64,000 nt of DNA from the NCBI RefSeq assembly GCF_000007345.1, contig NC_003552.1, positions 2,232,001 to 2,296,000 of the forward strand. The letters run 5' to 3'. This document shows positions 1 to 64,000 of this stretch, piece after piece (positions within the stretch are counted from its first letter, which is position 1; each line of letters starts with the position of its first letter). A model generated the notes under the pieces. It made no database searches and had not been told where the DNA came from. It saw only the letters and a list, made by a program, of their open reading frames with translations. Source of the DNA: Methanosarcina acetivorans C2A (GTDB lineage Archaea; Halobacteriota; Methanosarcinia; Methanosarcinales; Methanosarcinaceae). The position numbers were made by a program, and so were the translations under genes.

Positions 1-93
1 GTCACTCCTGATACGATGAAATACTATGAGGCAATAAAGGGGGAACTGAGAAAAAGGAAGTCTAAGGAAATAGAAAATCCCTATTATGTATAA
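1..93 (+). CDS. C-terminal end of an unknown protein (partial)
   Basis: An open frame enters from the left edge in frame 1 and stops at TAA 91-93, leaving about 30 residues rich in Lys, Glu and Arg and ending in ENPYYV. I do not recognise the family. The Lys/Arg-rich tail suggests a soluble protein. The stop lies just before a small hairpin and the end of an insertion sequence, so the gene may use sequence at the IS edge to terminate. A truncated gene is also possible, because the 5' part is outside the window. Confidence 0.45.
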   Translation, partial: VTPDTMKYYEAIKGELRKRKSKEIENPYYV

Positions 94-106
94 GTATGAG
101 AGGAAA

Positions 107-139
107 CTCTATCATGTGTGTTCATAGAGGAGTCTTTTT
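107..139 (+). terminator. possible terminator at IS border
   Basis: CTCTAT (107-112) and ATAGAG (124-129) can pair, and they are followed by a T-run at 135-139 that belongs to the IS end. This could terminate the partial gene ending at 93. The stem is only 6 bp, so the call is tentative. Confidence 0.3.
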
Positions 140-321
140 AATTTTTTCTGGTTTTTCTTCAATTTCAAGACAACCACAAAATTTTATCCCAATTTGAGCA
201 AATCAATTCACTCATTTAAAAATGTGAGTCTTTTTAATTTTTTCTGGTTTTTCTTCAATTTCAAGACAACCACAAAATTTCATCCCAATTTGAGCAAATC
301 AATTCACTCATTTAAAAATGT
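130..321. repeat. 96-bp tandem duplication of the IS terminus
   Basis: The segment 130-225 is repeated almost exactly as 226-321, each copy starting with the terminal motif gagtctttttaatttttt. In the inverted copy at 15856-17695 this end is present only once. Removing the extra 96 bp gives 1597 bp, the same as the other copy without its nested insertion. The left end of this IS has therefore been duplicated in place. Confidence 0.9.
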
Positions 322-444
322 TGATTCATTTACACAAGCATTCACCAAAATTTTCCAAATTGTGGAACTATTTTTGTGGGAATTTCCGACAGCTACAGCT
401 ATAAGCCATCAAGTTTAAGAACTAATTATTCTCCAATTCTAGCA

Positions 445-1731
445 TTATCCATATTGGAATCTTGCTCTCATTAAAGGTGAGAAACCTTTCCATTTTCCAG
501 TGCTGAAACACCGTTTGTTGAAAAAAGTAAATAGATTGTAACAAAAATTAGTTAGTCCATTATTGGTTTTGAATGACCTCGCTTTGTCTACTATATCACA
601 TATCAAAGAAAATATCTGTTCCATTGTATTATCTGTCTCAGGTGTAAAACCTTTTTTCAAGAAGCTCACATTCTTGCTGAAAATCTCTTCGGCATAAGAA
701 ATCGCTTTATGAGACGCTTCAGAAAGTTCAAGATCAGAGTTAAATTCTCGTATCTTCTGAATATGCGCAACAGCACTGATAACCGTATCAGAAAGTATCA
801 ATTGAGATATCTCATTGTAGGTAATCTTATCGTTATCTGGAATCTCTTCAATAGAACTGAATTCCTCATAATACCTCTTACTAACGTTTTTTAATTGATG
901 AAACACACAAAAAGAATGAGTCACTTCAGGAAAGACCATTTTTACGGCTCCAATGATCGCTTTATCCTCATCAGAAACAATCTTTTTGATTTTATCTTCA
1001 GGAAATCGGTTCTTTATTCGTATAAAAAGAGGCATCAGAGCCTCAATTGTTGGTAACCTCTCAGTTACTTCAAAATCTAAAATGACCTTCTCTTTGGTAG
1101 CAACAACGTAAACAGATTTATATCGCATTTTTTTCCATTCTTTCTTTGTGAGTTTCGTTCCAATAAATTCTTCAAGCTTTTTTTTCCATCCATTCTTGAT
1201 CCAATTCCCATCAACATACAATGTTTCTTCAAAGCTAACTCCTTGGTTCAAAAGTTCTTGCTTTGAAAGTTTTGCTAGTTTCTGTTCATATAACCACAAT
1301 GAAGTGGGACAAGGAGCTCTTCCACAGACATTTATTACTCCTTCTGTATATGTTTCCCCAATTCGCCGAGAATTGTGCAGACTGCATCGTCCATCGTATC
1401 TGACATTTATTTGTGTATCATAATATTCAGAACTGTAATTTGCAGAACCCTGAACACCAATAACCTGATCATGATAATGTTTCTTACAAGTGGGACAAAG
1501 CCAGTATGTAACATTGAGAGATATAGTGCCGTAACGTGATATAATAAAACGAGTGTGATGAGAGTTAACATGTAATTTACTTCCACAACTATCACACTGA
1601 GTAGGGGAGAATATAGAGAACATGGGATAGTATCGATTTCCAACCAAAACTTTTGGCAAAGGAATTATTATTTTGCCGTCAACTATCGTTTTTATCATTG
1701 ATTTATCTATTGCAATGTTTCCTTTTCCCAT
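445..1731 (-). CDS. DDE transposase (MULE-like) of the 1597-bp IS
   Basis: A 428-residue transposase that cuts and joins the ends of its own IS. The N-terminal part holds a zinc-binding module with CDSCGS near residue 46 and CPTCKK near residue 79. The catalytic core has the pattern of MULE/IS256-like DDE enzymes: VDGNW supplies the first Asp, VSDEDKA the second, and FCVFHQLKN resembles the C/DxxH motif. A Lys/Arg-rich C-terminus follows. The frame is uninterrupted, so this copy may still be active. It shares all but a couple of residues with the split copy at 15947-17476 (G/E and N/D differences seen), so both arose recently. Family placement is by motif only. Confidence 0.88.
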   Translation of the reverse strand: MGKGNIAIDKSMIKTIVDGKIIIPLPKVLVGNRYYPMFSIFSPTQCDSCGSKLHVNSHHTRFIISRYGTISLNVTYWLCPTCKKHYHDQVIGVQGSANYSSEYYDTQINVRYDGRCSLHNSRRIGETYTEGVINVCGRAPCPTSLWLYEQKLAKLSKQELLNQGVSFEETLYVDGNWIKNGWKKKLEEFIGTKLTKKEWKKMRYKSVYVVATKEKVILDFEVTERLPTIEALMPLFIRIKNRFPEDKIKKIVSDEDKAIIGAVKMVFPEVTHSFCVFHQLKNVSKRYYEEFSSIEEIPDNDKITYNEISQLILSDTVISAVAHIQKIREFNSDLELSEASHKAISYAEEIFSKNVSFLKKGFTPETDNTMEQIFSLICDIVDKARSFKTNNGLTNFCYNLFTFFNKRCFSTGKWKGFSPLMRARFQYG

Positions 1732-1822
1732 AAATAGAAAAAATATATCAATATAATTAAAATTTTATTGTTTTGCACGATATAGAGGGAAAACGAAAAA
1801 CCAGAAAATAATAAAAAGTCTC

Positions 1823-2161
1823 CCTATTATGGATAGTCCTGGTACTATTTATTTAGCATTCACTGAGTTTTGTTTGACCTATAACCTATTATGTATTTAT
1901 TCCCCATTATTTTTAATATACAATTAATTTGTTTAGACAAGTAGCTCTTTTTTACCGCGAATACATTAATTTTTTGCTACTGTTTAGTAACTTTTTATTT
2001 CTTAAATCCGGACATTTTAAAATTTAATTATTTATTGATAACCTGCTTCAAAAAATTTTTCCTGAAAAAAGGCAAGCAGTTTCGAAAATCATTTATATAT
2101 AAACTTTTTAAATTATGTTAACCAATTACATTAAATATCATAATTACTATCGGTAATACAT
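1823..2161 (+). promoter_or_regulatory. AT-rich promoter region of the HTH-CBS gene
   Basis: No gene is visible in this AT-rich stretch. An archaeal TATA-like box (tttatatataaa) lies near 2092-2103. A small inverted repeat, ATTAC at 2143-2147 and GTAAT at 2153-2157, sits immediately before the start codon and could be an operator for the regulator itself. The arms are short, so autoregulation is only a suggestion. Confidence 0.4.
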
Positions 2162-2725
2162 ATGCAGCTTCCAACACCCGAAGATCTTAAAAAAAGAAGG
2201 AATGAACTCGGGCTTACCCAGAGCGACCTGGCTAAAAGGGCAGGTGTAAGCCAGCCCCTTATAGCCCGTATCGAATCGGGAGACGTAGACCCCAGGCTTT
2301 CGACGGTCAGGAAAATCCTTGATGCTTTCGAGGAAGCTGAAAAGGAGCAGCAGATCATCATAAAAGACCTGATGCATTCCCCTGTTTTCCATGTTTCCCC
2401 CGAAGACTCGGTAGAAGAAGTGGTAAACCTTATGCATATCCATGGTTTTTCACAGATTCCCGTGCTTGACGGGGGTATTCCGGTTGGAAGTATTTCGGAA
2501 GACATGATCGTAAAACTGATGGGTGAGAGCAAGAAAAAATCCATATCTCAGTTAAAGGTCTCAGGGATAATGGGGGAGGCTTTCCCGACAGTATCTCCAG
2601 GAATATCGATCTCAGTAGTTTCTCACATCCTGGAAGGAAACCCGGCCGTACTTGTAGTAGAAAAAGGAGCGGTCGTGGGCGTTGTAACAAAACATGATGT
2701 GATGAAACTTCTTCAGGGGAAATAA
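2162..2725 (+). CDS. XRE-type helix-turn-helix regulator with paired CBS domains
   Basis: A 187-residue cytoplasmic transcription regulator. Residues about 7-58 form a Cro/C1-type helix-turn-helix (LGLTQSDLAKRAGVSQPLIA). Residues about 68-185 hold two CBS motifs, one starting at IKDLMHSPVF and one at VSGIMGEAFP. CBS pairs bind adenosyl ligands such as AMP, ATP or SAM, so the protein probably senses energy or methyl-donor status, though the ligand and target genes are not visible. It stands alone, with the next operon about 320 bp downstream. This HTH-CBS architecture is common in methanogens. Confidence 0.9.
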   Translation: MQLPTPEDLKKRRNELGLTQSDLAKRAGVSQPLIARIESGDVDPRLSTVRKILDAFEEAEKEQQIIIKDLMHSPVFHVSPEDSVEEVVNLMHIHGFSQIPVLDGGIPVGSISEDMIVKLMGESKKKSISQLKVSGIMGEAFPTVSPGISISVVSHILEGNPAVLVVEKGAVVGVVTKHDVMKLLQGK

Positions 2726-3046
2726 TTTGAGCCATTTTCTTTAATTTCGGGTCTGAGGCCGAACATGGAAAGCACATGAATTATATACTAGGATTCATTT
2801 AAACCTGAATCCTTAATTAAATTCGATGCTTAACCTTGTCTGAAATGACCTAAGAAACATGGCAAACGCGGTTGAAAATGCATCCGGCGTGAGTTGCTGC
2901 GTGCCCTCATATTACGCTGTATTCGTAGAGATATAACCCTGGATTATCAGGACTACATGATTGAAGATTATAGAGTTTACATAAATTTCCTCGACAGTTA
3001 AAACTAAAAAGAGATTGAATCTTTGAAAAAGTGTGGAGATAATAAA
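2726..3046 (+). other. intergenic region with TATA box and hairpin
   Basis: No gene is seen. A TATA-like box (attatatact, near 2779-2788) is followed by an inverted repeat, GGATTCA at 2791-2797 and TGAATCC at 2806-2812, and then an AT-rich run. This could terminate the HTH-CBS transcript or act as an operator for the aminotransferase/riboflavin operon. Confidence 0.35.
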
Positions 3047-4198
3047 ATGGATTTGGAAGATACCCTTCTCATGATGCCTGGACCCGTACCTGTTACACCC
3101 AGGGTCCTTAGGGCGATGTCAAAACCGATGATTAACCACCGAAGTGCTGAATTTGCAGGAATTTATACCGATTGCAGGCAGATTCTTGCTGACGTTTTTC
3201 AGACAAAAAATGACATCTTTTTGCTCAGCGGTTCCGGGACTGCAGGGATGGAAGCCGCAGTCGGGTCTGTGGCCGGAAGTGGGGACAAAGTTATCGCCAT
3301 AGAAAACGGGAAGTTCGGACAGCGTTTCAAAGACCTTGCAGCTCTTTATGCTGACGTGGTGCCCCTGGAGTTTGAATGGGGGCTTCCGGTTGACCTTGAA
3401 ATGGTCAAGGAAAAGCTCGAAGAAGGGGCAAAAGCCATCACCCTTGTCCACAACGAAACCTCTGCAGGTATCATGAACCCTGCTGTAGAAATCGGCAAAC
3501 TTGCAAAAAAACACGATGCTATTTTTATTATGGACGGCGTAACCTCCCTCGGAGGAGATGAAGTCAAAGTTGATGAATGGGGAGTTGACATTGCAATTGT
3601 GGGATCACAGAAATGCCTTGCAGCTCCACCAGGAATGTCAGCTGTTTCCGTAAGCGAAAAAGCCTTTGAGGCAATAAACTCCATGAAGAAGAGGCCCTAC
3701 TATAATGATCTTAAAGCATATAAAAAGAGCGGGGACAAACCCAGACCGGAAACACCTTATACGCCTGCACTTCCTCTGTTCTATGCCATGCAGGAAGCCC
3801 TTCACATCGTAAAGGAAGAAGGCATGGAAGTAAGAATCAAAAGACACAGGGCTCTCTCCGAAGCGGTAAGGGCAGCGGCTGGCGCAATGAACATAGAGAT
3901 GTTCCCTCAGCTTAACGAATACAGCAAGTACTCCAACACTGTCACTGCAATGAAAGCTCCTGCAGGAGTTGATGGGGAAGACGTTAAAAACGACATGAAG
4001 AAAAGGGGTGTAATCATAGCCGGAGGGCAGGAACACCTTAAGGGCAAGATTTTCAGGATCGGAAACATGGGGAATGTAACTGCAAGAGATGTACTTTCCA
4101 CCATCCAGCAGCTGGAAATCGTGCTTAGCAAGCAGGGTTACATTGACAGCGTAGGAGCAGGCGCCGAAGCTGCAATGCGCGTTATTGACAGGGTATGA
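3047..4198 (+). CDS. class V PLP-dependent aminotransferase (alanine/serine-glyoxylate or aspartate type)
   Basis: A fold-type I, class V aminotransferase of 383 residues. The N-terminus MMPGPVPVTPRVL matches the family start, IFIMDGVTSLGG carries the cofactor-ring Asp, and VGSQKCLAAPPG carries the PLP Schiff-base Lys. Methanogen relatives include a broad-specificity enzyme making phosphoserine or aspartate; the substrate here cannot be read from sequence. The frame extends upstream to a TTG at 3023, but ATG 3047 is preferred because GGAG lies about 8 bases before it and homologues start there. The gene is first in a likely operon with ribC, ribH and a class I aminotransferase, with gaps of 90, 40 and 55 bp. 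Confidence 0.87.
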   Translation: MDLEDTLLMMPGPVPVTPRVLRAMSKPMINHRSAEFAGIYTDCRQILADVFQTKNDIFLLSGSGTAGMEAAVGSVAGSGDKVIAIENGKFGQRFKDLAALYADVVPLEFEWGLPVDLEMVKEKLEEGAKAITLVHNETSAGIMNPAVEIGKLAKKHDAIFIMDGVTSLGGDEVKVDEWGVDIAIVGSQKCLAAPPGMSAVSVSEKAFEAINSMKKRPYYNDLKAYKKSGDKPRPETPYTPALPLFYAMQEALHIVKEEGMEVRIKRHRALSEAVRAAAGAMNIEMFPQLNEYSKYSNTVTAMKAPAGVDGEDVKNDMKKRGVIIAGGQEHLKGKIFRIGNMGNVTARDVLSTIQQLEIVLSKQGYIDSVGAGAEAAMRVIDRV

Positions 4199-4264
4199 GA
4201 GGATTTTAAAAAATCCTCCAAAACCAAAGTTTATAAATAGTTCAGGAAAACCAGAGAACATTGA

Positions 4265-4753
<489 letters not shown>

Positions 4754-4793
4754 AGCGACTTTAAGTTAAAAACAAGACTGGAGACCTTACTAA

Positions 4794-5198
4794 ATGACTA
4801 TCAGCCTAGGATTTGTTATAGCTGAATTTAACAGGGATCTGACCTACCAGATGGAGTTGCTTGGAAGAGAACATGCAGAATTCCTGGGGGCAACAGTTAA
4901 AGAGACCATTCTCGTGCCCGGGGTCTTTGACATGCCCCTTGCAATCAAGAAGCTCTGCCAGAGGGAGGATATTGATGCAGTGGTGACTATAGGGTCGGTA
5001 ATCGAAGGTGAGACCGACCATGACCAGGTGGTTATGCAGCATGCCGCAAGGAAAATCATGGACCTTTCCCTTGAGTTTAACAAGCCGGTAACTCTCGGAA
5101 TTCCAGGTCCGGGCATGACCAGGATGGCTGCTCATGAACGTGTCGACTATGCTAAAAGGGCAGTAGAAGCTGCAGTAAAGCTGGTGCGGCGGCTGTGA
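4794..5198 (+). CDS. ribH: 6,7-dimethyl-8-ribityllumazine synthase
   Basis: A 134-residue lumazine synthase that condenses a ribitylamino-pyrimidine with 3,4-dihydroxybutanone phosphate, the step before riboflavin synthase. Visible family features are [14 protein letters not shown] at the N-terminus, the [12 protein letters not shown] substrate loop, and [15 protein letters not shown], which carries the conserved catalytic His region. It forms icosahedral or pentameric shells in relatives. It sits 40 bp after ribC and 55 bp before the class I aminotransferase, so all are probably co-transcribed. Confidence 0.94.
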
Positions 5199-5253
5199 AG
5201 TTCCTTGACGCTTTAATAAGCTAGCAAAAATGTAACAAACCAGGACCATCCCT

Positions 5254-6396
5254 ATGACATCCGCAAGGCTCAAGCGTGTAGAAGAATCCGCAACGATCCG
5301 GATCTCCAACATCGCAACCAGAATGATAAAAGAGGGTACGGACGTAATCAATTTCAGCCTTGGTGAACCTGATTTCGATACCCCTAAAAACATCTGCGAT
5401 GCTGCAGCAAAGGCTATGTACGAGGGAAAAACCCATTACGCCCCTTCAGCAGGCATTCCGGAGCTGAGGGCAGCTATTGCTGAAAAATTGAAGACGGAAA
5501 ACCATCTTGAAGTGACCGAAAAAGACGTGCTTGTCACCCCCGGGGCAAAGCAGGCGATTTTCGAAATAATGATGGGCGCCCTTGACGACGGGGATCGGGC
5601 TCTCCTCTTTGACCCTGCCTGGGTAACATATGATGCTTGCATCCGTTTTTCAGGAGCAAATACGGTCTGGGTGCCTACAGTCCCTGAAAGAGGCTTTTTG
5701 CCGGATAATTTCGCCGAGTACATAAATGACAAGACAAAGCTCATTGTTGTAAACAGTCCGGGCAACCCGACAGGCGGAGTATTCGGGAAAAAGACCCTCC
5801 AGTGCATTGCCGATCTTGCAATTGACCACGACCTTCTGGTAGTCTCGGACGAGATCTATGAGAAAATCATTTATGACCGGGAACATATCAGTATCGGCAG
5901 CTTTGACGGGATGCAGGATAGGACCATCACTGTAAACGGTTTTTCCAAGGCATACGCAATGACCGGCTGGAGACTCGGATACCTTACCGCTCCCCCTGAG
6001 ATCTTTAAGCTTCTGCAGAAGATTCAGTCCCACTCGGTAAGCAGCGCCACAACCTTTGTTCAATACGGTGGGCTTGAAGCCCTGCAGGGTCCACAGGACG
6101 GCGTCAAAGCAATGGTTGACCGCTTTAAAATGCGCAGGGATATCCTTATCGACGGGCTGAATAAAATAGGGATTGAGTGTAAGAAGCCGGACGGAGCCTT
6201 CTATGCATTTGCCAATGTGAGCGAGTATGGAAACGGGACCGAGGTTGCTGAAAGGCTCCTGAAGGAAGCTCACGTGGCAGTGACTCCGGGAATTGCTTTC
6301 GGAGCTTCAGGCGAGGACTTTATCAGGATTTCCTATGCAACATCCATTGATAGAATCCGGGAAGCGCTTGAAAGGCTTGAAAAGATATTTGCATGA
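5254..6396 (+). CDS. class I/II aminotransferase (aspartate aminotransferase-like)
   Basis: A 380-residue PLP enzyme with the classic AspC-like layout: FSLGEPDFDTP near the N-terminus, VVNSPGNPTGGV (cofactor Asn), VVSDEIYEKI (Asp and Tyr), the Schiff-base motif GFSKAYAMTGWRLGY, and a C-terminal Arg in FIRISYATS for the substrate carboxylate. Aspartate/2-oxoglutarate exchange is the most likely reaction. It is the last gene of the operon that begins at 3047. A 15-bp tandem duplication follows 39 bp after the stop. Confidence 0.9.
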   Translation: MTSARLKRVEESATIRISNIATRMIKEGTDVINFSLGEPDFDTPKNICDAAAKAMYEGKTHYAPSAGIPELRAAIAEKLKTENHLEVTEKDVLVTPGAKQAIFEIMMGALDDGDRALLFDPAWVTYDACIRFSGANTVWVPTVPERGFLPDNFAEYINDKTKLIVVNSPGNPTGGVFGKKTLQCIADLAIDHDLLVVSDEIYEKIIYDREHISIGSFDGMQDRTITVNGFSKAYAMTGWRLGYLTAPPEIFKLLQKIQSHSVSSATTFVQYGGLEALQGPQDGVKAMVDRFKMRRDILIDGLNKIGIECKKPDGAFYAFANVSEYGNGTEVAERLLKEAHVAVTPGIAFGASGEDFIRISYATSIDRIREALERLEKIFA

Positions 6397-6435
6397 AACA
6401 TTCTGGAGACTTTTTTAAAAAGAGGACAGAAGAAT

Positions 6436-6465
6436 ACAGGTCAGAAAAATACAGGTCAGAAAAAT
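6436..6465. repeat. 15-bp unit repeated twice
   Basis: acaggtcagaaaaat occurs twice head to tail between the class I aminotransferase and the convergent ribL gene. It is one of several 15-bp tandem repeats in this window. Confidence 0.85.
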
Positions 6466-6495
6466 GTTTTTTCATTAAAGACGGTAGGGGTAAGT

Positions 6496-6915
6496 TTACC
6501 CATACCGTTTAAGGACCGCTTTTATTATTGCCCCGGTACTGCAGAGTGGGCACTCTTTTGAAAGTGGAACCCTGACTACTTTTGCAGGGAGCCCTCTTTT
6601 AGTAAGTTCTTCTTCCAGAAGCTCGATGTCAAAATGCTGATCATACCCCAGGACAATGATATCCGGTCTAATCTCTTTAAGGGGTTCGAACATATCTTTT
6701 TCACTACCAAGAAGGGCTTTGTCCACCGTTCCAAGCGCATTTACCATCTCAAGCCGCTGCTCCTCAGGCACTATAGGTTTTGGCTTATGAGTCACATTGG
6801 AATCCCTGGCAATAATAACGAAGAGCTCATCTCCGAGAGCTCGCGCCTGGGTCAGGAAATAAACATGTCCCGGATGGAGAATGTCAAAAGTTCCGGTAGC
6901 AAGTACACGCGTCAA
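6496..6915 (-). CDS. ribL: archaeal FAD synthetase (cytidylyltransferase fold)
   Basis: A nucleotidyltransferase of about 139 residues that adenylates FMN to FAD in archaea (RibL, MJ1179 type). The N-terminal VLATGTFDILHPGHVYFL carries the HxGH nucleotide-binding motif. Two Cys near the C-terminus (CPLCSTG) are typical of RibL, whose activity is redox-sensitive in the known enzyme. The frame runs back to an ATG at 6951, but TTG 6915, preceded by AGGTGA, matches the usual family start. It converges on the riboflavin operon, completing a local flavin gene cluster. A glycerol-3-phosphate cytidylyltransferase is less likely given the context. Confidence 0.85.
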   Translation of the reverse strand: MTRVLATGTFDILHPGHVYFLTQARALGDELFVIIARDSNVTHKPKPIVPEEQRLEMVNALGTVDKALLGSEKDMFEPLKEIRPDIIVLGYDQHFDIELLEEELTKRGLPAKVVRVPLSKECPLCSTGAIIKAVLKRYG

Positions 6916-6951
6916 TAAATCACCTGGTCTCGGGTAACATCCTGCAAGCAT

Positions 6952-7281
6952 AAGAAACTTACTGAAAATAGTCTTGTCCCCCTGCCTTCAAAGATACCAT
7001 ATTATTCAGTCTGTATATGGCGTGAAAGATTATTGTTATTTCAGGAGACAGCCTTTGCAGAGCTATGCTCTGAATTACCGTAAGTAATATATACCCAACG
7101 AAAATATGATTATAAATGTATTGAATTGGCAAACTGACAGCTGTAGTCTTACAAGAAAGAATGAGAAATCGGAAATTTTAACCTTTTCCGGAAGAGCTGT
7201 TATCTCTGGGATCGTCACAAGTGATTTATAATTCTGACAAAAATTACTATTTAGATTAATTTATAATAAGAGGAAAACCGC
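6952..7281 (+). promoter_or_regulatory. divergent promoter region of ribL and the homocysteine pair
   Basis: No gene is seen. TATA-like boxes lie near 7084-7095 (agtaatatatac) and 7222-7231 (gatttataat), the latter about 55 bp before the DUF39 gene. A perfect 6-bp hairpin, CAGAGC at 7058-7063 and GCTCTG at 7067-7072, lies between the two transcription units and could end a transcript or mark a leader structure. Confidence 0.4.
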
Positions 7282-8784
7282 ATGGTTGAAAAATCGGTTC
7301 ATGAGATCAATAAAAAAATTGAAGATGGAAGCGTCAATGTAGTCACAGCCGAGGAAATGGTCGGAATTGTTGAAAACCTTGGCGTGGAAGGTGCTGCAAG
7401 AGAAGTTGATGTGGTCACTACAGGCACGTTCGGAGCCATGTGCTCTTCAGGTTTGATGCTTAATCTCGGACATTCCGAACCCCCGATCAAGATCCAGAAA
7501 CTCTGGTTTAACAACGTGGAGGCATACAGCGGGCTTGCTGCTGTGGATGCTTATCTGGGGGCTGCCCAGATATCGGATACAAGAGGAATACAGTATGGTG
7601 GAGCGCACGTTATTGAAGACCTGCTGAGAGGGAAAGAACTCGACGTGCATGCAACTTCCTATGGGACAGACTGCTATCCCAGGAAAGTGCTTGATACGAG
7701 AATTACCCTCGATGACTTAAACGAGGCAGTCCTTCTCAACCCCAGAAACGCTTACCAGAAATATGCCGCTGCAACAAACAGTTCAAAAAGGATTCTGAAC
7801 ACCTATATGGGAGAGCTTCTACCCAATTTCGGAAACGTAACTTATTCCGGGGCAGGAGTGCTTTCTCCCCTTTCAAATGATCCTGACTACGAAACTATCG
7901 GGATGGGCACAAGGATTTTCATGGGAGGAGCCCAGGGCTATATTATAGGCAATGGGACCCAGCATTCTCCCTCAAGCAGTTTTGGGACCCTTATGCTTAA
8001 AGGAAACCTGAAAGAAATGAGCTCCGATTATTTAAGGGCTGCTTCTTTTGCAGGCTACGGAACAACTCTTTACATGGGAATCGGAATCCCCATACCCATT
8101 CTGAATGAAAAAATCGCAGCCTCAACTGCGGTGCGTGATGAAGACATTTTTACTGACATTCTTGATTATGCCGTGGGCAGCAGGGATAAGCCTGTGATAA
8201 AGCAGGTAAACTATGCCGAGCTCAGGTCAGGCTCGATAGAGCTTGAAGGGAAGAACACACCGACCTCATCCCTCTCAAGTTTCAAGAACGCCAGAAAGAT
8301 TGCAAATGAGCTAAAGGAATGGGTTAAGCACGGAAAATTCTTTGTCAGCATGCCCGTAGAAAAGCTTTCCCGCGAGGGCTCGGCAAAGTCCATGAAACAG
8401 ACTCAGGCAGTCCCACTCGTAAAAGACGTCATGGCAGACTTTATTGTTACGATCAAAAAGAACCAGACGGTTCAGGACGCTGCAAAGAAGATCTGGGAAA
8501 ACTCTTTTAACCACCTTGCTGTGGTTTCGGATACAGGGGAACTGGTAGGAATCCTGACGGCCTGGGATATCTCAAAAGCCGTTGCCGAAAATATATTTGA
8601 TTCCGTAGAAAGTGTCATGACGAAAAAAGTCCTTACCTGCGCCCCGAACGAACCCGTGGACCTTGCAGCGCGCAGGCTTGACCGCTATGGCGTTTCGGCA
8701 ATGCCTGTAATCGATACACAGAGAAAAGTACTCGGAATAATTACGAGCGACAATATAAGCAAGCTTCTCGCAAGGAGGTACTGA
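7282..8784 (+). CDS. DUF39-CBS homocysteine biosynthesis protein
   Basis: A 500-residue protein. Residues about 1-370 form the DUF39 (HcyBio) domain with a Cys in GAMCSSG and in SYGTDCYPRKV. Residues about 380-500 are a CBS pair starting at VKDVMADFIVTIKK and VESVMTKKVLTCA. In M. acetivorans the orthologue MA1821 acts with MA1822 to make homocysteine from aspartate semialdehyde and sulfide, a route shown genetically. The CBS pair probably tunes activity through an adenosyl ligand. An AGAGG ribosome site precedes ATG 7282. The NIL-ferredoxin gene starts 2 bp after the stop, so translation is probably coupled. Confidence 0.93.
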   Translation: MVEKSVHEINKKIEDGSVNVVTAEEMVGIVENLGVEGAAREVDVVTTGTFGAMCSSGLMLNLGHSEPPIKIQKLWFNNVEAYSGLAAVDAYLGAAQISDTRGIQYGGAHVIEDLLRGKELDVHATSYGTDCYPRKVLDTRITLDDLNEAVLLNPRNAYQKYAAATNSSKRILNTYMGELLPNFGNVTYSGAGVLSPLSNDPDYETIGMGTRIFMGGAQGYIIGNGTQHSPSSSFGTLMLKGNLKEMSSDYLRAASFAGYGTTLYMGIGIPIPILNEKIAASTAVRDEDIFTDILDYAVGSRDKPVIKQVNYAELRSGSIELEGKNTPTSSLSSFKNARKIANELKEWVKHGKFFVSMPVEKLSREGSAKSMKQTQAVPLVKDVMADFIVTIKKNQTVQDAAKKIWENSFNHLAVVSDTGELVGILTAWDISKAVAENIFDSVESVMTKKVLTCAPNEPVDLAARRLDRYGVSAMPVIDTQRKVLGIITSDNISKLLARRY

Positions 8785-8786
8785 GC

Positions 8787-9173
8787 ATGAAAATAAAGAT
8801 CTGCATCCCCACGGAAAGGATCCAAAACCCCATCATCTCCGAGACGATTGTTGAAACCGGAATCCTGCTTAATATTATGGTCGCAAATATCGACTCGACT
8901 TACGGCGAACTGATTGCGGATGTTAAAGATTCCAGGTTCGCCAGAATTAAAAAAGCTCTCGAATCCAGGGGAGCAATAGTTGCAATTCTGGACCGCCCCA
9001 TTCACAGGGACGAAGAAGAATGCGTGGAATGCGGAGCCTGTATCTCGGTCTGTCCGATGAATGTTTACTCCTTTGATGAGACTTGGAGCTTATGCGTGGA
9101 CGAAAAGAAATGTATCCAGTGCGGCATGTGTATCAAAATGTGCCCGCACGGCGCTTTAAAACTCGGGGAATGA
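8787..9173 (+). CDS. NIL-domain ferredoxin for homocysteine synthesis
   Basis: A 128-residue protein with an N-terminal NIL domain (residues about 1-72) and two 4Fe-4S motifs, CVECGACISVCP and CIQCGMCIKMCP. It is the partner of the DUF39-CBS protein immediately upstream (MA1822 in M. acetivorans). The iron-sulfur clusters are thought to supply electrons or handle sulfide during conversion of aspartate semialdehyde to homocysteine. NIL domains elsewhere bind methionine-like ligands. A long polypyrimidine tract just after the stop probably ends the transcript. Confidence 0.93.
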   Translation: MKIKICIPTERIQNPIISETIVETGILLNIMVANIDSTYGELIADVKDSRFARIKKALESRGAIVAILDRPIHRDEEECVECGACISVCPMNVYSFDETWSLCVDEKKCIQCGMCIKMCPHGALKLGE

Positions 9174-9185
9174 AAGAAGACTGAA

Positions 9186-9247
9186 ACTCAGTTTTTTCTT
9201 CCTTTTTCCTTTTCTTTTCCCTTTCTTTTCCTTTCTTTTCCCTTTTT
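9186..9247 (+). terminator. polypyrimidine terminator tract
   Basis: About 60 bases of almost pure C and T with repeated T-runs start 13 bp after the NIL-ferredoxin stop. U-rich runs without a stem are the usual termination signal in methanogens. Confidence 0.6.
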
Positions 9248-9289
9248 GCCATAGATTTCACTCTTTCACAGTTTTGATTTTTCAGATTA

Positions 9290-9400
9290 ATTATTGACTT
9301 GCTTCGGCATGCAGAGGTGGATGCTTTCAGTTATCTCCCCCTGCGCCGCACCGGGTCTGAGCCGGTCCGCCAGCAAGATAAAAAAGTGATCTACTAAGAG
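9290..9400. other. GC-rich island, possible structured RNA
   Basis: This stretch is much richer in G and C than its surroundings and has a pairing CCGG/CCGG block around 9350-9370 (accgggtctgagccggtc). Read on the minus strand it contains gataactgaaagcatc, which recalls a short conserved stretch of 23S rRNA. No ORF explains it. It may be a small RNA gene or an rRNA-derived scrap. Confidence 0.25.
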
Positions 9401-9462
9401 ATTCCCCCAATTAAGAGAAACAATGCATTGGAAAAAATGCCCCTTGGCAGGAGAATCTGTAC

Positions 9463-9598
9463 TTAGTGCCTATCCAAAAAGTCGGTAATGCGATCGAAAA
9501 ATTACAGCAGGTCTATAATAGCAGGGCTTCCTCTTCGGTTTTGCATATTGCTAATGGTAAGTTACAGTAGGTCACAACACTTTTCGGATAGGCTCTTA
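9463..9598. mobile_element. MITE with IS5-type ends
   Basis: A roughly 130-bp element ends in gtgcctatccaaaaagt on the left and, read inward on the right, taagagcctatccgaaaa. The right end matches 18 of 18 bases with the left end of the IS5 remnant at 25842, so a transposase of that family probably mobilised it. TTA flanks both sides, a plausible 3-bp target duplication. It has no coding capacity. Confidence 0.7.
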
Positions 9599-10193
9599 AC
9601 CACAAAAACCGTTTTTCAATTCACATGTAAATATCAGCACCTACTCCAGCTTGTCTGACGACTCTTCGCAAAAAGCAGAAAAAGCAAAAGAAGTTATCAA
9701 TTCTCTTGGATACCTATATGTTAATCTCTATCAGGTGCTATCAATTGATTTTGCTTCCGGGCTTTTTTCTCATCTTGGCTTTTTTTCTCATCTTTCTTCT
9801 TCGTCTTTTTATTATCCCTGTATTTCTATCTTTTTTCCCATTTTCCCTGCTTTCAGCTTTTTAATTCAGGATAGGGCGTTCACAAGGGAGTATAGTTGTG
9901 GATACTGATATCCATTCTGAAACTCCCATTATTTATAGATTGAAACAAATAATTATAGAGTATATCAAGATGGTAACAGGTGAAAGTCACCTGCGCTCAG
10001 AACTACCTTCGATCTAAACACCTCCTTTCAGAAATGCATTTTAAAAGCATATCAGCAACTCCCGCAAAAACAGGTTTTTCCCGGTATTTTTTTCATTCCG
10101 AGGGAAAAAACAGGCGGGGTGGAATTATTACAAGACAAAGAAAATGAATTTGCATAATGATTTTGGAATCCTTGAAAAAGGGGGAGCAAAAAT
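9599..10193 (+). other. intergenic region with leader hairpin
   Basis: No convincing gene; the pyrimidine-rich frame at 9651-9908 lacks any recognisable domain. A TATA-like box (gagtatatcaag, about 9957) is followed by a stem CAGGTG (9977-9982) and CACCTG (9988-9993) about 200 bp before the DUF166 gene, so the transcript may have a long structured leader. Confidence 0.35.
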
Positions 10194-11000
10194 ATGAGAA
10201 TCCTTGTACTTTATACGGGTGAACTCGGAAAAAAAGTTATCCAGAATTTGATAAATCCGTCAACTTTCTGCGTGTCATGCGGTGAGCTCTGCAACCACTG
10301 CCGTCAGGTAAGGAAATCTTATGCAAACCTGCTTGTTGGAATCCACGAGTTCCCGGAAGACCTGCCTCCGTTTATCGAAGAGCCTGCCCAGTTCATGCCT
10401 CCGAAACTTCCGGAATGTGACCTGATCCTTGCCATAGGAATCCATCCCGACCTCCTCATAGCCCTTCCCGAAGTCGTAGAGAAAACGGGTGCAAAAGCCG
10501 TAATTGCCCCCGCTGAAGATTCAAAGAAGACTCCTGCCGGGGTCCTTGAGCAGCTCAGAAAAGAACTTGAAGCCATGGGTGTCGAATTCGAGGCTCCAAA
10601 ACCCTTCTGTGCCCTGGAAAAGACCGGAAAGCCAGTTATAGATGCTTTCGTGGACCTTGGCTTCGGAAAGCCGATGCTCAGGATCGAAATGAGCCCTGAC
10701 GGAAAGATGTTCATAGGCGCAGGCGTCCTCAGGGATGCCCCCTGTGGCTCAACATGGTTTGTTGCAAAAAAGCTCGGCTGGACCGATGCTTCAGGATATA
10801 AAGAAACAATTTCAGGCGCCCACCACTCTTACCCCTGTACCGGAAGCATGGACAAAGATCCTCAGATAGGAGATACGATCCTGCACAAAGCCGGATACAT
10901 CATAAGGGAAGCTGTGGAAGAAGGAATGGAGTGCGAGAAAAAGGAAAAAGCCAGAATTTCGGCAAGCTGCGTTGATGAAGCTCAAGCTACTGGCTCCTGA
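10194..11000 (+). CDS. DUF166 family protein
   Basis: A 268-residue DUF166 protein, sometimes misnamed thymidylate synthase in older archaeal annotation. Its N-terminus has a dense Cys cluster, CVSCGELCNHC, near residues 24-34, and more Cys occur in DAPCGSTWF and SYPCTG, which suggests metal or redox chemistry. In some methanogens a relative is a selenoprotein; here all these positions are ordinary Cys codons. The function is unknown. It is preceded by a structured leader candidate and followed, 1 bp after its stop, by a long 15-bp repeat array. It is probably cytoplasmic, with no signal peptide or membrane helix. Confidence 0.82.
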   Translation: MRILVLYTGELGKKVIQNLINPSTFCVSCGELCNHCRQVRKSYANLLVGIHEFPEDLPPFIEEPAQFMPPKLPECDLILAIGIHPDLLIALPEVVEKTGAKAVIAPAEDSKKTPAGVLEQLRKELEAMGVEFEAPKPFCALEKTGKPVIDAFVDLGFGKPMLRIEMSPDGKMFIGAGVLRDAPCGSTWFVAKKLGWTDASGYKETISGAHHSYPCTGSMDKDPQIGDTILHKAGYIIREAVEEGMECEKKEKARISASCVDEAQATGS

Positions 11001-11001
11001 A

Positions 11002-11222
11002 ATTTAAGCTTCTAAGATTTAAGCTTCTAAGATTTAAGCTTCTAAGATTTAAGCTTCTAAGATTTAAGCTTCTAAGATTTAAGCTTCTAAGATTTAAGCT
11101 TCTAAGATTTAAGCTTCTAAGATTTAAGCTTCTAAGATTTAAGCTTCTAAGATTTAAGCTTCTAAGATTTAAGCTTCTAAGATTTAAGCTTCTAAGATTT
11201 AAGCTTCTAAGATTTAAGCTTC
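11002..11222. repeat. 15-bp minisatellite, about 15 copies
   Basis: The unit gatttaagcttctaa is repeated about 15 times without visible errors except at the first unit, giving one AAGCTT per unit. It begins 1 bp after the DUF166 stop. On the minus strand it stays open as a (SLNLR)n frame because 15 is a multiple of 3, but no real gene is evident. There are no spacers, so it is not a CRISPR. Confidence 0.95.
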
Positions 11223-11334
11223 CGGGGTTCAAAATATATATGAAGGCACAATTTTTCCGTGTCTTTCTTTATTTTCAGGAGTAAAGAAGCCGGTTGGAGT
11301 TAAGTGTAAATATTCACTTTTGAAATATTAACAT

Positions 11335-12069
11335 TCAGCTAATGTATACGTTTGAAATTTTGTTTTCGAGCTGAGTCTGGGAATGAGTCTGGGGATAAAC
11401 CTCTTCACAGGGCTGGACCACTACAAAGCCCTTTCCCCTGAAAACCATCTGGACGGATTCCCCACTGCTTTTTTCGATGAGGGTTTTCAGGGAGATGTCG
11501 TTTTTTATCTCCGGCTCAAGGTTTCCTGACCAGGCAACCGTGGCATTCGGGGAAGTGAAGACCGGATAATCCTTAGTTGCCCTGAAGGTCAAAGGGTCCT
11601 GGTGGGTGGTGATGGCAACCATACCTGTTCCTTCAAGTTTCACGTTATAAATCTCGTTATCCGCTACCCCGGAGAATTTTCTCATCATCCGGATATCCCA
11701 GTTGAGGGAGTCTTCAACAGCCAGGATATTGTTGCAGTTTACGCAGATGGAGTCATTTTCCAGTTTCAGAACCGAGACCTTTTTCCCCCTGTCCGCAAGG
11801 TAGAGTTTTCCACTTCCTTCTACTTTTGTGAGGTTGAACCCTTCTCCTGCCAGAGATATTTTCACGAGTTTCCCAGTCCCGTGTTCGAGGGCTTCTTCGC
11901 GAGAAAACCTTATGTCCCCTCTGTATGCCGTCATAGATCCCATTCTGGTCCAGACCACGCCGTTAAGATATACCTTCAGCAGATGTTCCCTTTCCAGTTC
12001 AAAAACTCCCTGCCCAGGGGCTCTTTCTCCAGTAATTAGGATAAAATTTTCTAATGAATAGCTTCCCAT
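11335..12069 (-). CDS. AIM24 family protein
   Basis: A 244-residue beta-rich protein of the AIM24/TIGR00266 family. The family signature is visible as FSREEALEHGTGKLVKISLAG, then GKLYLADRGKKVSVLKLE, NCNNILAVEDSLNWDI, and a C-terminal GKGFVVVQP. In eukaryotes AIM24 is a mitochondrial protein, but the biochemical role of prokaryotic members is unknown. There are no membrane helices. It is single, with the next gene transcribed divergently about 200 bp away, so promoters for both probably lie in the AT-rich 12070-12277. Confidence 0.85.
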   Translation of the reverse strand: MGSYSLENFILITGERAPGQGVFELEREHLLKVYLNGVVWTRMGSMTAYRGDIRFSREEALEHGTGKLVKISLAGEGFNLTKVEGSGKLYLADRGKKVSVLKLENDSICVNCNNILAVEDSLNWDIRMMRKFSGVADNEIYNVKLEGTGMVAITTHQDPLTFRATKDYPVFTSPNATVAWSGNLEPEIKNDISLKTLIEKSSGESVQMVFRGKGFVVVQPCEEVYPQTHSQTQLENKISNVYIS

Positions 12070-12277
12070 CGTTTTTTACCTCCTGTCAAGCTTATATTTG
12101 TTACACTGTCCGGTATTTAATATCTTTAAATAGATATAAATAAGTATTTCTTTATTTATTAAAATAGTAATTACATGTTTTTGCATTTCGAGCGAACTCT
12201 CTGTTATTTATACGAAGCATACTAAACAATTGTAAAAGATGAAATCTCTTTTTCAGTTTCAATTTCAGGAGGTAACC

Positions 12278-12640
12278 ATGAAACCAAAGATTGATTCCAC
12301 TAGTTTTGGTTCAATTACTGTAGAAGGAGAGACCTTTGAATACGATATTCTCATCCGCCTTGACGGCAGGGTTGAAAAACGAGAAAAAATGCTTTCAAAA
12401 GGAAAGTATGGGACTTCTCATAAAATCTCTCTTGAAGAAGCCGAACATATCTATGAGGAAGGAACAGAAAAAATCATCGTAGGGACGGGGCAGACAGGTT
12501 TTGTGGAACTTTCTGAAGAAGCTGAAGACTTTTTCATGAAAAAAAAATGCGGGATCGAACTTTTCCCGACTCCCTGGGCAATTGAACGCTGGAATGAAAT
12601 TGAAGGCAGGGTCTCTGCAATGTTCCATGTAACATGCTGA
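12278..12640 (+). CDS. Mth938-domain protein (DUF498-like)
   Basis: A 120-residue protein resembling the Mth938/AAMDC fold: IDSTSFGSITVEG at the N-terminus, a central EKIIVGTGQTGFVELSEEA, and GIELFPTPWAIERWNEI near the C-terminus. This family is small, cytoplasmic and of unknown reaction. The frame extends to 12239, but ATG 12278 is preceded by a strong AGGAGGT, which fixes the start. No operon partner is seen. Confidence 0.8.
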   Translation: MKPKIDSTSFGSITVEGETFEYDILIRLDGRVEKREKMLSKGKYGTSHKISLEEAEHIYEEGTEKIIVGTGQTGFVELSEEAEDFFMKKKCGIELFPTPWAIERWNEIEGRVSAMFHVTC

Positions 12641-12868
12641 GGGATAAAAAGATCACAGGCAGATAGTTAACACATAATTACAGGCTTAACAGAAAACTAA
12701 CAGATAATTCATTTTAACGAGGCAGAGCTGTCTTATTTTTACTGAAATAGCCCTGCCCTGCAATTAATTCGTATAGTTATGTTTTTCCGCAGAATTGTTT
12801 TGCACCATTGTTCTGCAGTATTGTTCTACGGCATTTTTCCCTTTATTGTTTTGTTTCCTTTGTTTTCT

Positions 12869-13699
12869 TCATTCCTTTGTTTCCTTCACATGTACGTCTA
12901 TCTGCGGGAAGGGGATTTCAATTCCTTCTCTTCCGTAAGCTTCAAAAATCCCGGCCGTCAGGTCATTCTTTACACCCCAAAGGTCCTCAGTGTTCGTCCA
13001 GGCCCTGAGCTGCAAATTTACGGAAGAACTGGCAAGTTCGGTAGTAACAACCGCAGGTTCGGGGTCAGGCAGAACAAGAGGGTGCCCTTTCATAAGGTCA
13101 AGAGCTATCCGGATAGCTTTTTCAAGATCCGAAGAGTAACTTATACCCACATCGACAGAAACCCTTCTTGTAGGCATTCGTGTCATATTAACAATAGAGC
13201 TTCCCCAGACGAGCTTATTAGGGACTGTTATAAGCTGGTTGTCAGGAGTTAGAAGTTCAGTTGACATAATACTTACGGATTTTATTTTTCCGGTCTGTCC
13301 GTTTACGGTCACGACCTCTCCCGTATCGATAGGCCTGATTGCCGCAACCCATATCCCGGCTGTTATATTGGTAAAGGTGTCCTGCATCCCGAGGCCCAGT
13401 ACCAAGCCTATTATCGCAGAGAGACCCACTACAAAACTATCCACATCAAAATTCAGGCTCTTCAAAAAAATCAGGAAAACTATCACATACAGAAGGATGC
13501 TCAGGAAATTTGCCAGAAACTGAGTCGTAAGTTCAGGCAGTTTTGTTTTCCGCATCCCTCTCCTGAAAATATAAACAAGAATTTTCACCAAAATAAAACC
13601 TGCAATCAGTACTATTACTGCAAAAATCAGCCTTGATACCGTTACGTCAGTATACGGGATTACCTGTCCCATTATTCCATTGCTTATTCCGTTATCCAT
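12869..13699 (-). CDS. MscS-type mechanosensitive channel
   Basis: A channel of 276 residues that releases solutes when the membrane is stretched. Three hydrophobic segments lie in about the first 110 residues, followed by the pore-lining helix region LSAIIGLVLGLGMQDTFTN and the beta domain (TGEVVTVNGQTGKIKSVSIM, NKLVWGSSIVNM). The start ATG 13699 follows GGGAG by 7 bases; an upstream ATG at 13744 has no such signal. It is transcribed away from the recombinase gene at 13929. Confidence 0.92.
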   Translation of the reverse strand: MDNGISNGIMGQVIPYTDVTVSRLIFAVIVLIAGFILVKILVYIFRRGMRKTKLPELTTQFLANFLSILLYVIVFLIFLKSLNFDVDSFVVGLSAIIGLVLGLGMQDTFTNITAGIWVAAIRPIDTGEVVTVNGQTGKIKSVSIMSTELLTPDNQLITVPNKLVWGSSIVNMTRMPTRRVSVDVGISYSSDLEKAIRIALDLMKGHPLVLPDPEPAVVTTELASSSVNLQLRAWTNTEDLWGVKNDLTAGIFEAYGREGIEIPFPQIDVHVKETKE

Positions 13700-13928
13700 T
13701 TTTAGTCTCCCTCGATTTTTATCCCCTGGTAAACAAAAGATCAAAAAGGCTTTTCATCCTGCTAGTTGGGCATATCTAATGATGTTAGTCCTGTGCTGGT
13801 AGCTCAAGACTATACCATTTAGAATTGAATTCAGCATGAAATATGTTAAATTGATTTTATAAGTAACTTATCGAAGATAACATGTAAGAAATACGAATAT
13901 TTCTATACTTTGAGGACATTATGTATAT

Positions 13929-15095
13929 ATGACAGAAAATATACCGTGGTTGGATAAAATAAGCATAGATAAAGATGAATCTATGGAGAACTATGTATCT
14001 ATTAAGAGATATCTTAGAAAAATAAAAAATGAAACGACTTCTGAAGCAACCTTACGTAATCAGTGTGTTGCGCTCAATATCTTTGCAAAATGGTGCGATA
14101 AAGATTTTTCAGAACTAGATGAAGACGACATTTATGATTACTTTGATTACTTAGAATCATACACCTATGAAAGGAACGGGAAAATAAAACACTATTCTGA
14201 AACCAGTATTTACCTTTATAAGATGGCTTTAAAGAAATTCTTGCGGATAATTGAAAAAGAAGGTTTGTCAAAATTGATTAAATGTAAAAACCCCGCAACA
14301 AAGAAACTTCCAGAAGACATTCTGAGTAAAGAAGATATTGAGAAATTATTAAGTGCCGCACGAAATCCTAGAGATAAAGCACTCATAGCTACTTTGTATG
14401 AATCAGGAGCAAGAAAAGGCGAACTTTTTTCGGTTAGATTGAAGCATATAGTTTTTGATGAAAACGGATGCATTGTAACTCTGCCGGAAGGAAAAACAGG
14501 TGCAAGAAGGGTTAGACTTGTTTTTGCAGCTTCTTATTTAAGGCAGTGGATTGAATGTCATCCCACTAAAGATAATAGAGATTCATATCTTTTTGTATCT
14601 TCAAGAGATGACCATCCTTTAATATCTACTACTGCACTTAAGGAAGGTCTAGATAGAATTTCAAAGAGGGCAGGAGTTAAAAAACGAGTCAATCCTCACG
14701 CATTTAGACATGCGAGAGCAACACACCTTGCAGGGCATTTGACTGAACAGCAAATGAAAATATATCTAGGGTGGACTGAAAACTCAAGCATGGCTTCTGT
14801 TTATGTTCATTTGAGTGGTAAGGATATCGATGATGCAATATTGAAGATGAATGGAATAATAATGGATGAGACTCATGCAGACGGTTTGAGGGTCGGTAGA
14901 TGCTCCAGATGTAAAGAACTTAATTCAGAATCAGCCATGTACTGCTGGAAATGTGGTCAACCATTGAGAGAGGGAGCTGAAAAGAGTGTTACAACTGTTA
15001 ACAAAGAAATGGAAGATATGCTTTTAAAAGTCTTGACTGAAAATTCTGCATTAAAAGAAGAACTTATGAGGGAGTTCACGAAGCTCAAGGGGTAA
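13929..15095 (+). CDS. tyrosine recombinase with C-terminal zinc ribbon
   Basis: A 388-residue site-specific recombinase. Residues about 20-115 form the SAM-like DNA-binding domain and residues about 125-310 the catalytic domain. Catalytic residues appear as Arg in GARKGELFSV, HAFRHARATH (His-x-x-Arg), GWTENSS, and the nucleophile Tyr in SVYVHLSG. A zinc ribbon follows (CSRCKE near residue 322, CWKCGQ near 340), then a coiled-coil-like tail. This arrangement is typical of archaeal XerA/integrase-like proteins from mobile elements. No phage or plasmid genes and no tRNA target are adjacent, so it is either the remnant of an integrated element or a stand-alone recombinase. Confidence 0.88.
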   Translation: MTENIPWLDKISIDKDESMENYVSIKRYLRKIKNETTSEATLRNQCVALNIFAKWCDKDFSELDEDDIYDYFDYLESYTYERNGKIKHYSETSIYLYKMALKKFLRIIEKEGLSKLIKCKNPATKKLPEDILSKEDIEKLLSAARNPRDKALIATLYESGARKGELFSVRLKHIVFDENGCIVTLPEGKTGARRVRLVFAASYLRQWIECHPTKDNRDSYLFVSSRDDHPLISTTALKEGLDRISKRAGVKKRVNPHAFRHARATHLAGHLTEQQMKIYLGWTENSSMASVYVHLSGKDIDDAILKMNGIIMDETHADGLRVGRCSRCKELNSESAMYCWKCGQPLREGAEKSVTTVNKEMEDMLLKVLTENSALKEELMREFTKLKG

Positions 15096-15855
15096 AGGCT
15101 TAAGAGAAGCAATCTACCGAATTGCAGAAGTAAAGAATTTTTGAAATTTATATTACGGGTTGATAATCCGCAATTTTTCTCTTTTTCAGGCTAATGTTAT
15201 TCGCTTGCACATTGTTTATTTTTTTTAATAAAATTTCCCCTAATTATCTTATAATCTCTGGAATTGACTCTACTCCGGAAGTCGGGGTCACGGCAATAAA
15301 GAGCAGTCAACAAACAGTCATAATAATTTTATATCAGGTTGTGTATTCCCATATTTATCATAAGTCTTCAGAGGATTTTGATAGAGGGAGCTGCAATTCA
15401 CTACATTTGAAAATAAATTTTGGATTTTTTTGGCACAATTCATAACTTTTTTGGTTTCTAGATCCTGTCAGTATTTTCCACATCAGTGCCCATCTTAGTA
15501 CAATTTTATTTGAAGTAGTACATGAGAGTGTGGAAATTTGGTACCTATGACCTCATATGCTCAAAAATAATTGAAAAGTTGGCATCTAAATTATTGACGA
15601 AATTTGTATTGCAAATATCTGTAGAAAATATTTTACCAAAATATTCACATTAAATCGCTGCTTAGGGTAGACTTTTTTGCTTCCTCAATGGCCGATATAC
15701 TTATATATTGAAGGATGAGATGATAATTTGTTCACCAATCATGTAATAAAAAAATCATATGACTCAAGTAAAAGGAGGATTTAAGTTTGAAAAGAAAATG
15801 TGGTGAATTAAAATAAGTTTATTACTATGAGTACTGGGAAATGTATTAAAATTAA
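15096..15855. other. gene-free AT-rich region
   Basis: No gene with supporting motifs is visible between the recombinase and the second IS copy; one short frame at 15194-15445 lacks domain features. The region is AT-rich and probably includes the recombinase terminator. I see no clear attachment repeats. Confidence 0.4.
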
Positions 15856-15946
15856 GAGACTTTTTATTATTTTCTGGTTTTTCGTTTTCCCTCTATATCG
15901 TGCAAAACAATAAAATTTTAATTATATTGATATATTTTTTCTATTT

Positions 15947-17476
15947 ATGGGAAAAGGAAACATTGCAATAGATAAATCAATGATAAAAACAATAGTTGAC
16001 GGCAAAATAATAATTCCTTTGCCAAAAGTTTTGGTTGAAAATCGATACTATCCTATGTTCTCTATATTCTCCCCTACTCAGTGTGATAGTTGTGGAAGTA
16101 AATTACATGTTAACTCTCATCACACTCGTTTTATTATATCACGTTACGGCACTATATCTCTCAATGTTACATACTGGCTTTGTCCCACTTGTAAGAAACC
16201 TGCTTTCGGCAGGTAACTTGTTTTTTTCGTAATATTTTTACTGATAGCGTTTTTGCTAGAAAACACATTTTCTTCCACATTAAACATTACTGCAAAAATG
16301 GTTCGTTACTTATATAGGGCGTAAGATTTGAGTCGTATGTTAACCAGCTTCAAGTATATTACAAATTTGCAGAATGTTTAAAAAACAATATCAGCAAAAA
16401 TATTTAATTCATAATGTCGACCTGCCGAATATAAGAAGAAACATTATCATGATCAGGTTATTGGTGTTCAGGGTTCTGCAAATTACAGTTCTGAATATTA
16501 TGATACACAAATAAATGTCAGATACGATGGACGATGCAGTCTGCACAATTCTCGGCGAATTGGGGAAACATATACAGAAGGAGTAATAAATGTCTGTGGA
16601 AGAGCTCCTTGTCCCACTTCATTGTGGTTATATGAACAGAAACTAGCAAAACTTTCAAAGCAAGAACTTTTGAACCAAGGAGTTAGCTTTGAAGAAACAT
16701 TGTATGTTGATGGGAATTGGATCAAGAATGGATGGAAAAAAAAGCTTGAAGAATTTATTGGAACGAAACTCACAAAGAAAGAATGGAAAAAAATGCGATA
16801 TAAATCTGTTTACGTTGTTGCTACCAAAGAGAAGGTCATTTTAGATTTTGAAGTAACTGAGAGGTTACCAACAATTGAGGCTCTGATGCCTCTTTTTATA
16901 CGAATAAAGAACCGATTTCCTGAAGATAAAATCAAAAAGATTGTTTCTGATGAGGATAAAGCGATCATTGGAGCCGTAAAAATGGTCTTTCCTGAAGTGA
17001 CTCATTCTTTTTGTGTGTTTCATCAATTAAAAAACGTTAGTAAGAGGTATTATGAGGAATTCAGTTCTATTGAAGAGATTCCAGATAACGATAAGATTAC
17101 CTACAATGAGATATCTCAATTGATACTTTCTGATACGGTTATCAGTGCTGTTGCGCATATTCAGAAGATACGAGAATTTAACTCTGATCTTGAACTTTCT
17201 GAAGCGTCTCATAAAGCGATTTCTTATGCCGAAGAGATTTTCAGCAAGAATGTGAGCTTCTTGAAAAAAGGTTTTACACCTGAGACAGATAATACAATGG
17301 AACAAATATTTTCTTTGATATGTGATATCGTAGACAAAGCAAGGTCATTCAAAACCGATAATGGACTAACTAATTTTTGTTACAATCTATTTACTTTTTT
17401 CAACAAACGGTGTTTCAGCACTGGAAAATGGAAAGGTTTCTCACCTTTAATGAGAGCAAGATTCCAATATGGATAA
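15947..17476 (+). pseudogene. transposase of IS copy 2, split by a nested MITE
   Basis: The reading frame matches the intact 428-residue transposase at 445-1731 up to CPTCKK, where an inserted element causes a stop at 16214-16216. Homology resumes at 16436 and runs to the normal stop at 17476. The interruption falls right after the N-terminal zinc module, separating it from the DDE core. An internal start at 16622 leaves a 284-residue C-terminal product, which lacks the zinc-binding N-terminus but keeps both recognised catalytic Asp residues. Confidence 0.92.
16200..16435. mobile_element. 236-bp MITE nested in the transposase gene
   Basis: Comparison with the intact IS shows exactly 243 extra bases: a 236-bp element plus a 7-bp duplication, aagaaac, at 16193-16199 and 16436-16442. 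Its ends share an inverted ttcggcaggt block (16205-16214 and inverted near 16418-16428), and the left end can fold as CCTGC/GCAGG. It has no coding capacity. The mobilising transposase is not in this window. Confidence 0.88.
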
Positions 17477-17705
17477 TGCTAGAATTGGAGAATAATTAGT
17501 TCTTAAACTTGATGGCTTATAGCTGTAGCTGTCGGAAATTCCCACAAAAATAGTTCCACAATTTGGAAAATTTTGGTGAATGCTTGTGTAAATGAATCAA
17601 CATTTTTAAATGAGTGAATTGATTTGCTCAAATTGGGATGAAATTTTGTGGTTGTCTTGAAATTGAAGAAAAACCAGAAAAAATTAAAAAGACTCTTCAA
17701 TTCAG

Positions 17706-17850
17706 TTAAAATATATTTTTCCTTAAATGGGTTCGCCTGAATCCAAAGAGAAATTAAAAACCCGGGATTTTTGCAGTCCTATAAGGAGCACTTTGCAGGA
17801 CTTTCTTAGGTCAAGCGATTCTTTTTTCTCTGTGGGAGATTTTTGATTTA
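17706..17850 (+). repeat. intergenic repeat family, copy A
   Basis: This copy contains aaaatatatttttcct, then gatttttgcag, ataaggagcactttgcagg, and a run ending ttttttctctgtgggag. The same ordered blocks recur at 18760, 19853, 24354 and 25578, all on the same strand. It lies between the IS end and a deleted flavoprotein gene. Confidence 0.7.
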
Positions 17851-17915
17851 CTATAATATTTTTTCAGTGGAGCTTTTTTAATTTTTGTAAGATCCAAAAA
17901 AATCTGATCTGGAAA

Positions 17916-18222
17916 ATGGATAATTTTGATCCTCCGTTTGTACATATGAAAGCCCTTTGCAAAAATTTATCTGTTGAATTTGCAGGGGCACTTTTACGCC
18001 TTCACAGTGGAGCCATGGCTGGAATGCTGAAGATGGGGGCACCGATAAATGACATTTTCAAGGCAGCAAAAGAGGCAGGCTGCCAGCTCGTAAAGGAAGG
18101 AGAAATGTCACAGGAGACCCTTGATATTGTAAGCCGAGAACTCCGGCCAAGAGGTATGTATATTCAGATCTTAAATCAGCATGTTCAGCAAAGTTTAGAA
18201 GCACTGGAAAATGTTAACTTAA
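17916..18222 (+). pseudogene. flavoprotein fragment (internal deletion)
   Basis: About 100 residues match the C-terminal half of the flavoprotein encoded at 24750-25472 (SVEFAGALLR, EAGCQLVKEGEMSQETLDIV, MYIQILNQH). The upstream DNA (taatattttttca, tttgtaagatc) matches the promoter region of the full gene at about 24604-24640. A deletion has joined the promoter directly to the 3' half, removing the flavin-binding N-terminus. The normal stop is also lost through a small indel, adding an unrelated tail up to 18377. Confidence 0.85.
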
Positions 18223-18700
18223 TTCATTCTTTTTTTTCTATTTTTGTGAACAATAGTAAAACAAAGATTTTTTTGCTGTTTTTTATTACATTTTTTCGAT
18301 GTCTCATTCAGTTTAGATATATTTTTCCTACCAGCGGTCTGCAAGCACATCCTATTTTTATTATTGAGCTTCCCTAAAAACTGTTTTTATATAAGGCATC
18401 GAAGTTTCAGAAGTGAAAAGTACATTAAAAAAGATTGGAGGAAACCCTAGAAGAGTTTCGTTCCTTCTACCGTATTCCCCAATACAGTAGCTCCGAAAAT
18501 ATGACTTCCAAGTATATTGTTCGGAATGGCACCAACGTCTTCCAGGCAATTTCTTCACATGTCCGACCTTATTCCACTCTTATGACCTAATTGCTCCCGT
18601 TATAATATACATTATCCGATTCTTATTTTAAATCAATTATAAGAAATATTGTTTCTGAACAAAAATCATTGCTGCATAAAATGTTTTTAAATCGAACAAT

Positions 18701-18740
18701 ATTTTAATGTATAATTCACCTTTTTAATGTATAATTCACC
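18701..18740. repeat. 20-bp unit repeated twice
   Basis: attttaatgtataattcacc is followed directly by tttttaatgtataattcacc. It lies in AT-rich DNA just upstream of another intergenic repeat copy. Confidence 0.85.
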
Positions 18741-18759
18741 TAAAATCACTCTTATCAAT

Positions 18760-18918
18760 CCAAAAGTGTTTTTCCTGCCTGCTTCTGGCTTCAATCTCCC
18801 CTTAACACGTTTGTTAAGCAGGAAATGTAAAAACATAGGTTTTTCCAGCTTTATAAGGGGCACTTTGCAGGGCTTCTTCAGATTAAACGATTTTTTCCTC
18901 TGGGGGAGTTTTTTCTGA
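18760..18918 (+). repeat. intergenic repeat family, copy B
   Basis: This is a diverged copy with tgtttttcctgcct, cccttaacacgtttgttaag, agctttataaggggcact, ttgcagggcttcttcaga and a T-run ending tctgggggag. It precedes the cis-prenyltransferase-like gene. Confidence 0.7.
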
Positions 18919-19022
18919 TTAAAGTTAAGACTTCCAACTAAATTCTACGCATAAAATTCGTTAGCTGAGTTCAGTGAAGATTATTTATATCATTTTTAAG
19001 CAAAGAAATAGGGGGTTATTTT

Positions 19023-19682
19023 CTGGATACACCTAAATTTAAAAGACTACCAGGGCACATAGCTATAATACCGGATGGAAACAGGAGATGGGCTTTAGAC
19101 AGAGGCTTAGAAAAGCATGAAGGATATAAACATGGAATAGTTCCAGGCCTGGAACTATATGATATATGCGTAAAAATAGGGATAGGCGAAGTTACTTTTT
19201 TTGGATTCACTCAAGATAACACAAAAAGGCCTCAAATTCAAAGAAAAGCGTTTGTAGATGCCTGTATAAAATCAGTTAAAGAACTTTCCAAACATGATGC
19301 TGAACTTCTTGTGGTAGGGAATACCAATTCGGACATGTTTCCAAAAGAGTTACTTGCATATACAAAGAGGACTAAATTTGGGAAAGGTAAAGTAAGGATA
19401 AATTTTTTGGTAAATTATGGTTGGTACTGGGATTTAACGTATGCATTTGAGAACTCTTCAGATAGTAAAAAAATGATAGAAAATATTGCATCAGCAGAGA
19501 TTCCAAGAATAGATTTACTTATCCGTTGGGGAGGAAGACGTAGACTCAGTGGAATGCTTCCGGTTCAAACGGTATATTCGGATATATACGTGGTTGACGA
19601 AATGTGGCCAGATTTTAAGCCAGAACATTTATTCAATGCACTGGAGTTTTATCAAGATCAAGATATTACATTGGGCGGATAA
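19023..19682 (+). CDS. cis-prenyltransferase-like protein (UppS family), divergent
   Basis: A protein of about 219 residues of the undecaprenyl/decaprenyl diphosphate synthase family, which extends isoprenoid chains for glycosyl carrier lipids. Region I is intact (HIAIIPDGNRRWA) and region V is recognisable (DLLIRWGGRRRLSGMLP, then YSDIYVVDEMWPDF). In typical enzymes region V reads R-T-S/G-G-E-x-R, and the Glu that helps bind Mg is replaced by Arg here. The protein is also shorter than usual and lacks the standard FSTEN loop (FGFTQDN instead). The frame opens with CTG 19023 after GGGGG; there is no ATG before residue 97. It may be an altered-function paralogue or decaying. Confidence 0.78.
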   Translation: MDTPKFKRLPGHIAIIPDGNRRWALDRGLEKHEGYKHGIVPGLELYDICVKIGIGEVTFFGFTQDNTKRPQIQRKAFVDACIKSVKELSKHDAELLVVGNTNSDMFPKELLAYTKRTKFGKGKVRINFLVNYGWYWDLTYAFENSSDSKKMIENIASAEIPRIDLLIRWGGRRRLSGMLPVQTVYSDIYVVDEMWPDFKPEHLFNALEFYQDQDITLGG

Positions 19683-19852
19683 TTGACTTTCTTGCCTTTT
19701 ACCGATTCAGTAAAATTGATTTTTTTCTTTTTTGGGCTGTTTTCAAATCAAATTGAAAACCTGTTCCTGTTAACCGAGTCTTGTTTTCATAGGAACCATC
19801 TGAAACTGGACCCCAAATAAGGAATGAAATCCTTTCAATCATTCCGGTTCAA

Positions 19853-20023
19853 TTAAAATATATTTTTCTTGCCGGGGGTTTGCTTAAATCTTCCCCGAGT
19901 ACGTTTGTTAAGATAAGGTTGAGAAAAGTTAAATTGAAAAACCCGTGATTTTTGCAGCTTTATAAGGGGCACTTTGCAGGGCTTCCTTAGATTAAGCGAT
20001 TTTTTTCTCTGGGAGGGGTTTTA
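19853..20023 (+). repeat. intergenic repeat family, copy C
   Basis: One of the most complete copies: aaaatatatttttcttgccg, gtttgcttaaatcttccccg, tacgtttgttaagataagg, gatttttgcagctttataag, gggcactttgcagggcttcc, then aagcgatttttttctctggg. It lies downstream of the cis-prenyltransferase-like gene. Confidence 0.75.
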
Positions 20024-20216
20024 TGATTCAAGTGAAAACCTGTTAACTGAGTTCCATTTTCAGGAGCTATCAGAAAATAGGCTGTTATCTCCTCTGCAAA
20101 CCAAACTTAGAAGTTGTTCCTTTTTGAGAGATTGTGCTCTTATTTTATGGGAATCTTTATATATTATAAATGCAACGTATGTCTGTTGAAAAATAAAGAG
20201 CCGTATAACAACTGTT

Positions 20217-20242
20217 ATTAAAAACCAATTTTTGTTTTTAAT
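20217..20242 (+). promoter_or_regulatory. conserved leader stem-loop of CxxC gene 1
   Basis: ATTAAAAAC (20217-20225) pairs with GTTTTTAAT (20234-20242) around an 8-base loop caattttt. It lies 68 bp before the start codon. The matching leader of the second gene keeps the stem and loop almost exactly while the surrounding sequence has diverged, which suggests function in the mRNA leader or as a binding site. Confidence 0.55.
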
Positions 20243-20309
20243 CAAAGAGTTCTATACAGTCTTATTTTCAAACAATTAATTAACAACTAAAACCAAAGGT
20301 GAAACAAAA

Positions 20310-20498
20310 ATGGCTTTTAATGACAGAAACTTCAGAGGAAATTCTAATTTCGGCGCTCCCAGAGAAATGCACAAGGCAACCTGTTCTGATTGCGGTGTTG
20401 AAACCGAAGTGCCTTTCAAACCTGACCCCGAAAGACCGGTTTACTGCAGAGAGTGTCTTCCTAACCACAGGGCACCCAGAGAAAACCGCAGATATTAA
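20310..20498 (+). CDS. CxxC-x17-CxxC zinc-ribbon mini-protein 1
   Basis: A 62-residue basic protein with an Arg/Asn/Gly-rich N-terminus (MAFNDRNFRGNSNFG) and one zinc ribbon, CSDC then 17 residues then CREC, followed by NHR. It fits the CxxC-x17-CxxC small-protein family of Methanosarcina. Such proteins are usually thought to bind nucleic acid; the RGG-like N-terminus supports RNA binding, but this is inference. A ribosome site (aaaggtgaaac) precedes ATG. A paralogue lies 460 bp downstream and aIF1A follows, hinting at a role around translation or stress. Confidence 0.88.
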   Translation: MAFNDRNFRGNSNFGAPREMHKATCSDCGVETEVPFKPDPERPVYCRECLPNHRAPRENRRY

Positions 20499-20871
20499 AT
20501 GTTGTTTGTGTAACTGAGTTACATCAACACTTATTTCTTTTTCACTTTTTTAATGAACATTAGACCAAGAATATACTTTTTTTACCTGTGGCTTTTTGCA
20601 GCTTGGGAAGAAGCGCTTTACAGGGCCAATAAATTATGTAATTTAGTGATCTTTTGGCTTTTAGGTGTCCGTTTTTAAAGGTAAGTGGAAATTTTTCAAG
20701 CAATCCGGTTTCAAAAGCATAGTCAACAAACGGGCTGTTACCGTCTCTGTAAACTATGTTTAAAAAAGCGTTCTCCCCTTTGAGAGAATGTGATCTCTTT
20801 TGTATAGGCACCTTTATGTAATTTGACTGTATGGTGTATGCGTTGAAAATAAAGAGACGTATAATCTGTTA

Positions 20872-20895
20872 TTAAAAACCGATTTTTGTTTTTAA
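20872..20895 (+). promoter_or_regulatory. conserved leader stem-loop of CxxC gene 2
   Basis: TTAAAAAC (20872-20879) pairs with GTTTTTAA (20888-20895) around cgattttt, the same structure as in the first leader. The stretch upstream, ataaagagacgtataa then ctgttatt, also matches gene 1. It lies 66 bp before the start codon. Confidence 0.55.
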
Positions 20896-20960
20896 ACTAA
20901 GGGATATACATCTTGTTTTTAATATTCTTAAATATCCGCTAAAGCGGAGGTGAAACGAAA

Positions 20961-21143
20961 ATGGCTTTTAATGACAGAAATTTCAGGGGAAATTCCGGAG
21001 GTTTCCGCGGTAACAGCGGACCAAGGGAAATGACAAAAGTGATCTGTTCTGATTGCGGTGTTGAAACCGAAGTACCGTTCAAACCCACCGAAGGCAGACC
21101 AGTATACTGCAGGGAATGTCTTCCTAACCACAGGAAATTTTAA
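20961..21143 (+). CDS. CxxC-x17-CxxC zinc-ribbon mini-protein 2
   Basis: A 60-residue paralogue of the protein at 20310-20498. The N-terminus has three RGN steps (NFRGNSGGFRGNSGP), and the zinc ribbon is again CSDC, 17 residues, CREC, NHR. The N-terminal half differs while the ribbon is nearly identical, so the ribbon is under stronger constraint. A good ribosome site (GGAGGTGA) precedes the start. The tandem pair with shared leaders arose by local duplication. Confidence 0.88.
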   Translation: MAFNDRNFRGNSGGFRGNSGPREMTKVICSDCGVETEVPFKPTEGRPVYCRECLPNHRKF

Positions 21144-21369
21144 GGATAATCTGTATCAGGTGTTAATTTGTAATTAAGGTTCCATTAACACCTGATTCAT
21201 CTTTTCTTTTTGTTTTTTTGGTTTATTCTCTTTGTTTCGTTACTTATTTCCACCTAATCAGGAAAGGAAAAGTAAGAACAAACCGAAATCGGAAGTGAGG
21301 ATTTGTATGAACCATTCAATCCAAGACTTATAAAAAAATTAATAAAATATTTTTGAAGGAGGAATTAAC

Positions 21370-21720
21370 CTGGCTAATTACAGAAGCACTATTAGAAAAA
21401 GGCGAACAGGATCAAATAAACCGGCCAATGCAGGAGATACTCCCGAAGTATCAAGGGTACGAATCCCCCGCAAGGACAGAAATGAAGTCCTGGCAACGGT
21501 TGCGAGTTTACTCGGTTCGAAAAGGGTAACACTTCAGTGTATGGACGGAGTTGTTCGCATGGGCAGGATTCCAGGCTCTAAAAAGAAGAGGATGTGGATC
21601 CGAGAAGGCGATGTTGTCATAGCCAATCCCTGGGAAATTCAGGACTCCAAAGCCGAAGTAACCTGGAAATACACAAGGCCCCAGGTTGAATGGCTTGAGC
21701 GGAAAGGCTACATTAAATAA
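21370..21720 (+). CDS. translation initiation factor aIF1A
   Basis: A 116-residue archaeal/eukaryal-type initiation factor 1A. It binds the A site of the small ribosomal subunit and helps scanning and start selection. The S1/OB-fold core is clear: [20 protein letters not shown], then [18 protein letters not shown], then the C-terminal [16 protein letters not shown]. The N-terminus [16 protein letters not shown] is the usual basic tail. There is no ATG at the expected place: the start is CTG 21370, preceded by AAGGAGGAATTAAC, so a strong ribosome site supports a non-AUG start. It is found just downstream of the two CxxC mini-genes. Confidence 0.92.
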
Positions 21721-22413
21721 TGATTAAAAAGTATCGAATAAAGATGCCTGATATAACGGGTATCTGAAATAAAGGTGTCTGAAACAGATGCCTGAATCCA
21801 TATTTTACTTTTCAGCAGAAGCGCGTCTCTGTTGTTGTGTGCAAGGTTTCATAGAGAACGACTTATTTACATACCTCTGCCTTTAGTGTTTATGTTTGCT
21901 GTGAAAGAATGATGAAACTTTTCATTCTCTTTCATCTATGTTTTAAAATATTTTTCCTGTCGGAGGTCTGCATAAATCTCTCCCAAACACACCTGGATGA
22001 TTAAGAAATACGAAAACCTGGCAATGTACATTGAGAAAGTAGCAGTTTCTAATCCGCTCATTTTTTTCCTTTATCTATTTAGAATGAAAGTAATGTGACT
22101 TGAAATAATGTGACTTGAAAAGTACTTCCGTTTTTTTCGCCTGTAATTTGAATAATTTCATGTTTGTTTTTTAAAAATGTCGCTATGTTCTTCTGCTTTA
22201 CTTGAAATTTTTAAGTAGAATCTATCCGAATCTAATATTGTGTTGAAATTATCAATATGGATTTATGTCCTTCCATGAAATCGATGATGTTCTATGGAAT
22301 CCATAGAACCTTATTCTCCCCAAAATCACATACCTGAAGACCTCATGTCGATATAAGGAAGTCGTTAACGGAATTTTGTAGGCCAGGTCGTGAGCTCCTC
22401 AACAGATTTTGAA
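21721..22413. other. intergenic region with 15-bp repeat and partial repeat-family copy
   Basis: No gene is seen. A short piece of the intergenic repeat family lies at about 21945-21993 (aaaatatttttcctgtcgga, ggtctgcataaatc). At 22091-22120 the 15-bp unit taatgtgacttgaaa occurs twice. The rest is AT-rich, and the methyltransferase gene converges from the right. Confidence 0.5.
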
Positions 22414-23136
22414 TCATAACTTTGTAGCTATGATTGAAACCAGATTAAAGTAATTTCCACCTTCAGCTTCCATCATTCCTATATCCCTACGAGCATAGTC
22501 GTTATCACACGAAAGCCAGTCCTGCCAGGATTCTTCCAAGCAATTTAATTCTTTGCATTCTTTAATACTTACCAAATCAGAGTTTTTCCATAAATTATAC
22601 CACCAATCACATGAGTGTAGAGTTAAAGTCATATCATCAAACCAGTATGGCACTAATTCTGCTGGAACTCCATTTGTAAATTCCTGCTTCAAGCCCGGAA
22701 CTGCAACTGCTATTTGCCCTCCTTTTTTTACGAGTGGAGCAAAATACTTTGTCAAATAATCTTTTTCAACCCCGAAATAGTGATAGGCATCTATACTGAT
22801 AGCAGCATCAAAAAACTCATTTGCAAACGGCAGATCATGAGCTTCTGCGTGTATTGGTATTATTTTATCTTCCAATCCCATTGACTTGATTCTCTCATAG
22901 TTATCTGTTGCACTTATCCAGAGATCAGTTGCAAAAACCGTAACATCATATTCTTTTGCCAGGAATATTGAGGTCAGCCCTCTCCCACATCCAAGATCAA
23001 GTATTCTCATGCCTTTTTCAAGCTTCAAAGATTCGGACACTTCCTCAAGAATCTTTATTGCGTTTGGTCCCATCATGTTTTCTTTAACAAAATCAAAATC
23101 ATATTTGTTACTTTTTGTAAACAGCATCTTGACCAC
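22414..23136 (-). CDS. class I SAM-dependent methyltransferase
   Basis: A 240-residue Rossmann-fold methyltransferase. Motif I is ILDLGCGRGLTSIFLAKEY near residue 45, an acidic residue follows in VFATDLW, and DAAISIDAYHYFG is the post-motif region. A Trp-rich C-terminal part (CDWWYNLWKNS, SWQDWLSCDNDYA) probably shapes a substrate pocket; the substrate is unknown. The likely start is GTG 23136, with ATG 23127 as the alternative. It is divergent from a TrmB-type regulator gene, with three 20-bp repeats between them, so the regulator may control it. Confidence 0.85.
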   Translation of the reverse strand: MVKMLFTKSNKYDFDFVKENMMGPNAIKILEEVSESLKLEKGMRILDLGCGRGLTSIFLAKEYDVTVFATDLWISATDNYERIKSMGLEDKIIPIHAEAHDLPFANEFFDAAISIDAYHYFGVEKDYLTKYFAPLVKKGGQIAVAVPGLKQEFTNGVPAELVPYWFDDMTLTLHSCDWWYNLWKNSDLVSIKECKELNCLEESWQDWLSCDNDYARRDIGMMEAEGGNYFNLVSIIATKL

Positions 23137-23166
23137 TTTTAGTTAATCTATCCCATATTATTTCAT

Positions 23167-23226
23167 GGAGTTTATTACTTATTATTGGAGTTTATTACTT
23201 ATTATTGGAGTTTGTTATTTATTGTT
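23167..23226. promoter_or_regulatory. three 20-bp direct repeats in the divergent promoter
   Basis: ggagtttattacttattatt occurs twice head to tail and a third time with three changes (ggagtttgttatttattgtt). The repeats lie 31 bp before the methyltransferase start and about 180 bp before the TrmB-like gene. The 20-bp spacing is close to two helical turns, which would place binding sites on one DNA face. Confidence 0.6.
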
Positions 23227-23403
23227 CTTCTATAGATTTCGAGGCAACCTTTGTCACATATCGTTCTTTTATTTGAACGGATGTATTCGGTCAGTATAGC
23301 CTTTAACTTAACAACTTCACTTTCATATGCTTGAACAGTAATCTTAATAACGTTCGGAAAGATAACCGTTTTACTCTACAATAAACTGAAAAGTAGTGAA
23401 AAA

Positions 23404-24237
23404 ATGAATGAAAAATTACTTGCAAAAATTGGATTGAACAAGTATGAGAGTTCAGTTTACCTAACACTTCTAAAACAAGATTCTATGGAAGCAAGTAAAT
23501 TATCACATGCATCGAAAGTCCCTATAGGAAAGATATACGAGGTTCTCAAAGCTCTCAAAAACTATGAGCTTGTCGAAATCCAACCGTCACGGCCACAGAG
23601 ATACCGGGCGGTTGATCCTAAAAGCGCATTTAAACTCATGTACAAAAGAAAAGAGGAAGAAACACTCAATGAGCTCAAAATGCTCAAAGAAACATTCGAT
23701 GAAATCGAAAGGGAACTCTGCAAAGACAATTCCCCGCAAAATGTTGAAACTGTCTTCTGGCCTGACAGGTTTCGTAATAATGAACTAAATGAAATGTTGG
23801 ATTCATTTTTTGAGAAAATCGAGCATGAAATATGTGTTGTAATCCATATTAAGTACAAGCCTGGAAGATCAGAGCTGTATGATGCCTCAATATCCACCTT
23901 TAGCAAAGCTTATTTGAGTTTAGTACAGCGTGGCATAAAAGTTAAAATTTTAGATCCGGGATCACAATTACTGCCATCATTAAAAGAGCTTATTGATTCA
24001 ATAGAAGATCTGTCATTTAAACACTATATTAAGGACCTGATGGAAGTAAGAATTTTGGAAACCGAATACAATTTTACAATCATTGATTCCAAGATAACCC
24101 TGCTCGATATTGAAGACCAGTTCAATATGAGTAGAAACCTCGGTATGACAAGAATATATGACGAATCATATGCAAAGCGATTCAGGACAAAATTTGATGA
24201 ACTCTGGACAAAGGGTGAATTGTTTTCTCTGACTTGA
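23404..24237 (+). CDS. TrmB-family transcription regulator
   Basis: A 277-residue regulator. Residues about 1-80 form a winged helix of TrmB type (IGLNKYESSVYLTLLKQ, then ASKVPIGKIYEVLKALKNYELVE), followed by a short coiled coil (residues about 78-110). Residues about 115-270 form a PLD-like or regulator C-terminal domain. TrmB proteins in other archaea sense sugars or maltose, but the ligand here is unknown. Divergence from a methyltransferase gene and the three repeats in the shared promoter suggest auto- or cross-regulation. Confidence 0.85.
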   Translation: MNEKLLAKIGLNKYESSVYLTLLKQDSMEASKLSHASKVPIGKIYEVLKALKNYELVEIQPSRPQRYRAVDPKSAFKLMYKRKEEETLNELKMLKETFDEIERELCKDNSPQNVETVFWPDRFRNNELNEMLDSFFEKIEHEICVVIHIKYKPGRSELYDASISTFSKAYLSLVQRGIKVKILDPGSQLLPSLKELIDSIEDLSFKHYIKDLMEVRILETEYNFTIIDSKITLLDIEDQFNMSRNLGMTRIYDESYAKRFRTKFDELWTKGELFSLT

Positions 24238-24353
24238 CTTGCAAAAATATCCGTAAATTTCAATTTTTCTATTAGTTTTCACCTCTTTTTCCTGAAGATG
24301 AAAGTAAGTTACTTAAAATTGAATGAAAGTTCTTCTTCTCTATTCTGTTTAGC

Positions 24354-24485
24354 TAAAATATCTTTTTCCTGCCGGCGGTCTGCTTAAATCTACCCCGAAT
24401 ACGTTTGTTGAAATAAAGTTAAGAAAAGAGAAATTGAAAAATCCGCGATTTTTCCAGCTTTAAAAGGGGCATTTTGCAGAGCAGG
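24354..24485 (+). repeat. intergenic repeat family, copy D
   Basis: This copy carries aaaatatctttttcctgccg, gcggtctgcttaaatctacc, ccgaatacgtttgttgaaat, gatttttccagctttaaaag and gggcattttgcagag. It is close to copy E over the first 100 bp. Confidence 0.75.
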
Positions 24486-24749
24486 TAAGTTTTGTGACTT
24501 TTTTAATAGATTCTTTTCAGTTTCTTTCTTGAAGTCATTAACATGACTTGTGAAATTTTCTCAAATAAATCTTTATGTTTTGATGTTATTTATGATTTAA
24601 TTTAATATTTTTTCAATAGAGTTATTTTATTTTGTAAGATCTGAAAAATATGATTTACAATACAGAGCTTGAATGATTGCTGTTTTATAACTAAAACAGC
24701 AGACTGTTCTTTACTAAGAGTGGTTGAGAAATGTTGGAGGAAACACCTT

Positions 24750-25472
24750 ATGAAAGTTCTGGCAATAAATTCCAGTCCTAGAATGGATAAAGGCAACACA
24801 GCTATGATACTGAACCCTTTTCTTGAAGGGATGAAAGAAGCAGGGGCAGAAGTGGAACTTTTCTATACGAGTAAACTCAAGATTCATCCGTGCACAGGAG
24901 AATTCAACTGCTGGCTAAAAACGCCAGGCAAATGTCTGCATAATGATGATATGAATTTATTATATCCAAGGATCGATACGGCTGATGTTATAGTATTTGC
25001 AACGCCGGTTTATGTAGATGGAGTCACAGGTCCGATGAAAAACCTTATGGATCGTATTATTCCTCTCGCACACCCATTCTTCGAATTACGAGATGAACAC
25101 TGCCGCCACCCTCAGCGTGGAGACACGAGGGCCCGCAAGTTTGTTCTGGTCTCCAACTGCGGCTTCTGGGAAAAGGACAATTTTGATCCTCTGCTTGTAC
25201 ATATGAAAGCCGTTTGCATAAATTTATCTGTTGAATTTGCAGGGGCACTTTTGCGCCCTCATGGTGGAGCCATGGCTGTCATGTTGAAATCGGGTGCACC
25301 GATTAACGACGTTTTCGAGGCAGCAAAAGAGGCAGGCTGCCAGCTTGTAAAGGAAGGAGAAATGTCACAGGAAACCCTTGATATTGTAAGCCGAGAACTC
25401 CTTCCAAGAGATATGTATATTCAGATCTTAAATCAGCATTTTCGGCAAAGTTTAGAAGCACTGGAGAAATGA
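24750..25472 (+). CDS. flavodoxin-fold NAD(P)H-dependent FMN reductase family protein
   Basis: A 240-residue flavoprotein of the WrbA/iron-sulfur-flavoprotein group. The FMN phosphate loop is SSPRMDKGNTA at residues about 8-18, and VIVFATPVYVDGVTGPMKNLMDR forms the central strand and flavin contact. Cys residues at HPCTGEFNCWLKTPGKC lie where related proteins bind a 4Fe-4S cluster, but the spacing (C-x5-C-x7-C) differs from the compact Isf motif, so a cluster is doubtful. A longer frame exists, but ATG 24750 follows GGAGG. A deleted second copy lies at 17916. Confidence 0.86.
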   Translation: MKVLAINSSPRMDKGNTAMILNPFLEGMKEAGAEVELFYTSKLKIHPCTGEFNCWLKTPGKCLHNDDMNLLYPRIDTADVIVFATPVYVDGVTGPMKNLMDRIIPLAHPFFELRDEHCRHPQRGDTRARKFVLVSNCGFWEKDNFDPLLVHMKAVCINLSVEFAGALLRPHGGAMAVMLKSGAPINDVFEAAKEAGCQLVKEGEMSQETLDIVSRELLPRDMYIQILNQHFRQSLEALEK

Positions 25473-25577
25473 TTAAGGTAATTAATTTCATACTTATTTT
25501 ATTTTTTGTGAATATTACATCCTAAAAATAGAAGTGCAGGTGTTTTCATTTTTACCTTCTGACATATAGCCAATTCA

Positions 25578-25687
25578 TTTAAAATATATTTTTCTTGCAA
25601 GCGGTCTGCTTAAATCTACCCCGAATACGTTTGTTGAAATAAAGTTAAGAAAAGTGAAATTAAAAACACGCGGTTTTTGGGGCTCTG
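25578..25687 (+). repeat. intergenic repeat family, copy E
   Basis: This copy has aaaatatatttttcttgcaa, gcggtctgcttaaatctacc, ccgaatacgtttgttgaaat and aaagttaagaaaagtgaaat, and is cut short before the ataaggggcac block. It lies 106 bp after the intact flavoprotein gene. Confidence 0.75.
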
Positions 25688-25841
25688 TAGAAAACCGATG
25701 AAGTAATAAATCCGCATTAGCTTGAACTGAACCTTATGATCTGTATTTTCCATAGTTAGTTTCAGTCCCTTAATGCTGATTTATATAGGTTTTTTACAGA
25801 GCCGTATTTTGATCTTTTTACTTTGAAATTCGTTTGACTAA

Positions 25842-26145
25842 GAGCCTATCCGAAAAATATATGAATTCCGATTCAGGGTAATGTTTTGCAGTGATAAAAC
25901 GAAAAACGGGACGCGACTACGAGATATCTGATGAATTCTGGAATAAAATAAACCCTTTACTGCCATTGCTCAAACCTAAAAAGAAACCTGGAAGACCTAG
26001 AGAAAATGATCGGAAAATAATGAACGGCATTTTCTACATCCTTCGCACTGGCATTATACGAGGTATTATAAGAGGCATTACTCGGGGTATTATGGGGGTA
26101 TTATGCGAAGCATTGTGTGATCAAACATTTTCGCAAGTTTTTTAA
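25842..26145 (+). pseudogene. IS5-type transposase remnant
   Basis: The terminal repeat gagcctatccgaaaa starts at 25842 and a GTG-started frame at 25891 gives the IS5-family N-terminus YEISDEFWNKINPLLPLL then KKKPGRPRENDRKIMNG. After FYILRTG the normal sequence is lost and replaced by short in-frame direct repeats (RGIIRGITRGIMG), and the frame ends at 26145. The DDE core is missing, so the element is dead, but its end matches the MITE at 9463-9598. Confidence 0.8.
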
Positions 26146-26163
26146 ACTGTCAATTAGTATTTA

Positions 26164-27006
26164 ATGCGCATGCCCGTGCTAAATCCATACTTTTTCGCCT
26201 TCGAGATTCTGGTTTTAGTGCTCTTTCTGGTCTGTCTGCAAAATGCGTGGCAGCGAGGCTCCTATGTAGTCTGGCAACTTCTTGCCGTGGTGCTCTTCGG
26301 CTTGCTGCTGGAATGGGCTACAATCCAACAGCTCGACGCCTACGAGTACGGACGCTTTCTGGTAATGCTTGGGCCTGTCCCTGTGGTCGTTGGGGTGGCC
26401 TGGGGGACTATCATCTATAGCGTTCGCTCCTTTTCCGATAAAACCAACCTTCCGGAATGGGCACGCCCGGTGCTCGACGGCCTGATGGCCCTGAGCATCG
26501 ACCTTTCCATGGACGCGATAGCCATCCGCCTGGGCATGTGGGATTGGGGAAAAGGTCTTGAACATCAGTACTTCGGTGTCCCTTACAACAACTTCTGGGC
26601 ATGGTTCTGGGTTGTGTTCTCATTTTCAGCAAGCCTTCGATTGCTATCAAAGCTCCCTGGATTCTGGGGACGCTGGCTCTCCCCTGCAGGAGCTATAATC
26701 TGCGGCACTGCGGGCGTGCTTATTACCAACGAGCTCATTACCAACATTCCCAATGACCTGATACATTACGCTACTATCGCTGTAGTCTTAGGAGGTGCTC
26801 TGCTATTGATTTTGGCATTACTCCCGGAAGTCTCGGTACAGTCTCAGGCTGCATTTGTCTTTCTTGTGCCTCTTGGATTTCATGCCTATTTCCTGATAGC
26901 AGGATTAGTTTCAGGTGCCATCCTGAACCCACCCTTTTTGCTGGTGGTAAGTATATTTATGAGCATAGGAGCAATTTGGCTTCACCGAGATGCTCTAAAT
27001 TACTAG
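26164..27006 (+). CDS. carotenoid biosynthesis family membrane protein (CruF-like)
   Basis: A 280-residue integral membrane protein with about seven or eight hydrophobic helices. The motif DLSMDAIAIRLGMWDWG followed by YFGVPYNNFWAWFWVV is the signature of the DUF422/CruF carotenoid hydratase family, which adds water to a terminal isoprene unit. Whether methanosarcinas make a carotenoid-like lipid with it is unknown. It starts only 18 bp after the IS5 remnant stop. Its last 90 bp and the following 90 bp occur again at 30487-30677. Confidence 0.75.
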   Translation: MRMPVLNPYFFAFEILVLVLFLVCLQNAWQRGSYVVWQLLAVVLFGLLLEWATIQQLDAYEYGRFLVMLGPVPVVVGVAWGTIIYSVRSFSDKTNLPEWARPVLDGLMALSIDLSMDAIAIRLGMWDWGKGLEHQYFGVPYNNFWAWFWVVFSFSASLRLLSKLPGFWGRWLSPAGAIICGTAGVLITNELITNIPNDLIHYATIAVVLGGALLLILALLPEVSVQSQAAFVFLVPLGFHAYFLIAGLVSGAILNPPFLLVVSIFMSIGAIWLHRDALNY

Positions 27007-27099
27007 TATCGGTCTAATAAAGAAAGCAAAACAGAGAAAGCAAGTAATTAGACCACCGGCTAACATCATCTTACAAGCCTTTTACGCCCGTCTTTCAAG
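26917..27099. repeat. roughly 183-bp direct repeat, copy 1
   Basis: This segment spans the 3' end of the CruF-like gene and its downstream DNA (gccatcctgaacccaccctt through ttttacgcccgtctttcaag). It recurs in the same orientation at 30487-30677 with scattered mismatches. The two copies bracket the surface-protein gene. Confidence 0.88.
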
Positions 27100-27321
27100 A
27101 CCTCTCCAGAAGGGAGTCGAGACCAGAGAAGATCTTCCTTTAAGCTGTTCAGCAATGGTTGTGGTCTTGCCAAAGGTTTTCTTTGCATCAAAACTCACAT
27201 ACACAACACAGGTTGCATTTTTGTGAAATCAAACTTTACAGGCTTTCCGTTTGTAATAAAAGCTTGTGAAAAGTTCCTTTACCTGGACATTTTTTGCAGG
27301 TTCAGGAGAAATGTCTGCGCC
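27100..27321 (-). pseudogene. decayed PGF-pre-PGF domain of the adjacent surface protein
   Basis: Minus-strand translation past the surface-protein stop gives SPEPAKNVQVKELF, then in another frame FITNGKPVKFDFT, then after a lost A, ATCVVYVSFDAKKTFGKTTT and EQLKG. These are the hallmarks of the PGF-pre-PGF domain found at the C-terminus of Methanosarcina surface proteins. One stop and two frameshifts break it, and homology ends where the direct repeat begins near 27100. The sorting motif itself is gone. Confidence 0.8.
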
Positions 27322-30081
27322 TCAACCACCACTGGAACTACTATGGCTACTTACACCACTTGAACTGCTAGGTGTAAGTACATTTATTGCAGCAGTTTTT
27401 GAGTCAGTTCCATTTTTGTTGCTTACAGTTAGGTTGACAGTATAGGTTCCAGGATTTGCATATATATAAACCGGATTTATATTACTGGAATCGAGCTGTC
27501 CGTCGCCATTGAAGTCCCAGATCCTTGAAGTTGCTTTCTGGGACATGTCATTAAACTTTACTGTTAGGGGAGCATAACCCTCGGTAACGTTGCTACTGAA
27601 GTTTGCAACAGGGAATATTGGTTGTGCTTGGAGAGAACCTATAAACTGCCCGAAGGAATTAGGATTACGTCCTACATTCATAGTTGCTGTAACCTTGTTT
27701 GTTGATGTGTCAATTACAGAAACAGTATCTCTGAGCTGATTAGCCACATATACCTTTGATCCATCCGGTGTGACTGCAACTCCAAAAGGACTATTTCCTA
27801 CAGGAATTGTGGCTGTAACCTTGTTGGTAGCCGTGTCAATTACAGAGACAAAACCATCGACTGTGCCAGCCGCATATGCTTTCTTTGTTCCTGCAACATA
27901 TACCTTTGTTCCTGTCGGATTGACTACAATTCCATAAGGAGAGTTTTCTAGATCCACCGTAGCTGTAACAGTATTTGTAGCTGTATCAATTATAGAGACA
28001 GTACTGTCACCGCGGTTCCCCACATATACTTTTTTCCCATCCGGACTTATTGCAACTCCACAAGGATCGTCTCCTACAGGAATTGTGGCTATAACAGTGT
28101 TTGTTGCCGTGTCAATTACAGAGACAGTTTTGTCACGGAGATTAGTCACATACACCTTTTTCCCATCCAGTGTAACAGCAACTCCAAAAGGAACTTCGCC
28201 TACAAGTACTGTGGCTTCAACCTCGTTGGTATCTGTGTCTATAATGAGGGTAGTGTTGTTGCTGGGATTTCCCACCTCATGATGTGGCACATATACCCTT
28301 TTCCCATCAGGGGAAACTGCAACTCCACGAGGAGAGTTTCCTAGAGGAATTGTGGCTGTAACTTTGTTTTTTGTTGCATCAATTACAGATATAGTACGGC
28401 CAAAAAAGTTAGTCACATATACCTTTTTTCCATCCAGTGTAACAGCAACTCCCATAGGATAGTTTCCTACAGGAATCATGGCTGTAACCTTGTTAGTAGT
28501 CGTGTCAATTACTGAGACATTGTTGTCGCCGGAGTTCGTAATATATGCATATGGACCTACACCGACTAGCTGCATTACTGTTATTGTAGTTAACTTTGAA
28601 TCTGTACCATTTTCATTGATTGCTGTCAGATTAACTGAATAGATTCCTGAATCTGCATATTCATGAACTGGACTTCTTTGTGTAGAATTACTTCCATCCC
28701 CAAAATCCCAGTTCCATCCAGTTGCATTTTGTGAAAGGTCAGTAAATTGAATTGAGAGAGGAGGATAACCATGGGTAACATTGCTACTGAAGTTTGCAAC
28801 TGGAAATGGATTAGTAACGACTATGTAATTTGGCTTCATTACTTTATTATTACCTGCGTCATTTCCCGCAGTCAGACTGATTGTATAGTTTCCTGGCTTA
28901 GTAAATGTGTGCGTTGCATTCATGACATGTTTTGAGTCAATCCCGTGCCCAAAATCCCAAATCCAGGAAGTAGGTACTCCGCCAGTGCTGGCATCGGTGA
29001 ATAACACAACTAGAGGTGCAGCTCCATAAGTTGTGTTTGCAGTAAATTCAGCTACAGGTGGCAAGGTGTTTGTGACAGAAAGATCACAGATATAGATGCC
29101 AGTATCATTAACCCCACCATAACTACTGTCTATTCCCCATACAATAGTATCATTGTAGATATCAGGTGTTGTGTGAGTTCCCCTTGGATAAATATAGACT
29201 GGAGTGCTTTTTGCTGAAGGAATATCATAAACGTATACACCGGCATAACCAAACTGGTCATCGCCAGATTTTGAATATACGATTTCATCCCCGCTTATGT
29301 CAATATGAGTGCCCGTGTCATCTCCAGCATCAATAGTATCAGATCCATATAAAGTATTACCTGTATTATCACTGGTAACATCTATAGCCTTTTTAGCGAC
29401 AAGGTCATACATTTGTATAAATCCAGATCTTGTATAGAAGTTTGACCATATCACTTTATTACCATACATATGCGGATTAAATACCTGACTGGAATGATGT
29501 ACGTTTATGGTCTCCTTAGTATTAACATCATAAACAGCAATGTTTCGCCCGTCATCATCGTCGTAACCATATGTTATCTTGGTCTCGTATATTTCTGGAT
29601 TCTCTCCTTGAGCTATCCAGACTTGTGTTGAGGTAGATATATCACGCATATATACGTTGTAACTATAACTTGACCTATTGTAATTTGCACTCCACACAAT
29701 TCTATTGCCGTAAATAGCGGGAAAACTGTAGTTTCCTACATCCTGTGTGATATACGAACGAGCACCCGAAGGTATGTCATAAACTGTAAGTCTTGGCACT
29801 CCACTGCTTTTATCATGCCACACTAATTTGTTGCCGTAGATAGCCGGATGAGATGCTGCAGAAGAGCTAACTGTAGTGCCTGTTTTCGAGGTTAAATCAT
29901 AGAGATGAATAACACCCCCACTTGTCCATACTATCTTGTTACCATAAATAGCAGGATCAGATCCACTACCAATTCTCGTCACCTGTGCCGCTGAAGCCAC
30001 GGATGAAATTAAAATAGAAAACACAAAAAATAAGACAGTTAAAACCAAAGCTATCGAGTATAATTCTTTGTTAATTTTCAC
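27322..30081 (-). CDS. secreted surface protein: beta-propellers and PKD domains, C-terminally truncated
   Basis: A 919-residue exported protein. A signal peptide occupies residues about 1-32. Residues about 33-340 form a TolB-like propeller with repeated AIYGNKIVW motifs. PKD domains follow at about 345-425 and 428-505 (WIWDFGHG, WNWDFGDGS). YVTN/NCVNC-type propeller blades occupy about 512-815 (VYVTNLRDKTVSVIDTATN repeated), then a third PKD and a Ser/Gly tail. Such proteins coat the Methanosarcina cell and mediate adhesion. The frame ends GG-stop, and the DNA beyond encodes a decayed anchor domain, so the product is probably secreted without anchoring. Confidence 0.88.
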   Translation of the reverse strand: MKINKELYSIALVLTVLFFVFSILISSVASAAQVTRIGSGSDPAIYGNKIVWTSGGVIHLYDLTSKTGTTVSSSAASHPAIYGNKLVWHDKSSGVPRLTVYDIPSGARSYITQDVGNYSFPAIYGNRIVWSANYNRSSYSYNVYMRDISTSTQVWIAQGENPEIYETKITYGYDDDDGRNIAVYDVNTKETINVHHSSQVFNPHMYGNKVIWSNFYTRSGFIQMYDLVAKKAIDVTSDNTGNTLYGSDTIDAGDDTGTHIDISGDEIVYSKSGDDQFGYAGVYVYDIPSAKSTPVYIYPRGTHTTPDIYNDTIVWGIDSSYGGVNDTGIYICDLSVTNTLPPVAEFTANTTYGAAPLVVLFTDASTGGVPTSWIWDFGHGIDSKHVMNATHTFTKPGNYTISLTAGNDAGNNKVMKPNYIVVTNPFPVANFSSNVTHGYPPLSIQFTDLSQNATGWNWDFGDGSNSTQRSPVHEYADSGIYSVNLTAINENGTDSKLTTITVMQLVGVGPYAYITNSGDNNVSVIDTTTNKVTAMIPVGNYPMGVAVTLDGKKVYVTNFFGRTISVIDATKNKVTATIPLGNSPRGVAVSPDGKRVYVPHHEVGNPSNNTTLIIDTDTNEVEATVLVGEVPFGVAVTLDGKKVYVTNLRDKTVSVIDTATNTVIATIPVGDDPCGVAISPDGKKVYVGNRGDSTVSIIDTATNTVTATVDLENSPYGIVVNPTGTKVYVAGTKKAYAAGTVDGFVSVIDTATNKVTATIPVGNSPFGVAVTPDGSKVYVANQLRDTVSVIDTSTNKVTATMNVGRNPNSFGQFIGSLQAQPIFPVANFSSNVTEGYAPLTVKFNDMSQKATSRIWDFNGDGQLDSSNINPVYIYANPGTYTVNLTVSNKNGTDSKTAAINVLTPSSSSGVSSHSSSSGG

Positions 30082-30464
30082 CAGCTTCTTCCCCTTATAT
30101 TCATCTAAAAAACGTTAATTCCCAGGTCATAAATTGAATGTTTAATTATTTAATTTTAAATTCCAAATATATAAAAATAAAAGAAATTAAGATCGTGTAT
30201 AAAAAAGCGATATTCTGGTAAATCAAGGCTGAATTAAAACATCAAAATGCTCAGGCATAAAAACTTACAAGATGTCTTAAGAATTCATACTGCCATGGAA
30301 CTACCATGTAGAAAGTTCCGAAAACGCTGAAACTCCCTTCTGCGTGAAAGAGTAAAGATTACAAGGCTATAAAGAAAAAACTCGAGAAAAGTCAGCTTAG
30401 ATGAGGAGAATTCAGAGTTCTATATAGGGGAGTATATTTTATTAAGAAGTAAGCAAGCCAGCAT
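30082..30464. other. intergenic region upstream of surface-protein gene
   Basis: No gene is seen. AT-rich DNA near 30120-30180 probably holds the surface-protein promoter on the minus strand. A TATA-like box (gtatatttta, about 30432-30441) lies some 25-33 bp before the tRNA-Leu fragment, the right distance for a tRNA promoter. Confidence 0.45.
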
Positions 30465-30494
30465 GCGAGAGTTGCCGAGCCTGGTTAAAGGCGC
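30465..30494 (+). pseudogene. tRNA-Leu 5' half (truncated)
   Basis: GCGAGAGTTGCCGAGCCTGG followed by TTAAAGGCGC is a near-perfect acceptor-5' strand, U8 region and D-arm of an archaeal tRNA-Leu. The anticodon arm, variable arm and acceptor-3' strand are absent: at ggcgcc the sequence passes into the duplicated CruF gene end. A TATA-like box lies upstream at a proper distance, so this is a real tRNA gene that was cut, not chance similarity. Confidence 0.7.
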
Positions 30495-30677
30495 CATCCT
30501 GAACCCACCCTTTTTGCTGGTGGTAAGCATAGTTATGAGCATAACAGCACTTGGGCTTCATCGAGATGCTCTAAATTACTGGTATCGGTCTAATAGAGAA
30601 AGCAAAACAGAGAAAGCAAGTAATTAGACCACTGACTAACCCCTATCTTCAATCCGTTTACGCCCGTCTTTTAAGGG
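30487..30677. repeat. roughly 183-bp direct repeat, copy 2
   Basis: This second copy of 26917-27099 starts inside the tRNA-Leu fragment at ggcgccatcctg and ends at cgcccgtcttttaag. The CruF reading frame here is only a 3' scrap. Confidence 0.88.
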
Positions 30678-30681
30678 CCGA

Positions 30682-30915
30682 CCCAACGATGGAGCATTAC
30701 AAACGAATATATCTAATTTGGGGGGTGAAAATAATGTCCAGATTTTCATTCTCGATTGGGATGGAAAACTCTTGACAACAATGCTTCCTCCTGAAAGTAC
30801 CAACGTAAAAACAAAGTTTGCTCAGTATCATGTTTTTGAGGATAAAGAGGCAAGGCTTGAGATAGCAAAGAAATTATTTCGGATTAGAAGAAAAGGAAGT
30901 AAAAGAAATATTTAA
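30682..30915 (+). pseudogene. cas1 remnant
   Basis: The frame reads ENNVQIFILDWDGKLL, then KFAQYHVFEDKEARLEIAKK, which matches the junction of the N-terminal beta domain and the start of the catalytic domain in Cas1 integrases. Only about 75 codons remain, the Cas1 active-site Glu/His/Asp region is missing, and the end (FRIRRKGSKRNI) is unrelated. No CRISPR array, cas2 or other cas gene is in the window. A casposon Cas1 is possible instead. Confidence 0.6.
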
Positions 30916-31099
30916 AAACAAAACATTTTTTATAATTTGTTTTGAAATAAATATGAATCATGAATTCTAAAACAATACTAAAACTAAAAAGACTATTTTT
31001 CCATAGTGAAAGAGTTCATTAAAAACCAAAAAATCAATTATGGTATAAGCTATTTTTAAGGAGTCATTACAAGAAACTTAAATGCCCATTTTAGAATAG

Positions 31100-34000
31100 T
31101 CATCCTTGTTCATTAATATCCAAGCCACTCTCGAATAAAATGGTCTTTGACTCTTCCTCTTTTTCAATTTTTTCGAGGATCTCAAATGCTGTATTGACTG
31201 AAAATTCGTGTTCCGATTTCAACAATTCTTCCAACTGCTTTTTGTTCTTTACAGTACAGATCTCTTTGAGAATAGCTGCAGTTTTCCTTTGCACATCTCC
31301 AGCTTCATCTTTCAGTGAATTGATTAGTAGTTGCATTGCGGTTTCAGATTCAATATTACCAAGCACTTCTACCACACTCAGCCGCACATGCTTATCTTTA
31401 TCTGTCATTACATTGCCTAGTAGTTTCACTATAATTTCAGACCCAACACCTTCATTTTCGTTTTCCATTACATTTGTGAATAGCTGTACCATCGTTTCAG
31501 ACTGACCTACTCTGGATTGAGGATAAGAACTTAACAACATAAACGTCTTTAATAGACTTTCTCTCATAGATTCCGGTTCGTTCTCGTCTATCATTACATT
31601 AATTAGCAGCTGCATAGCATGTTTAGATTCGAAGTTGCAAAGTGAATATGCAGCACTCAACCGTACATCTTCATTTTCATCTTTAAGCAAATTGATTAAA
31701 GGAGTGATCGAGAGTTCCGACTCAATAACTCCAAGTACCGCTGCAGTACCTTTTCGAACATTTTTGCTCTCATTATTAAGCGCATTGATTAGCTGTCGCA
31801 CGGCAGTTTCAGATTTAAAACTCTCAAGTGCTCTTATTGCTTCACTTCTCACATGTTCATCTTCATCATTTAATTTATCAATTAACGGTTGCACTGCGGT
31901 TTCAGACTTAATATCCCCAAGTGCAACGACAGCACTCCACCGCACATTTTCGTTTTCGTCTTTAAGCAAATCGATTAGGGGCTGCACAGCAGCTTCAGAC
32001 TTTATTTTTCCAAGTGCAATTGCAGCACTCACTCGTATATCTCCATCTATATCTTCATCTATATACTCCTCTTCATCTGCATATTCATCTTCATTTACAT
32101 CTTCGTCTTTTAGTAAATCGATTAGAGGCTGCACAGCAGCTTCAGACTTTATTTCCCCAAGTGCCCCCACTACATCACTTCTCACAAATTCACTTTTATC
32201 GTTTAATGCATCGATTAACGGCTTAACTGCAGTTTTAGACTTTATTTCCCCAAGCGCATGTGCAGCTACACCTCTGACAGATTCTGATTTATCTTTTAAT
32301 GCACCGATTAGAGATTGAACTGCGGCTTCAGATTTTGTATGACTTAGTGCAAGGGCAGCATTCATTCTTACCTCTTCGTCTTGATCTTTAAGTGCATTAA
32401 TTAACGGTTGTACTGCTATTGCTATTTCATATTGAATTTGTAAAAATACTCCTGTTACACCTCTTCGTACGTTTATATCTTCATTTTTAAGTGCATTGAC
32501 TAGCAATTGCACTACAGTATCATACTCATTTCTAAACTCTGCAGAATAAGGAAAGGAATCCCTGCTTTTAATTATAGAAGAGCATATACTTCCAAGTGCT
32601 TGTCTAGCATTATGTTGTAAATCTAAATCTTCATCTTTCAACGCTTCAATCAATAACATAACTGCGGTTTCAGATTCTAAATAACCTAACATAAGTGAAG
32701 AAATATTCCGTAATTCTTTGTCTTTGAGTGCATTAACCAATGCCTTCACTGCTTTCTCCGATTCAATATCTTTGAGTGCTTTTACTGCATCCCATCTGAC
32801 AGACAGATCTTCGTTTTCATTATTCAATATATCAATTAGTGATTTCTCTGCTATTTCATCGTTGATTACTATAAGTGAATGCGCAGCTGCTGACCGCACA
32901 TGTTCATTTTCATCTCTCAATGCGTCGATTAATGATTGCACCGCTCCTTCCGATTCAATATAGCCAAGTGCTTCCGCTGCTTCCTTTCGCACATCTTCAT
33001 TTTCATCTTCTAATGCATCAATTAGCGGCTTCACTGCTTTTTTCGATCCGGTACTTCCGAGTGCGTTTGCTGCATTCGACCTCACATCTTCATTTTCATC
33101 TTTCAATGCATCGAGGAGTAACTGAACTGCTGCCTCCGACCTAATGTTTCCAAGTGCTTCTGCTGCGTTCCACCTGATGTCTTTGTCTTCATCTCTAAGA
33201 GCTTTGGCAATTGTACCAATTCCGATGATTCCAATCCTTTCCAAGCTCTCAATCACGTTTATTTTTTCCAGTTTATACTTCGAATCCATTTTATCGGCAA
33301 GTAAAGAGCAGATCTTCTCTTTTATTTCATCACTTGCTTTATTTGAACACTTTGAAGCCAAGAACAGATTGCCTTTTAAAATAATTGAATCGATGAATTT
33401 GTCAGCCGAATCCAACATTTCAGAGGTAAATATCACGACTTCTTCCCATTTCGGCTGACTGAAAGCTTCTGAAATATCAAATCCATTCTCAAAATATTCT
33501 TTTAATTTTATGGCTGCAAAATATTCCTGAAAAGACTGATGGAATCCATATTCTACTTCGGTGTCTTTTCTATTTAAAAGCCCGAGTTTGAAGCAATCTT
33601 CTAGAATATGCTGAGAGGTTGTTTCTTTAAATCTGGGATCGTTAGCATTCTTTGCGACAAAATTCAACGCTTCATCGTACTCACATGAAACCTTATTCCA
33701 GCACTGAAGCCTAAAATACAAATCCGTGAGAGCATTTCTTATCTGTATCTGGTCGGAACAAAGGCTTTTTCCTTTTGTTTTTACATGAGCAAAAAGACCA
33801 GATATAAAGGCTTTATACATTTCAGGACGGCTTGAAGGGAGCAAATCTTCAGTATTGCTCTTTCTTTCCATTGCAACTCTGATTGCAAGAGAGAGTAGCA
33901 TTGGATTTGTGAATAGAGATTTTAATTGCTTATCACCTAGGATTTTATCATTTAGAATGCCCCTAGTTTCCATATCTGGAACGCATTTATAAATGAATGT

Positions 34001-35143
34001 CAGGATTTTTCCGTATGTGAGTTTCTCCAGTTCCGAAACTTTGAAATCACTTCTAATACTCTCAAAAAAGTCAGGTCTCGATGAAATGATGAATTTGCAG
34101 TTGCTGTATTCGGATACAAAATTGGAAATCTCTTCATAAGGAAAGAACCCATCAGTAGGCGAGAGTAGGTCAAAGCCATCAATGAACAGTATGGTTTCTC
34201 CTTTCAACAGTATTTCTAAAATGTCTTTTGAAATTCCTCTTCCCTGCGCTTTTATCCTCACATAATCGTAAAAAGAGCCTTTGATGTACGAGTTTAATTC
34301 CACGTAAAGAGGAATGCTTTCGTTTTTTCCCTCAAGGTAATTTGTTGCATAGATGAAATTCAACCATTTGAGGGTGGTTGTTTTACCAGCACCTGATTCC
34401 CCCGAGATAATGAGCCTTTCTTCTTTCTTGACAAGTTCGAGTACCTCATAATCTCGGGTTCTGTCGCTTTTTTCATCGTGAAACTTGAGGCTTATCGGCA
34501 AAATTTCTTTGGCTGAAAGCTCTGTATATACTTCACTAATCCCGAATTCACTGTCTTCAGCTATTATCTTATAGATGTATTTTGTTATTGATTCTTGGAA
34601 ATCTGTACCTAATTCCTTTCCAAAGTTTTGATCCATCTTATTGCCATTAATTACTTTGTCGTGTATTTCCACAACTCTTTGAGACATTTCTTGGAATCCT
34701 TGAGATAGATTATGGACTCCTTGATTTGTTTCACGAGATATTTGATAAGTCTGTTTCGCTAAATGAGTTTTAAGATTCTCCCTGAGTTCAGAGTCTTTTT
34801 CAATCTCATGATCTAAAATTTCGAAAAAAGTATTTAATATTGACTTTGCATATTCTCTGGAGAAATTCTCTTCACTAAACGATGCAAGAAAATCGTCATT
34901 TAAGCTCTTTAGTAAGTCACTACTGTTTGGATTTTCAAGGTATTCTTTGATTGCCGTTTTTACGTTTTTCTGACGCAGAAAGATATCAATTTGCGTTCCA
35001 CTTTGTCTATATTTCTTATTTAATTCTTTAATTGCATTTTTATATGCTTTCGAAGAATGATCAAAAAGTCTGCCTGGGATTTTCTTGGCTGAGTCATATA
35101 GTAGGTTAGTAAGAAGACCTAAAGCTAATTCTGAAATTACCAT
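31100..35143 (-). CDS. NACHT-NTPase with long HEAT-repeat array (candidate NLR-like defence protein)
   Basis: A 1347-residue STAND ATPase. Residues about 1-200 are helical with no recognised effector. A NACHT domain follows: Walker A GESGAGKT at 248-255, Walker B ILFIDGFD at 318-325, then SSRPDFF (sensor-like) and a helical lid to about 630. From about 640 to 1300 there are about 20 HEAT/PBS-lyase-like repeats of 31 residues (AVQPLIDALKDENEDVR pattern), with one acidic insertion (residues about 1005-1020). In bacteria, NACHT proteins with repeat sensors protect against phage; this organisation fits, but no phage test is implied for this family member. It has no operon partner. Its promoter carries several ACATG inverted repeats. 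Confidence 0.88.
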   Translation of the reverse strand: MVISELALGLLTNLLYDSAKKIPGRLFDHSSKAYKNAIKELNKKYRQSGTQIDIFLRQKNVKTAIKEYLENPNSSDLLKSLNDDFLASFSEENFSREYAKSILNTFFEILDHEIEKDSELRENLKTHLAKQTYQISRETNQGVHNLSQGFQEMSQRVVEIHDKVINGNKMDQNFGKELGTDFQESITKYIYKIIAEDSEFGISEVYTELSAKEILPISLKFHDEKSDRTRDYEVLELVKKEERLIISGESGAGKTTTLKWLNFIYATNYLEGKNESIPLYVELNSYIKGSFYDYVRIKAQGRGISKDILEILLKGETILFIDGFDLLSPTDGFFPYEEISNFVSEYSNCKFIISSRPDFFESIRSDFKVSELEKLTYGKILTFIYKCVPDMETRGILNDKILGDKQLKSLFTNPMLLSLAIRVAMERKSNTEDLLPSSRPEMYKAFISGLFAHVKTKGKSLCSDQIQIRNALTDLYFRLQCWNKVSCEYDEALNFVAKNANDPRFKETTSQHILEDCFKLGLLNRKDTEVEYGFHQSFQEYFAAIKLKEYFENGFDISEAFSQPKWEEVVIFTSEMLDSADKFIDSIILKGNLFLASKCSNKASDEIKEKICSLLADKMDSKYKLEKINVIESLERIGIIGIGTIAKALRDEDKDIRWNAAEALGNIRSEAAVQLLLDALKDENEDVRSNAANALGSTGSKKAVKPLIDALEDENEDVRKEAAEALGYIESEGAVQSLIDALRDENEHVRSAAAHSLIVINDEIAEKSLIDILNNENEDLSVRWDAVKALKDIESEKAVKALVNALKDKELRNISSLMLGYLESETAVMLLIEALKDEDLDLQHNARQALGSICSSIIKSRDSFPYSAEFRNEYDTVVQLLVNALKNEDINVRRGVTGVFLQIQYEIAIAVQPLINALKDQDEEVRMNAALALSHTKSEAAVQSLIGALKDKSESVRGVAAHALGEIKSKTAVKPLIDALNDKSEFVRSDVVGALGEIKSEAAVQPLIDLLKDEDVNEDEYADEEEYIDEDIDGDIRVSAAIALGKIKSEAAVQPLIDLLKDENENVRWSAVVALGDIKSETAVQPLIDKLNDEDEHVRSEAIRALESFKSETAVRQLINALNNESKNVRKGTAAVLGVIESELSITPLINLLKDENEDVRLSAAYSLCNFESKHAMQLLINVMIDENEPESMRESLLKTFMLLSSYPQSRVGQSETMVQLFTNVMENENEGVGSEIIVKLLGNVMTDKDKHVRLSVVEVLGNIESETAMQLLINSLKDEAGDVQRKTAAILKEICTVKNKKQLEELLKSEHEFSVNTAFEILEKIEKEEESKTILFESGLDINEQG

Positions 35144-35161
35144 TCATATCCCCATGGCAAT

Positions 35162-35242
35162 AAACATGTTTTTGCTGTTTTAAACCATCTAACTTTCGAA
35201 ACCATGTAAATTAATATTTCGATTTTACATGGACTCCCATGT
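35162..35242 (-). promoter_or_regulatory. palindrome-rich promoter of the NACHT-HEAT gene
   Basis: Within 100 bp upstream of the start lie AAACATGTTT (35162-35171, perfect palindrome), CCATGTAAA (35202-35210) facing TTTACATGG (35224-35232), and ACATGG (35227-35232) facing CCATGT (35237-35242). The spacer between the second pair is AT-rich and TATA-like. This looks like operator sites for a dimeric repressor with an ACATGG half-site. Confidence 0.6.
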
Positions 35243-35342
35243 TTGACTTTTATTGCTCATGAACATAGAGTGAAAGATTAGACGAAAATCCGCTCTCTTC
35301 TATTTCAGGTCCTGAGGCTTGCAGAAAAGAAGATTTCCTTTC

Positions 35343-36239
35343 TCACTCTAAAATTCCCAGTTCCTTCCTAAGTTCTTCCGAATACTCCGGCACCGACCCC
35401 GGTTTTGATGCAACATAAGTCCCAAGCATGATGGCAACTGAAACGGCTTTTGAAACTCCGTACCCTGAAAGAAAGGTATATAGGAATCCAGCAGAAAAAG
35501 CATCTCCTGCTCCGACCGTATCCGCAACTTCTACGGGGGTGGTTTTAATTTCCTCGTAGACTCCATCCTGATAGACAGCTGCTCCCTCAGGTCCTTTTGT
35601 TATGCAGATCACGGATATTTTCGGGTACCTGTCCGTAAGCAGGCGGCAAAGAGTTCTACAGGCATACGTGGTGCCAAAAAGCATACCGGAAATTTTTGCT
35701 GCCTCTTCTTCATTCATTTTGAGGATCGTGCAGCGCTCAAGGGAAGATAAGATCCATTCCTTTCTGTAGAATCCGGCTCTCAAGTTTACATCGTAGAAAA
35801 AATGTTTTGCTTTTATTTCCGAAAGCAGCCTTTTAAGTGTCTTCCTGTTTTCTTCCGACCTCTGGGCTAGGGTCCCGAAGCAAAAAACGTCCCACTCTTC
35901 GGCTGCAAGAGCTTCAAATTCTCTTTCATCCGGGGTAATCGCGTCCCAGGCTACGCCTTCATTGATTGTGAAAATAGGGATTCCTTCGGCTTGAAGTTCT
36001 ACGGTTACGGTCCCTGTAGGTCTCTTTTCATCAAGCAGGATATACGAAGTGTCAACTCCCATCTCTTCAGCCCTGGAAAGGAGAGTTTTGCCAAGCTCAT
36101 CTTTTCCGACTGCGGTGAGTACAGCCGGTTTTGCTCCCAGTTTTGCGAGGTGGGCTGCAAGGTTAAGGGGGGCACCTCCGAGATGGACGGTGCCTTTGAT
36201 GATATCAAAAAGGGCTTCTCCGAAGGTGAGAGCTTTCAT
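35343..36239 (-). CDS. PfkB-family sugar kinase (fructokinase/ribokinase-like)
   Basis: A kinase of about 298 residues that transfers phosphate from ATP to a sugar or nucleoside. It begins ALTFGEALFDII, has the N-terminal GGAPLNLAAHLAKLGAK signature, and the C-terminal DTVGAGDAFSAGFLY signature, whose Asp is the catalytic base. The substrate cannot be fixed; fructose is likely from the FGEALFD start. The frame continues upstream to 36323 through four KVQNR repeats encoded by a 15-bp satellite. I prefer ATG 36239, the family start, though no good ribosome site precedes it. A decayed second copy lies near 45196. Confidence 0.87.
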   Translation of the reverse strand: MKALTFGEALFDIIKGTVHLGGAPLNLAAHLAKLGAKPAVLTAVGKDELGKTLLSRAEEMGVDTSYILLDEKRPTGTVTVELQAEGIPIFTINEGVAWDAITPDEREFEALAAEEWDVFCFGTLAQRSEENRKTLKRLLSEIKAKHFFYDVNLRAGFYRKEWILSSLERCTILKMNEEEAAKISGMLFGTTYACRTLCRLLTDRYPKISVICITKGPEGAAVYQDGVYEEIKTTPVEVADTVGAGDAFSAGFLYTFLSGYGVSKAVSVAIMLGTYVASKPGSVPEYSEELRKELGILE

Positions 36240-36270
36240 ATCATTAACTGGTTTTACAGCTTTATTTCTG

Positions 36271-36330
36271 TTTTGCACTTTTCTGTTTTGCACTTTTCTG
36301 TTTTGCACTTTTCTGTTTTGCACTTTTCTG
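36271..36330. repeat. 15-bp unit repeated four times
   Basis: ttttgcacttttctg occurs four times head to tail. It is immediately upstream of the PfkB gene and, being in frame, could add a (KVQNR)n extension to the kinase if an upstream start is used. Confidence 0.93.
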
Positions 36331-36360
36331 TTTTACATTTTCGGATGCGGGTTCTTTTGC

Positions 36361-38247
36361 TTAAGCATCTTTGCGCTTTAAGGTAAACACTCCTGCAAGC
36401 ATCGCCAGAAAAGCAAATAAAGTTCCTGGGCCCGGACTTTCAGGATTCCGGGTATCGGCTTCTCCTTTCAGGCCGGCGGTGTCCTTTCCGTCCTGTGGGA
36501 ACTGCTGAGTTTTGTCCTGATTTGTCTGCTGGTTCTGCCCGGTTTGCACCGTACCCTGCTTTGAGATTGGGATGAAGCCTGTGTCAGGTGCCCTATCGTA
36601 AATCGTTCTTCCGAATTTGTCAGGGTCAATGTGAACCTGGCCGATTCCGGTCTTTACTTCGTCTCCTGCAAGCCATTCCCTGCTCTGGTCGGTAAGAGGG
36701 ATATCGGCTTTGCTTGGCACAAGAGCCGTTTCAACATAGATGTCCATATTGCCTTCGTCTTGCAGGAACTCAAGGGGAATGCTCAGGTACATACGGTTTC
36801 CTTTCATGCTGATCAGATGTCCGGCATCCCTTACGCCGTAGGTCCCGGCCACGTCCCCGAAAATATCCGCATCCAGTTTTCCGTTGTAAAGGGAGTATAC
36901 GAGCATATATTCGGGAAGGGGGGTTGTCCCCTGGTCGGTGTCGAAAAATATGGTAGTAATCGCCCCGTCGTCAAGTTCGAGTTCGGAGTATTCAATTGTC
37001 AGCAGCATGATATTGTCTGAGTATCCGGCTTCGACCAGGGTGAGGTCATCTCCGTCATAGCCAAAGCCTGTAGAGTCCCCGGCAGGATCGTTGATCTCTA
37101 CGGGATTTTCGGTATATGTCAGCAGGGGGCTCAAACTTCCGGTCCCGGTATCCAGCGCTCCTTTCCCAAAGTCAGGGACCTGTTCCATTTCTCCGGAGAG
37201 GGAGCCATCGACCGTAAAGGAGTCAACAACGAGGTTAACTTTTCCATCATCATAACCTAGAAGCCCTAACGGAAGCCTCAGAAATACCTGGTTTCCGGAG
37301 GGTATGAACATTGCGTCGTTGTAGGGTACACCCAGGGAAATACCTCCTGTTTCCGTATATCCCATCCGGGTCAGGTCTGATTCTTCATTTTCTGTCTTCA
37401 GGCTCGCATCCGTCCCGAGCATGGGCCCGATCGTATAATCAATGCGGTAATCTATTCCAAAAGAGGGAGGTGCCTGTTCCGTATTCGTAAAGCCTGTTGC
37501 TATATCCTGATCCGAATCGATGAAAATCCAGCCGTTTATGTCTTCTCCATAAAAGCCGCTTCCGGACTCAACATCATTCTCATAAGTTAACAGCAGGTCA
37601 AGGACTCCATCATGTGCCATGATATCGACTCCTGTGATGTCCGCACCTTCCGAATCTCCAGTCTGATCCTGAAAACTTCCATCCAGATTCCCGGTCGGGC
37701 CCGAAATGCTGAGTTCTCCTGTTTTTGTGTTCAGGACTCCATAATCAGGCGCCCGGTCAAAAAAGAGAGCCTTTACAAGTTCGGAATGGCTGGCAACAAA
37801 AAGATCCATGTCCCCATCGTCGTTGCCAAGCATACCGAGGGGGAGTGTGATAAGCAATTTGTTTCCGGAAATAGACAGTGTGTTTTCGCTTACAGGATCG
37901 TCATTTAATGCAGCAGAGACAATAGGGTCGGAATAGATTATGTTCATAACACTGAAAGTGTAAACGTAGTCTGCCCCGATCCCTTTATTGTAACCTGTCC
38001 CGGAATTCCTGTCGGTATCAATAAAGACTGCTCCTGCACAGTCTTCTCCCTCGAGGTTTTCTGCAAAGCTGATTTCGGCATAAAGATACCCGTCGCTGAC
38101 CTCACAGGCAAGCTCTGTAATGTCAGGATAGGCAAAGTCTCCCATCGGGTCTGTTACACCTGCGGCCTGAACCGAAGCTGAGCCCTGAATTAAAAGCAGA
38201 AGTGAAAATGCAAAAATTACATAATTTTTTGTCCGATAAACTCTCAT
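36361..38247 (-). CDS. secreted repeat protein with PGF-CTERM-like anchor
   Basis: A 628-residue exported protein. A signal peptide ends near AAG at residue 30. Four related beta-sandwich modules follow, each with a D-P-x-G-D start (VTDPMGDFAYPD, QDQTGDSEGAD, INDPAGDSTGFGYDGDD) and a FIDTDRNSGTGYN or FIDSDQDIATGF calcium-like motif, resembling CBM9/DOMON-type domains. A Gln/Thr-rich linker leads to PGPGTLFAFLAMLAGVFTLKRKDA-type tail: sorting motif, membrane helix, basic end, as in archaeosortase substrates. It is probably a lipid-anchored surface protein. The ligand is unknown. Confidence 0.82.
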   Translation of the reverse strand: MRVYRTKNYVIFAFSLLLLIQGSASVQAAGVTDPMGDFAYPDITELACEVSDGYLYAEISFAENLEGEDCAGAVFIDTDRNSGTGYNKGIGADYVYTFSVMNIIYSDPIVSAALNDDPVSENTLSISGNKLLITLPLGMLGNDDGDMDLFVASHSELVKALFFDRAPDYGVLNTKTGELSISGPTGNLDGSFQDQTGDSEGADITGVDIMAHDGVLDLLLTYENDVESGSGFYGEDINGWIFIDSDQDIATGFTNTEQAPPSFGIDYRIDYTIGPMLGTDASLKTENEESDLTRMGYTETGGISLGVPYNDAMFIPSGNQVFLRLPLGLLGYDDGKVNLVVDSFTVDGSLSGEMEQVPDFGKGALDTGTGSLSPLLTYTENPVEINDPAGDSTGFGYDGDDLTLVEAGYSDNIMLLTIEYSELELDDGAITTIFFDTDQGTTPLPEYMLVYSLYNGKLDADIFGDVAGTYGVRDAGHLISMKGNRMYLSIPLEFLQDEGNMDIYVETALVPSKADIPLTDQSREWLAGDEVKTGIGQVHIDPDKFGRTIYDRAPDTGFIPISKQGTVQTGQNQQTNQDKTQQFPQDGKDTAGLKGEADTRNPESPGPGTLFAFLAMLAGVFTLKRKDA

Positions 38248-38746
38248 TTTTCAGCCCTCTTTACCCCTTACTTAATATTTCCAGATTTACTGCTGTTATT
38301 GATGTTCGTAAAATTTAGCCCTGATTAAAATTTATATTTCCGTACAATTTTTTATTCCGTACGTTTCGTTTTGTATACTTCAGTTCGTATAATTTTTCAG
38401 TTTATGTTTCTTCAAGAAACTTTAAAAAAGTACCTCTATTAAAAGTACCTCTATTATTACAAGCAGAAAGTTTCTTTAACCCTGTAAAAACAGAGAAATC
38501 CGCCAGGAAACTTTTTCCGAAATCCATTCTTACTGCGGGGAAACCGGGAGGTATCATATGTGAGATCTCATATACATCATCCAAACGCACTACCTTAATT
38601 TTTATTAGAAACTGCTTTATACCTTTCAGACCTGGAAGAACCTGCAAATTTCCCTCGAAATTTCTCTCGATATTTCCCCGAAATTACCCTGAAGAAAACA
38701 CCGTTAAAGCTCACCCTGTAAAAACTGCAGGTAGGAGAGGACCGGG
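38248..38746. other. intergenic region with 15-bp repeat
   Basis: No supported gene is seen. At 38426-38455 the 15-bp unit aaaagtacctctatt occurs twice. Between 38290 and 38400 are repeated cgta-type tracts (gttcgtaaaa, cgtacaattt, cgtacgtttcg). The region contains the divergent promoters of the secreted protein and the MATE gene. Confidence 0.45.
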
Positions 38747-40141
38747 ATACGCGAACACAGCAGCTTTCTGGGCACTGAAAAAGTGGGTAAACTTCTTTTC
38801 AAGCTCTCAGCCCCTTCCATAATCGGGATGCTTGTTTATGCTTTTTACAACGTAGTCGATACTATCTTCGTTGGCAGGGCTCTCGGGGAAGAAAGCGTTT
38901 CCGGCATTGGAGGGCTTGTGATAGCTTTTCCGATCCACATGCTGGCAATGGGAATAGCGATCGGGCTCGGGGTAGGAGGGTCTTCGATCGTTTCAAGGGC
39001 TCTTGGGTCTAAAGAACTTCATAGGGCTGAAAAAGCCCTTGGGACCGTGTTTTTCCTGGGAGTTTTTCTCGGGCTTGCTTACTCCCTTATAGGGCTTTCC
39101 TTCATAGAGCCGCTGCTGAAACTTTTCGGAGCAACTCCCGGGATTATGCCCTATGCACGGAGTTACCTTGAAATAATAATGGCAGGTTCGGTTGTTTTTA
39201 CTCTCGGGATCGCAGCCGAAGACCTTGTAAGAGCCGAGGGCAACGCCCGTTATGCAATGTTCGGAATGCTTTTAGGGGCCGGGTTGAATATTGTGCTTGA
39301 TCCGGTTTTCATTTTCGGACTTGACATGGGAGTCAGGGGAGCTGCTGTTGCAACGGTTCTTGCCCAGCTTGCATCCACTGTCTTCTTATTGCGTTACTTC
39401 CTTGCCGGAAAAGGCTCGGTTGCCTTCAAGCCTGGATTTCTGGTCCCGGACTCCGCCATCTCAAAAGAAGTGGTGGCAATAGGCATCGGTCCCTTTATTG
39501 TTGAAGCTTCAAACAGTGTCATGATGATTTTTGTAAACAACGCCCTTGCAACCTACGGAGGAGACGTCTCAATTGCAGCCTTCGGGATCATCCACCGCCT
39601 GCTCCTGCTAATCTTCCTGCCGATGCTCGGGATTTCCTTCGGCCTCCAGCCCATAGTGGGCTATAACTATGGTGCAAAGCAGTTTTCAAGAGTGATCGAA
39701 TCGGTTAAGGTCGCCCTGAAAGTCAGCACTCTCTTCTCCCTCCCAGGGTTTCTGGTCATGTTTCTCTTTCCGGCTCCAATCATCCATATCTTCAGCCCTG
39801 ATCCTGAACTCACAGCCGCAGGAACCCTGGCCATGCGGATTGTGGTGCTTATCCTGCCCTTCATAGGTTTCCAGCTTGTAGGCACAACCGTGTTTCAGGC
39901 CCTTGGAAAACCAAAACCCGCTTTTTTCCTGTCTCTTGCAAGGCAGCTCCTGTTCCTGCTGCCTCTGGTGCTGGTCCTGCCGAGATTTTACGGACTGGAC
40001 GGAGTGTGGGCTGCTTTTCCCATTTCGGATTTTCTGGCTTGCGTGCTGGCTGCGGGATTGCTGGAGAGGGAGTATCAAAAGTTTAAGACTAAGGAAAAGA
40101 AAGAGAAAAGCTTCAAATTAAGCCTGGAAATTGAGGCCTGA
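38747..40141 (+). CDS. MATE-family multidrug/metabolite exporter
   Basis: A 12-helix exporter driven by Na or H gradients. The family start LGTEKVGKLLFKLSAPSIIG is visible, followed by YNVVDTIFVGRALGEES and the second-half repeat at residues about 235-440. The plain ORF starts at GTG 38783, but homologous sequence extends 12 codons upstream to 38747, where ATA sits 6 bases after GGAGAGG. The start is therefore either the non-canonical ATA or the internal GTG, which would lose the conserved LGTEK segment. The substrate is unknown. A decayed copy of its 3' part is found near 45880. Confidence 0.9.
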   Translation: MREHSSFLGTEKVGKLLFKLSAPSIIGMLVYAFYNVVDTIFVGRALGEESVSGIGGLVIAFPIHMLAMGIAIGLGVGGSSIVSRALGSKELHRAEKALGTVFFLGVFLGLAYSLIGLSFIEPLLKLFGATPGIMPYARSYLEIIMAGSVVFTLGIAAEDLVRAEGNARYAMFGMLLGAGLNIVLDPVFIFGLDMGVRGAAVATVLAQLASTVFLLRYFLAGKGSVAFKPGFLVPDSAISKEVVAIGIGPFIVEASNSVMMIFVNNALATYGGDVSIAAFGIIHRLLLLIFLPMLGISFGLQPIVGYNYGAKQFSRVIESVKVALKVSTLFSLPGFLVMFLFPAPIIHIFSPDPELTAAGTLAMRIVVLILPFIGFQLVGTTVFQALGKPKPAFFLSLARQLLFLLPLVLVLPRFYGLDGVWAAFPISDFLACVLAAGLLEREYQKFKTKEKKEKSFKLSLEIEA

Positions 40142-40198
40142 TCTGATAAGAGGTTCTGACAAATAAATTAATAAATAAATACATAAATGAAGAAAAGG

Positions 40199-40588
40199 TT
40201 ATCTGGCACTCATATCAGGCTGCATTATCCCGAATATATTTTTTTCTGTGTCGAGACAATATGCAAGCCAGCCTACACCGGTTATGGGTCTCTTTTCTCC
40301 AGTCACTTTGCCTCCGTGCTTCTGTATCTGATTCAGGTATTTATCGATGTCCGGGACGTCTATTGTGCAGATATAGGTGCTTATCGGAGTGTCTGCCCCC
40401 GGTTCTCCTACCTGCCTTCTCATCATACCACCATTGATTCCTGGCTCTTCTTGTTTACCGGTTGTTATGCTCCAGTATTCCATTGGACCTTCCCACTTCT
40501 CTATCTTCCAGCCGAACACATCCTCGTAGAACTTTTTTGCCCTTTCAATATCTTCTGCACGTATCTCGAAATGAATAACTCTTGGCAT
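40199..40588 (-). CDS. VOC (glyoxalase/bleomycin-resistance fold) protein
   Basis: A 129-residue protein of the vicinal oxygen chelate superfamily. It starts VIHFEIRAEDIERAKKFYEDVFGWKIEKW, the usual beta-alpha-beta-beta-beta module, and repeats the fold in the second half (CTIDVPDIDKYLNQIQKHGG, ending DTEKNIFGIMQ). A metal-binding His is at residue 6 and an acidic residue near 113. Members are lyases, dioxygenases or binding proteins; which applies here is not visible. Confidence 0.87.
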   Translation of the reverse strand: MPRVIHFEIRAEDIERAKKFYEDVFGWKIEKWEGPMEYWSITTGKQEEPGINGGMMRRQVGEPGADTPISTYICTIDVPDIDKYLNQIQKHGGKVTGEKRPITGVGWLAYCLDTEKNIFGIMQPDMSAR

Positions 40589-40606
40589 TATAAGTACCCC
40601 CTGTTA

Positions 40607-40990
40607 TAACTAGATGGGCTGGATGGTATTTATATATTGATTTAGGCTTTGCTTTTTCAGACAGTTACTTTTTCAACTTGGGGGAGTAGAAAGAAGAATG
40701 ATAAATATTCAGACAGTTATGCCAAAGTGTGAACTAAGTATAGTCTTGAAACATTATGACCAAAATGTGCACTCAGTATATGCACTCAGTATATTGAAAC
40801 AGCCTGTTAAAAACAATATTTTTCAGACTATTCCGAAAGGGTATGTCTACTTCCGGGGACAAAAACGACTTAAAATGATAACCTTTTTGAGATATTCAAA
40901 TAAGTTTTTTAGTCTGCAGGATGACCGTTATAGTAATTCCATTGCACTTTCACTATCATCTGCATGCTCTTTTTGCTTATACCGGGTTCC
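40607..40990. other. intergenic region
   Basis: No supported gene. A 13-bp unit tgcactcagtata occurs twice near 40770-40794. The histidine kinase gene converges here, and pyrimidine runs near 40920-40990 lie inside its 3' end. Confidence 0.35.
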
Positions 40991-43900
40991 TTATTCGGTT
41001 TCCGTGAAACTGATCCTGAATGTAGTTCCTCCGTTCTTCTCCATTTCGATTGTACCCTCCAGCTGTTCTACAAGGATATTTACCAGCTGCAGGCCCAGAG
41101 AATCTGTATTCTTGAAGTCGACGTTTTCAGGAAAACCCAACCCGTTGTCCGAGACAACCAGTGAATAAAGGTAACTGTTCTTAATTGAACTCCCTCTATA
41201 ATTATTACTTATGATCTCATCTATGTTTTTATTTTCATTGATCTCCTTCCGGCAGAGTTTTATCCGGATTTCCCCTCTTCTTCCTGCAGGGAAGGCGTAT
41301 TTCAGGGCATTGGAGACAAGTTCGTTGATAATGATTCCCAGAGGAATTGCCGTGTCCATTCCCAGGAATGTATCCTCTGCCTCCAGTTTCAGTTTTACGT
41401 CCTCTTTCCTGACCGTATACGAGCTGAGAAGGTCCGAAGTCAGCTTCCGTAGATAGGCTGAAAAATCAAGGGTTTCGATGTCCCCTGCCCTGTACAGCTC
41501 TTCGTGGATAATGGCCATAGACGCCACGCGGTTCTGGCTTTCCCTGAATGCCTCAATAACTTCCCTGTCTTTGAACTTATCAGCCTGCAGTTCGAGGAGG
41601 CTGGATATTACCTGGAGGTTATTCTTGATCCTGTGGTGGATCTCTTTCTTGCGGATTTCCTCGGTCCTTGCCAGGGCTTCTTCTGCTTCCTTTCTTTCGG
41701 TGATGTCATAGATTGAGCCCTGCACAAGCACGGGTTTCCCTGAAGAATCGGAGATGTTCTGTATGATCTCATTGACCCATCGAACTTTTCCGTCCTTGTG
41801 CCTTATCCGGTACTCCCGGTTAATGATCGTCCCAGGGATGTTTTTCAGTTTCTCGGCGTCTTCAAAAATGCGGAGCCTGTCCTCTTCCTTCACAATCATG
41901 TCCCAGCGTACTTTTCCGGAAAGGAATTCTTCTTCGCTGTATCCGGTTATTTCTTTCAGGAGACCCTCTGCAAAAACCGGATCAAAGTCAACGTCTCCCT
42001 GAAAGGCAACTCCTTTGAAGTTTTGTATAAATGAGCGGTATTTCTCTTCGCTTTCCCTTACTTTTTCAAGGGAATTTTTAATCTGCGTAATGTCTTTGTT
42101 TGCCCCGAGCATCCTGTATATGCGCCCGTTTTCATCCTTCAGGAATACTCCTCTGTTTTCCACATAAATATAGGTACCGTCCTTCCTTTTGAGCCTGTAT
42201 TCCTCGCGGTATTTTTCTCCCTTTTCCAGGCATCTGTTATATGAATCGACTGCTCTTTTGCGATCCTCCGGGTGCAGGAGTTCTTTCCAGTCCTCCAGGC
42301 TGCTTAATTTTTTGAATTCTTCATCCCCGTAATCCATAAGTTCTTTGATATCTCCTCCCCAGCCTATTTTATCTCCAGGAATGTCATAATCATATACCAG
42401 CTGCCCGGTCTGCTCGGCAACGATGCGGAATTTTTCTTCGCTTCTCCGCAGTTCTTCAGTTGCAAGTTTCCTCTCAGTGATGTTTTTTATCACCCCGATC
42501 ATCCGGTATACTCTGCCCTCTTTGTCTCTCAAATAAGTCCCGCAGTCTTCCACATAAATATAGTCCCCGGACTTTCGTTTGAACCTGTATTCCTGGGAGT
42601 AACTCCCTCCGATCTTGAAAACATTTCTAAAATACGTGAATGCTTTTTCATAGTCCTCAGGGTGGATATGCTTTTTCAAGAGCTCACCGGCCGTAAGCTT
42701 GTGCATTTCCTCACTGGTATAACCGCTGATATCCTCAATAGCTCCTGCCCATTTAATGCGGTCTGAAGCTACATCGTAATCGTATACGAGCTGTCCTGTC
42801 TTTTCTGTTGCTATGCGGAACCTTTCTTCGCTTTCCTGAAGTTTTTCTGCGGCAAGCTTTATGGGAGTGATATCTTTTATTACCCCGATAGCTTTGCGGA
42901 TCTTCCCCTTTTCGTTTCGCAGGTAGACTCCGCTGTCTTCTACGTGGAAGTAGTTCCCGTCTTTCCTCCTGAACCTGTATTCCACCCGGAAGTGGCTGTC
43001 TTTTTCCTGGAACTTTTTGAATTCTGCAAAGGTCCTTTTCCGGTCTTCGGGGTGGACATGCTCTGTCCACGTCTTCCCAACGAATTCCCGGAATTCCTCT
43101 GTGCTGTAGCCGGTAATTTCGCTTATGGCACCTGCCCAGGTAAGCACGTCATTTATGTGGTCGTGTTCAAAGACGATCTGGCCTGTCTGTTCGGCAGCTA
43201 CCCTGAAGCGCTCCTCACTTTCTGATAGTTTCTTCTGGGCAAGCTTCTTCTCTTCAATATCTTTGATAACCCCAAGTGCTTTGGATATGTTTCCACTTTC
43301 GTCTTCAAGGTAGACTCCTTCATCTTCCACGGTGACATAGCTTCCGTCTGCCCTTTTGAGCCTGTACTCTTCAAAAAAATCCCCTCCGTTTTCCATGCAC
43401 CGGTAATGTGCCGCCATTACCTTTTCCCGGTCTTCGGGATGGATCAGCCCAAGCCAGCCGTCGGTGTTGATTTCCTGGATTTCCTCAAAGCCGTATCCGG
43501 TAATTTCGGGGATTGCTCCCGCCCATTCAGTTGTTCCCTTTATGTAATCATCATGATACAGGACCTGTCCGGTATGTTCTGCAATAAGGCGGTACCTTTC
43601 TTCGCTTCTTTCCAGTTTTTCCAGGGCAAGTTTCTGTTCCGTTATGTCCTTTATTACTCCGGCAGCCCTGTAGACTTTCCCATCCTTATCTTTTATGTAA
43701 AAGCCGTTGTCCTCTGCGTAGAAGTAGCTGCCGTCTTTTCTTCTAAGCCTGTACTCTTTATGGAAATCTTCCCCTGTATCCAGGGATTTTTTATAGGTCT
43801 CAACCGCCCTCTGGCGGTCCTCCGTATGGAGGTGTTCGGCCCAGACCTCAGGGACGAATTTCTGGAACTCCTCATAACTGTATCCCGTCAGTTCTTCGAT

Positions 43901-44755
43901 TGCCCCTTCCCAGGTACTCCGGTTTGTCCTTAAATCATAATCATAAATAAGCTGTCCTGTCCTTTCTGCAACTGCCCGGAACCTTTCTTCACTTTTCTCC
44001 AGGACTTCCAGGGCTATTTTCTTTTCACTTATATCTTTTATTACGCCAATAATCCAGTTCATCTGACCTTTTTCATTTTTAAGGTACACACTGCTGTCTT
44101 CCACACGGTAATAGCTCCCATCCTTTCTCCTGAACCGGTACTCTGCAAGATATTTCTCCCCTGTTCTCATGCACTTTTCATGGATTTCCCAGGCTCTTTC
44201 CACATCTTCCGGATGGATATGGTCCCTCCAGCCTTCCAGGTCTACCTGCCCGAACTCTTCAGGGCTGTATCCGGTAAGCTCTTTGATTGCTCCCGCCCAT
44301 TCAATTTCCCCTGTGCTGATGTCATAATCATATACAAGCTGCCCCGTTTGCTCGGCAACGATGCGGTATCTTTCCTCGTTTTTCCGGAATATTTCTTCCG
44401 CTTCCACCTGCCTGCTTATGTCAAACCCGTAGATGTTTACGCAGCCCTCTTCGGGGAGAGGGGAGAACCTCACGGAGTAAATCTTTTTTCCTGCAGTAAG
44501 CTCAAGGCATCCCGGATTTTTTAGAGTAAGCACTTTCAGGAAGCTGTGCCTCAGGGCTTGAGGGAGTTTTTCCTTTTCCCGGACTCCCCAGTGTTCCAGC
44601 AAAGGAAAAGCCGCCCTGTTGGCATAGACTATTGTACCATCTTTTTCCACTCTCAGGAAAGGATTCGGGTCATCGGAAAGAAATTTTCCAATTAATTGTT
44701 CATTTACATCCCTTTCGAGCTTTCTGCTGTCTTCGAAGCTTTTAGAGTCCCCCAT
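40991..44755 (-). CDS. soluble histidine kinase with eight PAS domains
   Basis: A 1254-residue sensor kinase without membrane helices. An N-terminal PAS (residues about 20-120) is followed by seven PAS-PAC units of about 125 residues, six of which share the pattern E-R-F-R-x-A-E-x-T-G-Q-L-V-Y-D-Y-D then W-A-G-A-I-x-E-I-T-G-Y. The kinase part is of the HisKA_2 type: the phospho-acceptor is in HHRIKNNLQVISSLLE near residue 1041, and the HATPase_c has NELVSNALKYAFP, DNGLGFP and GLQLV. The near-identical PAS units indicate recent internal amplification. No response regulator is adjacent, so the partner is elsewhere. The ligand may be a heme, flavin or redox signal; this is not visible. Confidence 0.93.
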   Translation of the reverse strand: MGDSKSFEDSRKLERDVNEQLIGKFLSDDPNPFLRVEKDGTIVYANRAAFPLLEHWGVREKEKLPQALRHSFLKVLTLKNPGCLELTAGKKIYSVRFSPLPEEGCVNIYGFDISRQVEAEEIFRKNEERYRIVAEQTGQLVYDYDISTGEIEWAGAIKELTGYSPEEFGQVDLEGWRDHIHPEDVERAWEIHEKCMRTGEKYLAEYRFRRKDGSYYRVEDSSVYLKNEKGQMNWIIGVIKDISEKKIALEVLEKSEERFRAVAERTGQLIYDYDLRTNRSTWEGAIEELTGYSYEEFQKFVPEVWAEHLHTEDRQRAVETYKKSLDTGEDFHKEYRLRRKDGSYFYAEDNGFYIKDKDGKVYRAAGVIKDITEQKLALEKLERSEERYRLIAEHTGQVLYHDDYIKGTTEWAGAIPEITGYGFEEIQEINTDGWLGLIHPEDREKVMAAHYRCMENGGDFFEEYRLKRADGSYVTVEDEGVYLEDESGNISKALGVIKDIEEKKLAQKKLSESEERFRVAAEQTGQIVFEHDHINDVLTWAGAISEITGYSTEEFREFVGKTWTEHVHPEDRKRTFAEFKKFQEKDSHFRVEYRFRRKDGNYFHVEDSGVYLRNEKGKIRKAIGVIKDITPIKLAAEKLQESEERFRIATEKTGQLVYDYDVASDRIKWAGAIEDISGYTSEEMHKLTAGELLKKHIHPEDYEKAFTYFRNVFKIGGSYSQEYRFKRKSGDYIYVEDCGTYLRDKEGRVYRMIGVIKNITERKLATEELRRSEEKFRIVAEQTGQLVYDYDIPGDKIGWGGDIKELMDYGDEEFKKLSSLEDWKELLHPEDRKRAVDSYNRCLEKGEKYREEYRLKRKDGTYIYVENRGVFLKDENGRIYRMLGANKDITQIKNSLEKVRESEEKYRSFIQNFKGVAFQGDVDFDPVFAEGLLKEITGYSEEEFLSGKVRWDMIVKEEDRLRIFEDAEKLKNIPGTIINREYRIRHKDGKVRWVNEIIQNISDSSGKPVLVQGSIYDITERKEAEEALARTEEIRKKEIHHRIKNNLQVISSLLELQADKFKDREVIEAFRESQNRVASMAIIHEELYRAGDIETLDFSAYLRKLTSDLLSSYTVRKEDVKLKLEAEDTFLGMDTAIPLGIIINELVSNALKYAFPAGRRGEIRIKLCRKEINENKNIDEIISNNYRGSSIKNSYLYSLVVSDNGLGFPENVDFKNTDSLGLQLVNILVEQLEGTIEMEKNGGTTFRISFTETE

Positions 44756-45195
44756 TTTTCCTCACTTTTCTGCTCTTGTTTCCTTTCTTTATGGAAATAA
44801 GCCCCTTTGTCCTTTGCTCAAATCACCGGCTAAAATTAGTTTATAGAGGACTACTCTATTTCCACTGTTAATAAATTATGTATTTGATATGCCGGAAGCT
44901 TTTCACTTAAAAATGCATACATTTAAATGCATACATTTGCCCGTTACGCATCCATTGTTTAAAAAAGCATATGATGCGTATTGAATATTTATAGAATTAT
45001 GGGACATTTCCGTTCAAACCAGAAGAGTGATTCATTAATCCTTAATTCATTTTATCGTGATTCGACTTAAAATTTGAATGCTCTTTTTTGAATTTTAAGT
45101 TCTTCTAAAAAGACGCGAGCTAATTATGCGTGATTAAGCCTCAGTTTGTCCAATAATACCGTCCAATTATACGGGCGATTGAAGCGGCTTTTGAA

Positions 45196-45400
45196 CAGAC
45201 GTACCCTGAAGGATAGTCATGCATGAATCCGGCAGAAAAACATTCCAGGCAGCATCTCCGGCAGCATCTCCGGTTCTGACCGTATCTGCAACTTCTACAA
45301 GTGTGGTCTCGATTAGAGTTTTCAGCTTTTCAGCAATCAGGATGCCTGTCTACGCCTGTTATAGCATAAGATGCAAAAATTCTACGCACCGTACTGGAAT
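45196..45400 (-). pseudogene. PfkB kinase relic
   Basis: The DNA gtaccctgaaggatag, then aatccggcagaaaaacat, then ctgaccgtatctgcaacttc matches 35460-35545 of the PfkB gene, the region encoding the DTVGAGDAFSAGFLY signature. A 12-bp duplication (ggcagcatctcc twice) and indels break the frame. Beyond 45310 similarity is faint. Confidence 0.65.
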
Positions 45401-45879
45401 CTTAAAAAACGAATTTCTGGAAAATATATACTTTAAAATATTTTTTTCTAGTAATGGATCGGGTACATAGACAAAATTCTAAAAAAACTGTTTTTGTGAG
45501 GAGTTAAACAGACAAATTATTATTGCTAAGTGAGGGGTGAAATAACTCTCTATATATGATACTATATCATTTAGACGAACATTCATATACAAGTGTTTAC
45601 AAAAGTAAAATGGGGAATATAAGTAAAAAAAATTCTCCAGGGGATGGAGAAAACAAAAAACCCCTACTTTCCCCATCCTCTTAATATATTTTCATAAATT
45701 TGCATAATTCTTCTATGGATTATCATCTTTCTGAGCTATACTTACAAAATATTTTTTTAAGCTGCCTTCCAGAGAATATCTGAAAAGGAGACCTTCATGA
45801 AAGCCCAGGGTTGAGTTTCCAGGAAAAAGTTTGGGCATTTTATTGATTCTTCAGGAGAAGTTTGGGATTTTTTGCTGAT

Positions 45880-46066
45880 ATGCTCTTTACAGGTTTCCAG
45901 TTCTCAGGCAAAACTCTGTCCCAGGCACTCGGAAAGACGAGACCGGTTTTCATTCTATCGCTTTCAAGGCGGCTCTTGAGCTTTCCTGTTAGTGCCGGTG
46001 CTGGTTCTGCGAAATTTAGGGGCCTTGCGTTTACGAGCTGCATTTCATCTGACTTTCCGCAGATAT
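45880..46066 (+). pseudogene. MATE exporter relic
   Basis: The frame gives GFQFSGKTLSQALGKTRPVF, ILSLSRRLLSFPV and then SDFPQ, matching the MATE segment GFQLVGTTVFQALGKPKPAF, FLSLARQLLFLLP and SDF near residues 360-425. Both ends of the gene are missing and the middle is frameshifted. It is in the same orientation relative to the PfkB relic as the intact pair. Confidence 0.7.
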
Positions 46067-46329
46067 CTTCAAAAAAATAACATTCCTATTGCTGTCGTTT
46101 TTTGAGAATTCTTTGAAAATTTGCAGTTATTTATCTCAACTGAAGCTTCGGGAAATGGGTGCTGGAAGTTTTCAATGAGGCAAAATGTAGAAATTGTGGG
46201 ATATTTCAAAAACGCGTGTTTGAAGAACCGGGGTAATCTTCAGAAAAAACGATAGCATGAAAACTTGTGGAAATTGAAAGGATGTCTGCGGAAAGTGGTT
46301 TTCATGCACCATAGACCCGTTTTTTTCGA

Positions 46330-47406
46330 TTACCAGTATTCCCGTTTTCGTTTCATGATCATATACAGGAAAAGCGGAGCGCCCATGAAGGCGGTTATTG
46401 CTCCTACGGGAAGGATAATCGGAGCCAGAACTCTTCTTGCCACAAGGTCTGCGCTGATCAGCAGTAATGCGCCGAAAAGGCCGGATACCGGGAGAACAAA
46501 CCTGTTATCGCCTCCTATGGCAATGCGCGTGAGATGCGGGGCAACCAGGCCTATAAAACCTATCGTCCCCGTAAAGCACACAATACATGCGACCAGCAGG
46601 GTTGTGACCGCCATCAGCAGGATTCGGGTACCTTTGACATTTACACCCAGGCTTGCTGCGGTTTCATCTCCTGCAGCCATAATATTGAGGTCAAGGGACT
46701 TTATCATGAGCAGGAAGACGCAGCATGCAAGGGTGATGGTAATTATGCTAACCTTGGGCCAGGAAGACCTGCCAAGGTCTCCGACTGCCCAGAAAATTGC
46801 TTCTTTTACGGCTTCCGCCTCGCCGAAGTATTGAAGGATAGTTGTCATTGCACTGAAAAGATACATCATCGCAATGCCGGCCAGAATCATGGTTTCAGGC
46901 GTTGCATCCTTTCGGTTTGATAAACCCAGGATTATAAAAGAACACAGCAGAGCAAATAAGAATGCATTGCCTATTACAAGATAATCTCCCCCGATGATCC
47001 CCGAACCTGTAAGGATTGCAAGGGATGCCCCGAAGCCGGCTCCCGAGGATATGCCAAGTGTATATGGACTTGCAAGCGGGTTTTTGAGGATTGCCTGCGT
47101 TACGCAGCCCGCAACCCCAAGCCCGAAACCTGCTACAATCCCCATGAATATGCGGGGAAGCCTGAGGTTCCATATGCATACGTCGGCAAGCGAACTGGAC
47201 GCAAAGTAAGCCGGAAGGAACCTGTGCAGTACTGCAGAATAGGTTTCCCCGAGAGAAAGGTTTGCAGACCCTAAAGAGGCCGATATGCCTGCTACGAGGA
47301 TTATTGAGGCTAAAAGGAAGAAAGTGAAGAATATTTTTCTTCCGATGAATTTTTTATATTGAATTTTAACTTCTTTTGTAGTCAAAGTATGCTGTTTTGT
47401 TTCCAA
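46330..47406 (-). CDS. FecCD-type ABC permease (siderophore/cobalamin/heme uptake)
   Basis: A 358-residue membrane permease with about ten helices, the transport channel for a substrate delivered by a cognate binding protein. Family features are NLRLPRIFMGIVAGFGLGVAG, KNPLASPYTLGISSGAGFGA, and FIGLVAPHLTRIAIGGDNR, the last being the ATPase coupling helix. It follows the cluster of a cohesin protein, a dockerin-tagged binding protein and a DUF4198 protein. The start is TTG 47406 with only a weak ribosome site. No ATPase (FecE/BtuD type) lies downstream, where gene relics are found instead, so the energising subunit must be elsewhere or lost. Confidence 0.9.
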   Translation of the reverse strand: METKQHTLTTKEVKIQYKKFIGRKIFFTFFLLASIILVAGISASLGSANLSLGETYSAVLHRFLPAYFASSSLADVCIWNLRLPRIFMGIVAGFGLGVAGCVTQAILKNPLASPYTLGISSGAGFGASLAILTGSGIIGGDYLVIGNAFLFALLCSFIILGLSNRKDATPETMILAGIAMMYLFSAMTTILQYFGEAEAVKEAIFWAVGDLGRSSWPKVSIITITLACCVFLLMIKSLDLNIMAAGDETAASLGVNVKGTRILLMAVTTLLVACIVCFTGTIGFIGLVAPHLTRIAIGGDNRFVLPVSGLFGALLLISADLVARRVLAPIILPVGAITAFMGAPLFLYMIMKRKREYW

Positions 47407-47499
47407 GGATACACATCCGGCTCAATAGAAAATTTATTGTATTTTTTTTGGTAAGTACCGTAAACAGCCTGGCAGCAGAAGAATCCATTTAAAGCCAGC

Positions 47500-47782
47500 A
47501 CCGGAGAAAAAAAATCATTGAGACTGTCAGCCCAGGTCATTCCGAGAGCATCGTTATGACTGCGCTTGTCTAACCAAAAGCAGTCATAAACGCACCTCCT
47601 TAATGGGGAGTGAAATGCGCTTTGTTCAGTATCGGTTTCATAATCTGAAACAACCGGTCAAATATCCCGAACTCGATTACTATGCTTGCTAACAGCATAC
47701 CGATAACCGTGAAAGGGAAGACAGATATCCAGAATTCGACTGCCCGGACCATTGAAGCGACTGGCGTGGATCCCAAATTCAT
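47500..47782 (-). pseudogene. nucleoside-recognition (gate) domain gene, broken
   Basis: The frame starts MNLGSTPVASMVRAVEFWIS after AGGAA, gives the hydrophobic FPFTVIGMLLASIVIEFG and KPILNKAHFTPH, then stops at 47600. Beyond it GGAFMTAFG, stop, TSAVITMLSE, stop continues in the same frame, matching the HLPPESGGAFVTAFASP-like continuation of nucleoside-recognition/Gate-domain permeases. Several in-frame stops make it a pseudogene. It lies inside the uptake cluster between the methyltransferase and the permease. Confidence 0.65.
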
Positions 47783-47843
47783 CGAATAGTTTCCTGCACA
47801 ATTATCATGGATGAAGCCATCTTCACATCCGAAATTGTGTGGA

Positions 47844-48470
47844 TTATGCTTTCTCTCCTTCCACAAGCATCATTTTATCGAACACTCTGACCGACACATT
47901 CACAAGCCCTGCAGCTTCAAACATGCTGATCACATCTCCAGGGTCTGCCCCATTGTAAAAGGGCAGTTCTTTTCCGATCTCTTCCCCGAAGTGATGGTTT
48001 CCTGGATGGGAATGTCTGGATGGGATGTCAGTCAGGACTTTTCCTCCGGGTTTTGTCACTCTCGCCCATTCTTTAAATGCCGAGTCCGGATTAGCCAGGG
48101 TCCAGACCAGGTGCCTGCTTACAACCGCATCGAACTGTTCGGATTCAAAGGAGAGGTTTTCTGCATCCTCCACCACAAAATTTACGAAATTTCCGGTCCT
48201 TTCCATCTTTTTTTTCGCCTTTTCCAGTTTACTGGCTGCCCAGTCCGCTCCTGTTACCTCGTATCCCAGTTCAGCCAGTAGCAGCGCTAAAAATCCGGTC
48301 CCGGTTCCCATATCCAGAATCTTCAGTTGCTGGTCGCTTCCCAGGAGCTGGGTAATCACTTCGGTCCAGAGTTCCCTTTCTTCTTCGGAATGCACTCCAT
48401 GGGCCGCAATGGCATCATAATCATGTTCTGCAGTGTCCCACCATGCTCTAATTTGCGGTTTTACTTCCAT
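47844..48470 (-). CDS. class I SAM-dependent methyltransferase (UbiE/Methyltransf_11-like)
   Basis: A 208-residue methyltransferase. Motif I is ILDMGTGTGFLALLLAELGY, followed by an acidic residue in VTGADWA, EDAENLSFESEQFDAVVSRH, and PGGKVLTDIP. It begins WWDTAEHDYDA, a pattern seen in methyltransferases linked to metal or corrinoid uptake clusters in methanogens. It starts 17 bp after the DUF4198 gene, so is co-transcribed with it. The substrate is unknown; modification of a metallophore or corrinoid is possible. Confidence 0.85.
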   Translation of the reverse strand: MEVKPQIRAWWDTAEHDYDAIAAHGVHSEEERELWTEVITQLLGSDQQLKILDMGTGTGFLALLLAELGYEVTGADWAASKLEKAKKKMERTGNFVNFVVEDAENLSFESEQFDAVVSRHLVWTLANPDSAFKEWARVTKPGGKVLTDIPSRHSHPGNHHFGEEIGKELPFYNGADPGDVISMFEAAGLVNVSVRVFDKMMLVEGEKA

Positions 48471-48486
48471 GTGTTCTCACCTACGT

Positions 48487-49251
48487 CTATTCACCTACAT
48501 TCATAATTGTGAAAGTTGCAGTCATTACCTTTTTGTCATACAGGCCCTTCACACCTTTTTCAGGGTCCCTGTGCCCTACTTTGAACATCCATTTCCCATC
48601 TTTTTCCAGTTCGAATTCGACCATGCCTTTCTGATCGGTTGTCCTTTCAAGAGGTTTTTCCTGGTTGCCGCTGTGTATTCCATACACGGTTGCTTCAGGC
48701 AGTCCATGTCCGTCATACAGTATTTTCAACAGGATGTGTTCTCCTACCTTATACCGCCTGTAGCCCAGCGGAATTATCTCCAGTTCGTGCCCGACTATCA
48801 GATCAGATATTGTCTGATAAATCCATTCTACCTGACAATTCCTTACCTGACATACCGGAAGGATGGTCTTTGTATACTGCTGGTAATATTTCGGACCTTC
48901 CAGGCCGGGATGAGGTAAATTGAGGATCCCACCGTCGTATTCTACTCCAATGGTGTGGTATCCTGCAAAGGTTGGGATGAACTGCATCAACAAGTGGTCC
49001 TCTGCGGTACTGACCTCGACTGTACGGTTTTCTCCCAGGGCGCTGAAAATTGCAGGACTCACTTTTTTGACCTGAACGGCTTTGTCACTTTTCATATTAT
49101 GCCCGAAACAAAGGACACAAGCTACAGGATCTCCGGGAGAAACATTCTGCATACTGTGTTCAATCCAGATCTCATGTCCGCGTACGATATCGGGGAGGTC
49201 TTCAGGAAAAAAGGGAGAAAAGGCTTCTTTCTGTGAAGCTTTCTGCATCAT
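48487..49251 (-). CDS. DUF4198 domain protein (NikM-like)
   Basis: A 254-residue protein of the DUF4198 family: RGHEIWIEHS near the start, a central HTIGVEYDGGIL, and a C-terminal Ig-like half (LPEATVYGIHSGN, then GMVEFELEKDGKWMFKVGHRD). Related proteins accompany nickel or cobalt transporters. There is no clear signal peptide in this frame, although the family is usually exported; a start further upstream is prevented by the adjoining gene. It begins 6 bp after the substrate-binding protein stop, so it is part of the same operon. Confidence 0.82.
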   Translation of the reverse strand: MMQKASQKEAFSPFFPEDLPDIVRGHEIWIEHSMQNVSPGDPVACVLCFGHNMKSDKAVQVKKVSPAIFSALGENRTVEVSTAEDHLLMQFIPTFAGYHTIGVEYDGGILNLPHPGLEGPKYYQQYTKTILPVCQVRNCQVEWIYQTISDLIVGHELEIIPLGYRRYKVGEHILLKILYDGHGLPEATVYGIHSGNQEKPLERTTDQKGMVEFELEKDGKWMFKVGHRDPEKGVKGLYDKKVMTATFTIMNVGE

Positions 49252-49257
49252 AGTTCC

Positions 49258-50517
49258 TCACTCCGGAAGAGGATAAGCCCAGGTTCCGGCGACCTCGAGG
49301 TTATGGAATTTTTTGAGGTACTCTTTGTGGATTTCTGCCGGGTCGATGTCTTCAAAAAGTTCGGGATGCATGCATTTGGTAAAGAAAATATGCCCTATTA
49401 CCCACCTGGGTCCGCCGATAATATCCCTGTCAACCAGGTAGACGTGATTATTTTTCACAGCATTGACCTTTTCAAAGCCCGGCCTGCCGGACAGGACTTT
49501 TCCCAGCAGATTTTCCATGTCCTCTTTCGTTTTTCCGGGTCCGCTATCAAAGCCCTTCATCAAATCCGCAAACATGAAATCCGGGTTTTTCTCGATCACC
49601 CATTCGGGATCCACTTCCACAGAGGTCCCGGCTAATCCGGTTGCGATATTGAGTCCTCCGGTCCCTTCGGCCACCTGGCCTGCACTGGGGTCGTCCGGGG
49701 TTATAACCCACCATTTTTCCTCACCTCCCGACATGTATTCGTAATAGAAAGCCGGCATATCCTCAGCCTTCAGGTCTTTTGTGCGTTCTTCTACGAGGAC
49801 CTCATAGCCCTGCATCCAGCTGAGAAGTTCGTTTACCTCTGCTTCTTTTCCCAGGACAAAACCCATAGTTGTCAGGTCGGAATCTATGCTTTTCTGGGAA
49901 GCAAGACCCATTACGACCACGGACGTATCCGGAAGATTTTTGGCTATCTCATCGGCATTTTCTGCCTGCCAGAGAGGGAGGAGGACTATATCGGGTTTGA
50001 GAGTCAGCACCATTTCGTAATCAACCGACTGGCCGTGCATCGCAACCTCGGGAAGCTCCGTAAGGCCAAACTCAGACATCCGCTCATGGAAAGCCCGGTC
50101 AACTCCTACAATCATATCTCCTGTTCCGAGAGCAAGCAGGGTTTCTGTAGTACGGTAGTCTGTTGGAATGATATTTTCTACCGGCAGAGCCACATTTACC
50201 TGCCTGCCAACTCCGTCAACAAGCGTAAGCTCTTTCGCTTTTCCAAGCTTGATAAGCTCGATTTTTGTTACGTCAAGCATATCGATGCTGTTATCCCCCG
50301 TGGCATCTGCAAACTGCGTCCGGTTGCCGGAGCCCAGAATGATGCTTTCGGTGTACTCCACGTCCTTCATATCTATGGCTCCGTCTTCGTTTGCGTTTCC
50401 GAGAACGCTGAGCAGGATATCCGATTCAGCAGCAGAATCAGATGCTGTTGCCGGTAATGCCAGCAATGTAAGCAGCAGCAAACTAAAGAGTGATCCGGCC
50501 AGGGCCTTTGTTTTCAT
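49258..50517 (-). CDS. dockerin-tagged ABC substrate-binding protein (FecB/BtuF type)
   Basis: A 419-residue exported protein. A signal peptide occupies residues 1-26. Residues about 36-92 form a type I dockerin: two calcium loops, NANEDGAIDMKDV and DATGDNSIDMLDV, spaced as in dockerins. Residues about 95-419 form a periplasmic-binding-protein class III fold (VDGVGRQVNVALP, TLLALGTGDMIVGVDR, FHNLEV) for iron-siderophore, cobalamin or heme. The start ATG 50517 follows AGAGGTG inside the previous gene; a GTG at 50526 is less likely. It lies directly after a cohesin gene, so docking of the binding protein onto a membrane-held cohesin is the natural reading. Confidence 0.88.
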   Translation of the reverse strand: MKTKALAGSLFSLLLLTLLALPATASDSAAESDILLSVLGNANEDGAIDMKDVEYTESIILGSGNRTQFADATGDNSIDMLDVTKIELIKLGKAKELTLVDGVGRQVNVALPVENIIPTDYRTTETLLALGTGDMIVGVDRAFHERMSEFGLTELPEVAMHGQSVDYEMVLTLKPDIVLLPLWQAENADEIAKNLPDTSVVVMGLASQKSIDSDLTTMGFVLGKEAEVNELLSWMQGYEVLVEERTKDLKAEDMPAFYYEYMSGGEEKWWVITPDDPSAGQVAEGTGGLNIATGLAGTSVEVDPEWVIEKNPDFMFADLMKGFDSGPGKTKEDMENLLGKVLSGRPGFEKVNAVKNNHVYLVDRDIIGGPRWVIGHIFFTKCMHPELFEDIDPAEIHKEYLKKFHNLEVAGTWAYPLPE

Positions 50518-50522
50518 GCTGT

Positions 50523-51137
50523 TCACCTCTGTCCGCTCCTGATAAGATAGATAGCCGTGGTCAGTCCTGTAAGAGTAAGCACTGCCTCAAAACCGGGTGT
50601 AGCTTTCGGTGTGTCTTCCGTTTCAGCGTCCCTCAGGTCCGCATCGACACTGCTGGCTCCGGAAACTCCCCAGTCCGTATCAATACTCTTAGCTTCGGTA
50701 TCTCCAAGCAGACCATCAGAAATGAAAAGCTCGCTTTCTCCGTCACCTATCACCTCAAATCCAACGCTGGCAAGCTGTCCCGAACCGCTTACTCCGGTGA
50801 CCCCTTCCAGGTTAAAGATCACCCTGACCGTTCCGCTGTCAATCGAACGCCACTGCACGGGTATTTCGGTCTTGCCGATACTCCCGTTCTCAATGCCGAC
50901 AACTTTCAGGACAGCCGGGTTGAATTCGAGGTCAAACTGTCCGGCATCAAGGTTTTCAGCATTTTCGACGTTTACGGTTGCATAAACCGTACTCTCCTTC
51001 ACCAGCTCAGGCGTGCTTAAACCGACAGTTGCCTGCTGCGCCTGGCCCGGAACGGTTGCAAATACCAGAACCAGCAAGACAAAGCAGGTCCCGGACAGGA
51101 AATCTCTCTTCAACTTCTTCCATGAATTTTTTTTCAT
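50523..51137 (-). CDS. membrane-anchored cohesin-domain protein
   Basis: A 204-residue exported protein. Signal peptide at residues about 1-33 (FLSGTCFVLLVLVFATVPG). Residues about 35-150 form a cohesin-type beta-sandwich: VYATVNVENAENLDAGQFDL, EFNPAVLKVVGIENG, VRVIFNLEGVTGVSGSG and LASVGFEV. A short acidic linker leads to TPGFEAVLTLTGLTTAIYLI and a basic end, a PGF-CTERM-like anchor. ATG 51137 follows GGGTGAT. Its stop lies 5 bp before the start of the dockerin-tagged binding protein, so the two are translationally linked. Confidence 0.87.
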   Translation of the reverse strand: MKKNSWKKLKRDFLSGTCFVLLVLVFATVPGQAQQATVGLSTPELVKESTVYATVNVENAENLDAGQFDLEFNPAVLKVVGIENGSIGKTEIPVQWRSIDSGTVRVIFNLEGVTGVSGSGQLASVGFEVIGDGESELFISDGLLGDTEAKSIDTDWGVSGASSVDADLRDAETEDTPKATPGFEAVLTLTGLTTAIYLIRSGQR

Positions 51138-51946
51138 CCGATCACCCTTTGAACCCTTTAAACTCAGCTGTCTAAAGACAGGTCGTGAAATATCAGTCAG
51201 AATTTCATGAATGGATACCAATGGCTGGATACCAGATGCCACTATTTTGTGTGCCGGAACGGCCAATTCCCAGACGTGCTGCTATACCTCTAAAGATCGC
51301 TGCACCCGGTATAAGCGATGATTTCTATTTTATTCCGGTATGCATGGATACAGACAGAGAACAGACAGAGAAAAGTGCTCCTTTTCCGCGTTTCTCACTA
51401 ATGGCAAAGGTTTTTGATTTCTCTATTGTTACGAATTCAAAAAAAAGTATTAATAATGTAGGATATTAAACTTCCGATTTAAACTAATATTTACACTAAA
51501 TTAATATTAAGTAATATCAATTCATTATTTACTTCCAATGATTATTACTCAATTTTGTTGAATCGGAGGCTTCATGCAGAAATGAGATTCAATGCTTTTT
51601 ACGTTAAGAAAAATTTAGAAAACCATATGAATGCTAATAAAAAAGTTAAAAAGCAGAGAAAGCTTCGAAAAACCGGGATCTAATAGGCTTTTTTGAAAAT
51701 TGAGGATTAAATGCCTGCAAAGAAGTTCACTGATAAAGTTTCTTTAATTCGATGCTCAAGATGATCCGAATGGAAAATAATAGAACATTGAATTATGCAA
51801 CATAATAGAAAACTGAATTATGCAACCGACTAAAATATTGGGCACTTCATTTCTCCCTAACAGATTAATAAACAATACTGTACAGGTTTATTCTATTAGA
51901 TCTGGTTTGGGGCTTTAAAAATTTTCAAGTAAATTCCAAAAAAAGT
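51138..51946. other. intergenic region upstream of the cohesin operon
   Basis: No gene is supported. The cohesin operon promoter should lie in 51140-51400 on the minus strand. A 25-bp repeat pair (aatagaacattgaattatgc and aatagaaaactgaattatgc) lies at 51776-51826. Confidence 0.4.
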
Positions 51947-52369
51947 TTAATCCTCTCTTTCAGCTAGGAATCGGGCAACGTATTCAATGAAATCTTCCAT
52001 ATCTTCAATGCCGTTTTGCAGTTTTTCATAAAGCTTATCCACTTCTACTTTTGCATACATGTGCACGAGTATATTCCGAAATCCGACGGCGGGCTCAATT
52101 TTTCTGGCAAAAGTTTCAGGAAGAATTCCATTTTCTCCCAGGGTACGGAATATTTCCTTATAACTTTGTGGACGCTTAATTTTTTCCATTGAAATAATGA
52201 TCTCACCAATATCCAGCATACATTCAAGCGAGATTTGTAAATATCTTTCTACAGCTCCCCTGAGCACATAATTTTGTTCGATTTCTTCGAAGCTGTATTG
52301 CTGAAGGTCCTTCAAGACGGCAATATATCCTTCAAGCAGCTCAAGCTTGTCTATTACTTCCTGTCTCAT
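51947..52369 (-). CDS. hepT: HepT-like toxin (HEPN RNase fold)
   Basis: A 140-residue helical HEPN-family protein. It keeps the active Rx4HxY motif as RNILVHMY near residue 99-106, which forms the RNase site and is the target of adenylylation by MntA in the characterised system. The start ATG overlaps the end of the MntA-like gene by 4 bp (ATGA), the standard gene arrangement. It probably acts as a type VII toxin or stress RNase in the cytoplasm. Confidence 0.85.
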   Translation of the reverse strand: MRQEVIDKLELLEGYIAVLKDLQQYSFEEIEQNYVLRGAVERYLQISLECMLDIGEIIISMEKIKRPQSYKEIFRTLGENGILPETFARKIEPAVGFRNILVHMYAKVEVDKLYEKLQNGIEDMEDFIEYVARFLAERED

Positions 52370-52809
52370 CCAAACCTGCCTTTAGCCATTCTTTCAATAG
52401 CTCTTTTCATGTGCCTTTTGATATAATATTGCTCATCATAGTACCTGGACATTATCCCCGTTTCAAAATGTACTCTTATCCTCTCTTCAGATTTCAAAAT
52501 GACTCCGTCACGTATGATATTGAATGCCAGGAGCAGAGGAGAGTCGTTGAGCACGACAAGATCCACATTTTTTGTTTTAAGAACGTCACCAAGGTCGACT
52601 ATCAGCTTCAGCTGAAGGTCAAAAGCTTCCTTTTTTGTCAGGGTGCTGTCAAAAAGGATGGCAATATCTATATCACTCAGGCAGTTAGCTTCCCCCCGGA
52701 CCGTCGAACCGAAAAGATAAGCAAGTGTAACACTATCTACATGTAAGAAAAATTCGCGCAGCTTTCTTTCCAGCTGTTCCATACCAGATTGTGTGTCGTC
52801 GGCCTGCAT
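52366..52809 (-). CDS. mntA: MntA-like nucleotidyltransferase antitoxin
   Basis: A minimal nucleotidyltransferase of about 147 residues with the signature GSTVRGEANCLSDIDIAI, the GS-x10-DxD motif for metal and ATP binding. In the HepT/MntA system it adds AMP to the toxin Tyr and so silences it. The start is uncertain: the frame reaches TTG 52830, ATG 52809 is chosen, and ATG 52782 is also possible. No operator is evident upstream. Confidence 0.83.
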   Translation of the reverse strand: MQADDTQSGMEQLERKLREFFLHVDSVTLAYLFGSTVRGEANCLSDIDIAILFDSTLTKKEAFDLQLKLIVDLGDVLKTKNVDLVVLNDSPLLLAFNIIRDGVILKSEERIRVHFETGIMSRYYDEQYYIKRHMKRAIERMAKGRFG

Positions 52810-52830
52810 ATGATCAAACAATGGAGTCAA

Positions 52831-53520
52831 TCGTTTAGATCCAATCGCATAAAGTAATTGAATGTGATCTATTGCTCATGACTTATGCTTACTTTCCGTT
52901 TATAACTTGTGCAGCCTTTAGTTTTCCCTGGTTTGTTACGATTTTTAGGTGTTTCTTTCTTTGCTTTCTCCTTTTTACTGTTTTTCTTTACTTTTTCCTT
53001 TTTTGCTATTTCCTTCCTAAACGTTCTGTTCTTGTTCGTCTTTATCTCTCTAAATTGGCGAAGAAGAGGTCTAAAAAACGATTAAACCCTGAAAAAATAT
53101 TTAATTGAAAAAGAGAATCGAAAAGTATTGCGACGTTTTCAAATTGAGGTAAACTGCGAAAAGAAATATGAGTAATTTGCTGCAAACATCATCGTTGTGT
53201 CGGGGGCAGAGTTCTTTCCAGCCATATCATTGATAAGATGAAATTATGCAAGATTCTGGTCCGTTATCATAAAACTCACTTTTAAACATGCAGATTTGAC
53301 TTACATTATTTTGTAACATTAATTGACTTTTGGTCGTCTGTCCACATGATTGATTTTTTTACTGAAAATTCGATTTGATGGTTTAGCTATTCCTCTTTAA
53401 TTATTCCGGTTATCTGCTCCGATAAGCAAATAGCAGGCTCTTCAACATATCAGAACTTCAGCAGTTCTGCCCGGCTCTATTTAACTGCGGGGTTAACTAT
53501 GTGGTTTCCGAAAATAGGGC
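52831..53520. other. gene-free AT-rich region
   Basis: I see no gene with supporting motifs. A hydrophobic Phe/Leu-rich frame at 52872-53108 is a pyrimidine-tract artefact. Promoter signals for the MntA/HepT pair probably lie near 52810-52900. Confidence 0.4.
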
Positions 53521-53930
53521 TTATTTAGCCCTTTTCAATTCCAGACTCTCCCTTTTTCCGTCCATCCTCAACACAACTTTCACGGTGTCGTTTTCACCAA
53601 ACACATTCCCGGAGCCGCCCTTTCTGCCTGCTTCATAAGAATATATTAATTGTCTTGGATTTTCTTCCTGGGAAAGATTGCCTCTGTAAGTTAGAACAAG
53701 CTTGCTTTCGTCCTTCCCGTCGTAATGGGTTTTGTGGCCGGTGGTTATTAAAATATGTGTTTCGTTTAGTATTTTGCTTTCCAGTTCTCGCTTTAGCCTT
53801 CAAACGTGTTATTGTATACGATTACTTCTTTCTCCGTAATCAGAGAACTTGCGGAGCTGCAGGCAGGCAACATCAACATTAGTATCAGGATAGATAACAA
53901 GAGGCTGGAGAGTTTCTTGCTTGCTTTTAT
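53521..53930 (-). pseudogene. frameshifted lipoprotein-like gene
   Basis: From 53930 the minus strand reads (M)KASKKLSSLLLSILILMLML then PACSS, a lipoprotein signal with the lipobox Cys, and continues to NNTFEG before a stop. One base later in frame the gene resumes as KRELESKILNETHILITT, DESKLVLTYRGNLSQEEN and ends ...LELKRAK at 53521. A single-base deletion near 53796 breaks it. The start codon is ATA, 7 bases after a perfect GGAGG, so the ATG may also have mutated. I do not recognise the family. Confidence 0.75.
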
Positions 53931-54322
53931 TTCAATGCCTCCTATCGAGCCAGAAGAGTATCACGGGATTTAAATTTATTATTTAACATGTGAATTCCGG
54001 ATTTTTCCGGATCTTCTAAAGAATAACTCCAAACTCCACCAGTTTAACTTTTAATGGGTTAAATCATAAATTTAATTGGAAGTCTTGAATTTTCAATTTA
54101 TTTGTTATGGCTACTATTTTGTATTTTCTTTTAAAGATATTCATTTCTGATGATTTTGTTTTTAACTTCACTTTAACTTATGGACGAAGTAATCGTTAAA
54201 TTCAAATATATTCATTTTTAACTACTAAATCAATAGTTATTTTTAAATATATTTGCTTTCAACTATACCCATAATGGACATTACCCCTGGTAAAAGGTCT
54301 TGCAGCAGGAGGAAAATTATTG
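53931..54322. promoter_or_regulatory. AT-rich divergent promoter region
   Basis: No gene. The strongly AT-rich stretch 54030-54290 contains several near-repeats of ttaactactaaatcaatagt and caactatacccataatgg type; the ATPase gene promoter is expected here. AGGAGG at 54308-54313 is its ribosome site. Confidence 0.4.
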
Positions 54323-55492
54323 ATGCCTGAATCCTTATTTGTAGTGGGGGGAGAAGTCGAACCTCCTTATTTCATAGGAAGAGAAAATGAAATTGAAAAA
54401 ATGAAGATGGACATAGAGACCCTGGCACAGAACAATGTTATCATAGGGCCGCGCAGAATAGGGAAGACTTCCCTGCTCAGGAACCTTAAAACACGTGTTG
54501 AAGACGAGGTCCTTTTCGTTACCATAAATTGCAGAGAAATGACAGGTTTGAGTGATTTCTTCAGGGTTGTTACGCGAGCTTTGCTTGCAGCGTACGAGGA
54601 AAAACACCAGCTTAAAGGGCTTGTGCAGAAATATTCTCAGGTATTTCGAGGAAAAATCACGGCTGCGTATAAATCACTTTCTGAGATCGGGGGCAGCATC
54701 GAACACATAGGGAACGTTTATCTCAGATTCCGGGAAAAAGACGTTAACGAACAGGAACTGGTGGCTGAAACTTTTGATTTCATCAGGGGATTTTCAGGAG
54801 AAAAGAAAGAACCGATAATTCTTGCTTTTGATGAGTTTCAGGAATTAAGGAGGTTTAACGGATATATTTTCAATATATTAAAGAGCCAGATGGACAGCCA
54901 GCCTTCTGTCAGATATATCTTCTCGGGGTCTTCGGTGTCTCTGCTGCATGAAGTATTTTTAAAGCCGGATTCTCCGCTGTACCTCATGGCTGCACGAATT
55001 CAACTTGAGCCTATTGAAGAGGGACATGTTGCCAAATATATCCAAGACCGTCTCCTGACCCAAAACATACGGATTACTGACAGCGCGCTGGAAAGAATAT
55101 ATGCATGTACCGGAGGCTTTCCTTTCTATTTCCAGAAAATAGGATTTATCCTCTATCAGAACTCAGTTCTGAAAAACAAAAACACTATTGATGAGGTTGA
55201 TGTTGAAAACGCATTCAATTCCATGCTAAATGAATTCGATAGTGAATTTGAATCCAGGTATGAATGGAAATTCAGCGATCAGCAAAAAACCATCCTGAAA
55301 TTCCTGTCAAGAGAAAAATACCGCAGATTAAGCGAAATCGCATCCGATATGCAAACACCTGCCTCGTCTCTGACAACCTCGATGAAGGATCTGTACAGTA
55401 CGATGACAATTAAAAAACCGGAAGAGGGAATGTACGGTATCCTGGACAATGTATTCAGAATCTGGATCAAGCGGAATATCCTTTATCCTTAA
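54323..55492 (+). CDS. archaeal-type AAA ATPase (PF01637-like) with winged helix
   Basis: A 389-residue ATPase of the group that is common in archaea and often linked to stand-alone or toxin-like systems. The first part has FIGRENEIEKM and Walker A IIGPRRIGKTSLLRNL near residues 40-55; Walker B is IILAFDEFQEL near residue 165; a sensor follows in YIFSGSSVSLL. The C-terminal part after about residue 300 is a winged helix (ILKFLSREKYRRLSEIASDM). Its role is unknown. It follows AGGAGG; a TTG one codon earlier is not needed. A strong hairpin follows 60 bp after the stop. Confidence 0.87.
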   Translation: MPESLFVVGGEVEPPYFIGRENEIEKMKMDIETLAQNNVIIGPRRIGKTSLLRNLKTRVEDEVLFVTINCREMTGLSDFFRVVTRALLAAYEEKHQLKGLVQKYSQVFRGKITAAYKSLSEIGGSIEHIGNVYLRFREKDVNEQELVAETFDFIRGFSGEKKEPIILAFDEFQELRRFNGYIFNILKSQMDSQPSVRYIFSGSSVSLLHEVFLKPDSPLYLMAARIQLEPIEEGHVAKYIQDRLLTQNIRITDSALERIYACTGGFPFYFQKIGFILYQNSVLKNKNTIDEVDVENAFNSMLNEFDSEFESRYEWKFSDQQKTILKFLSREKYRRLSEIASDMQTPASSLTTSMKDLYSTMTIKKPEEGMYGILDNVFRIWIKRNILYP

Positions 55493-55551
55493 TAGATTGA
55501 AGGATTGACGGTACTCAATAAGGCACTTAAGAAAAAAGAAGAAAGTTCCTT

Positions 55552-55579
55552 CCTCGACAGCCGTTGGCTGTGATGGAGG
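55552..55579. terminator. hairpin between convergent genes
   Basis: ACAGCC (55557-55562) pairs with GGCTGT (55566-55571) around gtt, with an outer CCTC/GAGG pair. It lies between the convergent ATPase and LysE genes, so it may stop both transcripts. Confidence 0.6.
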
Positions 55580-55585
55580 GGTAGC

Positions 55586-56221
55586 TCATTTATGGGAAAG
55601 CGCAAGTTTAACTCCGATTACGGTAAAAATGCCTGCTTTTCCCCAGTTAATGTACTTTCCAATGCCCGGTCTCTGTACGATCTTATCTCCGATTATCCCG
55701 GCAAAGATCGAAATTGAGGAAAAGATCAGCCAGGCCTGTATCAGGAAAACTATGCCCAGGAATATCATCTGTATCGGGACGCTTCCTGATTCCAGGTTTA
55801 CAAACTGGGGGAGGAATGCGAGGAAGAAGAGAGCAACTTTGGGATTCAGGACATTCATAAAAATCCCGCGCCTGTAAAGGGCAAGTGCATTTGTTTCCCG
55901 GACAGGGGCAGAAGATACCAGTTCTCCGCTTTCCTTTAAAGCCTGCCAGGCAAGGTAAAGTAGATAGGCTGCTCCGGCATATTTTACGATTTCGAAGGCA
56001 AGGGCAGATTTGTATAGCAGGGCGGAAATCCCTAAAGCAGCTGCGCTGGTGTGGACGAGTATGCCCGTACACAGACCCGTTGCGGTTGCAATCCCTGCCA
56101 TTTTGCCCTGTGAAATGCTCTGGGTGAGCACGAAAAGAATATCGGGTCCAGGAAGAAACGTAAGGGCTGCGGAGGCTGCAATGAAATAGATTAACTGGGA
56201 TTGTTCTATCAAATTTCTCAC
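55586..56221 (-). CDS. LysE/RhtB-family amino acid exporter
   Basis: A 211-residue membrane exporter with about six helices. It shows the family start FIAASAALTFLPGPDILFVLTQSISQGKMAGI and ALGISALLYKSALAFEIVKYAGAAYLLYLAWQ, and the gap QFVNLESGSVPIQ between helices. It exports amino acids or related amines; the substrate is unknown. The start codon appears to be GTG 56221. It is convergent with the ATPase gene and stands alone. Confidence 0.9.
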   Translation of the reverse strand: MRNLIEQSQLIYFIAASAALTFLPGPDILFVLTQSISQGKMAGIATATGLCTGILVHTSAAALGISALLYKSALAFEIVKYAGAAYLLYLAWQALKESGELVSSAPVRETNALALYRRGIFMNVLNPKVALFFLAFLPQFVNLESGSVPIQMIFLGIVFLIQAWLIFSSISIFAGIIGDKIVQRPGIGKYINWGKAGIFTVIGVKLALSHK

Positions 56222-56330
56222 TTTTCCTTTTAACCGTTTTTAGTTCTAGCCATTTTTCTTTCTAGCCTTTTGTCCTTCTAACTATGTATTCGGAAGACGG
56301 GTTTGGGTTTAAATGTGAATTAACATATTT

Positions 56331-57125
56331 TTAAAGGCATCGTATGTGGATTTCTTTCTCCAGCAGTTCATAAAACTTTTCCTTTGCTTCTCTTTCAATC
56401 CAGGGTCTGTGCCCGCATTTTTCCAGCAAGATAAATCTGAAATCCTTCAAAACCCCGGATAAGGGTTCTTTAACTCCATCGAACGGGTGGGGATCATAGT
56501 CTCCGTGAATTGCAACTACCGGGCATCTGACTTTTGTTCCCAGTTTCAGAAGCTTACCGCTGCTCCTTAACTCGTGTGCTTCTCTCCATACGCCTTTGAA
56601 TACATCATAGCTACATTTGATCAATTCTACTTCATGGGGCAGAGGGTCATAGGTATCAACTTTCGAGAGCAGCTTTCCCAGGATGCAAAAAGTTTCATTC
56701 CTGTTTTTAGCCGTAGAATTGTTGAGAACCGCGTCCAGAGAACGGAAGTCTTCCCAGTCTTCCCTTCCTAACCTGCTTATCCGGGTGCTCGTTATGTTTA
56801 CGGCATATCTCTGTTCATATGGTCCACTTCCGACCAGAATCAATTTTTTCACGAATCGAGGGTGAAGAGCTGTAAAGATATAACTGAGAGTTGCACCCCA
56901 GGAAAACCCTATAAGGGTTACCGGCAGAGCCCCATGCTCTTTCAAAATATTTCTTAGTTCCTTTACCTGGCCCTCAATGGTTGCTTTAGTCTGGAGTGGT
57001 TCAAGGATTCCGGTAAAGGAGGAAAGTTCTCTAGCGACAGAGGCCATTTCTCCAGGAACACCGGGCCCGCCGTGGATAACGGCTGTAGTAAACGGTGAAT
57101 TTCCGTATTTCCTCAGATACGTCAT
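56331..57125 (-). CDS. alpha/beta hydrolase (prolyl iminopeptidase-like), paralogue 1
   Basis: A 264-residue alpha/beta hydrolase. The oxyanion motif HGGPGVPGEM is near residue 19, the nucleophile Ser is in LIGFSWGATLSY near residue 75, the Asp is in HGDYDPHPFDG, and the His in LEKCGHRPWIE. It most resembles small peptidase/esterase-type hydrolases; the substrate is unknown. It lies in tandem, same strand, with a paralogue (57496-58275) that shares its overall sequence and its promoter core. Confidence 0.87.
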   Translation of the reverse strand: MTYLRKYGNSPFTTAVIHGGPGVPGEMASVARELSSFTGILEPLQTKATIEGQVKELRNILKEHGALPVTLIGFSWGATLSYIFTALHPRFVKKLILVGSGPYEQRYAVNITSTRISRLGREDWEDFRSLDAVLNNSTAKNRNETFCILGKLLSKVDTYDPLPHEVELIKCSYDVFKGVWREAHELRSSGKLLKLGTKVRCPVVAIHGDYDPHPFDGVKEPLSGVLKDFRFILLEKCGHRPWIEREAKEKFYELLEKEIHIRCL

Positions 57126-57202
57126 ACGCCTCTCAGATTAGATCTGTTTAGCTTAAAAACAATTGGTTTTGGAATTCTATTGGTTCTTACCTGTGCTTCG
57201 TA

Positions 57203-57218
57203 ACTGTTATATACAACT
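57203..57218 (-). promoter_or_regulatory. TATA promoter of hydrolase 1
   Basis: On the minus strand gttgtatataacagtt contains an archaeal TATA box about 80-95 bp before the start. The same 16 bases occur before the second hydrolase at 58354-58369, conserved while flanks differ. Confidence 0.6.
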
Positions 57219-57495
57219 CAACTCTTTCGAGAAACATCTTGATTAATTATATATGTAACCATCCTGCGATTGACAGCCAATTTATTACGACCTTTTAACA
57301 ATTAAAAGTTAAAAAGGACCCTGCTATCATTCTCATCAAAAAACAAATAAATCCAATGAAAAATTAAAAAGAAATTTGAAAGGAACTCTGCCATTGCTTA
57401 CCCTTTTAACTGTGTACGAATGGAGAATTTTATCTTTTGTGGTCAGCTATACTTAATAAAAAGGTTTATTTTTTAGTTTATTTCTTATTTTATTT
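57219..57495. other. spacer between the two hydrolase genes
   Basis: AT-rich DNA without a gene. It contains the upstream part of the first hydrolase promoter and the 3' flank of the second; no terminator hairpin is evident. Confidence 0.35.
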
Positions 57496-58275
57496 TCAAA
57501 TTTCATCTTTCAGCAGTTCATAAAACCTCTCTTTTGCCTGCTTTTCCACCCAGGGTTTATGCCCGCATTTTTCCAGCAAAATGAACCTGAAATCCTTTAA
57601 AACTCCGGAAAGGGGTTCTTTTACTCCTTTAAAAGGGTGAGGGTCGTAGTCGCCATGAATTGCAACTACAGGACATTTTATTTTATTTCCCATTTGCAGG
57701 AGTTTACCACTGATCCTCAATTCGCTGGCTTTTTCCCATACACCTTTGAAGATATCATAGCTGCATTCGAGTAGTTCTTCTTCATGGGGGATCGGGTCAT
57801 AAGCATCCACTTTAGACATCAACTTTCCAAAGCTGCATAGCGCTTTATCCCTGTTTTTAGCTGAAGGGTCGTTCAGAGCTTCATTAAGTGCAAGGAAGTT
57901 TTCCCAATTTTCTTTTCCGAGCCGACTTATCCTTGTACTCTTTATGTTTACAGCATATTTTTCTTCGTAAGGCCCGCTTCCGATTAGAATCAGTTTTTTT
58001 ACAAATTGAGGGTAGCGGGCTGTGAAGATAAAACTGAGCATAGCCCCCCAGGAAAAACCTATCAGGGTTATCGGCAGAGCTCCATTTTCTTCCATACCTT
58101 CTCTTAGTTCCCTTATCTGACCTTCAAGAGTTGTTTTTGTCTGGAAGGGTTCCAGAACTCCTCGAATAGAGGAGAGTTTCCTCGCAACAGGAGCCACTTC
58201 TCCGGGGGCGCCGGGTCCTCCGTGAATGACGGCTATAGTGAAGGGTGGGTTTCCGTATTTTCTCAGATTTTCCAT
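57496..58275 (-). CDS. alpha/beta hydrolase, paralogue 2
   Basis: A 259-residue close relative of the hydrolase at 56331-57125, with the same motifs HGGPGAPGE, LIGFSWGAMLSF, HGDYDPHPF and LEKCGHKPWVE. Catalytic residues are all present, so both copies should be active. Each has its own promoter with the shared core gttgtatataacagtt, so they are duplicated transcription units rather than an operon. Substrate differences cannot be predicted. Confidence 0.87.
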   Translation of the reverse strand: MENLRKYGNPPFTIAVIHGGPGAPGEVAPVARKLSSIRGVLEPFQTKTTLEGQIRELREGMEENGALPITLIGFSWGAMLSFIFTARYPQFVKKLILIGSGPYEEKYAVNIKSTRISRLGKENWENFLALNEALNDPSAKNRDKALCSFGKLMSKVDAYDPIPHEEELLECSYDIFKGVWEKASELRISGKLLQMGNKIKCPVVAIHGDYDPHPFKGVKEPLSGVLKDFRFILLEKCGHKPWVEKQAKERFYELLKDEI

Positions 58276-58353
58276 GCCTGTACCAGGTTTAAGCTTCTAT
58301 TGTTTAAAAATGGATTGATTTTCAAAATTATTGATACTGATCTTTACTTTCGA

Positions 58354-58369
58354 AACTGTTATATACAAC
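58354..58369 (-). promoter_or_regulatory. TATA promoter of hydrolase 2
   Basis: The 16-bp minus-strand core gttgtatataacagtt is identical to that before hydrolase 1. It lies about 80-95 bp upstream of the start of the second hydrolase. Confidence 0.6.
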
Positions 58370-58440
58370 TCGTTTCCTTCGATAATCATTGTGGTTAGTT
58401 ACACATGTAACTATATGCCCGATTGACAATCAGATACACT

Positions 58441-58485
58441 AAAATCAGATGTACTAAAATCCGATGCAATAATATCAGATGTAAT
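58441..58485. repeat. 15-bp unit, three diverged copies
   Basis: aaaatcagatgtact, aaaatccgatgcaat and aatatcagatgtaat follow one another exactly. They lie about 90 bp upstream of the Bcr/CflA exporter gene and so may affect its promoter. Confidence 0.85.
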
Positions 58486-58571
58486 AAACACTTCAAGATT
58501 AACAACCATTTAAAAAACAATAACTATTTAATAATTACTACACTGATAAATACGAAATAAAGGATCCTATT

Positions 58572-59822
58572 ATGGCTTTTCAACAAAAAAGAAATGATAA
58601 AATAGATTCTAAAATTAATAAGGTAAATAGTTCAGGAGATAATAATTTGAAGCGAAATCTGAAAGGAACCTTACCGCTTCTGGCCCTTCTTACGGCCTTT
58701 CCTCCTCTTTCCACGGACATGATCTTGCCGGCCCTCCCTTCCCTTGCCGAAACCTGGGGTGTTTCCCTGTCGGTGATTAACCTGACCCTTATCTGCTTCT
58801 TTGTGACCTACGGGTTTTTCCTGCTTTTCTACGGCCCTATTTCCGACAGATTTGGCCGCCGCAGGCCCCTTCTTTTCGGGCTTGCGGTATACGTAGCGGC
58901 AAGCTTGCTCTGTGTCTTTGCGTCCAGTGCTTCCATGCTAATAGGCCTACGGATACTGCAGGCTGCAGGAGCTGCTGCCAGTTCCTCTATCTCTATGGCC
59001 ATGACCAAAGATATTTTCTCCGGACAGGAAAGGGAGAAGATTCTGGCTTACATCGCGGTTATAATGGCGCTTGCTCCCATGCTCGCTCCGGTCATTGGTG
59101 GCTGGGTCCTTGCAGATTTCTCCTGGCCCTGGATCTTCTTCATTCAGGCAGTTTTAGGCTTAATCGGGTTGATCGGAGTTCTCCGCTTTCCGGAAACACT
59201 TCCAAAGGTCTCTGATACCCCACTTACCCGGGTAATGCACACCTACAGCCGGCTGCTGTTCAATCCTTCTTACATAGTTATGGTCCTTGTCATGTCGGCA
59301 AGCCTTTTTCCCCTGTACAGTTACATCGCGGGCTCTTCCGATATCTACATTAACGGGTTTGGCATGACCGAGCAGAAATACAGCTACTTCTTTGCCTTCA
59401 ACGCCATGGCTCTGATGGTCGGTTCCTTCTCCTGCCTCCGGTTGACAAGAAGCATCAGATCAAAGCATCTGATGACAGTTGGGTTTGCAGGAATTTTCCT
59501 GGGCGGGATTTTCCTTCTTTTCACCGGACAGCATGGTCCCTGGAGCTTTGCTCTCCCGATGTTCCTGATCACATTTTCCCTTGGCCTGAGCCGTCCCCCG
59601 AGCAATAACCTTGTACTTGAACAGGTAGACCGGGATGCTGGCTCGGCTTCTTCTCTGCTGATCTTCTGCTACTTTACACTCGGGGCTGTTGGCATGTGGT
59701 TTATCTCCCTGGAGTGGGCGGATAAGATTCCCGTGCTCGGGGCTATCGCTCTCGGTTGCGGAGCTGTGGTGCTTGCTACATGGATTGTTTTGCAGAGGAG
59801 AGGGATCAGGGGAACTGCCTGA
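58572..59822 (+). CDS. Bcr/CflA-type MFS drug exporter
   Basis: A 416-residue transporter of the major facilitator superfamily with 12 helices. A polar N-terminal tail of about 33 residues is followed by LLALLTAFPPLSTDMILPALP, the DHA1 motif A FYGPISDRFGRRRPLLFG, and PVIGGWVLADFSWPWIFF, which are typical of the Bcr/CflA family that extrudes drugs or small metabolites in exchange for protons. The gene appears bacterial in type, and may have been acquired; this is only inference from family distribution. Confidence 0.92.
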   Translation: MAFQQKRNDKIDSKINKVNSSGDNNLKRNLKGTLPLLALLTAFPPLSTDMILPALPSLAETWGVSLSVINLTLICFFVTYGFFLLFYGPISDRFGRRRPLLFGLAVYVAASLLCVFASSASMLIGLRILQAAGAAASSSISMAMTKDIFSGQEREKILAYIAVIMALAPMLAPVIGGWVLADFSWPWIFFIQAVLGLIGLIGVLRFPETLPKVSDTPLTRVMHTYSRLLFNPSYIVMVLVMSASLFPLYSYIAGSSDIYINGFGMTEQKYSYFFAFNAMALMVGSFSCLRLTRSIRSKHLMTVGFAGIFLGGIFLLFTGQHGPWSFALPMFLITFSLGLSRPPSNNLVLEQVDRDAGSASSLLIFCYFTLGAVGMWFISLEWADKIPVLGAIALGCGAVVLATWIVLQRRGIRGTA

Positions 59823-59869
59823 ACACAGGGCAAACGAAGAACTTTGTTTCTGTGTTTATACACATATCC

Positions 59870-60123
59870 ATGGCTACAAATACGATCTCAATCCGGGACG
59901 AGGCATACAACTTGCTGAAAAATGCAAAACTGGAGGGAGAAAGTTTCAGCGATGTTATCGATCGTCTTCTGAAGAACGAAAAGGGGATCTGTCGGTTTAT
60001 TTCGGGACTATGAGAGGCGAGGAAGTTCTGGAAAAGCTGGAGAGGATTCCAGGAAAACAAGGGAACTTTCAATTTTTTGATCTAAGAGCCTGCAAAATAA
60101 GCCTAAATTATTTATTATTTTAG
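59870..60123 (+). pseudogene. frameshifted VapB-like (DUF217) antitoxin
   Basis: The frame from ATG 59870 gives TNTISIRDEAYNLLKNAKL and EGESFSDVIDRLLKNEKG, the standard DNA-binding part of archaeal DUF217/VapB antitoxins. After NEKG the frame reads to a wrong stop at 60013, but the next frame carries on as DLSVYFGTMRGEEVLEKLER, the normal continuation. One base is missing in the aaaagggg run near 59974-59981. No VapC toxin gene follows, so it is an orphan relic. Confidence 0.8.
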
Positions 60124-60248
60124 TATGTAGAGTGTAATGATATAGGTAACTAAGAGATATTATTCCCGCTATTCTTAAAATCGGACTTATAATTCGGAAT
60201 AATAACAAGGTCTTCAGTTTACCGGCATTTCCCGGAGTTGAGGGTTTC

Positions 60249-61184
60249 ATGAAAAAGCAAAAAGCCATACTGATCTTATTATTACTCCTTCCCCTCCTTT
60301 TTGTACTGTATTTATTCGGACCTTTCATACTAATGCCTTTTATCGACAGTTCCTGGTACTATTCCGAAGATGTAGATATCGGGTCTCTTGATTATAGTTC
60401 CGTGCTAACAAAAGCGGAGAATGCCGGCTATGAAGTGGAAGGTTCCTGGCCTTGGCCCGGAAACTTTTCAGGTTTTGAACCGGGGGATGTGCCTGAGGTC
60501 CGGGAAAGTTTCGGAAGTGCGGCGCTCGTGCAGAATATAAGGCTTAACTATAACAAGAACTCCGAGCTTATGGTCTTCGTCTGTGAAAACGGACCTAGAA
60601 CTAGGGGTCAAGCCTGTGTGGCCGTTTCGAACCTCAGCCACGTCGATCCCGGAGCTCCCTTGCAGCTATCAGAGTTTCCAGAAGATTTCTGGATGCTTGA
60701 AAAACTCGGACTCCTTTTCGGCCCGGATGAAAATGATTCGGAAAAGTATCTTGAGGTTCTGAAAAAGGCCGCACAAAACCAGACCTGGGATGCTGAAATA
60801 CAGGTGAATGAATCTCCCAATTTCCCGGCTGTATATGCCTATCTTTTGGAAAACAGTGATAATTCCAGCTACGGGTCCGGTTTGGGTTTTAATGCATACC
60901 CAACTGAAGTCTTTTTAAAGGACGGGAAACGGCTGGGTTCCGTAAAATACTCCATCCCGGAGGCCAAGGTAACGACTTATGATAACGGGAACAGGTACAT
61001 AGTTGAACTTGATTCCTCAGGAAAGGTCAAGCTTGAAATCATAATGCATGTAGGAAGCAGCTGGGAATCGATACCTGAAGAGAAGTACCGGGCAGTTTTC
61101 CGGGAGATGTTTGAAGAAATGGGGCTTTCTCCTGAAGCGGTGGACCGCTTTGAGTTTTTCCACAGCTCTTCACGAATATGGTGA
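60249..61184 (+). CDS. membrane-anchored or exported protein of unknown function
   Basis: A 311-residue protein. Residues about 5-35 form one strong hydrophobic segment (ILILLLLLPLLFVLYLFGPF), either a signal anchor or signal peptide. The remainder is soluble, acidic and aromatic-rich, with SSWYYSEDVDIGSLDYSSVL, EGSWPWPGNFSGFEPGDVPE and a C-terminal FREMFEEMGLSPEAVDRFEF. I do not recognise a domain. It stands alone on the + strand between the VapB relic and a repeat-rich region. Confidence 0.7.
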   Translation: MKKQKAILILLLLLPLLFVLYLFGPFILMPFIDSSWYYSEDVDIGSLDYSSVLTKAENAGYEVEGSWPWPGNFSGFEPGDVPEVRESFGSAALVQNIRLNYNKNSELMVFVCENGPRTRGQACVAVSNLSHVDPGAPLQLSEFPEDFWMLEKLGLLFGPDENDSEKYLEVLKKAAQNQTWDAEIQVNESPNFPAVYAYLLENSDNSSYGSGLGFNAYPTEVFLKDGKRLGSVKYSIPEAKVTTYDNGNRYIVELDSSGKVKLEIIMHVGSSWESIPEEKYRAVFREMFEEMGLSPEAVDRFEFFHSSSRIW

Positions 61185-61675
61185 AACAGGCTACCGCTTA
61201 AGCAATTTCTTTTCTTCCCGAATTGCGCCTCAGCAGAGTTGAGCCACCCGAATTTCGCTTTGGGATCGCAGGAAATCGGAGATTTTCTGGGAGTTGCACT
61301 GCAAGTGCAACAGCACGAGGTCTGTTTCGCTCCGCTCAAGCAGACTATTATGGGAAAAAGTGAGCTTTGCTCAAGTAGATTAATTTGCAAGTAAAAATCA
61401 GGAGCTTTGCTCAAGCAGATTAATTTGCAAGTAAAAATCAGGAGCTTTGCTCAAGCAGACCAAATAATCAGACTAAAATAATAGATCTATCTGATCCATG
61501 CAACCTTATTCGCTGTATTGTGTCGTTATTTCCCGCTCGACGCAGGAGAGCGGCCTTCCCACGAAAGGGAAGAAAAAGAGGGGAAATTGACGTTAACAAA
61601 AAACAGATATGAAAGTGAAAGAAGTGAAAAAAGCAATATTAAGGAGCTTATCATGTAACTCAAAAATTATTGCTT
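61185..61675. other. intergenic region with hairpin and 40-bp repeats
   Basis: No gene. A perfect 8-bp hairpin, GTTGCACT (61293-61300) and AGTGCAAC (61304-61311), may end the upstream transcript. Shorter pieces (tgctcaagcaga, cgctcaagcagac) recur around it, and a 40-bp tandem repeat follows. Confidence 0.5.
61362..61459. repeat. 40-bp tandem repeat, 2.4 copies
   Basis: gagctttgctcaagcagatt followed by aatttgcaagtaaaaatcag is repeated at 61362, 61402 and 61442 (partial), with one base change between copies. Related partial units occur upstream near 61330. Confidence 0.92.
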
Positions 61676-62344
61676 TTACTCCCTCACTTCCATATCTTTT
61701 TGTCTCTTCACGAACCCTGCACCCATCTCAAAGGCTTTCTCACAGTCTTTTGGGAATACTTCTTTTCGCCTGTTTGCCTTTTCTTCGGGATCAAACCTGT
61801 CAGCAACGTACTTTGAATAATCATCGAACTGGTAGGTATCGGTGCTGTAAAGTGATTCGGAATCTCCGAAGATTCTCTTAGCAAGATTCTCATTCAATTC
61901 GATAGTTTTCCTGAGCCCAAACATATCAAAATATTCTTCCTTTGCTCCCATCGTGTAGATGAAACCAACAGGGGTGTTTTTTGGGTAGAGGGAAGGCAAG
62001 CTATTGGAATATGTGAGGTATGGAAATACATAGCGTTCCATGAACGATCTCATCTCGCCTGTCAAATTCCCAAGATAGATTGGAGATCCCAGGATTACAG
62101 CATCAGCATCTTCCAACCTCTCAAGTACAGGTGTCAGCTCATCTTTCATTGCGCATTTTCCATAGCTTTTCCCGCTCTTCAATTTGCAGGCAAAACAACT
62201 TGTGCAGCCTTTAAAATCGAGGTCGTAGAGGTGGATTATTTCTGTTTCCGCGCCCTCCGAAGCTGCGCCTTCAAGAGCTTTTTCCAGCAGGGTGGCTGTG
62301 TTCCATTTCTTTCTGGGGCTTCCGTTTATGGCTATTACTTTCAT
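61676..62344 (-). CDS. iron-sulfur flavoprotein-like FMN reductase
   Basis: A 222-residue flavodoxin-fold protein. The FMN loop is NGSPRKKWNTATLLEKAL near residue 6, and AVILGSPIYLGNLTGEMRSFMER the central region. The Cys pattern GCTSCFACKLKSGKSYGKC (CxxCxxC and a fourth Cys 10 residues later) resembles that of iron-sulfur flavoproteins (Isf), which carry electrons in acetate- and methanol-grown Methanosarcina, but the last spacing is longer than in the best-known Isf. A 4Fe-4S cluster is therefore likely rather than certain. Confidence 0.85.
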   Translation of the reverse strand: MKVIAINGSPRKKWNTATLLEKALEGAASEGAETEIIHLYDLDFKGCTSCFACKLKSGKSYGKCAMKDELTPVLERLEDADAVILGSPIYLGNLTGEMRSFMERYVFPYLTYSNSLPSLYPKNTPVGFIYTMGAKEEYFDMFGLRKTIELNENLAKRIFGDSESLYSTDTYQFDDYSKYVADRFDPEEKANRRKEVFPKDCEKAFEMGAGFVKRQKDMEVRE

Positions 62345-62629
62345 GGTTTTACCTTCATTTTCATTCTATTCAGATTTTCAGGAATAGGGACCGATCAGTT
62401 AACGGAGAATAGAGTTTCCAGTCAGTCTAATAATGTCCTGTTTTTATATAAATAAGCATAAAACCCATGAGTCTTTAGCTGAGTGGTAGTTCATATAACT
62501 CTTTGACAGGATGATCCAGAATTGAGAGGAACCTTAATTAGATACAAAAAAATATTATATGTGTTAAATAAACTCATTCCCGAAATAACTTCGGTACTCA
62601 TCACAAAAACATCAGGCTAATGACTTTAT
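62345..62629. other. divergent intergenic region
   Basis: No gene seen. It should hold the promoters of the flavoprotein (minus strand, near 62350-62460) and the ABC1 kinase (plus strand). Confidence 0.4.
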
Positions 62630-64000
62630 ATGCTGCATAAAAGATTCCGCCGTTATTCAATGTTGAAAAGATACGGCCAGATAATTGAGGTTCTCCAGAA
62701 ATACGGGTTCGGATATATTGTTGACCAGATCGGTCTGGGCAGTTTCGGAGACTTTACTTCCAGGCTCAAAAAACAGGAAAAAAGAGATGAACATAATCTC
62801 TCAGGCCCGGTTAGAACCCGCAGGATCCTTGAAGAACTCGGTCCGACCTACATCAAGTTAGGCCAGTTGCTGAGCATGAGGCGGGACCTCGTTCCTCTTG
62901 AATACGCCGCCGAATTTTCAAAACTTCAGGACGATGCCCCTTCCTTTGGTTTTGAGGAAGTTGAGCTGATTATAAGAGAAGAACTCGGACTTCCTGTTGA
63001 GGATTTGTTCGAGTCTTTTGAGAAAAAACCACTTGCATGTGCGTCAATCGGGCAGGTGCATCGGGCAAAGCTAAAAAATGGTGACGACGTCGTTGTGAAG
63101 GTCCAGCGTCCTGGAATAAAAGAGGTAATCGAATCCGATCTGGATATAATGTACAGTTTATCCAGGCTTTTAACCGAACACATCCCTGAAGCCAGACTTT
63201 ACAGGCCGGTTGAACTTGTTGACGAACTATCGCGCAGTATTCTTGCAGAAATAGATTATTCGCAGGAAGGCTGGAACACAGACCGGTTTGCAGAGAATTT
63301 TAAGGACAGCGAGCAAATCCACATCCCCAAAGTGTACTGGGATTATACAGGCACCCGTGTGCTGACCCTCGAATATATCGAAGGGATAAAAGGCGGGCGC
63401 GTGGATTTACTTGAAAAGCAGGGGTTTGACAGGAGTGCAATAGCTCTTGCAGTTGCAGGTTCTTTTCTTAAGCAGGTCTTTGAAGACGGTTTTTTCCATG
63501 CTGACCTGCATCCAGGGAACATCCTGATAATGGAAGATGGAATAGTGGCATTTCTCGATTTCGGAATGGTTGGGCACCTATCTTCAGAAACAAGGGATAT
63601 GTTCCTGAACGGGATGACGGCAATGGTTAAAGGGGACAGCTCGCTTTTTGTTGAAGTCTTACGGGATATGGGAGGTATAGATTCTCATGTGGACACAAAA
63701 GTCTTGAAAGTGGATTTTGATTACTTCCGTTCCAAATATTACGGCAGGGCTCTGAAAAATCTCGATGCTTCGGTAATAATAGAAGAGTTAATAGAGGTCC
63801 TGAGAAAGAATCAGGTTAAAGTGCCTTACAATATTACGCTGCTGGTAAGGGGTACGCTTGCTGTTGAGGGGTTCGGGCTGATAATCGATCCCGATTTGAA
63901 TTTAGCCGAGCTTGTAGAGCCTTATGCGAAAAACGCAATAAAAGAGAGTTTTTATCCGCAGAACATTGCCAGGGTACTTTACGACAACATTTCCAGCTGG
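62630..64000 (+). CDS. ABC1/UbiB-family atypical kinase (partial, runs off the end)
   Basis: An open frame from ATG 62630 (or ATG 62660) continues to the window end, giving about 457 residues so far. The ABC1 hallmarks are present: the KxGQ motif as YIKLGQLLSMRRDLVP, the ATP-loop region PLACASIGQVHRAKL, VVVKVQRPG (Lys), FHADLHPGNIL (catalytic Asp/His) and FLDFGMVG. This family controls quinone or lipid biosynthesis in bacteria and mitochondria; in methanogens, which use methanophenazine, the target is unknown. Neither start has a clear ribosome site. Confidence 0.92.
   Translation, partial: MLHKRFRRYSMLKRYGQIIEVLQKYGFGYIVDQIGLGSFGDFTSRLKKQEKRDEHNLSGPVRTRRILEELGPTYIKLGQLLSMRRDLVPLEYAAEFSKLQDDAPSFGFEEVELIIREELGLPVEDLFESFEKKPLACASIGQVHRAKLKNGDDVVVKVQRPGIKEVIESDLDIMYSLSRLLTEHIPEARLYRPVELVDELSRSILAEIDYSQEGWNTDRFAENFKDSEQIHIPKVYWDYTGTRVLTLEYIEGIKGGRVDLLEKQGFDRSAIALAVAGSFLKQVFEDGFFHADLHPGNILIMEDGIVAFLDFGMVGHLSSETRDMFLNGMTAMVKGDSSLFVEVLRDMGGIDSHVDTKVLKVDFDYFRSKYYGRALKNLDASVIIEELIEVLRKNQVKVPYNITLLVRGTLAVEGFGLIIDPDLNLAELVEPYAKNAIKESFYPQNIARVLYDNISSW

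Follow-up and report, generated by a model that had tools for sequence, protein, structure and literature searches.

In the chromosome of Methanosarcina acetivorans C2A, the 5' half of a tRNA-Leu gene is fused, with no gap between them, to the 3' end of a cruF-like gene. Which event broke the tRNA gene at this place, and was a mobile element involved? An earlier note on this DNA had suggested that an element or a recombination event used the tRNA and left the tRNA/cruF joint as its breakpoint. Here, the window is the whole stretch of 64,000 nucleotides that was analyzed, i.e., positions 2,232,001 to 2,296,000 of the 5,751,492-base chromosome. It was compared with the genus Methanosarcina at one genome per species (31 species), with M. 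acetivorans represented by a single strain. We favor, at a probability of roughly 0.75, the reading that the locus is the relic of a twice-broken tRNA-Leu(CAG) integration array, in which recombination at a core sequence was followed by a separate breakage and fusion to the cruF end.

The half tRNA belongs to an 87-bp module

A gene of the tRNA-Leu(CAG) type is represented at 30465 to 30496 (+) of the window by its 5' half, from tRNA position 1 to approximately position 31, and the letters at 30460 to 30499 read agcatGCGAGAGTTGCCGAGCCTGGTTAAAGGCGCCATCC. The intact tRNA-Leu with a near-identical 5' half, for which a search had been proposed, was found at 4,085,009 to 4,085,093 of the same genome (G000:C1), and the half tRNA matches this tRNA-Leu(CAG) over 33 bp at 91% identity (genome-wide E = 1e-5). 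A covariance score no better than random had been named as grounds for rejecting the tRNA. With a tRNA-Leu covariance model, positions 30465 to 30518 gave the best match of the whole 64 kb, but a weak one (15.9 bits, E 0.12), because half of the base pairs are missing. Neither ARAGORN nor Rfam called a tRNA at the site, and with the 3' half absent there is no complete, foldable tRNA at 30465. As the homology is strong and the structure score weak, the case for a real half tRNA comes from sequence homology and not from its tRNA-structure score. Its D-loop carries three substitutions. Across 11 tRNA-Leu genes of the genus, two of the affected positions are invariant and the other is nearly so. 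This exact D-loop variant was absent from every other genome of the genus searched.

Homology to other Methanosarcina genomes begins 55 bp ahead of the tRNA, at ATTCAGAG (30410), and spans both the promoter and the half tRNA. The half tRNA is part of an 87-bp module (30410 to 30496) composed of the att core TTCAGAG, a promoter, and the tRNA 5' half, and this module matches another Methanosarcina genome (G003) at 84% identity (E 1.3e-20). Together with the match to the native gene, this bears out the original identification of a tRNA-Leu 5' half. When the G003 module was laid ungapped over the window, 73 of 87 positions agreed at 30410 and 42 of 87 at the second-best place (mean 22, SD 4); this distance and the E value rule out a chance resemblance. 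The TATA box that had been reported is TATATTTTATT, at 30433 to 30443 (+). It is well placed, with its center at -27 relative to the half tRNA, but it is not the promoter of the native tRNA-Leu loci, which carry other upstream sequence; it belongs to the dispersed module.

Further copies of the module occur in Methanosarcina, in tRNA-Leu integration arrays or close to them. Approximately 20 copies were compared side by side, most of which continue into a tRNA-Leu 3' half, and ARAGORN called tRNA-Leu(CAG) at the module loci L060, L074, and L075. In G003, G008, G020, G023, G007, and G001, a second tRNA-Leu 5' half, intact or worn, lies immediately upstream of the module core, and other copies have unrelated DNA in front. 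In several genomes, for example this one (G000) and G009, the module is far from the native tRNA-Leu. A search of phages and plasmids with the module gave single tRNA-Leu matches only, none of which covered the promoter, and the promoter pattern had no exact match in IMG/VR. The module may travel at the left end of an element, or it may be what elements leave behind when they restore the 5' half. One element always carrying the whole module at its left end and, for G003, a two-step history may fit the copies equally well; the letters of the anticodon stem do not decide between them, because the displaced 3' half is the same in G006, where it follows a native 5' half.

A probable att joint lies to the left of the module

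Positions 29982 to 30420 are 84% identical to positions 174160 to 174596 of G003, with 88% identity over the last 160 bp. The G003 counterpart ends at the same ATTCAGAG and is followed there by a tRNA-Leu 3' half instead of the module. Two further end families behave likewise, with a 3' half at the core in one genome and the module in another. Because the cassette end in G003 is joined at TTCAGAG to a 3' half, the att junction of the window is placed on the left, at 30411 to 30417. From the alternate partners, these positions are best read as a site-specific recombination joint.

The cargo on the left is a surface-protein gene (Table 1), relatives of which lie just downstream of tRNA-Leu in G013 C7 and G012 C21 and inside the G003 array. 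Near 27098, an edge set by eye, the chunk cuts this gene inside its C-terminal region. In this genome, purD-argF is followed directly by the intact tRNA-Leu(CAG), and the order purD-argF-tRNA-Leu is conserved in G003, G006, and G013; the genes of the conserved G003 segment are those that we take, from their translations, to be purD-like and argF-like. At the purD-argF locus of G013, the native tRNA-Leu is followed by the window's cassette type and then by the module. A chunk of that arrangement lies approximately 1.8 Mb from the native tRNA-Leu in M. acetivorans.

Table 1. Features of the relic and its surroundings (window positions)
Feature	Position	Strand	Basis
cruF-like gene, copy A, 280 aa, carotenoid biosynthesis protein	26164..27006	+	Pfam PF04240, E 3.8e-8
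cruF copy A, 3' end with flank (upstream copy of the duplication)	26914..27099	+	BLAST within the window
Remnant, C-terminal part of a surface-protein gene; left edge of the chunk near 27098	27100..27321	-	27119-27309 82% identical to G014 C82 7013-7203; edge by eye
Cargo gene, PKD/beta-propeller surface protein, 919 aa	27322..30081	-	Pfam matches to PKD and to a YNCE-like beta-propeller
Cargo cassette, right end, as far as the att core	29982..30410	+	84% identity to G003 174160-174596
Putative att core TTCAGAG (anticodon loop of tRNA-Leu(CAG)), joint of cassette end and module	30411..30417	+	Three end families with alternate partners
TATA box of the module	30433..30443	+	Center at -27; conserved among module copies
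tRNA-Leu 5' half	30465..30496	+	91% identity to native tRNA-Leu(CAG); best covariance match of the window, weak
AGGCGCCA, joining word of tRNA and cruF copy B	30489..30496	+	8-bp word common to both genes
cruF copy B, truncated 3' end	30489..30675	+	BLAST and comparison with relatives
Old downstream flank of cruF, continuous with copy B	30676..30875	+	30489-30875 88% identical to continuous cruF plus flank of G020; similar in G023 and G010

A different kind of break at the tRNA/cruF joint

The gene end fused to the tRNA had been described as a copy of the 3' end of the upstream cruF-like gene, and this was confirmed: by BLAST, positions 26913 to 27099 and 30489 to 30675 are 90% identical over 188 columns, at an offset of 3576 bp (3.58 kb). 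Downstream, copy B passes into the sequence found behind cruF in G023, G020, and G010 and is therefore the old locus. The body of copy A is approximately 94% identical to the single-copy cruF of relatives.

The part of the earlier note that took the tRNA/cruF breakpoint for the element junction was not supported, since the att joint is on the other side and the tRNA and cruF meet on the shared word AGGCGCCA. This is the only 8-bp word, and the longest exact one, common to a tRNA-Leu gene and the cruF of G009. With that cruF as a stand-in for the lost copy, the frequency of random tRNA/cruF joints sharing at least 8 bp is 8.5e-5. A joint on the only shared 8-bp word is as expected of a short-homology rearrangement, and to judge from this word, the tRNA/cruF joint looks like a secondary rearrangement, not an att site. 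The fusion was found in 1 of the 31 Methanosarcina species, and its D-loop variant is unique within the genus to this genome, which rules out an ancient fusion fixed in all relatives.

In other species, tRNA-Leu pseudogenes lie beside cruF on the same strand, namely in G003 (41 bits), G028 (31 bits), G006 (47 bits, downstream), and, weakly, G018 (18.5 bits). These four are the top matches in 195 kb of cruF loci plus the window, and G014 has a short tRNA-Leu 5' piece at cruF. Because such pseudogenes adjoin cruF in relatives, a deletion of approximately 1 kb between a tRNA-Leu and a neighboring cruF would be the simplest last step, and tRNA and cruF would formerly have been adjacent here as well.

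The cruF duplication is not explained by the deletion alone and needs a second, earlier event. A recent duplication is unlikely, since the two copies differ at 22 of 186 positions and are not sisters, copy B being nearer to G023 than to copy A. An alternative that would account for these relations, and for the duplicated 186 bp on both flanks of the chunk, is an insertion into cruF, in which circular DNA with a foreign 186-bp cruF 3' end beside the module integrated into the native cruF. The end of copy A would then be the incoming one and copy B the displaced native end. Consistent with this, the last 93 coding bases of copy A differ from G023 at 9 of 93 positions, against 45 of 796 in the body of copy A and 5 of 93 in copy B. 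However, this excess divergence is slight, the circle would already have needed both odd joints (tRNA/cruF and cruF/surface gene), and the tRNA/cruF joint is not at TTCAGAG. We consider such an insertion unlikely and retain the doubly broken relic as the preferred reading.

Several further observations concern the surroundings of the two copies. In G010 (L136, ~9298), cruF has independently lost its 5' part at nearly the same base, where it is now joined to a transporter-like gene, so breakage has occurred here repeatedly. The break spot at 26926 to 26945 of the window contains a small inverted repeat, CCACC-CTTTTTGCT-GGTGG. Copy A stops 15 codons early, with TAG at 27004 to 27006 in place of the TGG of relatives and copy B (280 versus 295 aa). 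Just before copy A, at 25837 to 26048, there is a transposase remnant with 87% identity to G000 1967656 to 1967865, within a tRNA-Leu 3'-half array. Adjoining the relic at 31100 to 35143 (-), a possible defense gene encodes a 1347-aa protein with a NACHT domain, many HEAT repeats, and PADLOC HEAT-ARM matches.

Arrays of tRNA 3' halves and a candidate integrase

The proposal that mobile elements used tRNA-Leu was supported by TTCAGAG arrays, displaced 3' halves, and an integrase beside the core in relatives. The tRNA-Leu 3' halves are arranged in tandem and start on the anticodon-loop core TTCAGAG or a few bases away at most; there are five in 9 kb in G003 and four, followed by the module, in G006. 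The genome of M. acetivorans has six tandem 3' halves, four full and two partial, at G000:C1:1938201-1972541. No tRNA-Leu 5' half was found near this array (1.938 to 1.973 Mb) within the 80 kb read. With 2.1 Mb between it and the native tRNA-Leu, this array appears to have been relocated.

In the arrays of G003, G006, and G012, a gene for a 371-aa tyrosine integrase (PF00589; mutual identity 77 to 91%) starts 64 to 66 bp from the core, which in G012 reads CTTAAGA, a tRNA-Leu(UAA)-like variant. From the position of the gene beside the core, we infer that this integrase recombines at TTCAGAG cores, and it would also have acted at 30411 to 30417 of the window. The common core within the tRNA gene is present at the array joints of the relatives and at the left joint in the window; the right joint of the window chunk is not a core. 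The chunk in the window contains no integrase; thus, it is a relic and not a whole element. Elsewhere in the window (13929 to 15092, +) there is a second, different tyrosine integrase of 388 aa (PF00589), with approximately 33% identity to the tRNA-Leu integrases. Its target could be a tRNA gene that lies 4 kb ahead of the window (G000 2228030 to 2228103).

The G003 unit between tRNA-Leu and the integrase measures approximately 17 kb and includes a D5_N/DUF5906 replication-type protein; the same unit probably holds an Hma-type defense cluster. HmaB-like and HmaC-like defense genes and a NOV_C protein were noted in the integrase-bearing tRNA-Leu unit at G003 L122 8481 to 15791. Small segments of the arrays look like cassettes, judging by their recurring ends: in the G003 array L165, a small cassette with a 106-aa ORF (no Pfam match) occurs twice, at 10497 to 10817 and 14934 to 15254, with a PAS/histidine kinase cassette in between, and the same end sequence is also present in G026 and G001. 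A tentative and rather doubtful extension is that the tRNA-Leu(CAG) of Methanosarcina serves as a cassette platform. Integrase-less cargo units (surface proteins, sensor kinases), each bounded by TTCAGAG and a tRNA 3' half, would be added in tandem by the resident 371-aa integrase, and the spare promoter-plus-tRNA module beside the core would keep the tRNA working whatever is inserted, in a manner resembling integrons that collect cassettes.

Function of the half tRNA and proposed history

A functional split tRNA, in which the module promoter would drive the half and its product would be joined in trans to a distant 3' half, could draw on the intact look of the promoter and on the separate 3' halves at 1.94 to 1.97 Mb. 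It is nevertheless very improbable, given the substitutions at invariant and nearly invariant D-loop positions, a form unique to this genome within the genus, and the presence of an intact tRNA-Leu(CAG). The half tRNA is unable to make a tRNA, which the native gene at 4.085 Mb does, and it is probably not functional as a tRNA. A hybrid tRNA-half/cruF transcript is conceivable from the promoter sequence.

At the level of sequence comparison, the recurrence of the module, the common core, the integrase beside the core, the cassette homology, and the microhomology are established, and the following history is proposed for the relic. Integrative elements would recombine at the anticodon-loop core TTCAGAG of tRNA-Leu(CAG), leaving behind tRNA 3' halves and modules of TTCAGAG, promoter, and tRNA 5' half; intact modules would continue as a complete replacement tRNA-Leu. 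One chunk of an array of this kind (surface-protein cassette, TTCAGAG, and module) would then have ended up 1.8 Mb from the native tRNA-Leu. Finally, the module would have been cut between the D arm and the anticodon stem and joined via AGGCGCCA to a cruF 3' end, most simply by deletion between a tRNA-Leu copy and a neighboring cruF. That a Methanosarcina casposon using tRNA-Leu made the breakpoint is scarcely credible: M. mazei casposons do insert at tRNA-Leu genes (PMC6977970, PMC10359463), but a casposon scar needs the tRNA 3' end (CGCA), a 14-bp target duplication, and terminal inverted repeats, and is contradicted here by an absent 3' end and by joints in the anticodon loop and in AGGCGCCA.

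Comparison with known systems

It is standard for att sites to lie in anticodon loops, for fragments to be displaced, and for islands to occur in tandem (PMC8371274, PMC4383910), and 159 of 3919 islands in Islander have a 5' fragment (PMC4383910). Like the classical tyrosine-integrase elements at anticodon loops (Islander attachment subsite A, PMC4383910; PMC8371274), the Methanosarcina arrays have an integrase beside the core, a core in the anticodon loop, displaced 3' fragments, and tandem accretion. They differ in the modules with their own promoter and 5' half beside the core, in the many array segments without an integrase, and in the scattering of pieces in this genome.

The pTN3-like elements of Thermococcales (PMC5495485, PMC8371274) likewise target tRNA-Leu, carry the tRNA 5' part on the element, and rebuild the tRNA off its original promoter. 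In Methanosarcina, too, the putative module promoter precedes a complete tRNA-Leu in relatives. However, the att site of pTN3-like elements lies inside the integrase gene, which is split on integration so that the tRNA is expressed from the integrase promoter, whereas in the integrated Methanosarcina arrays the 371-aa integrase ORFs are whole and begin 64 to 66 bp from the core, and the promoter of the tRNA sits in a short module of its own. The M. mazei casposons (PMC6977970, PMC10359463) share the genus and the tRNA-Leu targets but differ in their Cas1 casposase and in inserting at the tRNA 3' end with a target duplication and inverted repeats, features that this locus lacks.

A literature search, with subscription papers mostly outside its coverage, found no paper on the promoter-plus-5'-half module or the array. 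Elements targeting tRNA genes are known; the promoter-plus-5'-half module and the dispersed arrays are a new form of these. The half tRNA marks a genus-wide integration hotspot in a model methanogen, for which a candidate integrase and core site can now be named. The scattered tRNA-Thr fragment of Caldiarchaeum (PMC3293823) is similar in that a tRNA 5' fragment is parted from its gene beside a recombinase-bearing element, but it is a single locus in one population, whereas the Methanosarcina module recurs across the genus. The relic is a concrete case of mobile DNA breaking and scattering tRNA genes, a route that has been proposed for disrupted tRNA genes (PMC3293823).

Follow-up and report, generated by a model that had tools for sequence, protein, structure and literature searches.

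A membrane-anchored cohesin probably tethers a dockerin-tagged binding protein encoded in a Methanosarcina acetivorans transport operon

Introduction

How does a substrate-binding protein that lacks its own membrane anchor stay with its transporter? In archaeal importers, the binding protein must remain near the permease, usually by means of a lipid or a membrane helix. The question is raised by an operon in a 64,000-nucleotide stretch of the genome of Methanosarcina acetivorans C2A, a genetically tractable methanogen; this whole stretch, which was the DNA analyzed, is called the window here. An earlier note on this DNA proposed that a membrane-held cohesin catches a dockerin-tagged binding protein, replacing lipid anchoring. 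A source used repeatedly below, PMC9012536, is one that we take to be Chadwick et al. 2022. The function of cohesins outside the cellulosome is called unknown in an excerpt of PMC5244752.

Results

The operon contains the following features, all on the minus strand.

50523..51137, minus strand: cohesin protein, 204 aa, with signal peptide, cohesin domain (about aa 34-162), linker and PGF-CTERM tail
49258..50517, minus strand: dockerin-FecB substrate-binding protein, 419 aa, with cleavable-type signal peptide, two-loop dockerin (about aa 36-95) and Peripla_BP_2 domain
48487..49251, minus strand: DUF4198 protein, 254 aa (Pfam DUF4198, 105 bits)
47844..48470, minus strand: class I SAM methyltransferase, 208 aa (Pfam Methyltransf_11, 89.7 bits)
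47540..47761, minus strand: truncated Gate-domain (PF07670) permease gene, a remnant covering just residues 3-76 of 311
46330..47406, minus strand: FecCD-type ABC permease, 358 aa (Pfam FecCD, 290 bits)

The ATG of the dockerin-FecB gene lies 5 bp past the cohesin stop codon, and an alternative in-frame GTG at 50526 would overlap the cohesin gene by 4 nt. Among NCBIfam models, the FecCD permease scored highest against BtuC and F420-0 permease models, all below their cut-offs. The Gate remnant was detected by tblastn with the intact protein of locus L061 as the query (69% identity, E 7e-29); the intact protein itself scores 47.6 bits against Gate (cut-off 29.6). Pfam domains agreed for all five genes that the earlier note had named, and its coordinates and gene order were correct, but it missed the Gate remnant and the missing ATPase. 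The operon is incomplete here: its Gate gene is a remnant, and of a FecBCD/BtuFCD-type importer set it encodes a binding protein and a FecCD permease but no ATPase.

The product of 50523..51137 was described in that note as a cohesin-type protein with a signal peptide and a PGF-CTERM-like tail, and this description was borne out. The protein matched Pfam Cohesin (PF00963) at 46.1 bits (cut-off 24.1), and its tail matched Pfam PGF-CTERM (PF18204) at 30.1 bits (cut-off 18.8); the NCBIfam PGF-CTERM model TIGR04126 scored 19.9, below its cut-off of 24.5. An AlphaFold2 model of the cohesin domain (pLDDT 82.2, pTM 0.74) was searched against the PDB with Foldseek, and the predicted fold matched solved cohesins: the best 50 listed matches had E values of 3.7e-6 to 2.2e-4, and their titles name cohesins or complexes and scaffoldin parts containing one, with 2xdh at rank 4. 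The same genome encodes archaeosortase A (TIGR04125, 263.8 bits; cut-off 75). A literal PGF motif stands at the end of 25 of the 32 archaeal cohesins listed before a dockerin gene (counted by hand), and the bacterial cohesin of L232 ends in a hydrophobic stretch and a basic tail. As a separate observation, the ANME-1 cohesins in the compared loci bear PGF tails, and archaeosortase A is reported, in an excerpted source, to be missing from ANME-1; this combination counts against the tether reading.

The second gene encodes, as the earlier note had read it, a FecB/BtuF-type binding protein with a two-loop dockerin behind its signal peptide. Peripla_BP_2 scored 78.6 bits, and Dockerin_1 (PF00404) scored 19.6 bits in hmmscan and 23.5 bits in the genome scan (cut-off 22.9). 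In the AlphaFold2 model (pLDDT 90.6; 94 to 98 in the blocks of residues 41-100 and 79 in residues 31-40), helices 50-60 and 80-90 follow the two dockerin loops, giving two predicted calcium-binding loop-helix repeats. YiuA and FepB-type binding proteins headed the PDB matches of the model. A metal or cobalamin, as in the earlier note, would be a candidate ligand; the nearest solved folds are binders of iron chelates and molybdate, and nickel and B12 binders rank lower.

The binding protein has neither a lipobox nor an uncleaved-looking helix at its N terminus. Both kinds of anchor occur among its paralogues: by our own reading, the 18 other FecB-family hits of the genome include 10 with a lipobox (loose pattern) and 4 with an uncleaved-looking N-terminal helix. 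Counting against the tether, L023, likewise a FecB-family protein of the genome, also lacks a lipobox. The idea that the dockerin replaces lipid anchoring fits the M. acetivorans genome, in which 14 of the 18 paralogues show one of these two signals. It does not hold in general, because in family f7, which we take to be Methanothrix, relatives lack lipoboxes with or without a dockerin (0 of 17 non-dockerin relatives at the f7 loci have one) and no cohesin exceeds the cut-off. Across 92 proteins, the loose pattern matched 9; in our reading, 7 of these are cysteines that lie within the hydrophobic core or right at the beginning, and the other two (L168 and L152) could be real.

We next consider how far the two genes belong together. 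The window cohesin is the sole Pfam cohesin match in the 5.75-Mb genome, so the whole-genome scan returned no match for a scaffoldin with several cohesins. The genome dockerin scan placed 1 of 25 listed matches over the cut-off, namely, the window binding protein. Profiles of the cohesin (A1) and of the dockerin-FecB protein (A2) matched the identical 9 of 30 Methanosarcina genomes, the present one included, and the two genes adjoin both here and in 8 relatives (for G027, adjacency was read on a 4-kb locus and the whole operon on L196). The pairing is therefore more than chance, because the only cohesin of the genome and its only above-cut-off dockerin adjoin and the pair is found in 9 of 30 genomes. 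Co-occurrence in other Methanosarcina genomes, which the earlier note had proposed as a check, is accordingly upheld.

The pairing extends beyond the genus. Outside f7, 23 genomes of the class had an A2 match spanning the dockerin (E<=1e-45), and the A1 cohesin was present in all 23; the A2 matches of G061 and G068 (outside f7) and of G235 (f7) fail to span the dockerin, and the f7 count is 33 genomes. The A2 searches have false negatives, since the span check overlooked the dockerin-FecB gene of G047, which lies beside its cohesin on L100. Among 62 named loci with this type of cohesin, which were picked from search hits and not randomly and which cover ANME-3, ANME-2, ANME-1, alkane oxidisers and one bacterium, several of them sharing a genome, the next gene encodes a dockerin-FecB protein in 21 and a dockerin-Opp protein in 5 (26/62), and 23 have no dockerin gene directly after the cohesin. 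Argoarchaeum (L218) was scored as having none, though both domains are there, because its two ORFs overlap beyond the limit set. The pairing thus recurs over two unrelated binding-protein families, FecB and Opp, and at L106 one cohesin stands ahead of four dockerin-FecB genes.

The dockerins were then compared residue by residue. Dockerin_1 at E<=0.01 was not listed in any of three FecB-type relatives tested (L106, L100 and L170) and was over the cut-off in all four Opp-type relatives tested. In 93 proteins (de-duplicated in another way than the 92 of the lipobox counts, and with possible double counting of a few genes truncated at the ends of loci, such as L066/L075), D or N almost invariably occupies calcium-loop positions 3, 5 and 9 of loop 1 and 1, 5 and 9 of loop 2. 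The search pattern itself sets N at position 1 of loop 1, and K, T or N can stand at position 3 of loop 2. Proteins from cohesin genomes have M, V, L, I or F at position 10 in 45 of 47 first loops and 47 of 47 second loops, versus 0 of 46 and 1 of 46 in f7, a contrast of one clade with the rest in which the events are not independent. Of the 6 Opp-type dockerins listed, 5 carry the motif NMQDVT in one loop or both, as do many FecB-type ones; the remaining Opp-type dockerin (L108) shows T at position 10 of both loops, yet its gene adjoins a cohesin.

These findings are best explained by a tether, which we consider probable. The cohesin would be secreted and, after processing of its PGF-CTERM tail by archaeosortase A, held at the outside of the cytoplasmic membrane. 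There the cohesin domain, with calcium, would grip the dockerin near the N terminus of the co-produced FecB-type binding protein, which itself appears to lack a membrane anchor. The binding protein would thereby be kept under the S-layer near the FecCD permease, with the anchor as a separate, shareable part. For M. acetivorans, this requires another FecE-type system to supply the subunit that hydrolyses ATP; otherwise, the permease would no longer support uptake. Of the earlier proposal, the tether itself is favored by the fold, the anchor signal, the archaeosortase, the recurrent pairing and the signatures at the dockerin contact positions; the general replacement of lipid anchoring is a part that did not stand.

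The missing ATPase bears on a further reading, compatible with the tether, in which the M. acetivorans operon is a decaying remainder whose tether is still made and whose transporter is dead. The Gate gene is truncated and the ATPase gene is gone. Relatives' operons with the pair contain the FecCD permease and methyltransferase genes in 8 of 8 cases and the ATPase gene in 7 of 8. Among them, L059, L060, L064, L065 and L196 have a fragmented Gate gene or none, and DUF4198 has a full-length match in 5 of 8 relatives and only pieces in L060, L065 and L196. A translocated operon ATPase was rejected, the best FecE-type match elsewhere in the genome having just 56% identity. On the other hand, this ATPase and the next (51%) are encoded in trans, all five genes that remain have open reading frames, and dN/dS is low in the four for which it was calculated (0.19 to 0.26 for the cohesin and 0.11 to 0.17 for the binding protein), pairwise values that do not isolate recent relaxation on the M. 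acetivorans branch. On balance, we regard a dead transporter as unlikely.

Alternatively, the cohesin-dockerin contact might serve surface assembly or cell-cell adhesion, with the binding protein as the ligand-binding part of a surface complex and not as a feeder of the permease. The absence of an ATPase from the window operon would suit this reading, as would the multi-cohesin proteins found in the same clusters in ANME-2 loci. Published work connects the cohesin and dockerin proteins found in ANME and their bacterial partners with adhesion or with the partnership. In M. acetivorans, however, the one cohesin protein has a single cohesin domain and no scaffoldin was matched, its relatives keep the pair with the permease and mostly with the ATPase, and ATPase-like genes follow Opp-type pairs (L108, L126 and L127), which together make adhesion improbable. 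A different partner was also considered: a C-terminal double EF-hand module, mostly on very large surface proteins, accounts for 22 of the 24 weak dockerin matches in the genome and occurs at 26 places there. Of the 30 genus genomes, 9 have the module; 4 of these also have the cohesin pair, and the other 5 genomes with the pair are without the module, so it does not track the cohesin. The module was therefore rejected as the main partner; it could still be an additional one.

We turn last to family f7. Its dockerin-FecB proteins are abundant and often in tandem, and among 25 f7 genomes no Pfam cohesin exceeded the cut-off. A dockerin thus does not require a recognisable cohesin. A cryptic cohesin was sought, with 5 weak Pfam matches in 4 of the 25 genomes at E 0.1 and none in 25 of 25 with the A3 profile, a search run without a positive control. 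That the dockerin acts alone (in stability, self-association or with another partner), as f7 dockerins would have to if that family has no cohesin, and that the adjacent Methanosarcina cohesin has another job would agree with f7 and with calcium-loop residues intact in both groups, but is very improbable given the cohesin in every non-f7 genome with a dockerin-spanning match, the differing position 10 and the near abutment of the two genes in Methanosarcina and ANME-3 loci. Among the loci listed, CobN-like and NifD/NifH-like genes lie beside f7 arrays; as a clue to the ligand, these neighbors are suggestive of tetrapyrrole or metal chemistry.

Discussion

The predicted pair occurs in some methane-making and methane-eating archaea, and uptake proteins may be fastened to the cell by the snap-fit of cellulose-degrading complexes. 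If so, a clip that is distinct from its cargo would allow one anchor to be shared and binding proteins to be exchanged. A broader form of this idea, in which one membrane cohesin or scaffoldin serves several unrelated binding proteins in Methanosarcinia and relatives, with specificity set by loop position 10, and in which the arrays of dockerin-tagged binding proteins of Methanothrix are held by a cohesin that has diverged too far for current profiles, is tentative, and we lean slightly against it. The tether would give non-cellulosomal cohesins a testable job in a methanogen with a single pair. It would also offer a simple reading for part of the cohesin and dockerin wealth of methane-oxidising archaea, which the excerpted literature discusses largely as adhesion or attachment.

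Several known systems resemble this one in part. The bacterial cellulosome (scaffoldin, type I/II cohesin-dockerin) likewise has the cohesin fold and a two-loop dockerin; here, in contrast, there is no scaffoldin in the genome and no carbohydrate-binding-module enzyme in the operon, and the cargo is a transporter binding protein. The non-cellulosomal cohesin (2XDH) of Archaeoglobus fulgidus, which has a dockerin as well, has the archaeal cohesin fold in common with the window cohesin, and we know of no transport link for either. TIGR04281 describes, by its family name, a FecB-type binding protein with a PGF-CTERM anchor, as here, but there the anchor belongs to the binding protein itself and not, as in the window, to a second protein, the cohesin. 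Against this model, the window's binding protein reaches 47.7 (cut-off 325). Binding of archaeal cohesin-dockerin pairs is stated as verified, with earlier work cited, in the excerpt of PMC9012536. The earlier note's claim that such use is little described holds only in part, since that excerpt already reports ABC-importer binding proteins with a dockerin in ANME (NikA/OppA and TroA types), whose genomes also encode single- and multi-cohesin proteins, and leaves their partners open. The window system shares with those of ANME the dockerin on an ABC importer binding protein. It differs from them, as far as the excerpt describes them, in that the directly preceding gene encodes a single-cohesin PGF-CTERM protein and in that the organism, a methanogen, has just one cohesin and one dockerin above the cut-off.

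The cohesin-dockerin gene pair and its predicted folds

In the genome carrying the window (5,751,492 bp; window at 2,232,001-2,296,000), the gene order described in an earlier note was present as stated.

50523-51137, minus strand: cohesin protein, first of five genes
49258-50517, minus strand: FecB-type binding protein whose signal peptide is followed by a dockerin, second
Third to fifth, minus strand: DUF4198 protein, then methyltransferase, then FecCD permease

The cohesin stop codon lies 5 bp from the next ATG, and an in-frame GTG further upstream overlaps the stop. A genome-wide search found a single cohesin match, and a genome-wide Pfam scan found one dockerin match over the cut-off; the remaining 24 listed dockerin matches were weak, and 22 of them were C-terminal double EF-hands, mostly of large surface proteins. 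This dockerin-like C-terminal module occurs at 26 places in the genome (including loci L003-L016). About two dozen M. acetivorans surface proteins, most of more than 1,000 aa, end in it, and its copies are mostly >90% identical to one another. Upstream of the cohesin gene, at 51947-52830, Pfam identified a nucleotidyltransferase (Polbeta/NTP_transf_2) and HepT-like gene pair, likely a toxin-antitoxin module. Downstream of the operon, 40991-44755 encodes a histidine kinase of 1254 aa in which PAS_3 was matched seven times.

The AlphaFold2 model of the cohesin domain, built from a 23-sequence alignment, had a pLDDT of 82.2 and a pTM of 0.74, with residues 114-129 unreliable. Its 50 best listed PDB matches were all, by title, cohesins or complexes or scaffoldin parts containing one. 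They included the Archaeoglobus fulgidus cohesin 2xdh, which was also found by a profile search with the window cohesin (E 1.1e-5). Structure prediction of the product alone, a check proposed earlier, thus found a cohesin fold. The dockerin-bearing protein was modeled with a pLDDT of 90.6, with residues 41 to 100 in blocks of 94-98. The best PDB matches of its ligand domain were YiuA, whose structure contains iron together with a catechol compound, a FepB-type protein, and the molybdate-binding protein of HI1470/71; nickel- and B12-binding proteins ranked below these.

Conservation of the pair

The cohesin-dockerin pair is real and conserved. Any cohesin was found in 15 of 30 Methanosarcina genomes at E<=0.01 (13 over the cut-off), and several of these matches were other cohesin kinds within large surface proteins. 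The window-type cohesin (profile A1) was found in 9 of the 30 genomes. The dockerin-FecB protein (profile A2) was found in the same 9, and the two genes adjoin in the window and in eight relatives, so the pairing that the earlier note proposed to look for in related genomes was recovered. Across the class, A1 matched 45 of 237 genomes (E<=1e-8) and A2 matched 59 of 237 (E<=1e-45). By a tally of listed matches and a follow-up check, the A2 match spans the dockerin in 56 of the 59, a search that has misses, since the dockerin-FecB gene of genome G047, beside its cohesin on locus L100, was not picked up. All 23 dockerin-spanning genomes outside family f7 were in the A1 cohesin list, and none of the 33 in f7 was.

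A contig scan with one peptide pattern yielded 62 named loci, several from one genome, in Methanosarcina species, ANME-3, ANME-2 and 2c, Ethanoperedens, Argoarchaeum, Syntrophoarchaeum, and ANME-1 (Methanophagales); two records were bacterial, including Desulfospira joergensenii. Ethanoperedens, Argoarchaeum, and Syntrophoarchaeum are alkane oxidizers. The gene after the cohesin encoded a dockerin-FecB protein at 21 of the 62 loci, a dockerin-Opp protein at 5, and another dockerin protein at 3; the contig ended there at 10, and neither a dockerin gene nor a contig end followed at 23. One locus, L106, has a single cohesin gene followed by four dockerin-FecB genes, and several ANME-2 loci encode multi-cohesin proteins beside single-cohesin proteins. 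In Desulfospira joergensenii (L232:5818-9097), two dockerin-FecB genes come after the gene of a cohesin whose C-terminal part includes a hydrophobic stretch, an arrangement suggestive of transfer between the domains of life. For all 4 Opp-type proteins tested, Pfam gave SBP_bac_5 together with Dockerin_1 over the cut-off, and Dockerin_1 was not listed at E<=0.01 for the 3 FecB-type relatives tested; the dockerin of the latter was detected by the family's own profile.

Dockerin contact positions and family f7

In C. thermocellum, dockerin loop positions 10-11 touch the cohesin. Among the cohesin matches, the PDB title of 2ccl names an S45A/T46A mutant of a cohesin-dockerin complex. In dockerin-FecB proteins from cohesin genomes, position 10 was M, V, L, I, or F in 45/47 (loop 1) and 47/47 (loop 2). 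In f7, by contrast, such residues occurred in 0/46 and 1/46, and position 10 was mainly glutamate (40/46 in loop 1 and 26/46 in loop 2); f7 is a single clade, and this contrast could reflect lineage history. Of six Opp-type dockerins inspected from ANME-2 and ANME-3 genomes, five have the motif NMQDVT in common with FecB-type dockerins, and the sixth (L108) has T at position 10. This shared motif fits a common cohesin partner for unrelated binding proteins.

Family f7, presumably Methanothrix, carries tandem dockerin-FecB gene arrays beside CobN-like and nitrogenase-like (NifD/NifH-like) genes (L170-L172, L175, and L187). Profile searches found no cohesin over the cut-off in any of the 25 f7 genomes tested. 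This agrees with Table 2 of PMC5244752, where Methanosaeta concilii has counts of 17 dockerin and 0 cohesin domains. For M. acetivorans, the same table gives 5 dockerin and 2 cohesin domains, whereas our search found a single cohesin match. Either f7 has an unrecognized dockerin partner or its dockerin has another role.

Anchoring

A literal PGF motif stands near the end of 25 of the 32 archaeal cohesins listed from the named-loci scan, and the Desulfospira cohesin has a hydrophobic stretch and a basic tail; these termini suggest that anchoring is conserved in the cohesin design. According to PMC5244752, PGF-CTERM is recognized by archaeosortase A, and ANME-1 is without this enzyme. Our search found archaeosortase A in the M. 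acetivorans genome. ANME-1 cohesins with PGF-type tails were seen at L240, L242, L244, and L246; the reported absence of archaeosortase A leaves these tails unexplained.

The earlier note proposed that the cohesin replaces lipid anchoring, and this part stood only partially. The signal peptide of the window binding protein is of the cleavable type, and the protein shows neither a lipobox nor an N-terminal helix. Of the genome's 18 other FecB-family hits, read by eye, 10 have a lipobox, 4 have an uncleaved-looking N-terminal helix, 3 have unclear starts, and 1 (L023) has neither anchor. Against the claim, a lipobox was found in 0 of 17 non-dockerin relatives at f7 loci. In FecB-type proteins at L023, L175:2288-3478, and L187:9644-12064, a single EF-hand-like stretch (by eye) follows the signal peptide in place of a full dockerin.

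Operon completeness

The best-preserved operons among the relatives, those at L061 and L062, have a Gate-domain permease before FecCD and a FecE-type ATPase after it. In the window, the Gate-permease gene is reduced to a fragment (47540-47761), and no ATPase gene or remnant was found after FecCD (44755-46330 region). The ATPase is kept in seven of the eight relatives' operons at 89-100% identity to the query, itself one of the seven; the closest ATPase elsewhere in the M. acetivorans genome has 56% identity. With the Gate gene fragmentary and the ATPase missing, the M. acetivorans locus therefore does not by itself encode a complete importer. Pairwise dN/dS was low for the four remaining operon genes measured, which speaks against free decay, although pairwise values do not single out the latest stretch of evolution. 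In some Methanosarcina genomes, ORFs that resemble transposase genes by eye are found close to the operon (upstream regions of L059, L061, and L039/L066), in keeping with its patchy presence (9/30 genus genomes).

Comparison with known systems

The pair is best read as a membrane tether in two parts that would hold an ABC binding protein, with binding, location, and function inferred. The proposal that a membrane-held cohesin catches the binding protein near the permease survives on the pairing, the fold, the PGF tail, and archaeosortase A, and is weakened by the incomplete importer in the window. Its description as little known holds in part. Chadwick et al. 2022 (PMC9012536) state that dockerins in ANME are commonly carried by ABC binding proteins and that scaffoldin-like proteins occur; among the titles and abstract openings of a literature search, none concerned a cohesin gene devoted to anchoring and paired with the gene of a binding protein. 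In partner bacteria, cohesin/dockerin proteins are treated as putative adhesins, in the available text of PMC10553843. The NCBIfam family TIGR04281 is a FecB-type protein with a PGF-CTERM anchor on the same chain, whereas in the window the anchor is on one chain and the binding protein is another, with cohesin and dockerin as the predicted joint between them.
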